Shown here: positions 1 through 35,891 of the stretch, one piece after another
Layout of the letters: each line of letters begins with the position of its first letter
Numbering within the stretch: the first letter of the stretch is position 1
Virus record (IMG/VR): IMGVR_UViG_3300034198_016918
Span: 1 to 35,891 of that record
Source of the DNA: a virus
DNA length: 35,891 nucleotides
Reading direction: 5' to 3' (one strand)
The notes under the pieces: generated by a model
The model's input: the letters and a program-made list of their open reading frames with translations, nothing else
What the model was told of the DNA's origin: nothing
Databases searched by the model: none
Position numbers and translations under genes: made by a program

Positions 1-92
1 CACGGCGTAGGTACTGGCGGGAGCAGGCGGCAGCGGCGACGTTGGCTGGTTCGATCTGGCCTGAGGCTCAGAGGCTGGGGGGTGGGGCGTGA
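1..92 (+). CDS. C-terminal end of a hypothetical protein (partial)
   Basis: Only the last 29 complete codons lie here, read in the frame starting at base 3 and ending with TGA at 90-92. The visible tail includes YWREQAAAATLAG and a Gly/Ala-rich end. The TGA overlaps the ATG of the next gene (TGATG), typical of translationally coupled phage genes. The gene entering at the right edge of the window (35645 onward) leaves off in exactly the phase needed to continue here, so the two pieces may be one gene of a circular sequence. No function can be assigned. Confidence 0.55.
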   Translation, partial: RRRYWREQAAAATLAGSIWPEAQRLGGGA

Positions 93-415
93 TGGTTGAG
101 CAGCATCCGATCAGCCCGTCGCCGGAGCTGGTGCAGCAGTGGATAAACGAAAAGCCCGGCATCTACCCGGAATACCTCGCCACCCGTGCCTCCCAATGGG
201 GCGCAGATCGGGAGCTGGAGGCGTGCTGTGAGTGGCTCCACTGGCAAAACCTGGCCTGGCATTCCGAACTGATCCCTTCACTCCGCGCCGCCCGACGCCC
301 TAAGTCTCCGAGCTTGAAGGAGCAGGCGCTGGAATCGTTGCATCATCTGGAGGCGGGGTGCCTCTCCAACATCGACCTCCTCCGCCGCGCACTGGAGGCC
401 ATTCCCAATGAGTAA
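92..415 (+). CDS. Hypothetical phage protein, 107 aa
   Basis: The ATG at 92-94 overlaps the TGA of the preceding gene; a GTG one codon earlier is also possible. The product is small and soluble, with no membrane segment. It carries a Trp-rich stretch (QQWINEKPGIYPEY, then EACCEWLHWQN) and a C-terminal helix rich in Leu and Glu. It resembles short uncharacterised proteins of cyanobacterial phages and prophages as I remember them, but no domain is recognised. Its stop overlaps the ATG at 408 of the next small ORF, so it belongs to a tightly packed early operon. Confidence 0.7.
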   Translation: MVEQHPISPSPELVQQWINEKPGIYPEYLATRASQWGADRELEACCEWLHWQNLAWHSELIPSLRAARRPKSPSLKEQALESLHHLEAGCLSNIDLLRRALEAIPNE

Positions 416-566
416 GACCCTCTCCCCTGCTGCTCAGGCAGTGCTGGATGCTGCTATGGCATCAGCAGTTCAGAACTGCAGGGCATCTCAGGCCTCATCA
501 TGGCCGTGCCCTGCGGTAACCCATTGGAAGTTGATCTTGACGTGTGGTCTTTGGTGGAAGAGTTGA
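408..566 (+). CDS. Short ORF, 52 aa, probably a frame-disrupted gene
   Basis: The ATG at 408-410 lies inside the end of the previous gene. The N-terminus (MSKTLSPAAQAVLDAA) is a common beginning for small phage proteins, but the C-terminal half is rich in Trp, Cys and Ser and looks unlike protein. The other reading frame (-1) becomes protein-like near 455 and runs to 646. The region may hold one ancestral gene broken by an indel or sequencing error, or two overlapping genes. No slippery heptamer was found in the overlap. Function unknown. Confidence 0.35.
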   Translation: MSKTLSPAAQAVLDAAMASAVQNCRASQASSWPCPAVTHWKLILTCGLWWKS

Positions 567-646
567 TGCCTCTACTGAAGGAAATCGAGAGGATTGAAGC
601 CATTGCAGCTGGGAAAACCGAATCAGAACCAGAGGAGGAGGGATAA
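500..646 (+). CDS. Short acidic ORF, 48 aa
   Basis: This ORF starts at ATG 500-502 and ends at TAA 644-646. The product is acidic and helical (VWSLVEELMPLLKEIERIE) and ends in a Glu-rich tail. The same frame is open and protein-like for about 15 codons upstream of the ATG (GISSSELQGISGL). This suggests that the real N-terminus is encoded in the overlapping ORF at 408 and reached by a frame change, or that the gene is decayed. There is no obvious Shine-Dalgarno sequence. Function unknown. Confidence 0.45.
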   Translation: MAVPCGNPLEVDLDVWSLVEELMPLLKEIERIEAIAAGKTESEPEEEG

Positions 647-655
647 ACACCCCTG

Positions 656-671
656 ATCACCTACGGGTGAT
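656..671. promoter_or_regulatory. Inverted repeat upstream of the cyAbrB gene
   Basis: ATCACC and GGTGAT are separated by TACG, a perfect 6-bp inverted repeat. It lies about 57 bases before the proposed regulator start. It could be an operator or a small hairpin; it has no T-tract, so it is not a convincing terminator. Confidence 0.35.
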
Positions 672-727
672 GAATCCCAAAGGTCTTGGCCCGTATTAAG
701 ATGGGGATTGCAAGAATCTGGTTTTGC

Positions 728-1129
728 ATGACAGCAACCGCAACCCTCTCAGCTCCCGCCGCTAGCACTGCGCCCCTCACGGGCGATGCCCTGGTAGCCA
801 AAGTCCGCGAATTGGACAGGGCCCCGAAGTCTGATCAGGCCCGAGCCTGTGGGTATGTCTCCACCAAAAAAGACGGCACCGAGCGCCTGAATTTCACGGC
901 CTTCTATGAGGCCCTTCTCAATGCCAAGGGCATGGACTTCGGATCAAAGGAGCGTGGCAAGCCTGGCCGCAGCCCGAGCTTTATCACAAAAGTGCAGTTC
1001 AACGGCAATCTGATGGTAGGCAAGGCCTACACGGCGCGTCTTGGTCTGAATCCGGGTGATGAGTTTGAAATCAAGCTGGGCCGGAAAGCAATCCGACTTA
1101 TCCCTGCTGGCAGCTCCGACGAAGCTTGA
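728..1129 (+). CDS. cyAbrB-type transcriptional regulator
   Basis: The product matches the cyanobacterial AbrB pattern as I know it. An N-terminal block PLTGDALVAKVRELDR is followed by ARACGY, then FYEALLNAKG. A C-terminal AbrB-like DNA-binding region begins near NGNLMVGKAYTARLGL and continues through NPGDEFEIKLG to IRLIP. cyAbrB proteins are DNA-binding regulators of nitrogen and carbon metabolism in cyanobacteria. I chose ATG 728 (133 aa) over the upstream ATG at 686 because conserved cyAbrB sequence begins soon after it. A strong terminator follows, so it is the last gene of its transcript. A phage copy could reprogramme host transcription or control the phage itself (inference). Confidence 0.85.
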   Translation: MTATATLSAPAASTAPLTGDALVAKVRELDRAPKSDQARACGYVSTKKDGTERLNFTAFYEALLNAKGMDFGSKERGKPGRSPSFITKVQFNGNLMVGKAYTARLGLNPGDEFEIKLGRKAIRLIPAGSSDEA

Positions 1130-1162
1130 TCCAGTAGCCTGTCAGAGGTGGCACGCCCACCC

Positions 1163-1200
1163 AGAAAGCCCCGGGCCTCGCTGGTTTGCCGGGGCTTTCT
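1163..1200. terminator. Strong intrinsic terminator after cyAbrB
   Basis: AGAAAGCCCCGG and CCGGGGCTTTCT form a perfect 12-bp stem around a 14-base loop. The symmetric AGAAA/TTTCT ends allow action on both strands. It separates the leftmost operon from the recT operon. Confidence 0.85.
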
Positions 1201-1222
1201 GCTGTAAATGTTAAAAACAGTT

Positions 1223-1239
1223 AGATCGTGCAATGATCT
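1223..1239. promoter_or_regulatory. Inverted repeat AGATC-N7-GATCT, possible operator
   Basis: AGATC (1223-1227) and GATCT (1235-1239) are separated by seven bases. It lies just upstream of the sigma-70-type promoter for the recT operon, a suitable place for a regulator such as the neighbouring cyAbrB. Binding is inferred only from position. Confidence 0.35.
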
Positions 1240-1255
1240 GGATAGGGATTTGATT

Positions 1256-1284
1256 TTGACTTGATATAGCTCTAAGGTGATTAT
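1256..1284 (+). promoter_or_regulatory. Sigma-70-type promoter for the recT-sigma operon
   Basis: The -35 is TTGACT (1256-1261), the spacer is exactly 17 bases and the -10 is GATTAT (1279-1284). The match is 5/6 and 4/6 to the bacterial housekeeping consensus. Predicted transcription starts near 1291, about 105 bases before recT. It would let the host polymerase express recombination and sigma-factor genes early. Confidence 0.6.
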
Positions 1285-1341
1285 CCAGACAGGGCGATTG
1301 GGCCCGTTTAAAAAATTGTTACTGGCTGGCTCAAAGTTTGG

Positions 1342-1353
1342 CCCTGATCAGGG
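1342..1353. promoter_or_regulatory. Perfect 12-bp palindrome CCCTGATCAGGG
   Basis: A perfect palindrome in the recT leader, directly followed by TAGGATCAG. Its half-site (CCTGAT/ATCAGG) recurs at other intergenic sites, including an inverted pair at 31243-31258. It is a candidate operator or part of a phage promoter. Confidence 0.45.
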
Positions 1354-1377
1354 TAGGATCAGTGAGCCGCAAGGCAC

Positions 1378-1394
1378 TCACCAGCGATCCACCT
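1378..1394 (+). repeat. Leader motif CACCAGCGA before recT
   Basis: TCACCAGCGA at 1378-1387 lies 7 bases before the recT ATG. The same motif, mostly as CACCAGCGAAAACC, precedes the genes at 4148, 26932 and 35645. It supports ATG 1395 as the true recT start. Confidence 0.5.
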
Positions 1395-2540
1395 ATGACT
1401 AACACCATCGTGCGCCGGAATGGGGCGCAGCCACTACAGCAGCAATCGTCTGTTAAGCCAGATTCAATCCAAACCCTACTTCAGAAGCACAAGGCAGAGA
1501 TTGCCATGGTGCTACCTGAGCATGTAACACCTGAGCGATTGCTCCGTATTGCTGTTTCAGAAGTACGCAAAAATCCAAAGCTTGCAAATTGCAGTAGCGC
1601 CTCACTTTTGTCCTCAATTTTCACGTGTGCATCTCTTGGTCTTGAACCTGGAGGACCGTTAGGCCATGCCTATCTAATTCCATATCGTGAAGAATGCACT
1701 TTCCAGATTGGATACAAAGGCATGATTGAGCTGGCGCGACGGAGCGGCCAGATCGAATCACTGTCGGCAAGAGCGGTTTATCAAAACGATTCTTTTAACT
1801 ACAGCTTTGGTCTTCATGAAGACCTTGTTCATAGGCCAGCCACAGGAGAACGTGGTGAGCTGACGCATGCTTATGCCGTTGCTCGTCTTAAAGACGGCGG
1901 CATTCAATTTGAGGTGATGGACAGGCTCGAATTAGAGGAGGTACGCGACGGCTCGCAGGGTTATCAAATGGCAAAGAAATACAATAAGAAAGACACCCCT
2001 TGGATTACGTCATTTGATGAAATGTGTCGCAAGACTGTTATTCGTCGATTATTTAAGTATCTGCCAGTATCTGTAGAAATAGCTAAGGCGGTTGGTCTGG
2101 ATGAAGCTGGAGAGCACGCACTTAGGCAAGACTCAGAGCTAGATCACATTCTGCTACCTGAGCCCAATACAGCACCAGTAGCCCCTGCCTTGGCGGCTGC
2201 TGCAATGCCTGTCGCGACTTTGACAGAGCAGCAGATTGCACAGGTTAGAACCTCTGCAGCCAATCAGCTAACTGCCGTTGGAGTGGCGGCTTTTGAGGCC
2301 TCAATCTGTAAGGCTTCTGGCGTGGAAAACCTTAGTGAAATTCCCGCAGAACATCACACCGCTTTAATGAGCTGCCTTGCAGATCCTGCCAACCGAGAGC
2401 GCTGGGACCGAGGATGCGACCATCTTTCAGGTGAAGCGATTCTCACGGTTGAACAAATTGCTCAGCTGATTCCACAAGACGATGATGATGAAGAAATTGA
2501 GCCCGCTGCTGAGGCTCAAACCCAACTAGGAGTGGGCTAA
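1395..2540 (+). CDS. recT: RecT-family single-strand annealing protein
   Basis: RecT proteins coat single-stranded DNA and anneal complementary strands, working with an exonuclease in phage recombination. The family core is visible from about residue 30 to 240: the LLRIAVSEVRKNPKLA helix, the SIFTCASLGLEPGG motif, FQIGYKGMIELARRSG, and the WITSFDEMCRKTVIRRLFKYLP block typical of RecT. The C-terminal 130 residues are Ala/Glu-rich and variable and end in an acidic tail. ATG 1395 gives 381 aa; the TTG at 1338 falls inside the palindrome and leader region and is less likely. The TAA overlaps the next ATG (TAATG). Its likely nuclease partner is the RecE-like gene at 4309. Confidence 0.9.
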   Translation: MTNTIVRRNGAQPLQQQSSVKPDSIQTLLQKHKAEIAMVLPEHVTPERLLRIAVSEVRKNPKLANCSSASLLSSIFTCASLGLEPGGPLGHAYLIPYREECTFQIGYKGMIELARRSGQIESLSARAVYQNDSFNYSFGLHEDLVHRPATGERGELTHAYAVARLKDGGIQFEVMDRLELEEVRDGSQGYQMAKKYNKKDTPWITSFDEMCRKTVIRRLFKYLPVSVEIAKAVGLDEAGEHALRQDSELDHILLPEPNTAPVAPALAAAAMPVATLTEQQIAQVRTSAANQLTAVGVAAFEASICKASGVENLSEIPAEHHTALMSCLADPANRERWDRGCDHLSGEAILTVEQIAQLIPQDDDDEEIEPAAEAQTQLGVG

Positions 2541-2791
2541 TGGTTTCCATTGATTGGGTAGTAATTGCTTTTGTGCTAGGTGCCCTCACCGGCCACCTGA
2601 CAACACGCAAAGCATCACTTGCAGGCCTTTACAGGGCTCACCTAAGGGGGATTGAAAAATGCAGACGAGAGCAAGAAGAACTTGTCATGCATTTAAAAAG
2701 AGTTAACAGCAGGCTTCAAGAGCAAGTTAAAGTCTCAACTTTTAAGTCTACATGCACGCGCAATGAGCAACTTCCAAATATACCTCGATAG
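2540..2791 (+). CDS. Small membrane protein with coiled coil, 83 aa
   Basis: The start overlaps the recT stop (TAATG). The N-terminus is one hydrophobic segment (VVIAFVLGALTGHLTT). A basic, Glu-rich helix (REQEELVMHLKRVNSRLQEQ) follows that could form a coiled coil, giving a bitopic membrane protein. The last 29 bases overlap the sigma-factor gene in another frame. Similar small proteins near phage recombination genes have no assigned role; function unknown. Confidence 0.65.
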   Translation: MVSIDWVVIAFVLGALTGHLTTRKASLAGLYRAHLRGIEKCRREQEELVMHLKRVNSRLQEQVKVSTFKSTCTRNEQLPNIPR

Positions 2792-3620
2792 TGTCGGTGC
2801 AACGCCGCTGCTTACTGCAGAGCAGGAGATTGAGCTTGGCCACCTAATTCAGCGTGGCCAAGCCTCGGATGCTACACCCCTTGAGCGAGAAAGGGGACTT
2901 AGGGCCAAAGAACAGATGATCAAAGCTAATACAAGGCTTGTCATGAGTATTGTCAAGAACTTTAGTCGCAGTAGATGCAAGTACAAGCATCTACAAATGG
3001 AAGATCTTTCTCAGGAGGGGTGCATAGGATTGCAAACAGCGGCAGAAAAATTTGACCCCACACGCGGATACAAATTTTCAACTTACGCTTATTGGTGGAT
3101 TTTGCAGGCTCTAAAAAAGGCTTTTGCCAATCAAGAGCCTGCTATCAGAATCCCCATGCATGTTAGAGATCAAGCTCATAGAGTGAGAAGACTTCAGCGA
3201 GAGGCTGCGCTTACAGGTGAAAAAGTGTCAGCAAAAGAGCTGGCTAAAAGAGCAAAGGCTAATTTAGAGACACTGGAGCAAAGCGCCAGGGTTCAAGGTA
3301 TAGCTTCTCTAAACTACATGATGGGAAGCGCAAGCGACACAGAACTTATATCAATTATAGGATCAAAAGAATCTAACGGTGGCCTGATGGAGGATCTAGG
3401 CGTTGATCGGGAACAGATAGAATCTGCGATAAGTAGTCTGCCGGAAAAAATGATGTCAAAAATCATAAGGCGACATTTCGGGTTAACAACAGGAACGCCC
3501 GAAACACTTGATGAGATTGCCAAATCTTTAAGTATTGGCAAGGAAAAGACAAAAGAATTGAAAAATCGTGGGCTTTTATTGTTAAAAATTAAGTTAACAG
3601 AACAGGGAGCAAGATTATGA
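2763..3620 (+). CDS. Sigma-70 family RNA polymerase sigma factor
   Basis: This 285-residue protein has the layout of a group 1/2 sigma factor without the long region 1.1. Region 1.2 is YLDSVGATPLLTAEQEIELG. Region 2 contains ANTRLVMSIVKNFSR, the EDLSQEGCIGLQTAAEKFDP core-binding segment and the region 2.3-2.4 motif YKFSTYAYWWILQALKKAF that contacts the -10 element. Region 3 follows. Region 4 ends with a helix-turn-helix (TLDEIAKSLSIGKEKTKELK). The ATG at 2763 lies inside the upstream gene. It would redirect host RNA polymerase to phage promoters, perhaps those carrying the repeated intergenic motifs. The YLDSVGATPLLT segment resembles cyanobacterial SigA-type factors. Confidence 0.9.
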   Translation: MSNFQIYLDSVGATPLLTAEQEIELGHLIQRGQASDATPLERERGLRAKEQMIKANTRLVMSIVKNFSRSRCKYKHLQMEDLSQEGCIGLQTAAEKFDPTRGYKFSTYAYWWILQALKKAFANQEPAIRIPMHVRDQAHRVRRLQREAALTGEKVSAKELAKRAKANLETLEQSARVQGIASLNYMMGSASDTELISIIGSKESNGGLMEDLGVDREQIESAISSLPEKMMSKIIRRHFGLTTGTPETLDEIAKSLSIGKEKTKELKNRGLLLLKIKLTEQGARL

Positions 3621-3745
3621 GAAAATCTCATCTTTTAGGTTTTGTTTTGTCTGTGCCTATTTCCATTTTATGCATTTGGCATGGGCAGCAATCTGCTAAC
3701 CCCTCCGCTCAACTTCTTTTTGTTCCTACTGCTCAAATCAAATGA
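3617..3745 (+). CDS. Tiny secreted or membrane protein, 42 aa
   Basis: The ATG overlaps the sigma-factor TGA (ATGA) and its own TGA overlaps the next ATG. The N-terminus MRKSHLLGFVLSVPISIL is basic then hydrophobic, like a signal peptide or membrane anchor. The tail is polar. The stop/start overlaps at both ends support a translated gene. Function unknown. Confidence 0.5.
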   Translation: MRKSHLLGFVLSVPISILCIWHGQQSANPSAQLLFVPTAQIK

Positions 3746-4107
3746 CAACTACAACAACACCTTTCACGGTAAGACTGTTGGCCGAAAACCTGGCTAACTG
3801 GCATTCACCCTCAGCCACTGTTTATCTAGCAGATCGGTTCCCTGATCTGTCTCTAGGGCTAGAGCCAGCCCTGTCTATTGCAATCAGTAGCGATGACGGT
3901 TTAGTTCTAGTACCTGAGCAGCGGGCTATCTCTCAGCCTATATTAGGAGACGACGCTGACGTGCTGGACATGGCACTAGAGGCCATCCGGTATTCCCTAT
4001 GTACGCCAATCCAAGATTTTGACCCGTTAAGGGCCAATGAACTTAATTGCAGAGCTGTTACAGCCATTGAAGCTGTCAAGCGCTTACGGCGTCGAATCAC
4101 GCTATGA
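3742..4107 (+). CDS. Hypothetical protein, 121 aa
   Basis: Starts at ATG 3742, overlapping the previous stop. The protein is soluble and mostly acidic, with a basic C-terminal helix (AIEAVKRLRRRI). The middle has an alternating hydrophobic pattern (DGLVLVPEQRA) that suggests beta strands. No known domain is recognised. It lies between the sigma factor and the RecE-like nuclease, so an early role is plausible. Confidence 0.65.
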   Translation: MTTTTTPFTVRLLAENLANWHSPSATVYLADRFPDLSLGLEPALSIAISSDDGLVLVPEQRAISQPILGDDADVLDMALEAIRYSLCTPIQDFDPLRANELNCRAVTAIEAVKRLRRRITL

Positions 4108-4117
4108 TCCGTCCAAA

Positions 4118-4147
4118 TCCCGATAGGGGCTAACACCAGCGAAAACC
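4118..4147 (+). promoter_or_regulatory. CGATAGGGG element plus CACCAGCGAAAACC leader
   Basis: CGATAGGGG at about 4121-4129 is followed by CACCAGCGAAAACC at 4134-4147, immediately before ATG 4148. The second part is identical to the copy at 35627-35640. It is a candidate phage promoter -10 plus ribosome-loading leader. Confidence 0.45.
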
Positions 4148-4312
4148 ATGACCGATCCAAACCTGCACGAACTTTATAGGCTAGGGCAGCTCATCGCAGC
4201 TCACGCACTAGCCGCAAAAAAAGATGGGGCAATAGTCCCAATTGACCTGATTGATCCAATAGTTTGCAATCTTGAGACAGCAGCTACTCTCTTGAGGGGG
4301 CTAGGATCATGA
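4148..4312 (+). CDS. Small hypothetical protein, 54 aa
   Basis: The ATG directly follows the CACCAGCGAAAACC leader, and the TGA overlaps the ATG of the nuclease gene (ATGA). The product is a helical, soluble protein (LHELYRLGQLIAAHALAAKK). The leader repeat and the overlap make translation likely. Function unknown; it may couple translation of the nuclease. Confidence 0.6.
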   Translation: MTDPNLHELYRLGQLIAAHALAAKKDGAIVPIDLIDPIVCNLETAATLLRGLGS

Positions 4313-5409
4313 CCGTTGCAACCCCTGTCCAGACTGCCGGCTTATCTGAGCAGATTTGGACACAGCAATATGGACTAGAGCTAGCCGATCGCCCACAGGC
4401 ATTTACTGGCCTGTCCCGTGAGGCTTACGACGCCTTGCCGGGGTGGAATGCCAGCCTGTTAAAGGTTGCCCTCAGCAAGAGCCCTGCGCATGCCTGGGCA
4501 GCTTTCCTCGATCCAAATCGAGAGCAAGAAGAGGAGCAGGCTCAGTTTCTGATCGGGAACCTGTTTCATTGCCGCCTCTTGGAGCCTGAGCTGTTCAACA
4601 GCCGCTACCTGACCCCCCCTGAGGATGCCCCGAAGCGCCCCACGGCGAAGCAGTTGGAGCCTCCCAAGACTGGCCGCAATGGGGTGGTGAACACTGCCAC
4701 CAAGGCCTATGCGGCATGGGAAGAGGCGCGGCTGCGGAAGGCCTGGTGGGATGAGTTCATAGAGGCCCACCCTGGCGCCGAAGATGCTCAAAGCGTCTTG
4801 GCTAAGGATTTAGCTTTAGGCGAGGCCCTGGCCAATGCGGTCATAGGCCATCCGGCCTTGGGCCCACGATTTACGGGCACTCCCCAGAACCGGGCAGGCA
4901 ATGAGCTGACGCTGAGCTGGCTGGACAGTCTCACCGGGGCACGATGCAAGGCAAGGCTGGACGCGGTGAGGTTCCTGGGCGATCGGCTTTGGATCGGAGA
5001 TCTAAAGAGCGCCATGGATGCTGGCCCTGGCCCAGACCATTTTGGTCGAGCCGCTGCAAACTTTAATTACTGCCTATCAGCGGCTTGGTATTTAGACGCG
5101 GCGTATTTCTGCCGTGCGGCAATCGAAGAACTTTTGGATCTGCCGGAAGGTGCGCTGATCATGGTGCGCAGAGAGTTTGAATTTATCGCAGTAGAAAAGG
5201 CCCACCCCCGGCCTGAATTTATAGGCCGCTACACACTTACAGAAGAGCAAGCTGAGCTTGGTCGGGGCATGGCTCGCCGATCCCTTGAGCTATGTGTTCA
5301 AGCAGCAGCTTCTGGCTGGTGGCCTGGCTATGACTCTGCTGCCCAGCCGCTGGAGCTGCCCGGTTACGCCTATCAGCGTATGGAGCGGCTTGCGGAGGTG
5401 CAGCCATGA
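4309..5409 (+). CDS. RecE-like PD-(D/E)XK exonuclease
   Basis: This 366-residue protein resembles the putative exodeoxyribonuclease VIII-like PD-(D/E)XK family (PF12684). Features include an N-terminal LPGWNASLLKVALSKSPAHA motif, the QAQFLIGNLFHCRLLEPELF segment, and the catalytic core CKARLDAV followed by IGDLKSAMDA, where D and the D-x-K triad bind metal. A later NFNYCLSAAWYLDA segment matches the family Q/Y-rich motif. The enzyme would resect double-stranded DNA to give single strands for RecT. The ATG overlaps the previous stop, and the next gene starts within its last codons. Confidence 0.88.
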   Translation: MTVATPVQTAGLSEQIWTQQYGLELADRPQAFTGLSREAYDALPGWNASLLKVALSKSPAHAWAAFLDPNREQEEEQAQFLIGNLFHCRLLEPELFNSRYLTPPEDAPKRPTAKQLEPPKTGRNGVVNTATKAYAAWEEARLRKAWWDEFIEAHPGAEDAQSVLAKDLALGEALANAVIGHPALGPRFTGTPQNRAGNELTLSWLDSLTGARCKARLDAVRFLGDRLWIGDLKSAMDAGPGPDHFGRAAANFNYCLSAAWYLDAAYFCRAAIEELLDLPEGALIMVRREFEFIAVEKAHPRPEFIGRYTLTEEQAELGRGMARRSLELCVQAAASGWWPGYDSAAQPLELPGYAYQRMERLAEVQP

Positions 5410-5675
5410 GCACCGACAAGCCAACCCACGTCTGGGTTTTTGATTATAACCGCCGCGTCTACCCTGCAAAGAAGCTAGGGGAGATTTCGGGATCCCCTAT
5501 CTACCGCGAACACTGGGCCAAGCGCGAGATTGTTGGCGAAACATCCCGCTCCTGGCTGATGAGCGAAGGGTGGAGAACCGTGAAAATCCCAAAGCGTGGT
5601 GCAAACCCTTGCCGCTTTCTGTTCAGCGAGAAGGACGTAGACGACAACGTTTGGGTCCATGATCACTGCCACTGA
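5406..5675 (+). CDS. Hypothetical phage protein, probably truncated by an in-frame stop
   Basis: ATG 5406 overlaps the nuclease stop. The protein contains HVWVFDYNRRVYPA, IYREHWAKREIVGETSRSW and VWVHDHCH, a pattern I recognise from uncharacterised cyanophage proteins. The TGA at 5673-5675 interrupts it. The same frame then runs on for 26 sensible codons (IKRLIATFSPEKLRQVAEL...) to a second TGA at 5754. A single C-to-T change from CGA would explain the break. The gene may be a recent truncation, a readthrough case or an assembly error. Confidence 0.7.
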   Translation: MSTDKPTHVWVFDYNRRVYPAKKLGEISGSPIYREHWAKREIVGETSRSWLMSEGWRTVKIPKRGANPCRFLFSEKDVDDNVWVHDHCH

Positions 5676-5756
5676 ATTAAGCGGCTGATTGCAACTTTTT
5701 CGCCTGAAAAGCTCCGGCAGGTTGCAGAGCTGATCGGATACAAGGCAACTATGTGA
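5676..5756 (+). other. In-frame continuation of the interrupted gene
   Basis: Twenty-six codons after the TGA, in the same frame, encode an amphipathic helix with SPEKLRQVAELIGYK. It has the look of the C-terminal part of the upstream protein, not of random sequence. No separate start codon is present before the terminal ATG-TGA. Confidence 0.55.
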
Positions 5757-5801
5757 ATCGCCCACCCTTTGCACCTTAAGTAAATTACTTTCTTTTTCGT
5801 C

Positions 5802-5948
5802 ATGAAACTTTCCTTAGCACCTCTTTTAGCTTTTGCGATTACTTTTCTTGTTATTCAACCATTTAAGTTATTTACAATAAGCGCTTGCAATTCAATTGCA
5901 GGGGCAGGAAAGCCTTTAATTTGCCAGCAGGTTGGAGTGGGTAAATGA
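5802..5948 (+). CDS. Small membrane or secreted protein, 48 aa
   Basis: ATG 5802 opens a 48-codon ORF. Its first half is a hydrophobic segment (LAPLLAFAITFLVIQPF), followed by a short domain with two Cys (ACNSIAG and LICQQ) that could form a disulfide outside the membrane. The stop overlaps the next ATG (ATGA). It is the first of three tiny coupled ORFs at the end of the plus-strand operon. Function unknown. Confidence 0.5.
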   Translation: MKLSLAPLLAFAITFLVIQPFKLFTISACNSIAGAGKPLICQQVGVGK

Positions 5949-6031
5949 TAACCGAAGTATTCATTAGGATTATTTGTGCCTTGTGCTTAGTTGCCACGAT
6001 TACAATCGTTTGGGATTGTTTGCAGTCATGA
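5945..6031 (+). CDS. Tiny transmembrane peptide, 28 aa
   Basis: Starts at ATG 5945 in the previous stop and ends in a TGA overlapping the next ATG. Nearly the whole peptide is one hydrophobic helix (FIRIICALCLVATITIVW). The overlaps on both sides suggest that it is translated. It is too short for any family assignment. Confidence 0.4.
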   Translation: MITEVFIRIICALCLVATITIVWDCLQS

Positions 6032-6099
6032 AACCAATTAAACTAGGGTCATTGCCAAGTTCAAAGTGCGTTTTCAGGACAAGACATTGCAAGATTTGA
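6028..6099 (+). CDS. Tiny basic peptide ORF, 23 aa
   Basis: ATG 6028 overlaps the previous stop. The peptide is basic and soluble (FRTRHCKI at its end). Only the coupled start argues for it. It is the last plus-strand ORF before the convergent minus-strand operon; the 53 bases up to 6152 hold no clear terminator. Confidence 0.25.
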   Translation: MKPIKLGSLPSSKCVFRTRHCKI

Positions 6100-6152
6100 T
6101 TAGCGATTGTCATCTGCTGGCCGTAGCTTAAACACAATCAGGCAGCACAGGA

Positions 6153-6548
6153 TTAAAAAACTTTTTGCTCTACTTTGCCCATGCGTTCTTCCATACGTTT
6201 TTGCCATTCTAATTGCGTACGAACAAAGGTTGATATTTGCTCTGAAAGATTTTGCATTTTTATGTTTTGTATTTCCATGGTCTTATTTTGATTTTGCATT
6301 GCTTTAGGCAGCTCAAATGCTAGGTAGCCTATAGCGCCACCAAGACCTAGTAACGCTCCCGGAATAATGGTAAGGATTAAATTTTGCGAAAACTGCCGCA
6401 AAGGATCTGGCCGTAGTGGTGGTTTTGGTTTTCTTAACTCAAACACAGCCAGAGTCATGCAACCCACTGCAGTTTTCCCTGCAGCCAAGCAAGCGCAGCA
6501 TTCGTCAAAGAAGCATTGCAGTTGATACGCTAGCCTAGCTTTTTTCAC
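6153..6548 (-). CDS. Membrane protein with C-terminal coiled coil (holin-like)
   Basis: From GTG 6548 the product is 131 aa; an internal ATG at 6459 would give a shorter form. There is one strong hydrophobic segment (LILTIIPGALLGLGGAIGYLAF), then a Gln/Glu/Lys-rich coiled coil (MQNLSEQISTFVRTQLEWQK). The N-terminal extension holds several Cys and may not be translated. One membrane span plus a coiled coil is seen in some phage holins and other late membrane proteins. It is the last gene of the minus-strand late operon. Holin is a guess; the lysis block is elsewhere. Confidence 0.55.
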   Translation of the reverse strand: MKKARLAYQLQCFFDECCACLAAGKTAVGCMTLAVFELRKPKPPLRPDPLRQFSQNLILTIIPGALLGLGGAIGYLAFELPKAMQNQNKTMEIQNIKMQNLSEQISTFVRTQLEWQKRMEERMGKVEQKVF

Positions 6549-6559
6549 GGATGCTACAT

Positions 6560-7096
6560 TTAGCTGGAAAAACTTGCGGCAACTCTTGCAAGATTTGGTT
6601 CACTTAAAGAACTAATAAACTCTTCTGGCAGGTTGCATGCCTGCGCTGTTTGTACAACAATTGCCATTGCCACCGGGGAAAACAATTCTTTTTGTCTACA
6701 GATTGTCCAGGCAAATAAGAATGACCTGGGATCTTCTGCCGCTTTACCTAAGCCGACGGACAATCCTCCATAGAGCCCTGGCGCCACTTGAAACACATTG
6801 CCAAGAAGCTGATTTATGCTTGGATTTGCCATGAGTGCTGCAGCAAAATCAACCCATTTAGGTGATGAAGGGATTGGCTTTTTCTCCCAAGTGCGATGCA
6901 ATAAACCTTCAGGCTCACCTAGGGTGATAGTTTCTTGTTGCAGGAGGTAGTGAGTAGCAGGATCGTATTCAGGCATAGGATCTTGCTGCAACAGAAGCAC
7001 CGTAAAGATCGTCGTATCCAACCCTACAATGGGCTCATCGTCTTGCCTGGGGTAAAGAACGAGAGGGCCAGATGGTAGCGTGTATAGGTATTTCAT
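6560..7096 (-). CDS. Putative tail-fibre assembly protein, 178 aa
   Basis: ATG 7096 follows the stop of the fibre gene directly. The N-terminal part (MPEYDPATHYLLQQE, then HRTWEKKPIP) has the pattern of small proteins encoded after tail-fibre genes in many phages. They often act as fibre chaperones or caps. The C-terminal half is helical (WVDFAAALMANPSINQLL). Its position after three fibre-like genes is the main support for the role. It could instead be a minor virion protein. Confidence 0.55.
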   Translation of the reverse strand: MKYLYTLPSGPLVLYPRQDDEPIVGLDTTIFTVLLLQQDPMPEYDPATHYLLQQETITLGEPEGLLHRTWEKKPIPSSPKWVDFAAALMANPSINQLLGNVFQVAPGLYGGLSVGLGKAAEDPRSFLFAWTICRQKELFSPVAMAIVVQTAQACNLPEEFISSLSEPNLARVAASFSS

Positions 7097-7789
7097 TTAA
7101 TCAATAAACAATGATTGTATACGGGCCCATGAACCATTGTCACTACTTGTGCTAAAGTTTTGGAGTGATAAGACGCTATTACCATAAAACTTAAATTGAT
7201 ACATGCAATGCCCTGGCCGTGCTGCAGAATCATCATGAGTAACAGTAGCACTATTGCTTAGAACAGAAATTTTGTGCCTATTTTCTTCCGCAAAAATGTT
7301 AGTTATAGTAACAGTTAGTGTATGTTGAACGGTAGTATCTGGGACATTAATGTTAATTGAGTCCGTGGAAGTTCTTGATGTATTGACGATGCCTCCGCCA
7401 GTGCCTGAAATCGTGGATGAAGCCGTCTTGGTCCATTTCCATTCTCCAAAACTTCCATCTCTTTTTGTAAACCATGTTGAACCACTGCCTTTGCTATACG
7501 AATAGCCACTAGCCATCTGGCTTTGATCGTGAGTAGATGGATTCCAAGGAAAGTTGCTATTGCCATTCCAATTAAAAAGAACTACCCCATTTGTTCCTAC
7601 GTTAGTCAATGAAAAGGTCTGAGACTCGGTAAAGCCACTTATAGACGATGTAACAAAGGCTGGGCTTGCTGTGCCAACGTTGTTAAAATTTGCCGTTGGT
7701 GTTTGACTGCTGGGCCCTAGGATCCGTCGGCCGGCAAGCGATGGGATCTGTGGAAGTACAAAGAGACTACTATTTCCCCAAAACTCCAT
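7097..7789 (-). CDS. Tail fibre or receptor-binding protein, C-terminal type
   Basis: I chose ATG 7789 (TAATG overlap, preceded by AGGAGG) over the upstream start, giving 230 aa. The sequence is rich in Ser, Thr, Asn and Gly with alternating beta patterns (TSISGFTESQTFSLTNVG, HTLTVTITNIFAEENRHK). That is typical of trimeric fibre or adhesin tips. It ends with CMYQFKFYGNSVLSLQNF. No enzyme motif is visible. As the last of the fibre genes it may carry receptor specificity. Confidence 0.6.
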   Translation of the reverse strand: MEFWGNSSLFVLPQIPSLAGRRILGPSSQTPTANFNNVGTASPAFVTSSISGFTESQTFSLTNVGTNGVVLFNWNGNSNFPWNPSTHDQSQMASGYSYSKGSGSTWFTKRDGSFGEWKWTKTASSTISGTGGGIVNTSRTSTDSININVPDTTVQHTLTVTITNIFAEENRHKISVLSNSATVTHDDSAARPGHCMYQFKFYGNSVLSLQNFSTSSDNGSWARIQSLFID

Positions 7790-8478
7790 TAGCCACCCCT
7801 CCTGCCAGGAAGCTGACATTTCAAACCAGCACCACCACCAGTAGAGGCCTGTGTGCATTGGAAACGAACAGAAGCACCTTGTGGAATTGTTAGGGCAGTG
7901 AATCCACCAGTTCCATTAGTAAACGCTGTAGAAAATGTTCCGCCGGTTGATCCCCTGCTAGTGTTTGCGCCAACAGCAATTGTAGGCAATGTAGAAAAGA
8001 TCGATGTATAAGTACCGCTCAATGAAATGCGAATATCAAGCTGCAATGCTGCGCCTGTAATAAGAGATCCAATATCACAAGACCAAACCGGTACGGCTGT
8101 AGATGAGCTAAAAACAAAAGTATATGCAAAATCGCCAAATACTTCTAGCACTGCTGCAGCAGTTATGCCAGCTGTGGGAGACGACAACGCAATCACTGGG
8201 TCACTTAATGCAGCAAGTAGATTTGATATAATTGTTAACCCCGCAAGTGTTGCCTCTTGTGGCGCTCCCGTTCCACTAGTCGGTCCAATTAAAACTCGGC
8301 CAGCGGTCATCACTAGACCGCTAGACGTGATTGCGCCATGGCCCACGGGCGCCATGCTGTTATCTGCAGCCTTGATATACAGCCTCTTGTTTGTTGCATC
8401 CCAAGCCGGCTCACTAACTTGAAAAGCGCTTGCTGTTGGAACCGTGGAGCCCCTTTTAAACTGTAAAAGAATTGCCAT
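7789..8478 (-). CDS. Fibre-like protein with Mtd_N-like N-terminus
   Basis: This 229-residue protein starts at ATG 8478, overlapping the previous stop. Its first 45 residues ([19 protein letters not shown], then EPAWDATNKRLYI) match the Mtd N-terminal type domain that attaches receptor-binding proteins to the phage. The neighbour at 8478-9749 has a related start, so the two may be paralogues. The rest is Ser/Thr/Gly-rich beta sequence. The end of the gene overlaps the next one by the TAATG junction. Confidence 0.65.
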   Translation of the reverse strand: MAILLQFKRGSTVPTASAFQVSEPAWDATNKRLYIKAADNSMAPVGHGAITSSGLVMTAGRVLIGPTSGTGAPQEATLAGLTIISNLLAALSDPVIALSSPTAGITAAAVLEVFGDFAYTFVFSSSTAVPVWSCDIGSLITGAALQLDIRISLSGTYTSIFSTLPTIAVGANTSRGSTGGTFSTAFTNGTGGFTALTIPQGASVRFQCTQASTGGGAGLKCQLPGRRGG

Positions 8479-9749
8479 TAGAATGTGCCGCAGTCAATTG
8501 TGACGCCATCAATCGTGCCTCCAGTAATTGCGACATTATTTGCGTTTTGAGTTGCAATTGTTCCTAGCCCAAGGGTAGTTCGAGCTGCGCTGGCATCAGC
8601 ACTATTGATAAGGCTGCGACCAAATTCAGTTAGCGTTGTTGTTGCTGCTGTGTTTGCTCCAGTAAAGTACGGCAGTGCATTTGCTGAAGAAGTTAAGCCT
8701 GCCAATGCCGCTAGGTCAGCGTCATAAGCTTGAACATCAGTGCCAATCACAAGACCCAACGCTGAGCGTGCTCCTGATTGCGTTATTGCACCAGTGCCGC
8801 CGTTTGCAATGGCAAGAGTGCCAGTAATGCTGGATGCCCCGAGATTTAAGGCAAGATTATTTGTCTCAAAAACAATTCCGCCATTAGCCTTTAAGTTTAC
8901 GTCTAATTGATTGCCAGTTAAAGTAAGGCCATTTCCTGCGGTAAAATTTGCACCTGTGCTGGCAATCGTGATTGAGCCTGATCCATTTGTAATTGATATG
9001 CCAGTTCCAGCGGTTAGGGTTGCTTTTGTTAAGGTGTTTCCAGTGCTATTTCCAATTAATAGCTGACCATTTGCAAAGCTGGTCTGCCCCGTTCCTCCCA
9101 ATGCGACTGAAACTGTCGTAAATCCTGTGCCCAGTGCTCCGCTAGTCAGAGTGCCAACAGATGTCAGGCTGCTGCTAGTGACGCCAGAGCCTAATGTGGC
9201 TCCAGACAGGACAGAAGCGCCTGCAATACGAAAGGCTTTCCCAGTGGCAAGCTCCAGATTTTCTGAGGAAGTCCAAGAGCTTGTAGCACTGATCCAATTA
9301 AAGGTCTTATCGGTAGTACCCTTAAGGGTGATTCCACCACCATCAGCAGTAATATCAGTAGGGGTGTTAACAGTGCCTAGTTCAATGTTTTTATCATTAA
9401 CACTGATTGTCGTACTGTTGACGGTTGCGGTTGTTCCATTGACTGTCAAATTGCCCCCAATGGTGACCGCGCCAGTTGTTGACAGAGTGGAGATTGTTGC
9501 GCCTGAAAAATCAAGCGTCCCCGTGAAAGTCTTTGCACCTGATATGGTTTGAGTGTCGGTTAGACTTACAAATGCCCCTTTGCCGGCAATGGCTTCAATG
9601 ACTGTCGCAGAACCGCCAGCCCCGCCAGTTCCTTTGCCGTAATAAAGAACATTTCCGACTTCATTAAACGCAAGTTCTGCATTTTCAAGGCTAGCAGGAG
9701 CCCCTAGTGCTCCGCTTGCCCTCCGCTTAATCCGAATTAAGTTTGCCAT
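8478..9749 (-). CDS. Tail fibre protein with repeats, 423 aa
   Basis: The start ([18 protein letters not shown], then [18 protein letters not shown]) is an Mtd_N-like attachment domain. A long Gly/Thr/Ser-rich shaft follows, with repeated turns such as [16 protein letters not shown] and [16 protein letters not shown] that are common in phage tail fibres. Near the end come KTFTGT-like and [15 protein letters not shown] blocks, also typical of fibres. No catalytic site is seen. It lies in a chain of adsorption genes and shares TAATG coupling with the next. Confidence 0.75.
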
Positions 9750-9752
9750 GGC

Positions 9753-9992
9753 TTAAAAGTTGCCTCCGTCTGTGATTGTAAATTTGGTAATGGTTGAATC
9801 AGCTATAAACTTAGATTGAGCTGTTGAGTAATAAAGAAGAGAGTTCCCTACTTTTCCCCCTACATCAACATCAACTAAATTTGAAAGAGTTAAAGCCGCA
9901 GAGCCAGGCGGGCCAGGCGGGCCAGGGGTTGCAACGCGAGCCACCGCAGGACCAGACGGAACAGAGACCCGAACAACAACTGGACACGTCAT
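9753..9992 (-). CDS. Short collagen-like fibre connector, 79 aa
   Basis: ATG 9992 overlaps the stop of the preceding gene (ATGA). A small Val-rich N-terminus leads into ATPGPPGPPGSAAL, a collagen-like Gly-Pro-Pro tract. A domain LVDVDVGGKVGNSLLYYSTAQ follows that resembles fibre-shaft modules. It ends four bases before the next fibre gene. It may be a trimerising connector between an upper baseplate part and the fibre. Too short for a firm assignment. Confidence 0.55.
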   Translation of the reverse strand: MTCPVVVRVSVPSGPAVARVATPGPPGPPGSAALTLSNLVDVDVGGKVGNSLLYYSTAQSKFIADSTITKFTITDGGNF

Positions 9993-10357
9993 GGATCCCT
10001 CCGGCTGGTACGCAAAGCGACAGAAAAGGGCCCTGTCGCCAAGAAGCAGTCATCTGCTGTTGTGGATCCAGGTGGGACCAGCAAGCAGTCGTAGCGATAG
10101 GCACCGCCGACCTTGAGGCCGTTCACCAATGCTTCAGGGGCGATCAACCGAACACGCCCCGCAGTTGGCTGCGCATCAACGGTGATGGCCTGGATATTGC
10201 GCCCCTTCTCATCGGAAATCGTGGCGTTCACATCCCAGCCAACAAACTGCCATGGGATTGTTTGAGCGGTATCAGAAAAAAGCTCAAACACTTTCAGCGC
10301 ATCAATGCCCTGCTCCGCTTCCCATGTTTCGCCTTCTATCCAAGCCACGAGCGGCAA
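9989..10357 (-). CDS. BppU-like or fibre N-terminal domain protein
   Basis: About 122 aa from a TTG start at 10357; a GTG three codons later is also possible. The sequence follows an Ig-like beta pattern (PWQFVGWDVNATISDEKG, TAGRVRLIAPEALV, GGAYRYDCLLVPPG) seen in upper baseplate or fibre-anchor domains such as BppU. It sits first in the run of fibre genes and is coupled by ATGA to the collagen-like ORF. The non-ATG start and the GGGAAAACT motif 15 bases upstream are notable. Role inferred from the pattern and position. Confidence 0.5.
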   Translation of the reverse strand: MPLVAWIEGETWEAEQGIDALKVFELFSDTAQTIPWQFVGWDVNATISDEKGRNIQAITVDAQPTAGRVRLIAPEALVNGLKVGGAYRYDCLLVPPGSTTADDCFLATGPFSVALRTSRRDP

Positions 10358-10371
10358 GCTTTTGCTGCTTT

Positions 10372-10380
10372 AGTTTTCCC
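10372..10380 (-). repeat. GGGAAAACT junction motif
   Basis: Read on the minus strand, this copy lies between the terminator at 10388-10413 and the start of the gene ending at 9989. Confidence 0.5.
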
Positions 10381-10387
10381 TGGTCAC

Positions 10388-10413
10388 AAAAAAGGGGAGG
10401 CCGAAGCCTCCCC
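10388..10413 (-). terminator. Intrinsic terminator after the capsid module
   Basis: On the minus strand GGGGAGGC-TTCG-GCCTCCCC is an 8-bp perfect stem with a stable TTCG tetraloop, followed by TTTTTT. It closes the capsid module after the putative decoration gene and should limit transcription into the fibre genes. Confidence 0.88.
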
Positions 10414-10431
10414 ATGGACGCAGCGGGGCGA

Positions 10432-10917
10432 TCAGCCGCGCTGAATGTGGATCGTGGCGCCGGTGGCGTTGGCAGGGGCGGCCAGGTTGCCGGCACCGCC
10501 TGCACCGGCGACCAGCCGGAGGGCCACCACGCGAACGTCGCCGGTGATCGAGGGAGAAGCCGCAGCTTTCACAATGGCCTCAATCTGAGCGCCGGAGAAT
10601 CCGACCTCAGTTTGATCGGTGCCGCTGAACACGATGCTGCCGATCCGGGAATAACCAGACGGGTTGGCATCGCCAACAACGCCACCGGCAGCCACGTGGG
10701 CCACCTCAATGTGATACCCACCCGCAGCATTGCTGAGAGCGCCCACGGCCACGATTTTGACGAAATCGCAGGTGTTGAGCTTAAAGGGCAGCACCTTGGC
10801 GGCGCCGGTGCGGGTCTCGGCGGCTACGCCCTCGCCAGCACGCACGGCGCCGAGGAGAACAGAGTCGCGGTCGATGAAAAACGCCTTGCGGGCGGCTAAA
10901 CCAGTTGCCTTAGGCAT
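10432..10917 (-). CDS. Putative capsid decoration protein, 161 aa
   Basis: ATG 10917 is 36 bases after the capsid-gene stop. The protein is Ala/Gly/Val-rich with long beta-prone stretches (VKIVAVGALSNAAGGYHIEV, DVRVVALRLVAGAGG) and no enzymatic motif. A small beta-rich gene straight after the major capsid gene is the usual place for a decoration or head-stabilising protein. The strong terminator downstream sets it as the last capsid gene. The function is inferred from position and composition. Confidence 0.55.
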   Translation of the reverse strand: MPKATGLAARKAFFIDRDSVLLGAVRAGEGVAAETRTGAAKVLPFKLNTCDFVKIVAVGALSNAAGGYHIEVAHVAAGGVVGDANPSGYSRIGSIVFSGTDQTEVGFSGAQIEAIVKAAASPSITGDVRVVALRLVAGAGGAGNLAAPANATGATIHIQRG

Positions 10918-10953
10918 GGGTCAAAAGGGGAATGAAGGACGGAGGTAAACCAA

Positions 10954-11922
10954 TCAGGCAGTGATTGCAGCGTTGGTGATGTTGTAAAGCCGGGCGGCTG
11001 CCCGCTTGTTCTCAATCACCATGGCGGCGTGCCACGAGATCCGGGTAATCCGGGTCGGGGTGGTGGTGCTCTCGCCCACGTCGTAGATGGTCAAGCCGGG
11101 CTGGATGGAGCCGTCAGCGGTCAAGCTGGGGCCCTGGACACCGGACACGAGCCCTTCGCCCATAGAGACGCAATACACGCTAGTGGTGTTGGCGCTGGCG
11201 CCTTCATCAAAGCCCTGGATTGCAACGTTCTTGGCGTCCACGTCGGTGCGGATGATCTCCACGTCGCCGTAGAACATGACCGAACGGCCCAGTTCGTTGA
11301 GCTTGAAATCAACGGTGCCGGAAATACCAACGGCGCGAGAGGCGGCGTTGAATTTGAGGGCCATCTTCTTGCCCATCACCAGGCGCTTCATGCTGTTGGG
11401 GCCGTCCACAGCATCAATCAGGTCGTCGAGAGCGGCAAAGCTCAGGCCAGCGCCGGTGGCGTGGTTAGCAATAGCCTGAGAGGATCCGACGGTGATCTTC
11501 TTGCGGAGGCCGTCCATCTCGCGGGCGTTGCTCTGGCTGGCGTCACCCTTCACGAAATCGCGCTCAATCCGCATGCGCAGGGCACGGGCCGAGGCTTCGA
11601 TTTGGCGAGCGTGAGCATTGGCGCCGAATAGGGCGATCTTGCTGGAGTCCGTCTTAATGTCCTTGCCGTAAATCTTGAGGACTTCGGCTTCGGTGACGGT
11701 GCTGCCTTGGGTGTCGTCGTTGGCCTCATCAAACAGACGAGGCTGCGAATCGGGCAGCTCGTCGTCCATGGCATAGACGTAGGCGCCGCCTTGGGTATCA
11801 ACCCAAGGGATCACCGGGGCCAGTTCGCCGGTGTTGAGGATGGCGCGAACGCCAAGCTCCAGGCCGGAGGCGTTGGCTTGAGTGCGGAGCGCAAATTGCT
11901 CCCAAAGAGTCGTACTTGCCAC
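10954..11922 (-). CDS. Major capsid protein (HK97-fold type)
   Basis: The product is 322 aa from GTG 11922; no in-frame ATG is available upstream. It shows a major-capsid pattern: an N-terminal helix with LWEQFALRTQANASG, a middle with EADSKI-like VLKIYGKDIKTDSSKIALFG, a spine helix around ARALRMRIERDFVKG, and a C-terminal beta part with GDVEIIRTDVDAKNVAIQGF and TRITRISWHAAMVIE. The sequence resembles phage structural proteins with an AFDDLIDAV-like segment. It assembles the icosahedral shell around the scaffold encoded upstream. There is no clear Shine-Dalgarno sequence, and its 180-base leader contains three direct repeats. Confidence 0.82.
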   Translation of the reverse strand: MASTTLWEQFALRTQANASGLELGVRAILNTGELAPVIPWVDTQGGAYVYAMDDELPDSQPRLFDEANDDTQGSTVTEAEVLKIYGKDIKTDSSKIALFGANAHARQIEASARALRMRIERDFVKGDASQSNAREMDGLRKKITVGSSQAIANHATGAGLSFAALDDLIDAVDGPNSMKRLVMGKKMALKFNAASRAVGISGTVDFKLNELGRSVMFYGDVEIIRTDVDAKNVAIQGFDEGASANTTSVYCVSMGEGLVSGVQGPSLTADGSIQPGLTIYDVGESTTTPTRITRISWHAAMVIENKRAAARLYNITNAAITA

Positions 11923-11984
11923 GGGTCAAAAATGCGGAGGGGTTGAAGGAAGTTGCAGGTCCAGACAGGGGTTACGGGTTGGCT

Positions 11985-12077
11985 TGGCATCGCGCCTTGC
12001 GTTGGCCGTCGTCTCCGCTGGTGGTGGTCAGTGCCCTGGCATCGCGCCCGGTGCGAGTGACCCGCTGGCATCGCGCC
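11985..12077 (-). repeat. Three direct repeats in the capsid-gene leader
   Basis: On the minus strand GGCGCGATGCCA occurs at 12077-12066, 12048-12037 and 11996-11985. The first and last copies share the longer form CAAGGCGCGATGCCA. They lie in the untranslated stretch between the scaffold and capsid genes. Each contains an ATG, but none opens a plausible protein. Confidence 0.7.
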
Positions 12078-12090
12078 TTGGATCACCCGC

Positions 12091-12099
12091 AGTTTTCCC
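12091..12099 (-). repeat. GGGAAAACT junction motif after the scaffold gene
   Basis: Copy on the minus strand five bases after the scaffold stop codon, at the top of the capsid leader. Confidence 0.5.
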
Positions 12100-12104
12100 G
12101 GTCC

Positions 12105-12923
12105 TCAGCCGTTGCCGTAGTGCTCACTGAGCAGGGCACTACCGGAGAGCTTGCGAACGTCGTCCACTGATCGGCTCTGGACACCGCGAACACCGCGAGC
12201 GCCCACGAAACCGCCGGAACCCTCCCCGCCCTTGGGCTTGAAGAAGGTGCCGACCACGGCAGAGTTGTCGGCCTGCTGGTTCAGCCAGGCCACCGGGTCC
12301 ACGTCCACCCCTTCGGCGGACTTGACTCGATCGCCGTCGCCATCCACAACGAACAGCTTTCCGGTGGCCTCATCCACCCGGAGGTGGCGCCGGCCCTGGA
12401 ACTCCATCCACGCATCGAAGAACGACAGCCCGGAGGCGTCGGCTCCATCGCGGCCCTCGGCGGCCGAAAACACGCCGCGGGCCATGGTCTTGACCTCCAG
12501 CGCAATCCGGCGGGCCTTCTCTGCCTCAGCGGCGGCCGTAGCCTTGCGCACCGCCTCTGAGGCCTTGCTCTCAATCCGCTGCCGCTCGGCGGCGGTGAGC
12601 TGTTCGCGCTCGGCCAAGCGCCGCTCCAGCTCGATCGCCTTCTCCTGGGCCTGCCGGTAGGCATCAGGGCTCAGATCCTTGACGGTGGCGAGCTGCGTCT
12701 CCATCTGCGCCAGCCGGCGCTCCAGTGCTTTGCGGGTCTCGCGCTCCTGCCGCAGGGCCTTCTGGCCCGCTTCGCCGAGGCTTGGATCGTCGGGGTCCAA
12801 CTCCTCGCCGGTGCCACCGCCGTCGCCATCACCCGCGCCTGCGGGGTCGGGCTCTACAGCGAGCCATGGCCGCAGCCATTCGCCAGCAGTCCCGAGGGGC
12901 CAATCAATCTGAGTCTGTTTCAT
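12105..12923 (-). CDS. Putative capsid scaffolding protein, 272 aa
   Basis: The protein begins MKQTQIDWPLG. An acidic Gly-rich stretch (GAGDGDGGGTGEELDPDDP) is followed by a long charged coiled coil from about residue 55 to 145 (ALERRLAQMETQLATVK, ELERRLAEREQLTAAERQ). A globular C-terminal part follows, including FFDAWMEFQGRRHLRVDE, and it ends DDVRKLSGSALLSEHYGNG. An acidic coiled-coil protein directly upstream of the capsid gene is the classic scaffold arrangement. No protease motif is visible, so a separate prohead protease is not supported here. Confidence 0.7.
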   Translation of the reverse strand: MKQTQIDWPLGTAGEWLRPWLAVEPDPAGAGDGDGGGTGEELDPDDPSLGEAGQKALRQERETRKALERRLAQMETQLATVKDLSPDAYRQAQEKAIELERRLAEREQLTAAERQRIESKASEAVRKATAAAEAEKARRIALEVKTMARGVFSAAEGRDGADASGLSFFDAWMEFQGRRHLRVDEATGKLFVVDGDGDRVKSAEGVDVDPVAWLNQQADNSAVVGTFFKPKGGEGSGGFVGARGVRGVQSRSVDDVRKLSGSALLSEHYGNG

Positions 12924-12964
12924 GCGTAGCCGGGGAATCGCTCCGCCGGTGCAAGTTGCTTTGC

Positions 12965-12973
12965 AGTTTTCCC
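12965..12973 (-). repeat. GGGAAAACT junction motif before the scaffold gene
   Basis: Minus-strand copy between the stop of the small gene at 12982 and the scaffold start at 12923. Confidence 0.5.
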
Positions 12974-12981
12974 CGCAGGTT

Positions 12982-13128
12982 TTAGTTAGAAGTTTTAAGT
13001 TGCTTTAACGTATCTCGCACAGCATCTTTAATGATGCGAGCATCTTGCTCACGGTTAAGTAGGCGCTGGCGGTTGGCTAGAGCGATTAGTTGAGCTTGTT
13101 GCGTTAAGGATGAATTTAGTTCTTTCAT
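12982..13128 (-). CDS. Small helical protein, 48 aa
   Basis: ATG 13128 overlaps the TAA of the LamG-like gene (TAATG); the stop is TAA at 12982-12984. The product is an amphipathic, charged helix (QQAQLIALANRQRLLNREQD, AVRDTLKQLK) with no Cys, Trp or membrane segment. The stop/start overlap and even composition support a true gene. It may be a small fibre-associated or head protein; the function is unknown. Confidence 0.65.
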   Translation of the reverse strand: MKELNSSLTQQAQLIALANRQRLLNREQDARIIKDAVRDTLKQLKTSN

Positions 13129-14477
13129 TAGATTAGGCTTGTGATTGATTCTGGTGGGGTGAAAGTGTCGGTGTACAACGCTCTACCCATTGTGCATCGA
13201 AAGCCCTTGAATATAGCACAGCACTCTGGAGAAGGCGTATAATTACGATTAATAACGCTAGGTCTATAAGGATTAGGGAAACCGTCCCCAGCGTCATAAT
13301 TGATATCAACATAATAAGATTCCGATTGAATAACTATCGGGAACAAGCGAAACACTTGCGCTTGAGAAATATCTCCCAAAAATGGTTTAGTGTCAAATAA
13401 TAGGGACCCGTCTAAAAAAATTTGAACACGATTTTTGTAATAAACATAAGCAATGTGCAGCTCGTGAGAACCTTGAAAGTAATAATATGAATCATTTGGC
13501 GTGTACTGAAGTCGCTGAAATCGCAGTAGCCATGCGTCTGTCCGAAAATTTTCAAAATCAATACCAATTTCAACCTTAAATCCAAACAATGGACTTGTGA
13601 TGGAAAAATATGTTTGATTATATCTTCCGCTAGGGTCGTTGGGGTACTTGGGCGCGGGGGCGTATGCAGGGCTTGGAAACTGACCAAGCTGAACCTTTGC
13701 TTCTAACGTCATCGGCAAATCACTGCTAATAAACTCTTCTAATTCAAAAAAGTTATTTATTTCATAGTCAAGTGCAATCACTGGCCGCAATGTTTCTTCC
13801 ATGTATTGCCGCTTTTCTTCGTTGCTGTTTATGTAAGATGTAGCAGTAAAGAAATCACTTGGAAAAAAGCCGGCTTTTCTAACAGGAAGCAACTCATACC
13901 TGGTCAAGTATCCAGATTTTAGCGGAAAGAATATGATTTCTCCTTGGTTTTTTGATCCACTTTGATTCCAAATGCCTAGGGGTATTCCATCAGAAGAATA
14001 GCGAGTGCCAGAAGAGTTTACTGGCATTGTTTTGGTGGCCCGCATGTGTCCTGTAGTTTTATCAACATTAAACCTTTGATCAACAAAAACATAAGCAGGA
14101 TCAAAAAAAGCGCTCATAAAAATAGGCAAATCTATATTTGCACTGAAGGCATAGTTTTTCCCTTCAAATATGTTTTGAACTTCAACCGGAAGAAGAGTAT
14201 CTTGATAGTCTTTTGCTTTTATGACAAACCCCCTGTCAAGGTTGCGTCTTCTAGTCCAAATCTTTTGACTTTTCTTTCTCGTAAATTCAAGCTGCCCACC
14301 CTCACGCTTTTGAGTAAGAGGATTATTCTTTTTCTGTTGTTGAGCGGCCTGGACGGCAATACCTTTTTTGATTCGCTCTAGCCTTTCCTTGTTGCTTATC
14401 TTTGCTCTGTTAGCATATTGCGCCGCCCTAGCAGCTTCGATCAATCTAGGTGGTACGTTAATGCGTACGTTTGTCAT
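13128..14477 (-). CDS. Tail protein with LamG-like (concanavalin-type) domain
   Basis: This 449-residue protein is coupled by TAATG to its upstream neighbour. The first 90 residues are very basic (RAAQYANRAKISNKERLERI, LEFTRKKSQKIWTRRRN). The rest is beta-rich and ends with a concanavalin/LamG-like pattern: SHELHIAYVYYKNRVQIFLDGSLLFDT, given here as SHELHIAYVYYKNR then VQIFLDGSLLFDT. That strand-DG-turn motif is common in phage tail proteins that bind sugars. It is therefore a candidate host-surface binding protein. The basic N-terminus may anchor it to the tail. This stretch is notably AT-rich compared with the capsid genes. Confidence 0.6.
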   Translation of the reverse strand: MTNVRINVPPRLIEAARAAQYANRAKISNKERLERIKKGIAVQAAQQQKKNNPLTQKREGGQLEFTRKKSQKIWTRRRNLDRGFVIKAKDYQDTLLPVEVQNIFEGKNYAFSANIDLPIFMSAFFDPAYVFVDQRFNVDKTTGHMRATKTMPVNSSGTRYSSDGIPLGIWNQSGSKNQGEIIFFPLKSGYLTRYELLPVRKAGFFPSDFFTATSYINSNEEKRQYMEETLRPVIALDYEINNFFELEEFISSDLPMTLEAKVQLGQFPSPAYAPAPKYPNDPSGRYNQTYFSITSPLFGFKVEIGIDFENFRTDAWLLRFQRLQYTPNDSYYYFQGSHELHIAYVYYKNRVQIFLDGSLLFDTKPFLGDISQAQVFRLFPIVIQSESYYVDINYDAGDGFPNPYRPSVINRNYTPSPECCAIFKGFRCTMGRALYTDTFTPPESITSLI

Positions 14478-14917
14478 TAGGACACCACAAAGCCATCAGT
14501 AAACAATAGAACGTCATACGCCCTAGGCTCACCAGGATATAAAACTACGCTAGGGCTTTCAACAAGCAAGAACGCAATCCCTGTATCCCACGTTGTAGAG
14601 CTTCCCGATGTTGTGCCAAGAATAATGTAAGCAGTATTCCAGGTTAGGCCTACGCCATTAGCGCTAGCCTGAAAAGAGCATAATTGTGATGGAGCTTCAA
14701 ATCGTTCACTGGTGCTGTTATAGCTGCCGGCAGGCAGTGTCCATTGATGCCTGGCGTATCCATTGCCGCTGATCTCGGCCGCATCCCATTGGGCCGTCGT
14801 ACTGCCAGCAGAAAGGCTCCCAGAATTGACCGCAAGGCACAGTCTGGCTCTTCTGCCTTGATAGCTGCTAGTCCAGATCCTGCCAGCCTCATAAGGTGTC
14901 TGAACAAACGGTGGCAT
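14477..14917 (-). CDS. Hypothetical tail-region protein, 146 aa
   Basis: ATG 14917 to TAA 14477, coupled to the next gene by TAATG. The product is beta-rich and polar (FVQTPYEAGRIWTSSYQGRR, ARLCLAVNSGSLSAG, DTGIAFLLVESPSVVLYPGE), without signal or membrane segments. It sits between a small tail protein and the LamG-like protein, so a virion role is likely. A GGGAAAACT motif precedes it. No family recognised. Confidence 0.6.
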   Translation of the reverse strand: MPPFVQTPYEAGRIWTSSYQGRRARLCLAVNSGSLSAGSTTAQWDAAEISGNGYARHQWTLPAGSYNSTSERFEAPSQLCSFQASANGVGLTWNTAYIILGTTSGSSTTWDTGIAFLLVESPSVVLYPGEPRAYDVLLFTDGFVVS

Positions 14918-14945
14918 GATCTATGACGCTTGGTCTAACTCCAGT

Positions 14946-14954
14946 AGTTTTCCC
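14946..14954 (-). repeat. GGGAAAACT junction motif
   Basis: Minus-strand copy eight bases after the stop of the gene at 14963 and about 30 bases before ATG 14917. Confidence 0.5.
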
Positions 14955-14962
14955 TAACAATT

Positions 14963-15385
14963 CTAAACTGGTGCCGGCAACGGTATTTGCCAGGTACTGG
15001 CCGGCCACACTAGGCCGATAGTAGTAAAGGAAATATCGTTTCCCTTGTCATTAATGACGACAAGCTCATCAGCAGTTGCTGTGCCGTTTCTAAAACGATA
15101 CACCACAAGCTTTCTTGCCGATCCTGTCATGGCCGGAAACGTAGCGGGTCCAACAGTAAGAATATGAGAATTTGTAGTCACGTTAAATGCAATTGATAGC
15201 GTAACAGAGACGCCCCCAGAAGGATACCCTGACGCCGTGATTTCGCTTGTAATGTTTGAGCGCTTAGTATGTGCCACATTTTCTGCGTAGCCCGTGCCTG
15301 TCAGGATGGCCTTATAGCTGTGCGTGGTGTTACAATTCCCATTGAAAACATCAGTCACAAAACTAGGATAAACAAAGGAAGCCAT
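14963..15385 (-). CDS. Small phage tail/fibre protein, 140 aa
   Basis: The sequence has the pattern of a known type of short phage virion protein: THSYKAILTGTGYAENVAHT, then SNITSEITASGYPSGGVSVT, with an alternating beta middle and a KLVVYRFRNGTATADELVV end. These proteins usually lie near tail fibre genes; their exact role is not established. ATG 15385 lies 25 bases after a GGGAAAACT motif that abuts the stop of the hub gene. Confidence 0.6.
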   Translation of the reverse strand: MASFVYPSFVTDVFNGNCNTTHSYKAILTGTGYAENVAHTKRSNITSEITASGYPSGGVSVTLSIAFNVTTNSHILTVGPATFPAMTGSARKLVVYRFRNGTATADELVVINDKGNDISFTTIGLVWPASTWQIPLPAPV

Positions 15386-15409
15386 CTGGCCCGATAGTTT
15401 CTACCGTAT

Positions 15410-15418
15410 AGTTTTCCC
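15410..15418 (-). repeat. GGGAAAACT junction motif
   Basis: Minus-strand copy directly touching the TAA of the 947-residue tail gene, before ATG 15385. Confidence 0.5.
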
Positions 15419-18262
15419 TTACGCTAACGTGATCGTGTGCTTAATGCTGAGCACCGAGCCGCTTGTTGCCGCAAAGTATGCCCCAAGCGAAACATAAGAG
15501 TCGCCTGGGGTAAACCCATCAATTGAATTATCTTGAATGCCAGAAGCCGTGCCCGTATAGGTTTGAACGATGTTACTTATAGTAGAGGAACCTACGTCAA
15601 TATCGTAAGAGATTGTGATCGTGATAGGAGCGTTTGTGCCGCTTGGCAAGAAAAACTCTACCGTGCGAATAGACCCCGAATCTTGCAGCACCATGCTGCC
15701 GCCAACAAACTCAGAATAGTCGCCAAAGTTAGAGACTTGAATATTGCCAAAAGTGTAACTTGTTAAGCTAGTTATATTTGGAATCGGAATTGTGACTCCA
15801 CTGTTTACCGTATAAGGTATCCCAGGAGTGTAGGTTGTTGAGTTTGTAACCCATGCTGTGCCAGAAGCAATCAAGTATGGCACCCCTGGCGTATAAGTAG
15901 TTGCACCGGAAGTCCATTGAGTGCCGATAGGTGTCGCTTTTACTCCAGAGCCTGAGCCGCCGATAACACTAACCGGCGACTGCGCTACCCATGTCCTAAT
16001 GGTGGCCATGGCGCCAGATCCTGAACCAGCAGTACAAGCAATTGTTTCGTTATAGGGTTTAACTAATCGACCTGGCGTTACAGTCTTTTCAAAGACTGGA
16101 TTCTGATTAACTGGCAGAGAATTAAAAAGAGCTGTTAAATCTGGGTTATTGAAATTAAATCCTGAAGGGATGTTAATAGCATTCGCTGGCTTCGGATTAG
16201 CGTTTGTGGTGATCGCGACAGGGGCAGGAAGGGCCGCTAGGCCTGGTGGGGTCGGGAACCATGCGTCAGCGATGGTGCCATCTACTGCACCCCAAAACAA
16301 AGCATCACAGGTGAGCGTCACACCTGATGGATCTATGTTCCAGGTCCTGCCGTTGATCAGGTGCGCTGCAGTGCATCCGTTCATTCTGATATAGATCACG
16401 CTCAGGGGTCTGGCCGGGGTCATCTCAGGGAGAATTTGGATCCCGTTCCCATTACGATGGCCAAATAGATAACGATTCTCAGTGTTAGCGTAAGCTAAAG
16501 CCTTTTGTGTAGCGTCACTAGGGATAATAATGTAGTTGCCATTGCTCTGGATAATACGATCGTCTGAAGTGTAAGGCGGCGATAACTCAATTGCGGTTTG
16601 AGAAGCAGCGGAGCCTACGGCCCACGCAATACGTGCATCCTGCTCAATGTTGGGGATCTTTTGATTAGCCGTTGTTGTGCGCTCTGCCGCAGATGGCCGC
16701 CGTTGAATGCCAAAATCTCTCTCTGTTCTAATCTTGACTTCAGTGCCGCCATCCCGTAGAGATGTGGCAAGAGTCAAGTCAGCGTCATCATTCTCCCATG
16801 GCTGTCTTTTATCCCTTTTCCTTGAGAGAGATTCTGATCCGTCAAACGTTTGGATATAAGGAATTAGTGTAAATGTAATAGTCTTTGTAATGCCACTAGC
16901 CTCATCCTTCTCATAAGTTGTTTCACGATACAAAGATTGATATTGCCTGCCATCACCTTTAACGACGTTGAAGGTGGCCTGTACACCAAGCTGTTGACGG
17001 ATTGGGCCAACAGGCGACCACTCATAAGTTATTTCACGTTTAATCTGGCCATTGTCATTGTTCTGCGTATTCCTAGGCTTCTTGGAAACAGGAACCGTAG
17101 GCCCTGAAGTGCTAGGATCTTGATCATAGTTGCACGCAAAAACATCCCATTGGCTATCTTGGCCATTACTTGATGGATTTTCAATATAGTAAGTGTCGCC
17201 ATAGTCAAAATAGGTTTCAGTTCTTGTAATCCCCCACAAGGCATTAGAGATTGCAACCCTTTTGATCGCACGATCTTTGCCGTCATATCTTGTGCTTGAA
17301 ATGCTATAAGGTATTGTAGTTACAACTTCTTCCTGCTCAAATCCTTTCACCTCGTAAATAGTGTCTAAGTATGGAACTCCATTGGCGGCAAATAAGGGAT
17401 AGCCATAGCTATCTTTTCTTGGCTTTGTCTCATTTGTAGGGACTGTTTGATAGAGGGTCCATGTGTGCCGGTATCGTTCAATTGTCCCAAAAGTCTGCTC
17501 TCGCTCCCAGTTCTTTTTCTGCTTTTGCTCTTCTGTTTCGTTAGCGTCTGGCGTCTTTAGTTTAAGGCTACTGTATTTTGCGTAGACTGTATCCCCAGGC
17601 AATTCGCCTACGTTAATTGGATTAAGATCTATCAGATCGGCTTCCGTTAAAAGTGCCCCAGTTGAGACAGGTTGATTCTTGACGATAAATTCTGCCTTGC
17701 CTTCTTCATTCATTCTGCAGACATAGCCTTCACTAGCGCAAAGCTTTCCTAACTCTGCAACATAACCAGCGGACAAATCAAAGTCTTGGACGGTATAGTG
17801 GTTTGTGAGTGGTATTGTGCCAACATATCGTACCCGCAAAATGCAGAGTATCATCTCAACTAGCCATGACGCAGATATAGCAGGTGTTTGTACTCTCCAC
17901 TGTGCTTCAGGTACGTTGCTATTTTCGTCTCTAGTATCAAGCGTTATTGGTTCTTTTCTGTTTTCGTAAAAGGCTAGATCACAGCCTACAGAAACAGATG
18001 TACGATCTGTAATAGGATTAGAAAAGCAAGAGAGAACACGCAGCCTAAGGGGGAGCCTGGCAATCCAGTTCTGTCCATCGCTATAGGCTAGGCGTACAAC
18101 CGTTCCACTCGCTGGCCTGTAAATGCCTTTAAGATTGATTGTGCCCTTAAGCAGGATCACCCCAGCCCCTTGGGCATGATCCTCGGCAATGCTGCTGCCC
18201 TCTTCGCTTAAGGGGCCTAGACTGCACCAAGATAAGGCGCGTGCGTCAAGTACGTTTGTCAT
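15419..18262 (-). CDS. Tail hub/baseplate-like protein, 947 aa
   Basis: This large protein lies after the tape measure and distal tail genes, the usual position of the siphovirus hub (tail-associated protein). The N-terminal 350 residues look like a gp27-like hub (ARALSWCSLGPLSEEG, VGCDLAFYENRKEPITLD, FDLSAGYVAELGKLCASEGY). A charged middle follows. The last 200 residues are Gly/Ser/Thr/Pro-rich, with repeated turns (TWVAQSPVSVIGGSGSG, ATTYTPGVPYLIASG, STTYTPGIPYTVNSG). It ends in a beta-rich domain. No peptidase motif is seen. The start overlaps the previous gene by 4 bases. Confidence 0.7.
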   Translation of the reverse strand: MTNVLDARALSWCSLGPLSEEGSSIAEDHAQGAGVILLKGTINLKGIYRPASGTVVRLAYSDGQNWIARLPLRLRVLSCFSNPITDRTSVSVGCDLAFYENRKEPITLDTRDENSNVPEAQWRVQTPAISASWLVEMILCILRVRYVGTIPLTNHYTVQDFDLSAGYVAELGKLCASEGYVCRMNEEGKAEFIVKNQPVSTGALLTEADLIDLNPINVGELPGDTVYAKYSSLKLKTPDANETEEQKQKKNWEREQTFGTIERYRHTWTLYQTVPTNETKPRKDSYGYPLFAANGVPYLDTIYEVKGFEQEEVVTTIPYSISSTRYDGKDRAIKRVAISNALWGITRTETYFDYGDTYYIENPSSNGQDSQWDVFACNYDQDPSTSGPTVPVSKKPRNTQNNDNGQIKREITYEWSPVGPIRQQLGVQATFNVVKGDGRQYQSLYRETTYEKDEASGITKTITFTLIPYIQTFDGSESLSRKRDKRQPWENDDADLTLATSLRDGGTEVKIRTERDFGIQRRPSAAERTTTANQKIPNIEQDARIAWAVGSAASQTAIELSPPYTSDDRIIQSNGNYIIIPSDATQKALAYANTENRYLFGHRNGNGIQILPEMTPARPLSVIYIRMNGCTAAHLINGRTWNIDPSGVTLTCDALFWGAVDGTIADAWFPTPPGLAALPAPVAITTNANPKPANAINIPSGFNFNNPDLTALFNSLPVNQNPVFEKTVTPGRLVKPYNETIACTAGSGSGAMATIRTWVAQSPVSVIGGSGSGVKATPIGTQWTSGATTYTPGVPYLIASGTAWVTNSTTYTPGIPYTVNSGVTIPIPNITSLTSYTFGNIQVSNFGDYSEFVGGSMVLQDSGSIRTVEFFLPSGTNAPITITISYDIDVGSSTISNIVQTYTGTASGIQDNSIDGFTPGDSYVSLGAYFAATSGSVLSIKHTITLA

Positions 18263-19014
18263 CTTATCTTTGTTGCGGTAAAGTTTACGTCATAATAAAT
18301 ATCCATCACGCCATTTTGCACGCGCTTATCAGCTACAGGCTCGGCCCATTCTGTCAGAAAATAAGTTGCTGTCCCTGGGGTTGCTGAGGTGACATCTTCC
18401 ACCCATTCTTCCAAGAGCACAAGATTGGTAGCATTTACCCAGCCTTGAACACGAAGAATTTGAGTGGCTCCCAAGGGGCCCGTAATGACATGCCTGCCAC
18501 TTGGATTGAGGGCCACAGATGGTAGATCTACAAATCCTTCTGCCCTAGCTTTAAGGTTGACAACAGCAGCGCCAAATGTGAGCGTCCCAAGCTCTAATGC
18601 CTCTTCGTCTTTAGTTTCGTCCTCCTTCTCTGCCAGCAGTATGGCCAGGGCCTCTTCTGCGTCTACGACGGTGAGAGAAACCCGGCAAAAAATGCCTGCT
18701 AGCTCAATTGTTGGGGCCGAAACAAACCAACATGGAATGGCAGCAGACCATTCAAAGCCCGGAGCTTCACCGGTAAAATCTACAGTTATGCCAATCTCTC
18801 CCGTCTCTTTTGGGTCGGCTTCTAGGATCCGATCGGCGGACCATGCTCGAAATAACTCTGTAACAATTGCGGCATCATCTCGGCTGAGGATTCCTGAAAT
18901 GCTCCAATGCCTAGCAGCCCGTCCCCTGCTGGTGTCCGTCTCCTCAAAGCCAACGGGGTGTTCCGTTAGGTTTGGGAACGTGTATTCAGTTCCGTCATAA
19001 GAGAGGGTGATCAT
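18259..19014 (-). CDS. Distal tail protein-like, 251 aa
   Basis: ATG 19014 overlaps the end of the tape measure gene, and the stop overlaps the hub start. The sequence is a soluble mixed protein with FEETDTSRGRAARHWSISG and DRILEADPKETGEIG near the start, an acidic insert (AEKEDETKDEEALELG) and a C-terminal beta region ending in MDIYYDVNFTATKIR. Position between tape measure and hub is the standard place for the Dit/distal tail protein, which caps the tail tube. The family call rests on context. Confidence 0.6.
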   Translation of the reverse strand: MITLSYDGTEYTFPNLTEHPVGFEETDTSRGRAARHWSISGILSRDDAAIVTELFRAWSADRILEADPKETGEIGITVDFTGEAPGFEWSAAIPCWFVSAPTIELAGIFCRVSLTVVDAEEALAILLAEKEDETKDEEALELGTLTFGAAVVNLKARAEGFVDLPSVALNPSGRHVITGPLGATQILRVQGWVNATNLVLLEEWVEDVTSATPGTATYFLTEWAEPVADKRVQNGVMDIYYDVNFTATKIR

Positions 19015-22000
19015 CTGAAGCTTTGCATAGTGTGCAGGAGGCCTGCATTGCTGGGGGTGTGCACCTCAACAGTCGGTGGGCGATAGCTGCCCATAGTTTT
19101 CTCTAAGCGATCGATGCTGCGCTGGAGGCGAACAAGCGCTAGCTGAGCATCACTGCCACCGCGAGGCCTGGCCACGGCCGCAGCCATCTGCTTGGTAGGA
19201 GGTGAGCTGCCCCGATCAAAAGCTCCCATAGCGTCAAGATTGGCGGTGATTCCAGCAGATAACACCATGCCCCGAGAGGGTGCTACCCAATGGCCGTACT
19301 GCGGGGCCCTAATTTTGCTCAATGTGCCCGTAGCCGACAGGAAGGCTTCAGGACCGATTTCATTAACGGTGTAGGAACGGGCGGCCTCAACACCACCGCC
19401 AGCGAAGCGGGCCGGGGCCTGGGGAGTGTTAAATGCGGCCAGCGCATCTACTGCTGCTCGAATGTTGTCCGCAACACCAACCCAGCTATCAGCTAGGCCC
19501 TGGGTTGCGGTGACGGTGCCCTGAGTGCCATCCGCCAGCAAGGCCTGATCCGTGACAACCTGGCTCACGTCAGGCGGCTGGAGGCTGTCGTAGGCCTGCT
19601 GTAGCTGCTCAGTGCCAGGGTTATTAGCCAGGGCCTGATCAAGCCCCTGAGCAGACTGAATGGCAGCCTGTAGTGAGGCGTTGATTCCGTCCGTACTGGT
19701 AGCCGCATCACCGAGCGATGTGCCTACAGCTGCAAACGGATCCGTGCCAATGTTGAAATTTTGGAAGTCTTCTCCAATGCCGCGAATCTGGTCCGAGATG
19801 GGCAGCAAAGCATTAGATGCATTTAAGAAACTAGACGAGAGCTGCTGATCAACGCCAGTAACATCAGAGCTAAATCTATTTAAGGCATCAGAGGTAAAGC
19901 CAAGGTCATTCCTGATTTGATCAAGCCCGTTAGCCTTAAAGTTGATAGCTTGATCAAAGGAATCAGTCGTTTTAAGCTGATCAATAAAGGCTTGAACCGG
20001 CCCACGGATGCTAGATAAGCCAGCACTAGAATCAAATCCAGCAGGCTTGACAGATAGTTCAATGGGATCTTTTGACTCTTGCTGTTTAAATGCCCCAAGA
20101 TCCTTTTCCGCTCCAGTGGTATCTAGCTTGGGCTTAAGGCTGAAGTCAGCCCTAAATGGATCATTGATTTGGTTGATAAAACCTTCTCTTTCTTTAAGCA
20201 GTCCCTCTCGCTCAGCCTGCAAACGACGATTAAGGACATCGTAAGCGCCAGATCCATCAGCTATGTTTTTATATTTAGGATCGTTTAGTCCATTGGCAGA
20301 TGTGGCTGCATCAAAGATTCGCGCTCTTTCTGCAAAGTCATTTTTTGCAATCCGATCGTTTATATTTGCAACTTTTTTGTCATACTTGTCAAGCTGCTTA
20401 AAAGCATCCGTTGTATCACCAGTAAACTTTAGCTTAGTGATTGCACTTTCATTTTCCCTGTCAAACGCAGTGAGCTGTTTTTTTGCAGGAGCTGTATCAA
20501 GTTGAGCCTTAAGGCTAAAATTTGGATAAGTCTGTAAATCATTTACAAATGATTGCCTTTCTTTTAATAGACCTTCTCTTTCTGCCTTAAGCTTTGCAAG
20601 ATTTTCTTCAAAGGGCTTTGTGCTGCCCTGAATAACAGGAGCGCTATCTTTAGGGTCTACGCCAACACCAGACAATGGTGATCTTAAGCGTATTTGCCAT
20701 TCCTGATCATTTATCTGATCCCTATTCCGGTTAAGCTTTTTATCAAATGCTTCTAATTTGCTTTCAGCACCTTTGGTGTCAGCATTGACAATAATGTCAT
20801 AGTTAGGCTTTGCATAAGCATCCTGAAGCCTTTTAGCTTCATCTGCAGCTAGTTTTGATTTGCCGCCGAATTTATCCATCTCGGAGCTTGCACCCTTAAG
20901 CCACTGAAGCTGCGCTCTAGCGTTTGGATCTTCAGCCATTCCAAGCTGCGGATTATCCTTATTCATCAAATAATCTTCATATCTTTGGATAACAGCGTTT
21001 CCTTTTTTGTCAAAAGTCAAGATCTCTGACCACTGGTTACGAGAAACTTCTTTGCCGGCAGCATCAAATCCTTTCCTGACGTAATTGACAAAAAAGGTAT
21101 TTGCAGCGCCGGCCAATTTTTGCCAGCCAGCTCCCTCCATTTGTTTAGATGAAGGTTGCTGTCCGCCACGTTGTACGGCGTCATTTCCGCCTGAACCGCC
21201 GCCAGCTCCACCACCCCCGTTTCCTCCTGCACCGCCGCCAGCCCCACCACCCCCTCCTCCGGCTGCTGGCTTGACACCCTGATAAGCCTTAGCCAGATCA
21301 CCAACACTCTTGGTCCCTTCCTTGATTGCTTTGTTGTGTGCATTGATCACATTCAAGACTTTATCCGCTTGCTTTGTGACATCATCCCATGCCATTTTGT
21401 TTTCGCCAATCTTGCCTTTAGACTGGTCTAATTGATCTAGTTGCGGCTTAAGAGTGCCTTCTGTGCCTTGTTCCGCAGCTTTAGCCCTGAATTGATTGGC
21501 TTCAGTCCCTTGCTTCAATGCAAGCGTATCTTTTTCCATTGCAAAAATCTGCCCAAGCTGGCCTAGCCGCTCTTTCTCCGCAACGACTTGAGCATTGCTT
21601 AATTCAATTGATTGCTGCTGTAATTTAATCTGCTCATCAATTGCAGATTTTTGAGCATCAGTGAGACCTGAATCAAGTCGCTTACTTTGTAATTCAGCAA
21701 GTCCTTTTTTGTCTTCCAATACACCACGTTCTGCAGCGCGAACAGCACCCTCCTGCTCAAGCTTCATGGACATTTGCTTAAGCTCAAGCACTTTGCGCTC
21801 CATTTCAAAACGCTTAGCAGCTCCTTCAATAGCAGCAGCTAATGCTTCTTGCTCAATTTGCTTGCCACGCTCTTTTAAGTCTTTAATCTCATTTTCTTTG
21901 GATTTAATTGTATCAGCTATCTCTCTTTCTTTAGCAGCAATCTGCTCTTGACTTGCACCGCGATCACGCATATATTGCAACATCTCTTGACCACTATCGC

Positions 22001-24944
22001 GGATTGTCTGGATCTCTTCGTTGGCAACGTTTATGTCTCTATTATTGCGTGCTCCCTTAACATCAAACTGACTTTGTGTAAATCCAGCTTGAGCGCTGGC
22101 CATGCTCATGTAAGCATCAGCCATCTGGCGAATGGTTTCTAGCCTGCCCTTGTCCAGTGACATCAGGCGATTGCCTAGGTCTATTCCACGTTGTTCATTT
22201 TCAAGCTTTGACTTTGAAGCTTCAAGATTAGCCTTTAGCGCATCAAGTTTATCTTTTTCTTTTTGTACTTGTTTTCCGGCAGCGTCTGCTTGCCGTTCAG
22301 CGGCATCTGCAGATTGACCCGATGCTAAAGCAAGCTTAGTTTGTAAATCAGCAACAATTTGAGTATAAGCGGCAACCTTCTGCTTCTGCTCGGCTTCTCT
22401 TTTTGAAAAGTTATCATTAGACTCAAATCTTCCTCTGCTTACCGGAATTTGTGCCTGCTCAAGTTTTGCTCTTGCAACTTCTAGCTCTGTTTGAAGTTTA
22501 GATGTATCAATGCCAGCCTTAAACTTGATTTCATTCTTGTTGGCAAGACTTTGGAGTGACGTAATCTGTTTGTCTATATTATCGCGACCTGTCGTGTCAT
22601 CAATACTTAGCTTGATTTTTTGCTCCATTAATCCTTGGATTTTATTCTTAATTTCTTGCTGATCCTTGACAAACTTTTGCGAAGCAGCATCTAACTTGGC
22701 AAAGCCTTGGCTGCCTAAGCCCTCCTCTGCTGCTTTAAGGACGTCACGATATTTTTCAGCCGCTTTGATTTGTGCATCCAAGCTAGCTGTAGCCGGGGCA
22801 TCTTTACCTAGCTTATCCCTTTGCTCTTGCAGGGACTTGATTTGTCCTTCTGCCTTTTGAATGTTAAGCTTAATTTCTAATGGATTTTCTAACGCTTGTA
22901 GATCTGATTCTTTTGCTGCTTTAACCTTTTCAAGATCTGTGGTATCAATCTTGAGCTTTTTGCCTTGTTCAATCTGTTGGCCTAAAGATGTGATTTCGTC
23001 CTTAAGAGTTTTAGATTTATCGGTTAGAGCTGTTGTTTCTTCACCTGTTACGGTGATAGCCTTGCCCATAAAATAATAAGCACCGGCCGCAAGTGCTGCA
23101 GCAGTGGCAACCTTTGCAAGGCCTCCGGGTGTCAAGGAAGTTAAAAGGATCTGAATAGCGGCGCCAGCTTTAGAAGCATTGTTCCATGCAACTTGAGCTG
23201 TTGTAATGCCTTTTAGCACAGCCACAAAAGTGCCAAGCCCTACAGCGGTTTGAATCAGAGTTTTAGTCGTGCGATCGGTTTCCTTAAAGTGACCCGTCAA
23301 CACTCCTGCAGCGGCACCAAGCCCAAACAGAATTATGGTTCCTGCGCCAAGAGGACCAGCGATAACCGTAGCGACTGAAGTGATGGCAGCACGCATCGCC
23401 GCCCAGCCACCGATTGATCCGACAACGACGTTAAGAGCCCCAATTCCAACGCTTGCGGCTGTAGCAGCGCCAGCTATTCCAACCAACGCCCCTGCCGTAG
23501 CCTTAATCGGTGTTGGCAAGCCTGATATGGCACCTGCAGCAGCATTAGCCAGTTGCAACGGCCCGCGAAGAGCAGCGGCTAACACTCCACCAACGTTATT
23601 CCCAATTGACTTAAGAGTGCCTTCTAATTGACGCACTTCTAAGCCAAAACCTGCCATAGCAGTCCTGGCTGTATTAGTGGCACCAGCACTATTTTTCATA
23701 TCGCTAAACATCTTATTGATGGCAGCGGTACTTTGGTTCGTAATGCTTAAGAATTTAGAGCCGGCTTCTTCTCCAAAGAGGATATTCATGATCCTGACTT
23801 GATCGGCTCTGCTTAGTTCAGAAAGGCTGGCTTTCAAACGCAGAAAAACCTGATCCAATGGCAGCAGATCACCTTTAGCATCTGTAACAGATGCGCCTAG
23901 TTTTTTCATCGCTGCAGCAAGGCGATCCTGATTACGCGACAGTCCTAGGATTTCTGGAGACGCCCCACCAGCGGCTTGCTGTAACTTCTGCAAACCAAGT
24001 CGCAAGCCCGTGCCGGCTACAGATCCTTGGATACCAGCGTTGGCCATAAGGCCTGCAGCGGCAGCTACATCCTCAAGGCTTACGCCTAACGCTTTCGCTA
24101 AGGGAGCGGCATACTCAAAGGTATAGCCAAGGCCTTCGATGCTGGCGTTGCTGCTGTTTGCAGCATTTACGAGAACATCTGTAACGCGAGCAGTTTGATC
24201 AACTTCAAGCCCAAATCCTCTAAGCGTATTGCCTACAATATCACCCATTCTTTCTAGGCTTGTGCCAGTAGCCTCAGCCCCACGGACAACACCTGGCAAG
24301 GCTTTCTCTACTTCGCTCACACTAAAGCCTGCACGCACAAGCGAAGTAGCAAGTTCTGCCACCTGTTTTGTCGTTGCAGCGGCTTCAATGCCTACTTTAT
24401 CTACAATTGTTCCCAGCCTTTCGTAGCCGCCGGCTTCTCCAGCGGCAGCAGCGGCAAGGCGAAGCTCACCGTCAAGCTCCATAAAGCCACCAATGAGCCC
24501 TTTAAGGCCAGCCAATCCGCCAATCGTGGCGTTAGAAAGCTGTTGAGTCAGCGAGACAGCAACGCCTGTGACAGCGGCCTCCAGCAGATTAAGATTTGAT
24601 GCACCTTCCTTGCTTGTTGCTCCTACGGCAGCTCGAAAAACATCAGTCGATTGAGCAGCCTCCCTAAAGCCTTTATTAATTCTTGACAGTCCTTCAATAA
24701 CCTCTTTAGGGACAGCACCGCCACTAACAGTTTCAAACCTGAGATTAGTCCTGCTAAATCGAAGACCTACTTCTTTTGCTGTTTTATCAGCTTGCTTGAC
24801 AAATTCATCAAAGGCTTGTTGAGCTTTAGGTGTAAGACCTTTGTAAAAACCTTCGCCAGCTTGACCACCAGCCGCCTGTAGGGCACGCTGCAGCTCTTCC
24901 TGATTTTCAAGGGCTAAGGCAATTGAAACCTGAAGATCTGCCAC
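19011..24944 (-). CDS. Tail tape measure protein, 1977 aa
   Basis: The largest gene, starting at GTG 24944. The N-terminal 450 residues resemble TP901-type phage tape measures (AAAAGEAGGYERLGTIVDKV, VAAAAGLMANAGIQGSVAG, MNILFGEEAGSKFLSI). Hydrophobic segments follow near residues 475-555 (GALVGIAGAATAASVGIGA, AGPLGAGTIILFGLG). Long coiled coils then run from about residue 640 to 1200, then a Gly-rich hinge near 1228-1255, further helices, and a C-terminal region ending PSNAGLLHTMQSFR. At roughly 0.15 nm per residue the tail would be near 300 nm long. The motif GGGAAAACT lies upstream. Confidence 0.93.
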   Translation of the reverse strand: MADLQVSIALALENQEELQRALQAAGGQAGEGFYKGLTPKAQQAFDEFVKQADKTAKEVGLRFSRTNLRFETVSGGAVPKEVIEGLSRINKGFREAAQSTDVFRAAVGATSKEGASNLNLLEAAVTGVAVSLTQQLSNATIGGLAGLKGLIGGFMELDGELRLAAAAAGEAGGYERLGTIVDKVGIEAAATTKQVAELATSLVRAGFSVSEVEKALPGVVRGAEATGTSLERMGDIVGNTLRGFGLEVDQTARVTDVLVNAANSSNASIEGLGYTFEYAAPLAKALGVSLEDVAAAAGLMANAGIQGSVAGTGLRLGLQKLQQAAGGASPEILGLSRNQDRLAAAMKKLGASVTDAKGDLLPLDQVFLRLKASLSELSRADQVRIMNILFGEEAGSKFLSITNQSTAAINKMFSDMKNSAGATNTARTAMAGFGLEVRQLEGTLKSIGNNVGGVLAAALRGPLQLANAAAGAISGLPTPIKATAGALVGIAGAATAASVGIGALNVVVGSIGGWAAMRAAITSVATVIAGPLGAGTIILFGLGAAAGVLTGHFKETDRTTKTLIQTAVGLGTFVAVLKGITTAQVAWNNASKAGAAIQILLTSLTPGGLAKVATAAALAAGAYYFMGKAITVTGEETTALTDKSKTLKDEITSLGQQIEQGKKLKIDTTDLEKVKAAKESDLQALENPLEIKLNIQKAEGQIKSLQEQRDKLGKDAPATASLDAQIKAAEKYRDVLKAAEEGLGSQGFAKLDAASQKFVKDQQEIKNKIQGLMEQKIKLSIDDTTGRDNIDKQITSLQSLANKNEIKFKAGIDTSKLQTELEVARAKLEQAQIPVSRGRFESNDNFSKREAEQKQKVAAYTQIVADLQTKLALASGQSADAAERQADAAGKQVQKEKDKLDALKANLEASKSKLENEQRGIDLGNRLMSLDKGRLETIRQMADAYMSMASAQAGFTQSQFDVKGARNNRDINVANEEIQTIRDSGQEMLQYMRDRGASQEQIAAKEREIADTIKSKENEIKDLKERGKQIEQEALAAAIEGAAKRFEMERKVLELKQMSMKLEQEGAVRAAERGVLEDKKGLAELQSKRLDSGLTDAQKSAIDEQIKLQQQSIELSNAQVVAEKERLGQLGQIFAMEKDTLALKQGTEANQFRAKAAEQGTEGTLKPQLDQLDQSKGKIGENKMAWDDVTKQADKVLNVINAHNKAIKEGTKSVGDLAKAYQGVKPAAGGGGGGAGGGAGGNGGGGAGGGSGGNDAVQRGGQQPSSKQMEGAGWQKLAGAANTFFVNYVRKGFDAAGKEVSRNQWSEILTFDKKGNAVIQRYEDYLMNKDNPQLGMAEDPNARAQLQWLKGASSEMDKFGGKSKLAADEAKRLQDAYAKPNYDIIVNADTKGAESKLEAFDKKLNRNRDQINDQEWQIRLRSPLSGVGVDPKDSAPVIQGSTKPFEENLAKLKAEREGLLKERQSFVNDLQTYPNFSLKAQLDTAPAKKQLTAFDRENESAITKLKFTGDTTDAFKQLDKYDKKVANINDRIAKNDFAERARIFDAATSANGLNDPKYKNIADGSGAYDVLNRRLQAEREGLLKEREGFINQINDPFRADFSLKPKLDTTGAEKDLGAFKQQESKDPIELSVKPAGFDSSAGLSSIRGPVQAFIDQLKTTDSFDQAINFKANGLDQIRNDLGFTSDALNRFSSDVTGVDQQLSSSFLNASNALLPISDQIRGIGEDFQNFNIGTDPFAAVGTSLGDAATSTDGINASLQAAIQSAQGLDQALANNPGTEQLQQAYDSLQPPDVSQVVTDQALLADGTQGTVTATQGLADSWVGVADNIRAAVDALAAFNTPQAPARFAGGGVEAARSYTVNEIGPEAFLSATGTLSKIRAPQYGHWVAPSRGMVLSAGITANLDAMGAFDRGSSPPTKQMAAAVARPRGGSDAQLALVRLQRSIDRLEKTMGSYRPPTVEVHTPSNAGLLHTMQSFR

Positions 24945-24969
24945 CCTGCTGCGTCGCTCTACTGGTTAG

Positions 24970-24978
24970 AGTTTTCCC
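24970..24978 (-). repeat. GGGAAAACT junction motif before the tape measure
   Basis: Minus-strand copy 25 bases upstream of the tape measure GTG. Confidence 0.5.
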
Positions 24979-24983
24979 GGCAA

Positions 24984-25016
24984 AATAAAAGCCCCAGCTC
25001 CGTTCAAACCAGGGCC
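24984..25016 (-). terminator. Possible weak terminator before the tape measure
   Basis: On the minus strand GGGCTTTTATTTT follows a GCCC about 20 bases earlier, giving only a short stem before the T-rich run. It could attenuate transcription between the tail terminator gene and the tape measure. Confidence 0.3.
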
Positions 25017-25043
25017 GACTCTCCAACGACTAGGACTATATGC

Positions 25044-25481
25044 CTATGGCTTCAGGACCGCAACTGGGCATGTCCATGTCAAGACATGCTGGCTAAGGCC
25101 AGTGGTCAAACCGTCAATTGTCACGTCAGCAACATTGGAGCCGGGGAGCAGGATCTGTAGGCGGTTCAGGACAGCTTGGATGTTGTAGGCCCCGGTTGGG
25201 CTGGCCGGCTCCCACTGCGTCACCGTGAGGCGAAACATAGGGTTCTGATAGACCTCCCCGGTCTGGGCTGGCTGCGCGGATGTCCCCAGAGGTGAGCGCC
25301 AGACGATGATCTCTACCCCGCTCGGGCTGGTGGTAGGCTCCAGGGTTTCTTTGGGGAAAAAATGAGCCAGGGCCTTCCTGGTACCACCCGCAGCCAGGGT
25401 GTGGATGCCCATCAGGGGGGTCAGCACCGTGTCGGCCGCAAGGATGTCAAAGAGGGCGAGAGTGGTGGTGGGGAGAGGCAT
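25044..25481 (-). CDS. Tail terminator-like protein, 145 aa
   Basis: ATG 25481. The layout is that of tail terminator/completion proteins: an N-terminal helix (TLALFDILAADTVLTPLMG), a long loop, a beta strand in the middle (VEIIVWRSP), then FRLTVTQWE, a helix AYNIQAVLNRLQILLPG, and a strand at the end (LSQHVLTWTCPVAVLKP). Such proteins stop tail-tube growth. It lies directly before the tape measure and after the divergent accessory block, so the tail operon is split. The family call is by pattern only. Confidence 0.55.
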   Translation of the reverse strand: MPLPTTTLALFDILAADTVLTPLMGIHTLAAGGTRKALAHFFPKETLEPTTSPSGVEIIVWRSPLGTSAQPAQTGEVYQNPMFRLTVTQWEPASPTGAYNIQAVLNRLQILLPGSNVADVTIDGLTTGLSQHVLTWTCPVAVLKP

Positions 25482-25499
25482 GGTGAAGAAAGATAGAGG

Positions 25500-25538
25500 T
25501 CCCTATCCTGATCCGCACGGGCAGGTTATCGTAGGGTC
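25500..25538. promoter_or_regulatory. Divergent intergenic region with GGATCAGGATAGGG
   Basis: On the minus strand GGATCAGGATAGGGACC lies about 20 bases before the tail terminator ATG; on the plus strand GTAGGGTC abuts the ATG at 25539. The element belongs to the ATCAGGATAGGG-like family seen at several gene starts, so this is a likely divergent promoter region. Confidence 0.5.
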
Positions 25539-25748
25539 ATGCCAGATTCTGACCCGATTGCAAGGCTAGCGTCAGCGCCCATGGCACTGACGCTAGAGCA
25601 AGCATTTGAGATAGAGCGACACATGCATCTGTTGGATGATATTTCAGATGTGACTACTCTTCAAAACCTGTCTAAGCAATTCTTGGTCTTATGGATGCAG
25701 GAAAAAGCTGCCACAGCCTGGACCATGCGCCAACAATGGGGCCTTTAA
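25539..25748 (+). CDS. NblA-like small protein, 69 aa (tentative)
   Basis: The core ALTLEQAFEIERHMHLLDD and the end QFLVLWMQEKAATAWTMRQQ followed by WGL recall NblA proteins, which begin LSLEQQF and end near LKHQWGL. NblA is a small helical dimer that targets phycobilisomes for Clp proteolysis. The length fits the family. Some freshwater cyanophages are known to carry nblA, so the role would be dismantling host light-harvesting antennae. The similarity is remembered, not computed. It could be another short helical protein. It is the first gene of the plus-strand accessory block. Confidence 0.5.
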   Translation: MPDSDPIARLASAPMALTLEQAFEIERHMHLLDDISDVTTLQNLSKQFLVLWMQEKAATAWTMRQQWGL

Positions 25749-25752
25749 CGCC

Positions 25753-25917
25753 ATGGCTTGCGGCTTAGTCCGGCTAATCTGCGAAGAGCCCCTTACCCCA
25801 CCACCTGGGCAAGAGGGGAAACCTGTTGTGATTGAAGTCACGCCCCAACAAGTTTCAACTGAGCTGGCACGCCTCAGGCAAGACGGCTGGCAACAAATCT
25901 CACAATGGATCCTATGA
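25753..25917 (+). CDS. Small hypothetical protein, 54 aa
   Basis: ATG 25753 lies 5 bases after the previous stop. The product is soluble, with a beta-turn start (ACGLVRLICEEPLTPPPG) and a helix near the end (STELARLRQDGWQQISQW). Its end overlaps the transpeptidase gene (start at 25905 or 25914). The close packing supports translation. Function unknown. Confidence 0.55.
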   Translation: MACGLVRLICEEPLTPPPGQEGKPVVIEVTPQQVSTELARLRQDGWQQISQWIL

Positions 25918-26537
25918 CAACCTCTGAAGCAACCCCTGTCAAGACAGAGGCAGAAGCGAAGCCAGCATCAGCATTAAAGCCACAACCGCCAAGGTTGCCA
26001 GCCTGGCCCGTCGGCATGGTGGGGCCCAAAATCCGCCCACCCCTTAAGCCTGGTGATCATCATTTGATTGCTAACGATATAAACGAAACACTAACGGCTT
26101 ATACGCATGATGGGAAACTTTTGTGGCGCGTGCCTTGCCTGTGCCGTGGGCAAGGTGGCGAGGCCGAGTGGAAACGTACGGCAGAAGACACCCCACCCGG
26201 CCTATACAAGGTTAACAAAAACGGCACCTATCGGGATTATGAGACCGATCGCAGCGCCTTTAATTGCGATGGGAACCGCCAGAGCTACGGTTGGTATTCA
26301 TTCGACTTGCAGGGTCTTGAAGGTCAAGAAGGACCCAATAGCAAGCCCTACCGTGATGGAATCATGATTCATGGTGGCGGCTCAGCTTGTGGCTGGCCTG
26401 AAGCATGGCGGCCACGTCAAGAATTGCACCCAACACTAGGTTGCATAAGGCTACACAATGTAGACCTTAGGGATAAGGTTTTGCCATTGTTAGGCCTAGG
26501 TGAAATTTACATTTCAGTATTACAAGAGGCATCATGA
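25905..26537 (+). CDS. L,D-transpeptidase (YkuD-type)
   Basis: The catalytic block is clear: GIMIHGGGSACGWPEAW, followed by HPTLGCIRLHNVDLRD. This matches the YkuD pattern H-x-G ... S/T-x-G-C-x-R, with Cys as nucleophile. The N-terminal 40 residues are Pro/Ala/Lys-rich without a signal peptide. The core from about residue 50 has strands HHLIANDINETLTAYT and LWRVPC. Such enzymes make 3-3 peptidoglycan cross-links or attach proteins. ATG 25905 or 25914 may be the start. The gene is in the accessory block near lysis genes. A phage role in cell-wall remodelling or in blocking superinfection is inference. Confidence 0.85.
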   Translation: MDPMTTSEATPVKTEAEAKPASALKPQPPRLPAWPVGMVGPKIRPPLKPGDHHLIANDINETLTAYTHDGKLLWRVPCLCRGQGGEAEWKRTAEDTPPGLYKVNKNGTYRDYETDRSAFNCDGNRQSYGWYSFDLQGLEGQEGPNSKPYRDGIMIHGGGSACGWPEAWRPRQELHPTLGCIRLHNVDLRDKVLPLLGLGEIYISVLQEAS

Positions 26538-26905
26538 GCGCAACTGAAGATCTGATTCGGGATAATTTAGATGACCTACTTTTAGCACTGTCTCATGACA
26601 AGGAAGAGCGCAAGGCTTTGAAGCAACAGCTTGTAGAGAGCAGACAACAGTTTGAACAACTGCAGCAGCAATGTGCTGAGGCAATGGAATGGGCGCATGA
26701 AAATGCGCTGGCAGCGGTTGCCGTCAGGGAGCACGCAATCTTGCTCAAGGGCGTGGAATGGGAACGGCAACGGGTTTTGCTCCTGATCGCCATGGAACTT
26801 GACCGCCTTGAGGGGGAGGGCACTAATGCACTAGCCCTAAAACACCTTCGAGAGAACATTTTGCAAGTTGCTAGCCCCTGTCCAGATCTAGGCAAGGCAA
26901 GTTAG
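26534..26905 (+). CDS. Coiled-coil protein, 123 aa
   Basis: The start overlaps the transpeptidase stop (ATGA). The protein is almost all helix: EERKALKQQLVESRQQFEQ runs into LQQQCAEAMEWAHENAL, then WERQRVLLLIAMELDRLEG. Heptad-like spacing suggests a coiled coil; no membrane segment is present. It could be a small structural or regulatory protein coupled to the transpeptidase. Function unknown. Confidence 0.65.
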   Translation: MSATEDLIRDNLDDLLLALSHDKEERKALKQQLVESRQQFEQLQQQCAEAMEWAHENALAAVAVREHAILLKGVEWERQRVLLLIAMELDRLEGEGTNALALKHLRENILQVASPCPDLGKAS

Positions 26906-26931
26906 GATCAGGCCGGTCACCAGCGAAACCA
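26901..26931 (+). promoter_or_regulatory. TTAGGATCAG plus CACCAGCGAAACC leader
   Basis: TTAGGATCAG at 26902-26911 is followed by CACCAGCGAAACC at 26918-26930. It repeats the recT leader architecture (TAGGATCAG then CACCAGCGA). One A is missing compared with the copies at 4134 and 35627, and the following start is TTG rather than ATG. Confidence 0.5.
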
Positions 26932-28398
26932 TTGTTCAACCCTGATTTCTACCCCACCCCGCCCGAAGTAGCGGCCACCATGCTTGATTGCCTCGACCTA
27001 CGGGGCAAGACGATCCTGGAGCCCAGCGCCGGTAGCGGGAACCTGATCCGCGAGTGCCTCAACCGTGGCGCCGCTGAGGTGCTCTACTGCGAGCAAGAGC
27101 CCCAGCTTCGGGACATGCTGTTTGCGATCAAGGGTACCTGCCCCCTGGCTCGCCGCTACGGCAACTTCCTGAACGCCGAAGCGGCCGACGTGTCGCACAT
27201 TGACCTGATCGTGATGAATCCGCCTTTCTCGGCGGATGAGGCCCACATCCTCCACGCCTGGGAGATTGCCCCTCCAGGGTGCGAAATCGTAGCGTTGTGC
27301 AACTGGAACACGATCAGCAATTGGCGGGGCAATCCGCTCACTTCTAGGCCCGGCACCCGCCTTCAGCAGCAGTTAAGCTATTTCATTGAGTCTTACGGGT
27401 ACAAAGAACACTTAGGAGAGTGCTTTGCTGATGCTGAGCGCCCCACGCGGGTGAGCGTGGGCCTTGTGCGACTCACTAAACCTGGGCAACGTGTAAGTGC
27501 TGATGAGTTCGAGGGGTTCTTCCTTGGCCCTGATGAGATCGAAGCTCAAGGCCATGGGTTGATTCCTTATCGCAAGAGTCGAGAGATTGTTCAGCGCTAT
27601 GTTGGTGCCTGCAAAATTTATGATGAGCAAGTGGAGGCAGCCGTAAGGCTAAAAGAAACGTTGGGTGGATTCTTTGGCGGGGAGCTTGGCTTGCAAGTGA
27701 CAATTGATGGTGCCTCAGTTGCTAGGAATCGTTTTCGCAAAGAATTGCAGAAAGCTGCTTGGAAGCACGTATTTGATGAGTTTTTGCCGGCACAAATGGC
27801 AACTAGCCAGCTAGCAAAGGACATTAATAAGTTCGTTGAAGATCAAAGTAAAATTCCTTTTACCGAAAGAAATATCTATCGCATGCTGCAAATTGTAGCC
27901 GGCACTCAAGAGCAGCGTGTTGATCGTGCTGTTGAGGAGGCAATTGATAGTCTAACCCGCCACACAAAAGAGAATCGATATGGTGTTGAAGGTTGGGTGA
28001 CAAACTCTGGCTATATGTTGAATCGTAAATTTATTAGAGATTATATGGCAGAGTCAGGCTTTTCAGGGCGTGGAGATTTGAAAATCAAATCCTATAGCAG
28101 GCAGTCTGATGAGATTAGGGATCTAATTAAAGCGTTGTGTTTTATCACTGGGAGATCTTATGACGAGGTTCAGCAGCCAAAAAAATCAGAAGATGGATTG
28201 TATTGGCCCGGCGAGTGGTACGAATGGGGATTTTTTAGGTTTAAGCCATACAAGAAAGGCACAGTTCATTTTGAGTTTTTAGACGAAGAGGTGTGGGCTG
28301 CTGTTAATGCCCGCTATGCACGTATCAAAGGGCAGGTCTTGCCAGAGCAGCATCGGCGTCCTAAACGTGCCAAAAAGCGGCAGGAGGTAGCGGCATGA
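26932..28398 (+). CDS. Adenine-specific DNA methyltransferase with DUF4942-like region
   Basis: The N-terminal half is a class I methyltransferase: FYPTPPEVAATMLDCL, the SAM-binding motif ILEPSAGSGNLIREC, and the catalytic motif IVMNPPFS typical of N6-adenine methylation. The C-terminal 250 residues (ETLGGFFGGELGLQVTIDG, FRKELQKAAWKHVFDEFL, YGVEGWVTNSGYMLNRKFI) resemble DUF4942. The gene opens with TTG 26932 after a phage leader repeat. No restriction enzyme is adjacent, so the likely role is protection of phage DNA or gene control. The first 450 bases are GC-rich and the rest AT-richer, suggesting a mosaic gene. Confidence 0.87.
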   Translation: MFNPDFYPTPPEVAATMLDCLDLRGKTILEPSAGSGNLIRECLNRGAAEVLYCEQEPQLRDMLFAIKGTCPLARRYGNFLNAEAADVSHIDLIVMNPPFSADEAHILHAWEIAPPGCEIVALCNWNTISNWRGNPLTSRPGTRLQQQLSYFIESYGYKEHLGECFADAERPTRVSVGLVRLTKPGQRVSADEFEGFFLGPDEIEAQGHGLIPYRKSREIVQRYVGACKIYDEQVEAAVRLKETLGGFFGGELGLQVTIDGASVARNRFRKELQKAAWKHVFDEFLPAQMATSQLAKDINKFVEDQSKIPFTERNIYRMLQIVAGTQEQRVDRAVEEAIDSLTRHTKENRYGVEGWVTNSGYMLNRKFIRDYMAESGFSGRGDLKIKSYSRQSDEIRDLIKALCFITGRSYDEVQQPKKSEDGLYWPGEWYEWGFFRFKPYKKGTVHFEFLDEEVWAAVNARYARIKGQVLPEQHRRPKRAKKRQEVAA

Positions 28399-28730
28399 GC
28401 TGCACTGCTGATGTCTGGTATCCGCCATCTTGCGGGACAGGCAGCTTTCTATTTGCCAATCTACCTTTTAGAACCATGACAACAATCATTCCCAATCGCG
28501 ACATACAACACGGCGGGATGGAAGCCGTAGGTGCTATAGAGCAGCCCATTAAAGATCTAATGCGTAGTGGCAGTAACTGGAGCAAGCTATCGCCAGGATC
28601 TAAATCTGCCCTGGATATGATAGCGCAAAAGATAGCACGTATTTTATCTGGCTCTAATCCGCATGATCCGCAACACTGGGAGGATCTTGCGGGCTATCCT
28701 GAAGCTGCCATGCGTGACTGGAATCAGTAA
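28395..28730 (+). CDS. DUF6378-like phage protein, 111 aa
   Basis: ATG 28395 overlaps the methyltransferase stop. A second ATG at residue 28 (MTTIIPNRD...) may be the real start, because conserved sequence begins after it. The C-terminal half (SALDMIAQKIARILSGS, then HWEDLAGYPEAAM) matches a small phage domain I know as DUF6378, whose function is not established. The first 27 residues are not obviously conserved. Confidence 0.65.
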   Translation: MSCTADVWYPPSCGTGSFLFANLPFRTMTTIIPNRDIQHGGMEAVGAIEQPIKDLMRSGSNWSKLSPGSKSALDMIAQKIARILSGSNPHDPQHWEDLAGYPEAAMRDWNQ

Positions 28731-28734
28731 GCAA

Positions 28735-28743
28735 ACGGGAAAA
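28735..28743 (+). repeat. Partial GGGAAAAC junction motif
   Basis: A plus-strand copy lacking the final T, five bases after the stop of the gene at 28395. Confidence 0.35.
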
Positions 28744-28753
28744 CAAGAGATAA

Positions 28754-28805
28754 CAGCGTTGCCTCTTCGTGGTAGACTCGAACCATCCAGCGTTGCCTCT
28801 TCGTG
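28754..28805 (+). repeat. 18-bp direct repeat overlapping the nuclease start
   Basis: CAGCGTTGCCTCTTCGTG occurs at 28754-28771 and again at 28788-28805. The second copy ends in the GTG start codon of the nuclease gene. The 16-base spacer completes TGGTAGACTCGAACCA, which has TGGT/ACCA ends. Confidence 0.85.
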
Positions 28806-29147
28806 TTCCCTTTTCCTTTTGTCTATCGCCTTAAGAATGTAGCTCGTGTTCTTGATGGCGACACCATTGATGTAGACATTGATCTAGGCTTTAGCCTAAC
28901 CTTGCGACAGCGAATCAGGCTGATTGGCATTGATGCTCCTGAACTAACTAGGCCAACAGAGCGAGCAGAAGCAGAAGCAGCCAAGATTTTTGTGCAAAAA
29001 TGGTTTGAAACCCCAGGACTTGTCTTAGTTCAAACGACCAAAGATGACAAGTACGGTCGGATGCTCGGAGAGTTTCTCCGCGAAGGGATGCCCTCTCTTG
29101 GGAAAGCACTCCTTACGGCTGGATTGGCCAGGCCTTATAACCCATAG
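28803..29147 (+). CDS. Staphylococcal nuclease (SNase)-like protein, 114 aa
   Basis: A short SNase/thermonuclease domain: ARVLDGDTIDVDIDLG, QRIRLIGIDAPELTRP and a TKDDKYGRMLGEFLREG loop. The Asp residues after VLDGDT and in IGIDAPE are the usual calcium and catalytic positions, and the Lys-Tyr-Gly-Arg loop carries an active-site Arg. A C-terminal ALLTAGLARPYNP end is typical. It has no signal peptide, so it probably acts inside the cell, degrading host DNA or processing phage DNA. The start is GTG 28803, inside a direct repeat. Confidence 0.87.
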   Translation: MFPFPFVYRLKNVARVLDGDTIDVDIDLGFSLTLRQRIRLIGIDAPELTRPTERAEAEAAKIFVQKWFETPGLVLVQTTKDDKYGRMLGEFLREGMPSLGKALLTAGLARPYNP

Positions 29148-29159
29148 GGCCGGGCCCCT

Positions 29160-29200
29160 ACCAGGATCAGGGAAAACTGAAGCGGCCCTCAGGCCATCCC
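29160..29200 (+). promoter_or_regulatory. AGGATCAGGGAAAACT element before the gene at 29216
   Basis: This site joins the two motif families: AGGATCAGG and GGGAAAACT overlap in AGGATCAGGGAAAACT (29163-29178). It is followed by GGCCCTCAGGCCATCCCA, similar to GGCCTGAGGGCCATCCCA near 30826-30843, which precedes the gene at 30858. Confidence 0.5.
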
Positions 29201-29215
29201 ATTGCTCTCGCTTTT

Positions 29216-29764
29216 ATGGCCGACACTTCGTCCCCCACCAGGGTGTCTAATATCCACGTCGCAGGCTTGTGCGACATGGTGACGCAATACGCTATTGAAG
29301 CTAAAGAATCACAATCCGCCAGCATTGGTGGGGTGTATCTTGAGCCCGACATGACACGTGTCGCTACTTATCTGGACAGCCTGGACAAGTTTGTTGCAGC
29401 TGCTAACAAGAAGCCTCTTGACAGCCCCAAATCCAACAACCTGTTGGACGCGATGCTTAAGACTTTCCCTGCGGACGATGACATCCAAGGGATTGAAAAC
29501 ATCTACGTTAAACAGATTTGTCTGTATTTCCGTGGGATGTGGAATGAAGCCGCCCGTTGTCAGTCCGCAGACCTTACTACGGGTTTCTTGCCGCCTGATG
29601 CTCAGCGACTGCTGGATTATGTTGACTCTTGCCGCGATGTCTTGAATATGGCGAGCACCTTGATTGACATGCCAGAGAATAGGGACAATGTCCCTATTCC
29701 AGGTGGCGGAGGTGGCGGAGAGCAGTCTGCACGCAGCGGTCAGCGCTTTGCAAGGCAATTCTGA
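29216..29764 (+). CDS. Hypothetical protein, 182 aa
   Basis: ATG 29216 to TGA 29762-29764. The protein is soluble and helical, with EPDMTRVATYLDSLDKFVAA, IYVKQICLYFRGMWNEAARC and QRLLDYVDSCRDVLNMAS. The end is a Gly-rich tail (PIPGGGGGGEQSA) followed by an Arg-rich segment. It is not similar to a family I recognise. The Gly-rich tail overlaps another frame that may encode the next protein. A virion or lysis role is only a guess from the position. Confidence 0.65.
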   Translation: MADTSSPTRVSNIHVAGLCDMVTQYAIEAKESQSASIGGVYLEPDMTRVATYLDSLDKFVAAANKKPLDSPKSNNLLDAMLKTFPADDDIQGIENIYVKQICLYFRGMWNEAARCQSADLTTGFLPPDAQRLLDYVDSCRDVLNMASTLIDMPENRDNVPIPGGGGGGEQSARSGQRFARQF

Positions 29765-29945
29765 TGCCAGCAACGCCGTAGGTGTCCACGTAGCAACAGG
29801 AGCCCCGGTCTATCAATGTGAAAAGACTGGGGCTTTTTACTACCTGGGAACTTGCAGGCAGTATGTCTCAAGTCATTATGTAGGCCCATTAGTGCAGCAG
29901 GAAAAAAAGAAAAAGGCTAAAAAGCCTAAAAAGCACAAACACTGA
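29688..29945 (+). CDS. Small Cys- and Lys-rich ORF overlapping a terminator
   Basis: The protein-like core is GVHVATGAPVYQCEKTG, then AFYYLGTCRQYVSSHYVG, followed by a strongly basic end (EKKKKAKKPKKHKH). Two Cys could bind metal. The start is uncertain: an ATG at 29688 lies within the upstream gene in another frame, and a TTG near 29747 is possible. The stem-loop at 29801-29838 lies inside the coding part. The Lys-rich tail suggests nucleic-acid binding. Function unknown. Confidence 0.45.
   Translation: MSLFQVAEVAESSLHAAVSALQGNSDASNAVGVHVATGAPVYQCEKTGAFYYLGTCRQYVSSHYVGPLVQQEKKKKAKKPKKHKH
29801..29838 (+). terminator. Intrinsic terminator inside the ORF at 29688
   Basis: AGCCCCGGTCT pairs with AGACTGGGGCT around a 12-base loop: an 11-bp stem with one G-T wobble, followed by TTTT. 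It would end transcripts after the gene at 29216, unless antitermination or translation across it prevents folding. Confidence 0.75.
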
Positions 29946-29956
29946 TTTTCTTTCTC

Positions 29957-30103
29957 ATGGACAACCCTCAAAACGTAGCAGTCGTCCTAGGCGTTCTGCT
30001 TTCTGTCTCTGAAGCGCTCAGCCTGATTCCTACTATCAAGGCCAATGGAATCTTCCAGCTTAGTTTTCGTATTATTCGGAGCCTGTCTGGAAAAAAGGGC
30101 TAA
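29957..30103 (+). CDS. Small membrane protein, candidate holin, 48 aa
   Basis: ATG 29957 to TAA 30101. The first half is a hydrophobic helix (VAVVLGVLLSVSEALSLIPT), the rest is basic (FRIIRSLSGKKG). Short proteins with a similar VSEALxLIPxIKANGIFQL pattern occur in phages; I think some are marked as holins, but the assignment is not proven. Its last codons GGA AAA AAG GGC TAA contain an A AAA AAG slippery heptamer. A -1 slip would continue it through a stop-free linker into the lysozyme. It lies 11 bases after the previous ORF. Confidence 0.75.
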   Translation: MDNPQNVAVVLGVLLSVSEALSLIPTIKANGIFQLSFRIIRSLSGKKG

Positions 30104-30116
30104 GCGTCAGCTTTAG
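30077..30116 (+). promoter_or_regulatory. dnaX-like -1 frameshift signal
   Basis: CGGAG (30077-30081) resembles a Shine-Dalgarno sequence 9 bases before the heptamer AAAAAAG (30091-30097), which is in the correct phase (GGA AAA AAG). The bases just downstream can form CTAAGC-GTCA-GCTTTAG with one bulge (30100-30116). The -1 frame is then open to the lysozyme stop at 30789. The elements and spacing are those of the E. coli dnaX recoding site, though the distance to the stem is shorter. Confidence 0.6.
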
Positions 30117-30231
30117 TATTGGCCGCAAACGCGGATGGAAGGCGGATCTAATCCGCCTTTTTTATAAATGGTGGTTTGAGCTGACGCTACCTGCAAAGAT
30201 TGATGCAGCAGAGAAACAAGTTCCCGAGCCC
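30104..30231 (+). other. Stop-free linker in the lysozyme frame
   Basis: Between the TAG at 30061 and GTG 30232 the lysozyme frame is open for 56 codons with no ATG, GTG or TTG. It reads like protein: IGRKRGWKADLIRLFYKWW, FELTLPAKIDAAEKQVPEPV. It could be translated only through a frameshift or a rare start. The intrinsic terminator at 30141 lies inside it. Confidence 0.6.
30141..30163 (+). terminator. Intrinsic terminator between holin-like gene and lysozyme
   Basis: GGCGGAT and ATCCGCC form a perfect 7-bp stem with a CTA loop, followed by TTTTTT. It lies inside the stop-free linker and should reduce transcription into the lysozyme gene. Confidence 0.8.
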
Positions 30232-30789
30232 GTGAAGCCTGCTCCTGTTATTATTGAGCACGCACCAACGCCAGAAACTAAAACGCCTCTAGGTGGCGCC
30301 ATGTCAATTCATGCGCCATGGTCTCTTGAGCCTGGCCTTGCACTAATCAAGGAGTTTGAAGGCTTTGTTGGCACTGCTTACCCTGATCCGTTGTCAGGGG
30401 GTGAGCCATGGACAATAGGATACGGGTCAACCTACGTTAAGAGGAAGAAGGTTCAACGTGGGGATAGGATTACTCAAGCAGAAGCTACGACAGAGCTTAA
30501 GACAGAGCTAGCTAAGCTGGCTGAAAGGTTAGAGGATCGTATTCCATATTGGACTGAAATGAATGCAGCGCAACGCGGTGCGTTGTTATCGTTTGCTTGG
30601 AATTTAGGTGGCAGTTTTTATGGATCGCCTGGCTTCAAGACAATTACTTATGCCTTACAAAATAGGCGCTGGAAAGAGGTGCCAGACGCATTAAAGCTTT
30701 ACCGCAATCCTGGCAGCAATGTTGAGCAAGGCTTGCTACGTCGTCGCGTAGCGGAGGGCACGCTATGGCAGACAGGGTTGAAGGACTGA
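30232..30789 (+). CDS. GH24 lysozyme (endolysin)
   Basis: The T4-lysozyme-type (GH24) fold is clear: LALIKEFEGFVGTAYPDPLS contains the catalytic Glu (EFEGF). It is followed by WTIGYGSTYV, ITQAEATTELKTELAKL, LSFAWNLGGSFYGSPG and LYRNPGSNVEQGLLRRRVAE. It cleaves glycan bonds in peptidoglycan. No signal peptide is present. The best independent start is ATG 30301, which has AGGTGG 4 bases upstream and gives 163 aa; GTG 30232 gives 185 aa. The frame is also open upstream and may be reached by -1 frameshift from the small membrane protein. Confidence 0.9.
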   Translation: MKPAPVIIEHAPTPETKTPLGGAMSIHAPWSLEPGLALIKEFEGFVGTAYPDPLSGGEPWTIGYGSTYVKRKKVQRGDRITQAEATTELKTELAKLAERLEDRIPYWTEMNAAQRGALLSFAWNLGGSFYGSPGFKTITYALQNRRWKEVPDALKLYRNPGSNVEQGLLRRRVAEGTLWQTGLKD

Positions 30790-30815
30790 CTGATGGCGGT
30801 CTGGATCTGGGCTAG

Positions 30816-30857
30816 GATAGGGAAGGCCTGAGGGCCATCCCAAGGGCGTCTTGCAGC
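30816..30857 (+). promoter_or_regulatory. CTAGGATAGGG element before the gene at 30858
   Basis: CTAGGATAGGG at about 30821-30831 is followed by GGCCTGAGGGCCATCCCA, close to the GGCCCTCAGGCCATCCCA before the gene at 29216. The shared block indicates a repeated control region. Confidence 0.45.
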
Positions 30858-31247
30858 ATGGACTTTTCCACGTTTGAATTTCTCAGATCGACTAAACAAC
30901 GATTTGAAGAACTCGTAAATCAACTCACTTCATTCATTCCACTAATGGCTACACTTTTTGACCGGATTTCTGAAGTTGTTAATTTTCTCCTAAGTGAGAA
31001 AACTAAACTTCTGGAAGAAAATGCGCAGCTAAAAGAGCAACTGGCTCAAGCTCTTGCCAATGATGTTGCTGATGCCTCAGCCATCGCTGCTGCTCAGGCT
31101 GAGGCTGAAGCGGCTAGGGTTGTGGCTGATGAAGCCAAGGCCAAATCGGAAGAGCTTCAAACTCTTGTCGATGAGGATACGGCTGAAGACGCGCAAATTC
31201 TTGCGCTACTGGATGCTACTCTGCCACCTTCTGAGCCCACAGCCTGA
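30858..31247 (+). CDS. Coiled-coil protein, 129 aa
   Basis: ATG 30858. A hydrophobic-leaning N-terminal helix (FLRSTKQRFEELVNQLTSFI) leads into a heptad-patterned coiled coil (LSEKTKLLEENAQLKEQLAQ) and an Ala/Glu-rich repeat region (AAAQAEAEAARVVADEAKAK). It ends in an acidic tail. It resembles a trimeric or dimeric rod without a known domain. It lies after the lysozyme, with a control element of its own upstream and a terminator downstream. Function unknown; the rod-like sequence is compatible with a structural or membrane-associated role. Confidence 0.7.
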   Translation: MDFSTFEFLRSTKQRFEELVNQLTSFIPLMATLFDRISEVVNFLLSEKTKLLEENAQLKEQLAQALANDVADASAIAAAQAEAEAARVVADEAKAKSEELQTLVDEDTAEDAQILALLDATLPPSEPTA

Positions 31248-31258
31248 TCCCTATCAGG
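31243..31258. promoter_or_regulatory. Inverted repeat CCTGAT-CCCT-ATCAGG
   Basis: A 6-bp inverted repeat with a 4-base spacer that overlaps the stop codon at 31245. Its half-site equals that of the palindrome at 1342-1353. It may be an operator for the same regulator. Confidence 0.4.
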
Positions 31259-31289
31259 ATCTGCTAGGGTCTAGGGTGTGCGTCGGGCA

Positions 31290-31320
31290 AGCCCATGGAT
31301 GTGGGTCCATGGGCTTTTTA
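31290..31320 (+). terminator. Terminator ending the accessory/lysis block
   Basis: AGCCCATGG pairs with CCATGGGCT around an 8-base loop, followed by TTTTA. It closes the plus-strand block before the convergent tail operon. The TTA at 31318 is also the stop codon of a minus-strand ORF. Confidence 0.8.
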
Positions 31321-31479
31321 TTGCTCATCAGGATTTTTGCCCCGGCTGATCAAAAGATCTCTGTAAGCCTCCATCAGCCTGCGTAGATCTCGATGCACAA
31401 GACAAGATCCCCCAGCGCAGATGCGCCAGAGGATCCGCCTTTCCGCCGTGACAACGTGAAGCTGCCCTTCTGGTTCCAA
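31318..31479 (-). CDS. Small ORF after the tail tube gene, 53 aa
   Basis: The start TTG 31479 is 4 bases past the stop of the tail tube gene; the stop is TAA 31318-31320. The product is basic and helical (TAERRILWRICAGGSCLVHR, DLRRLMEAYRDLLISRG). The helical end is convincingly protein-like. A competing plus-strand ORF of 37 codons (31393-31506) covers the same DNA, but is less protein-like. Weak ribosome-binding sequence and TTG start lower confidence. Confidence 0.5.
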   Translation of the reverse strand: MEPEGQLHVVTAERRILWRICAGGSCLVHRDLRRLMEAYRDLLISRGKNPDEQ

Positions 31480-31483
31480 TTAA

Positions 31484-32338
31484 TTAACCGTTATCAAGGA
31501 TGGTAAAGACCGAACCCAAGACATTAAGAGTAGCGCTGTATTTAATCAATGCTCCAGCGTCGCCTTCTTCGCTCTTAGAAGAAAATCGGCCATAACAGAT
31601 TTTTTTCTCATTAGTTCCACCAGGGCCCACACGGAGATACTTCACCGCAATTCGTTCGGCCGTAGCACGCTCACTGAGCACTTGCATTATTTTGTGATCT
31701 ACGTTCTTGTGAGCTGTCATGCCTGCAAAAGCAAAGCTATGGGTATCAGTGATCCCAACAGTAATTGCAGAGCCGCGAGTAACTTGATCGTGAGTGATCA
31801 CGGTTTCGTCGCTTGTTTCCGTTGCATGTGGTGCAGATGTTACGTTAAGCAATTGAATTGGCTTGCCGGTGCCGTCAAGCGGGTAGACACCAGTAAGAAC
31901 AACTCCAGTATCAACGGCGCTCGCGATAGTGGTGCCAATCAAATCATAAGTGAAAGTTGTAGTTGTAGGTGCAGCTTTGACTTTAAATGTGCCGTTAACG
32001 GCTGCTGCGGTGGTAGCGGTGACCTTTGCAAAATCATTGGCTACTAGGCCATGAGCAGCGCTAGTCGTAATTGTGACCACATTACTGGTAAGCGCAACGT
32101 TGGTAATTGTGAACGACAAGCCGTCTACAAAAATTTGAAAGCTGCTACCATTGCCAGAAGAAGAGACAATCTTTTGGCCTGAAATAGCGTTGGCAGCATT
32201 AAGCCACGTGTTCAGGCTTGCCCCGCCATTGGCTGCAGTCTCGGCTTGCTCAAGGACAACTGCCGACATCTTCAGCGGAACAATGTAATGCTGAATATCA
32301 AGAGCTGCAGCGTAGTCGATTGTGGTTGTAGCAGGCAT
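31484..32338 (-). CDS. Major tail tube protein with inserted domain, 284 aa
   Basis: ATG 32338. The ends look like a siphovirus tail tube protein: LDIQHYIVPLKMSAVVLEQA at the start and VKYLRVGPGGTNEKK, CYGRFSSKSEEGDAGALIKY at the end. Between residues about 78 and 150 lies TSAAHGLVANDFAKVTATTA, then VNGTFKVKAAPTTTTFTYDL, which resembles an E1-FCCH-like immunoglobulin-type module seen in phage virion proteins. Such inserts can decorate the tail surface. It lies after the G/GT chaperone genes and is separated from the tape measure by the plus-strand block. Confidence 0.68.
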   Translation of the reverse strand: MPATTTIDYAAALDIQHYIVPLKMSAVVLEQAETAANGGASLNTWLNAANAISGQKIVSSSGNGSSFQIFVDGLSFTITNVALTSNVVTITTSAAHGLVANDFAKVTATTAAAVNGTFKVKAAPTTTTFTYDLIGTTIASAVDTGVVLTGVYPLDGTGKPIQLLNVTSAPHATETSDETVITHDQVTRGSAITVGITDTHSFAFAGMTAHKNVDHKIMQVLSERATAERIAVKYLRVGPGGTNEKKICYGRFSSKSEEGDAGALIKYSATLNVLGSVFTILDNG

Positions 32339-32356
32339 TGGAGACTGGGAGATTAT

Positions 32357-33600
32357 CTATCCGCAGTTTTCCCGCCCCTCAACAGGAAGCACGGCCCCAG
32401 CTTTTGCAGCTCCAAATGATTGCCCGACAGCATCGGCAGGCACCATAAGATGGACGATTTCTCCAGTCTCTGAGGCAAATTGACGAGTTTTCCCAGCAGC
32501 ACTAGCCATGGCGATCAAAAAACCACCCCAATTAGCTGCATCAACTCGATAGGGTGCTAGCAAGATTGCATCTTCAGCCGCCCAGCACAGACGCGGTGGA
32601 GGCTGTAAATCCTTCCCCTGTGCTGATAGATCTGCTACCCATGGCCCATTTAAAGCAAACGGTGGTAGCAAGTCCTTTTCGAGCAAGGCAAGCATGGCCG
32701 CGCCAGCCTCCGCTGGGGGCCTTGGTTTCTCTGATACATCTACCCAAAAGAAAAATTCAGATAGATTAAACGGCTCGTGCTTTACGTCACGGTTGCGGTT
32801 GATTTCCGCTTGGAACCACGCGAGTTGGGCGATGCCAAGCTCTTCTCTGTGAAGCCTTTCTCGCTCGTTTTTGTAGCCGGCCTGGAGCGCTTGGAGGATG
32901 TAGGGGCCGGGGAGTCGCCCGAAACTTTCGCGGGTAAATTCTGAGGCGCCTGGCCAGAGTCGCTTGCATTCCCAGTAGGCAAGTGCCCAGTTTGGGCGGT
33001 CGCAGTTAACTGGCTGGCCTCTTGCAACTTTCCCAAGTCTTCTTCCAGTGCTTTCATTTTTTCCATCGCGTCAGCCTCTGGGTCTATAGCTGTATCTAGC
33101 CCTCGCTCTTCTTCCTGCTGAAAGTTAAAAATCTGATCAATCAAGGGCTCAGGAAGCTTGCGTGTTTTCTCTTCTGGCCAGCCTGGGACAATCCGTTGCA
33201 AGATTATGCTAACAGCCCTGATCCTGATACGGTTCAGAATTGCCCTGTATTCGTCAAGGTAGTTGTTTACAAGCTCATTCATTGTAATGATGATGCCTGC
33301 TTCTTGCTCGGTGTAGTCTACATTTTGCCCTAGTTCGCGCAGCTGTGCTTTTGCAAGAACACTGTAACAAAGACGCGGGCTTAATTCAGTGGCTTGGGCT
33401 AGCGTGTTTGAGTGTTGGAGGGTTAAACGATAGCCAGCATTTTTAGGATCTATCTTCGCAAGCTCTGCTAGTTCATCGGCAACCATATAACCTAGCCGAG
33501 GGATTCTAAGGACCCCTCCCTTCCATTCTATTTCCACAAAAACTTGCTCAAGCGTTTGCGGCCTGGTTTTCCAGGGTAGCTCGTTAAATTCGTCAAACAT
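32357..33600 (-). CDS. Tail assembly chaperone GT-like frameshift fusion, 414 aa
   Basis: Translation starts at ATG 33600, shifts to -1 at GGGAAAG (33034-33028) and ends at TAG 32357. The shift joins 191 G-like residues to 223 residues of a frame that has no early start of its own. The extension is clearly protein-like: NCDRPNWALAYWECKRLWPG, FGRLPGPYILQALQAGYKNE, REELGIAQLAWFQAEINRNR, FNLSEFFFWVDVSEKPRPPA. Lambda gpGT uses the same heptamer and aids tape measure assembly. An internal ATG at 32695 would give only the last 112 residues and is unlikely. Confidence 0.8.
32365..32373 (-). repeat. GGGAAAACT junction motif before the tail tube gene
   Basis: Minus-strand copy 26 bases upstream of ATG 32338, overlapping the last codons of the GT-like frame. 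Confidence 0.45.
32782..33600 (-). CDS. Tail assembly chaperone G-like protein, 272 aa
   Basis: The unshifted product of the same start. The first 190 residues are the conserved-looking part: MFDEFNELPWKTRPQTLEQV, FVEIEWKGGVLRIPRLGYMV, ELAKIDPKNAGYRLTLQHSN, VQLGQ-like LGQNVDYTEQEAGIIITMNE and ALEEDLGKLQEASQ around the slip site. After the site the zero frame is low-complexity Ser/Thr/Pro/Lys-rich sequence (GDSPAPTSSKRSRPATKTSE), as expected when it merely overprints the GT frame. The position is before the tail tube gene, which differs from the lambda order. Confidence 0.78.
   Translation of the reverse strand: MFDEFNELPWKTRPQTLEQVFVEIEWKGGVLRIPRLGYMVADELAELAKIDPKNAGYRLTLQHSNTLAQATELSPRLCYSVLAKAQLRELGQNVDYTEQEAGIIITMNELVNNYLDEYRAILNRIRIRAVSIILQRIVPGWPEEKTRKLPEPLIDQIFNFQQEEERGLDTAIDPEADAMEKMKALEEDLGKLQEASQLTATAQTGHLPTGNASDSGQAPQNLPAKVSGDSPAPTSSKRSRPATKTSEKGFTEKSLASPNSRGSKRKSTATVT
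33028..33034 (-). promoter_or_regulatory. -1 slippery site GGGAAAG
   Basis: In the zero frame the codons are TTG GGA AAG, so the heptamer G GGA AAG is in the phase required for simultaneous -1 slippage. It is identical to the lambda G-T site. The -1 frame is open for 224 codons beyond it. Confidence 0.88.
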
Positions 33601-34070
33601 CAGGGCAGGCGACGGAAAGCACTTATAAATGCTACTTTAAATTGCGCCCGATAATCGTAGGGCTGGATTCCGCCAACCTGAACAATGCCCAAAACCGCAT
33701 CAGTCCAGGGCCTTGGGGAGAGGTTTACGGTGGGACGGTTTTTGTCACCCCATGGATGGATGTTAGCGCCGTAGTGAACGGCGGCTGCATAATCAACAGC
33801 CCATTTAAAAGTGCCAAGTGTGCCGCTGATGTTAAAGCTGTTGGAGGCCTTGAGGATTCCAGTATCCACAATGTTGCGTGGATTGCCCGCATCCTTTCCA
33901 TCGCTGCGAACGGTTGGCCGCGGCCAAGCCCAAACCTTTGAGCCAATAGCGTCTTGAAAAGCACTATTCAATTCAGGAAAGACAATCCTGGCAGCAGCTT
34001 CGGCGGCGCGACTGGATTTACTGGCTAGATTAATGTTAACTTTAACGCTAGTTCGTGCCGTTAGTTTCAT
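33600..34070 (-). CDS. Tail completion/neck protein, gp10-like, 156 aa
   Basis: The start MKLTARTSVKVNINLAS overlaps the end of the previous gene by 4 bases, and the stop overlaps the G-like start. The middle PRNIVDTGILKASNSFNISG with AVDYAAAVHYGANIHP is the classic pattern of HK97 gp10-like or virion-morphogenesis proteins, in which the D-T-G-x-L and Y-A-x-x-x-H-x-G motifs are conserved. These proteins join head and tail. Neighbouring neck genes support this. Confidence 0.75.
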   Translation of the reverse strand: MKLTARTSVKVNINLASKSSRAAEAAARIVFPELNSAFQDAIGSKVWAWPRPTVRSDGKDAGNPRNIVDTGILKASNSFNISGTLGTFKWAVDYAAAVHYGANIHPWGDKNRPTVNLSPRPWTDAVLGIVQVGGIQPYDYRAQFKVAFISAFRRLP

Positions 34071-34540
34071 CTTCCTGCAGCAAAGGTGCCAGTAAATTCA
34101 TCACCAGCAGCAGCAGCTGCAATGGCATCAATTCCACCCACACTAGATAAGGTGGCAATTGTTAGCCAGCCGTGCTCACCTCCTGAGGTAGCAGGAAGGG
34201 CAGACAGTTTGCCGATGAAGGCTTGAAGTTTTTCACCACGGGGGAGGCCAGGTGGTCTGAGGCCCGTGGTGTTCCATGCCCAGGAGGTGCCAGCTTGCAG
34301 CCAGGTGCCACCTGAAGGGATAACTGCCCATCTCGTGATGTTGCCATCCACGCTTGCAGCGCCTATGGCCTTGGCTCCTGTCTCTTGCTCGCCGGAAGGC
34401 CCTTGGAGCTCGTCGAGGTAGGCTTCAATAGCGACTTGATCGGCAGCGGCCCTCATGCCTTCGCGCAGGCTCGTGCGATCTGCGGTGGGCCGCAGCCAAA
34501 GCATTCGTAGGCTGGCGTAAGGGGCGTAAGGCGTAGCCAT
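34067..34540 (-). CDS. Head-tail connector-like protein, 157 aa
   Basis: ATG 34540 shares a TAATG junction with the small Lys-rich gene. Sequence includes YAPYASLRMLWLRPTADRTS and an Ala/Gly-rich second half (TWLQAGTSWAWNTTGLRPPG, IGKLSALPATSGGEHGWLTI). It resembles small head-tail joining or tail proteins by length and location but no signature is visible. Coupled to the gp10-like gene by a 4-base overlap. Confidence 0.5.
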   Translation of the reverse strand: MATPYAPYASLRMLWLRPTADRTSLREGMRAAADQVAIEAYLDELQGPSGEQETGAKAIGAASVDGNITRWAVIPSGGTWLQAGTSWAWNTTGLRPPGLPRGEKLQAFIGKLSALPATSGGEHGWLTIATLSSVGGIDAIAAAAAGDEFTGTFAAGR

Positions 34541-34653
34541 TATTTCATTGGCTTTTTCTTGCCGCCTTTAGCACTTTTTTTAGCAGCAGGTTTTTTACTG
34601 CCCTTAGCCGGTCTTTCAGGCATTGACTTGAAATAGACTTCACCTTTAGACAT
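34540..34653 (-). CDS. Small Lys-rich protein, 37 aa
   Basis: ATG 34653 to TAA 34540; the TAA overlaps the next ATG. After MSKGEVYFKSMPERPAKG the sequence is mostly Lys, Ala and Gly (SKKPAAKKSAKGGKKKPMK). Such tiny basic proteins may bind DNA in the head or nucleate neck assembly; both ideas are inference. The junction overlap and a GGGAAAACT motif 22 bases upstream argue for a real gene. Confidence 0.65.
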   Translation of the reverse strand: MSKGEVYFKSMPERPAKGSKKPAAKKSAKGGKKKPMK

Positions 34654-34675
34654 TGGCTTAAGGGGTGGTTGCGTC

Positions 34676-34684
34676 AGTTTTCCC
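34676..34684 (-). repeat. GGGAAAACT junction motif
   Basis: Minus-strand copy five bases after the stop of the gene at 34690 and 22 bases before ATG 34653. Confidence 0.5.
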
Positions 34685-34689
34685 GGTGA

Positions 34690-35199
34690 TCAACTCCTCA
34701 GCAACATGCCAGCGCCATAGCCACCACGCGGCAACCGCTGCACATTAAGCGCTGTAGCAATCCGACCGGTCAGCAGCTCAATTCGTTCATCACGCTGCCC
34801 CTGAGCCGTGGCCCTGGCACTGCCGCCAAATTTGTAGCGAGCCTTGAGCAAAGACGTGTCCCAGCTTAGCTTGCTTACCTGGCTTTGGCGCTGCTCTTGG
34901 GTGATCGTGACGCCAGGAATTGGCCCTTCGTATTCCTCAGCATTGGATAGGTGGGCTGTGCCGCTATCCACCTCGTCAGACTGAGTTTCCTCCAGTGTGG
35001 TGATTTCATCAAGCCAGGCCTGGACCTGGGGCACAGTGGAGGGCGAGACACTGGCAGCACTGTTCAGCTGCTGGATCAGCCAGGTCAGGCTGGCATCGGA
35101 CGCGGGCCAGTTGATCAGCATTCTGATCCGGCCCAGGTCGTCAATTGCGGGACTGGCCAAGTTAGGCCGCCAGAGGGGATCAACAGCGGGGAGTGCCAT
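34690..35199 (-). CDS. Putative head-tail adaptor, 169 aa
   Basis: ATG 35199 overlaps the stop of the gene upstream (TGATG). N-terminal half helical (LGRIRMLINWPASDASLTWL, IQQLNSAASVSPSTVPQVQA, WLDEITTLEETQSDEV), then a beta-leaning part (YEGPIPGVTITQEQRQSQVS) and a C-terminal helix-turn region (ELLTGRIATALNVQRLPRGG). Size and location at the head of the neck genes fit an adaptor, but no family signature is recognised. Confidence 0.5.
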   Translation of the reverse strand: MALPAVDPLWRPNLASPAIDDLGRIRMLINWPASDASLTWLIQQLNSAASVSPSTVPQVQAWLDEITTLEETQSDEVDSGTAHLSNAEEYEGPIPGVTITQEQRQSQVSKLSWDTSLLKARYKFGGSARATAQGQRDERIELLTGRIATALNVQRLPRGGYGAGMLLRS

Positions 35200-35438
35200 C
35201 AGGCGGCACCTCGCTGGAGGCTTTTCCGATTGCCGAGCAGGTTGCCCAGCCAGAAGCGCTCCTCAGGGCTCAAATTGATTTCTAGCTGGCGGAGGGAATC
35301 AATCGCTTCCGAATCATCGCAAACCTCATGCAGTATCTGGAGGCCTTGGATCGCCCCTACGGAGTCGCGACGAAGAGCGCAGACAGCAAGGCCCTGGATC
35401 AGGCGAAGAGATGGTGGACGCACGCCAGCGCAGCGCAT
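35199..35438 (-). CDS. Hypothetical protein at the start of the neck/tail operon, 79 aa
   Basis: ATG 35438 is 10 bases after a GGGAAAACT motif. The product is helical with a Leu-rich, acidic middle (GAIQGLQILHEVCDDSEAID, SLRQLEINLSPEERFWLGN). It is the first gene of the rightmost minus-strand operon, so it may be a small virion or regulatory protein. No family recognised; the first 20 residues are not obviously protein-like, and a later start is possible. Confidence 0.5.
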   Translation of the reverse strand: MRCAGVRPPSLRLIQGLAVCALRRDSVGAIQGLQILHEVCDDSEAIDSLRQLEINLSPEERFWLGNLLGNRKSLQRGAA

Positions 35439-35644
35439 ACTGCCCTAAGTTTTCCCGCCCCGATCAGGATAAGGGTTACAGGCTATGAAGTGTCCGCCCT
35501 TGGGCGTGGCAAGACGTTACGCAGTGGCTAAGATCGGTGCATGGGGGAGGGAGCACCCTCCTCACGGGGTTTAACCCCTGGCCCGCCCGGAGCCTGCCAG
35601 ATTGTCGGCATTCCGGGCAACACCCTCACCAGCGAAAACCAACC
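35439..35644. promoter_or_regulatory. Divergent control region of the neck operon and plus-strand operon
   Basis: This region has GGGAAAACT on the minus strand (35448-35456), GATCAGGATAAGG on the plus strand (35461-35473), the hairpins GGAGGG-AGCA-CCCTCC and GGGGTTTAACCCC (about 35546-35578), and CACCAGCGAAAACC (35627-35640) before ATG 35645. A tiny ORF of 29 codons (35485-35574) is possible but weakly supported. All three repeated motifs meet here. Confidence 0.5.
35485..35574 (+). CDS. Possible tiny ORF, 29 aa
   Basis: ATG 35485 follows a GGATAAGGGTTACAGG stretch. The peptide is basic (LGVARRYAVAKIGAWGREH) and ends at TAA 35572. Only the start context argues for it; it may instead be part of the leader. 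Confidence 0.2.
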   Translation: MKCPPLGVARRYAVAKIGAWGREHPPHGV

Positions 35645-35891
35645 ATGACCAGGGCCCCTTCCACTCGCTCCGTTCAGCCCACCCCCGAGGCTGCCCCTGT
35701 GGCCACGGATGAGGAGCTGTCAAGCCTGTGGGCCAATCACCCAGATTGGCCGAACTCAGTTGCTGATGCCTTCCGAGCCTGCTACAATCTAGGCAGCCAG
35801 CACAGCGCCGCCCAGCTTCTCAGTCTTGAAAAGGAACTGGAGCGCGAGCGTCTTCGGCTTGCGGCTTGCGGAGTCGTGGCAATGGCCGATA
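35645..35891 (+). CDS. Hypothetical phage protein, N-terminal part (runs off the window)
   Basis: ATG 35645 follows the CACCAGCGAAAACC leader. Eighty-two complete codons are seen. The N-terminus is Pro/Ala-rich, followed by EELSSLWANHPDWPNSVADA and a charged helix ending ERLRLAACGVVAMAD, a pattern I recall from small cyanobacterial phage proteins. One base of the next codon remains. Joined to base 1, it continues in frame to TGA 90-92, giving a protein of about 112 residues. Function unknown. Confidence 0.65.
   Translation, partial: MTRAPSTRSVQPTPEAAPVATDEELSSLWANHPDWPNSVADAFRACYNLGSQHSAAQLLSLEKELERERLRLAACGVVAMAD

Follow-up and report, generated by a model that had tools for sequence, protein, structure and literature searches.

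A predicted programmed -1 frameshift in a small membrane protein gene of cyanophage lysis cassettes

A small membrane protein gene and the open -1 frame behind it

The window analyzed here is a 35,891-nt stretch of viral DNA (IMG/VR virus record IMGVR_UViG_3300034198_016918, at its full length). A plus-strand lysis block at 25905-31247 is flanked by minus-strand genes, comprising a 1977-aa ORF (19011-24944) that looks like a tape measure gene and further genes beyond 31484. Near the lysis region, the window carries an L,D-transpeptidase gene (YkuD, PF03734; 25905-26537), a gene for a DUF4942 protein of 488 aa whose N-terminal part is methyltransferase-like (PF03602 match; 26932-28398) and, just upstream of the transmembrane (TM) gene described below, a homolog of Staphylococcal nuclease (PF00565; 28803-29147). 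A nuclease-like reading frame is also found near one related TM gene (L088).

The original prediction had described a 48-codon TM gene that ends GGA AAA AAG GGC TAA in the 0-frame, with a slippery heptamer in phase and a CGGAG nine nucleotides upstream of it, and we found all of these exactly where it placed them (Table 1). Equally confirmed were a -1 frame open to the lysozyme stop, 56 codons in that frame without ATG, GTG or TTG, and a 277-residue fusion of the membrane segment with the lysozyme. The -1 frame contains no stop between TAG at 30061-30063 and the lysozyme stop at 30787-30789; the 56 start-free codons (30064-30231) are its first, and the earliest in-frame start codons are GTG 30232 and then ATG 30301, the latter preceded by AGGTGG. 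The lysozyme itself is real (PF00959), and the residues of the E-D-T catalytic triad are present by sequence (FEG, YPDPLSG, WTIGYG). Across the slip, the predicted junction reads SGKKGLSVSF in the window and KGKKALGK in cyanophage S-CBS3.

Table 1. Coordinates of the features at the window locus.
Feature	Position	Strand	Basis
TM gene, holin-like, 48 aa, single TM segment (0-frame product)	29957..30103	+	sequence, translation
CGGAG, Shine-Dalgarno-like, 9 nt upstream of the heptamer	30077..30081	+	anti-SD pairing -5.8 kcal/mol
Slippery heptamer A_AAA_AAG; spacing to the 0-frame stop, 3 codons	30091..30097	+	sequence; family-wide conservation with synonymous-site fixation
0-frame stop TAA	30101..30103	+	sequence
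-1 extension (linker); first -1 codon GGG at 30097, ends before ATG 30301	30097..30300	+	homologous extensions, stop-free, purifying selection only in the -1 frame
Intrinsic-terminator-like hairpin and T-tract, AAGGCGGATCTAATCCGCCTTTTTT, inside the -1 extension	30139..30163	+	GC-rich stem, short loop and T-tract all present
Conserved LGGAMSIHAPW motif; stands at the C-terminus of the relatives' extensions	30289..30321	+	alignment to relatives
Candidate free lysozyme from ATG 30301 (AGGTGG 30291-30296); alternative start GTG 30232	30301..30789	+	sequence; start codon not conserved in relatives
Phage lysozyme domain PF00959 of the fusion product	30349..30756	+	Pfam, 83.6 bits against a cut-off of 22.3
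Predicted frameshift product, 277 aa: TM segment, linker and lysozyme	29957..30789	+	translation across the slip

The slip site and the extension across the family

Scanning viral contigs with the linker-lysozyme protein as query gave hits at 113 loci, 80 of them retained. Alignments extended up into the linker at 33-58% identity, and at many loci the linker frame had no start codon before the conserved part. Directly upstream of the linker, in the other frame, lay a TM gene (e.g. MDFLSHPAFWIIIAAASELIALSPLKDNGIIQLVFHALRALKGKKL), and at the 77 loci with a junction a heptamer occupied the same place (A_AAA_AAG at 59, C_CCA_AAG at 17 and G_AAA_AAG at one). A later scan added a distant clade and contigs of up to 106 kb, and the family as finally counted comprised 149 distinct genes, drawn from cultured cyanophages as well as viral contigs, for which a hydrophobic segment was required. 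A heptamer two to three codons before the 0-frame stop, together with an extension of at least 47 aa, was found in 131 of these 149 genes, and the extension measured 47-115 aa in the relatives and 230 aa in the window. Four heptamer types were represented among the 131, with A_AAA_AAG in 105, C_CCA_AAG in 12, G_GGA_AAG in 11 and A_AAA_AAC in 3. These 131 were selected by the heptamer itself, the fair denominator being the roughly 133 genes with a conserved extension, and the counts are not independent because the sequences are related. Two genes with a conserved extension, and no others seen, had an imperfect slip site (G_AAA_AAG in L025, TCA AAG in L230), which could reflect weaker frameshifting, another mechanism or sequence errors. 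The scan of genome contigs gave a single locus (L171), titled a Hyphomonadaceae MAG, with a cassette nearly identical to those of two viral contigs (L165 and L167); it is probably a mis-binned stray phage contig.

The heptamer is fixed at positions where the encoded protein leaves a choice of codon. The codon before AAA AAx was NNA in 108/108 A-type genes, across ten different amino acids. In 78 aligned A-type genes with three-codon spacing, the two slip-site lysines were encoded AAA and AAG in 78/78, after a codon ending in A, and the lysine one codon upstream in the same genes was AAG in 36 and AAA in 33. Similarly, Phe-Pro-Lys was encoded TTC CCA AAG in 12/12 genes. From amino acid sequence and pooled codon usage, about 11 heptamers would be expected in the 131 genes. 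Family members that have no extension use other codons at the site (e.g. GGC AAG AAA GAC TAA), and the heptamer is absent from them.

The window TM protein, used as query, matched only such extension-less relatives, which provided a useful control. The window protein matched phrog_22542 and phrog_3509 distantly, both of unknown function; relatives are strong members of phrog_22542. Its sequence (SEALSLIPTIKANGIFQL) is closer to the extension-less relatives L081-L088 than to S-CBS3-like proteins, and its linker is S-CBS3-like, so that the TM gene and linker are possibly of recombinant origin. In one of these relatives (L083) the site reads GGC AAA AAG, a single base off the GGA AAA AAG of the window.

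We then compared 55 distinct linkers in all three frames. In the -1 frame they contained no stops and showed strong purifying selection (pS 0.68, pN 0.24, median dN/dS 0.18), while in the other two frames the ratios were 1.5-1.8 and stops occurred in 55/55. This frame contrast repeated separately in the S-CBS3-like, C_CCA_AAG, GxIESPIFW and T7-like clades. Changes in linker length came in multiples of three, and the spacing from the slip site to GGAM varied by whole codons. The extension usually consists of a basic and aromatic amphipathic stretch, a proline-rich stretch and a terminal motif of the GGxxSIxAPW type. When homologs at odds with the original prediction were sought, those bearing an extension showed no stop or out-of-frame indel, and those without the heptamer were also without the extension. 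Stand-alone T4-like cyanophage and marine virus proteins (L184, L185, L186) carry ETGxFGxxGWSIxI, like the C-terminus of the T7-like extension; as a stand-alone homolog of the C-terminal motif in the T4-like cyanophages S-SSM7 and P-RSM1, the match is weakly supported (hhalign probability 22%).

The site also occurs in cultured cyanophages, namely S-CBS1, S-CBS3, KBS-S-2A, S-EIV1 and the T7-like S-B28, WH11-B and 7B11-B. The last three read CCA AAA AAG TAA and have a shorter extension ending SISLT[AS]P, an arrangement repeated in eight viral contigs, one of them a 100% match to S-B28. In siphoviruses, the frameshift gene has a gene for a TM/coiled-coil protein of 80-100 aa before it and the endolysin gene after it. 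In T7-like phages, it lies between the tail fiber and small terminase genes, an interval that in T7 contains holin gene 17.5.

Frameshifting weighed against other readings

Conservation of the heptamer and of the linker and the synonymous-site signature, the comparisons that the original prediction had called for, very strongly support the -1 frameshift that was originally predicted. Because the heptamer is fixed at synonymous sites, selection acts in the -1 frame only and no member has the heptamer without the extension, we consider programmed -1 ribosomal frameshifting at 30091-30097, with its products, very likely. The majority of ribosomes would terminate at 30103 and release the 48-aa holin-like protein, and a minority would slip by -1 on A_AAA_AAG, through tandem slippage of the lysine tRNAs in the P and A sites, and continue in the -1 frame. 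The occurrence of four heptamer types fits such tandem slippage and not an artefact of an A-run. In most related cyanophages, the slip would lengthen the protein by a C-terminal tail of 47-115 aa; in the window, where the tail is fused in frame to the catalytic domain of a lysozyme, the 277-aa product would therefore arise by -1 frameshifting as a membrane-tethered lysozyme beside the short form. The sequences show the site with its phase and conservation, the coding selection that acts on the extension and the arrangement of the genes; the slippage itself and its efficiency we infer.

The same heptamer in the same phase is found in E. coli dnaX, where short and long products (gamma and tau) also come from one start. 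The dnaX frameshift yields the short form and uses a strong Shine-Dalgarno sequence and a stem-loop. In contrast, the cyanophage frameshift would yield the long form, and the dnaX-like stimulators invoked in the original prediction are not supported as a general feature, since across the family we found no consistent downstream fold (z about -0.4, like other stretches) and, in the A_AAA_AAG class, no upstream Shine-Dalgarno signal. In the C_CCA_AAG class, AAGG lies 7 nt upstream in 10/12 genes. The small stem-loop that had been noted after the window heptamer can form, in that the stretch 30098-30125 folds at -8.1 kcal/mol, but its z of -1.5 is not unusual; CGGAG is a possible stimulator in the window phage only.

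The frameshift could also act mainly as a regulatory switch for the downstream gene, a reading that is compatible with programmed frameshifting and was counted apart from it. Ribosomes that had shifted would reach and couple the next gene and, in the window, would keep the terminator-like hairpin unformed, so that lysozyme transcription would need frameshifting. A next gene was identifiable for 119 family genes, and in 114 of them its start and the end of the -1 ORF share 4-65 nt, which makes translational coupling likely. Three strong terminator-like hairpins were counted in the 36 kb, and the one at 30139-30163 lies 3' of the 0-frame stop, within the -1 frame. A ribosome ending at 30103 would leave it free and a frameshifting ribosome would run across it, giving the hairpin a putative part in the control of lysozyme transcription. 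It had been missed in the original prediction, which took the linker for a plausible juxtamembrane segment; the DLIRLFYK part of that segment is encoded by the hairpin. In the 131-gene family, the hairpin was found in the window only, bar one weak case, and the strong purifying selection on the extension sequence indicates that the extension protein itself matters. Both points count against a switch, which we regard as unlikely to be the main function of the frameshift.

Current annotations treat the region as two separate genes. S-CBS3 gp21 and gp22 are the two halves, with gp22 annotated from an ATG inside the extension, and the published calls for gp22 (L090, 2160-2327) and for AHV82131 of S-EIV1 (L172, 1671-1907) begin at codons inside the extension. 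The heptamer would then be incidental, and the extension or lysozyme frame would begin internally, at a non-standard codon, at GTG 30232 or at ATG 30301 in the window; internal ATG, GTG or TTG codons are indeed present in the extensions of some relatives. However, conserved extension residues lie upstream of the internal starts, and in 87 of the 131 genes the extension runs for its first 25 codons without ATG, GTG or TTG; in 77 of the 87, none occurs as far back as the previous stop either. A conserved internal start at the GGAM methionine was rejected, as relatives read GGAI, GGEI or GGPI there; the free lysozyme that the original prediction started at ATG 30301 may be made in the window phage, but by the same substitutions its start codon is not conserved. 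A CTG start just past the slip was likewise rejected: CTG occurs only where the 0-frame stop is TGA, and many genes have CTA. Two genes would also leave the synonymous fixation of four heptamer types unexplained, and we consider this reading very improbable.

Slightly less probable still is transcriptional slippage on the A-run as the source of the -1 product. Bacterial polymerases are known to slip on A-runs and most members have A6 runs, but six is short for polymerase slippage, and the C_CCA_AAG and G_GGA_AAG members have the same architecture without a long homopolymer. Loss of a base from the A-run by sequencing or assembly error, homopolymer indels being common errors, could have split one ordinary gene. 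This is refuted for the family and retains a negligible probability, since independent isolates and contigs share the split, with the 0-frame stop always two to three codons on, and it occurs also at C_CCA_AAG and G_GGA_AAG sites without a six-A run. The window taken alone makes a weak case for frameshifting, with 11 AAAAAAG on its plus strand and a chance of about 3% for an open 68-codon stretch at its composition, and it is the comparative evidence that carries the case: a chance heptamer before a chance open frame, as negligible as error, is refuted by homologous extensions in more than 100 loci and by coding selection in that frame.

The lysozyme fusion and a possible role in lysis

Running on of the extension into a lysozyme was found in the window only, in 1 of the 131 family genes, and this fusion is known from one metagenomic contig only. 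Aligned with its relatives, it passes from LGGAMSIHAPW into the lysozyme core (SLEPGLALIKEFEG against DYAPALKLIKEFEG), and the fused lysozyme lacks the usual N-terminal domain as well as the C-terminal domain present in relatives. The membrane-anchored lysozyme of the original prediction thus follows for the window phage, but we rejected anchoring as a family-wide purpose because the extension in the other 130 members has its own C-terminus and the next gene, for an endolysin or small terminase, is separate. That a part which elsewhere stands alone is here fused to an endolysin hints at cooperation between the two. A structure model of linker and lysozyme gave a confident lysozyme fold with one linker helix, and no contact between extension and lysozyme was seen in it; SIHAPW was modeled at low confidence and therefore gave no clue to the binding partner of the motif. 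Judged by eye, the acidic N-terminus and the basic residues after the TM segment suggest that the tail, here the lysozyme, is on the cytoplasmic side. This would be the reverse of a SAR endolysin, which has a weakly hydrophobic signal anchor oriented N-in, C-out.

The TM protein has no match to a holin family, matching PHROGs of unknown function only and nothing in Pfam. Like a holin, it is a small protein with a TM segment in the lysis cassette, and its size, single TM segment and gene position make it rather likely that it acts in lysis. T7 gene 17.5 holin offers a parallel in that the T7-like cyanophage frameshift gene has a similar position, without a sequence match to known holins. Lambda S107/S105 are antiholin and holin made from two start codons, so that the N-terminus varies. 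Conceptually, the cyanophage gene is similar in giving two forms of a small lysis membrane protein from one gene, but there the C-terminus would vary, by frameshifting, and the protein is a putative holin. We tentatively suggest a division of roles in which the short form is the effector and the long form regulates or tethers.

Among tailed phages, the conserved frameshifts that are well known belong to tail assembly genes. They include the tail assembly chaperone frameshift (lambda G/GT, P2 E/E', HK97-like; Xu, Hendrix and Duda, 2004, cited in PMC3091744 and PMC3483164). The cyanophage site resembles it in that a conserved -1 frameshift signal, whose slippery heptamers are interchangeable, is placed shortly before a small gene ends and leads into a C-terminal extension. 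Unlike the chaperone, a tail gene preceding the tape measure, it concerns a single-TM protein of the lysis cassette, beside endolysin or small terminase. For the lysis gene of MS2, both a frameshift model (Kastelein, 1982) and a termination-reinitiation model (Berkhout, 1987) have been put forward, as cited in PMC5009743 and PMC10885494. There too a reading-frame event is tied to lysis-gene expression, but MS2 is an RNA phage, and the shift proposed for it brings ribosomes to a separate start without giving a conserved long fusion. Our literature search, for which most subscription journals were out of reach, found no frameshift in a holin or endolysin gene, in agreement with the original prediction, which knew of no such case. 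The available text of a 2016 recoding review does not mention holin, endolysin or cyanophage, and neither does the PRFect paper. The production of a lysis-cassette protein in two forms by this route therefore appears undescribed.

The frameshift site, located in the lysis cassette, is shared by siphoviruses, podoviruses of the T7-like type and phages whose contigs reach 106 kb. This recurrence across phage types, with four interchangeable slippery sites, points to a device that is old and has been maintained. Its presence reveals a protein overlooked in the published genomes of S-CBS3 (gp21/gp22), S-CBS1, KBS-S-2A, S-EIV1 and S-B28, and reannotation of S-CBS3 gp22 and S-EIV1 AHV82131 is due. 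More speculatively, and with considerable doubt, the frameshift ratio might set the timing of cyanophage lysis, with a holin as the short form and, as the frameshifted form, an inhibitor built into the same gene or a tether for the endolysin. In the window phage, the tether would be fused to the lysozyme, and the terminator would make lysozyme transcription dependent on frameshifting, as a frameshift-controlled attenuator. The finding thereby gives a testable model of cyanophage lysis timing and, in the window, a predicted membrane-tethered lysozyme made by recoding.
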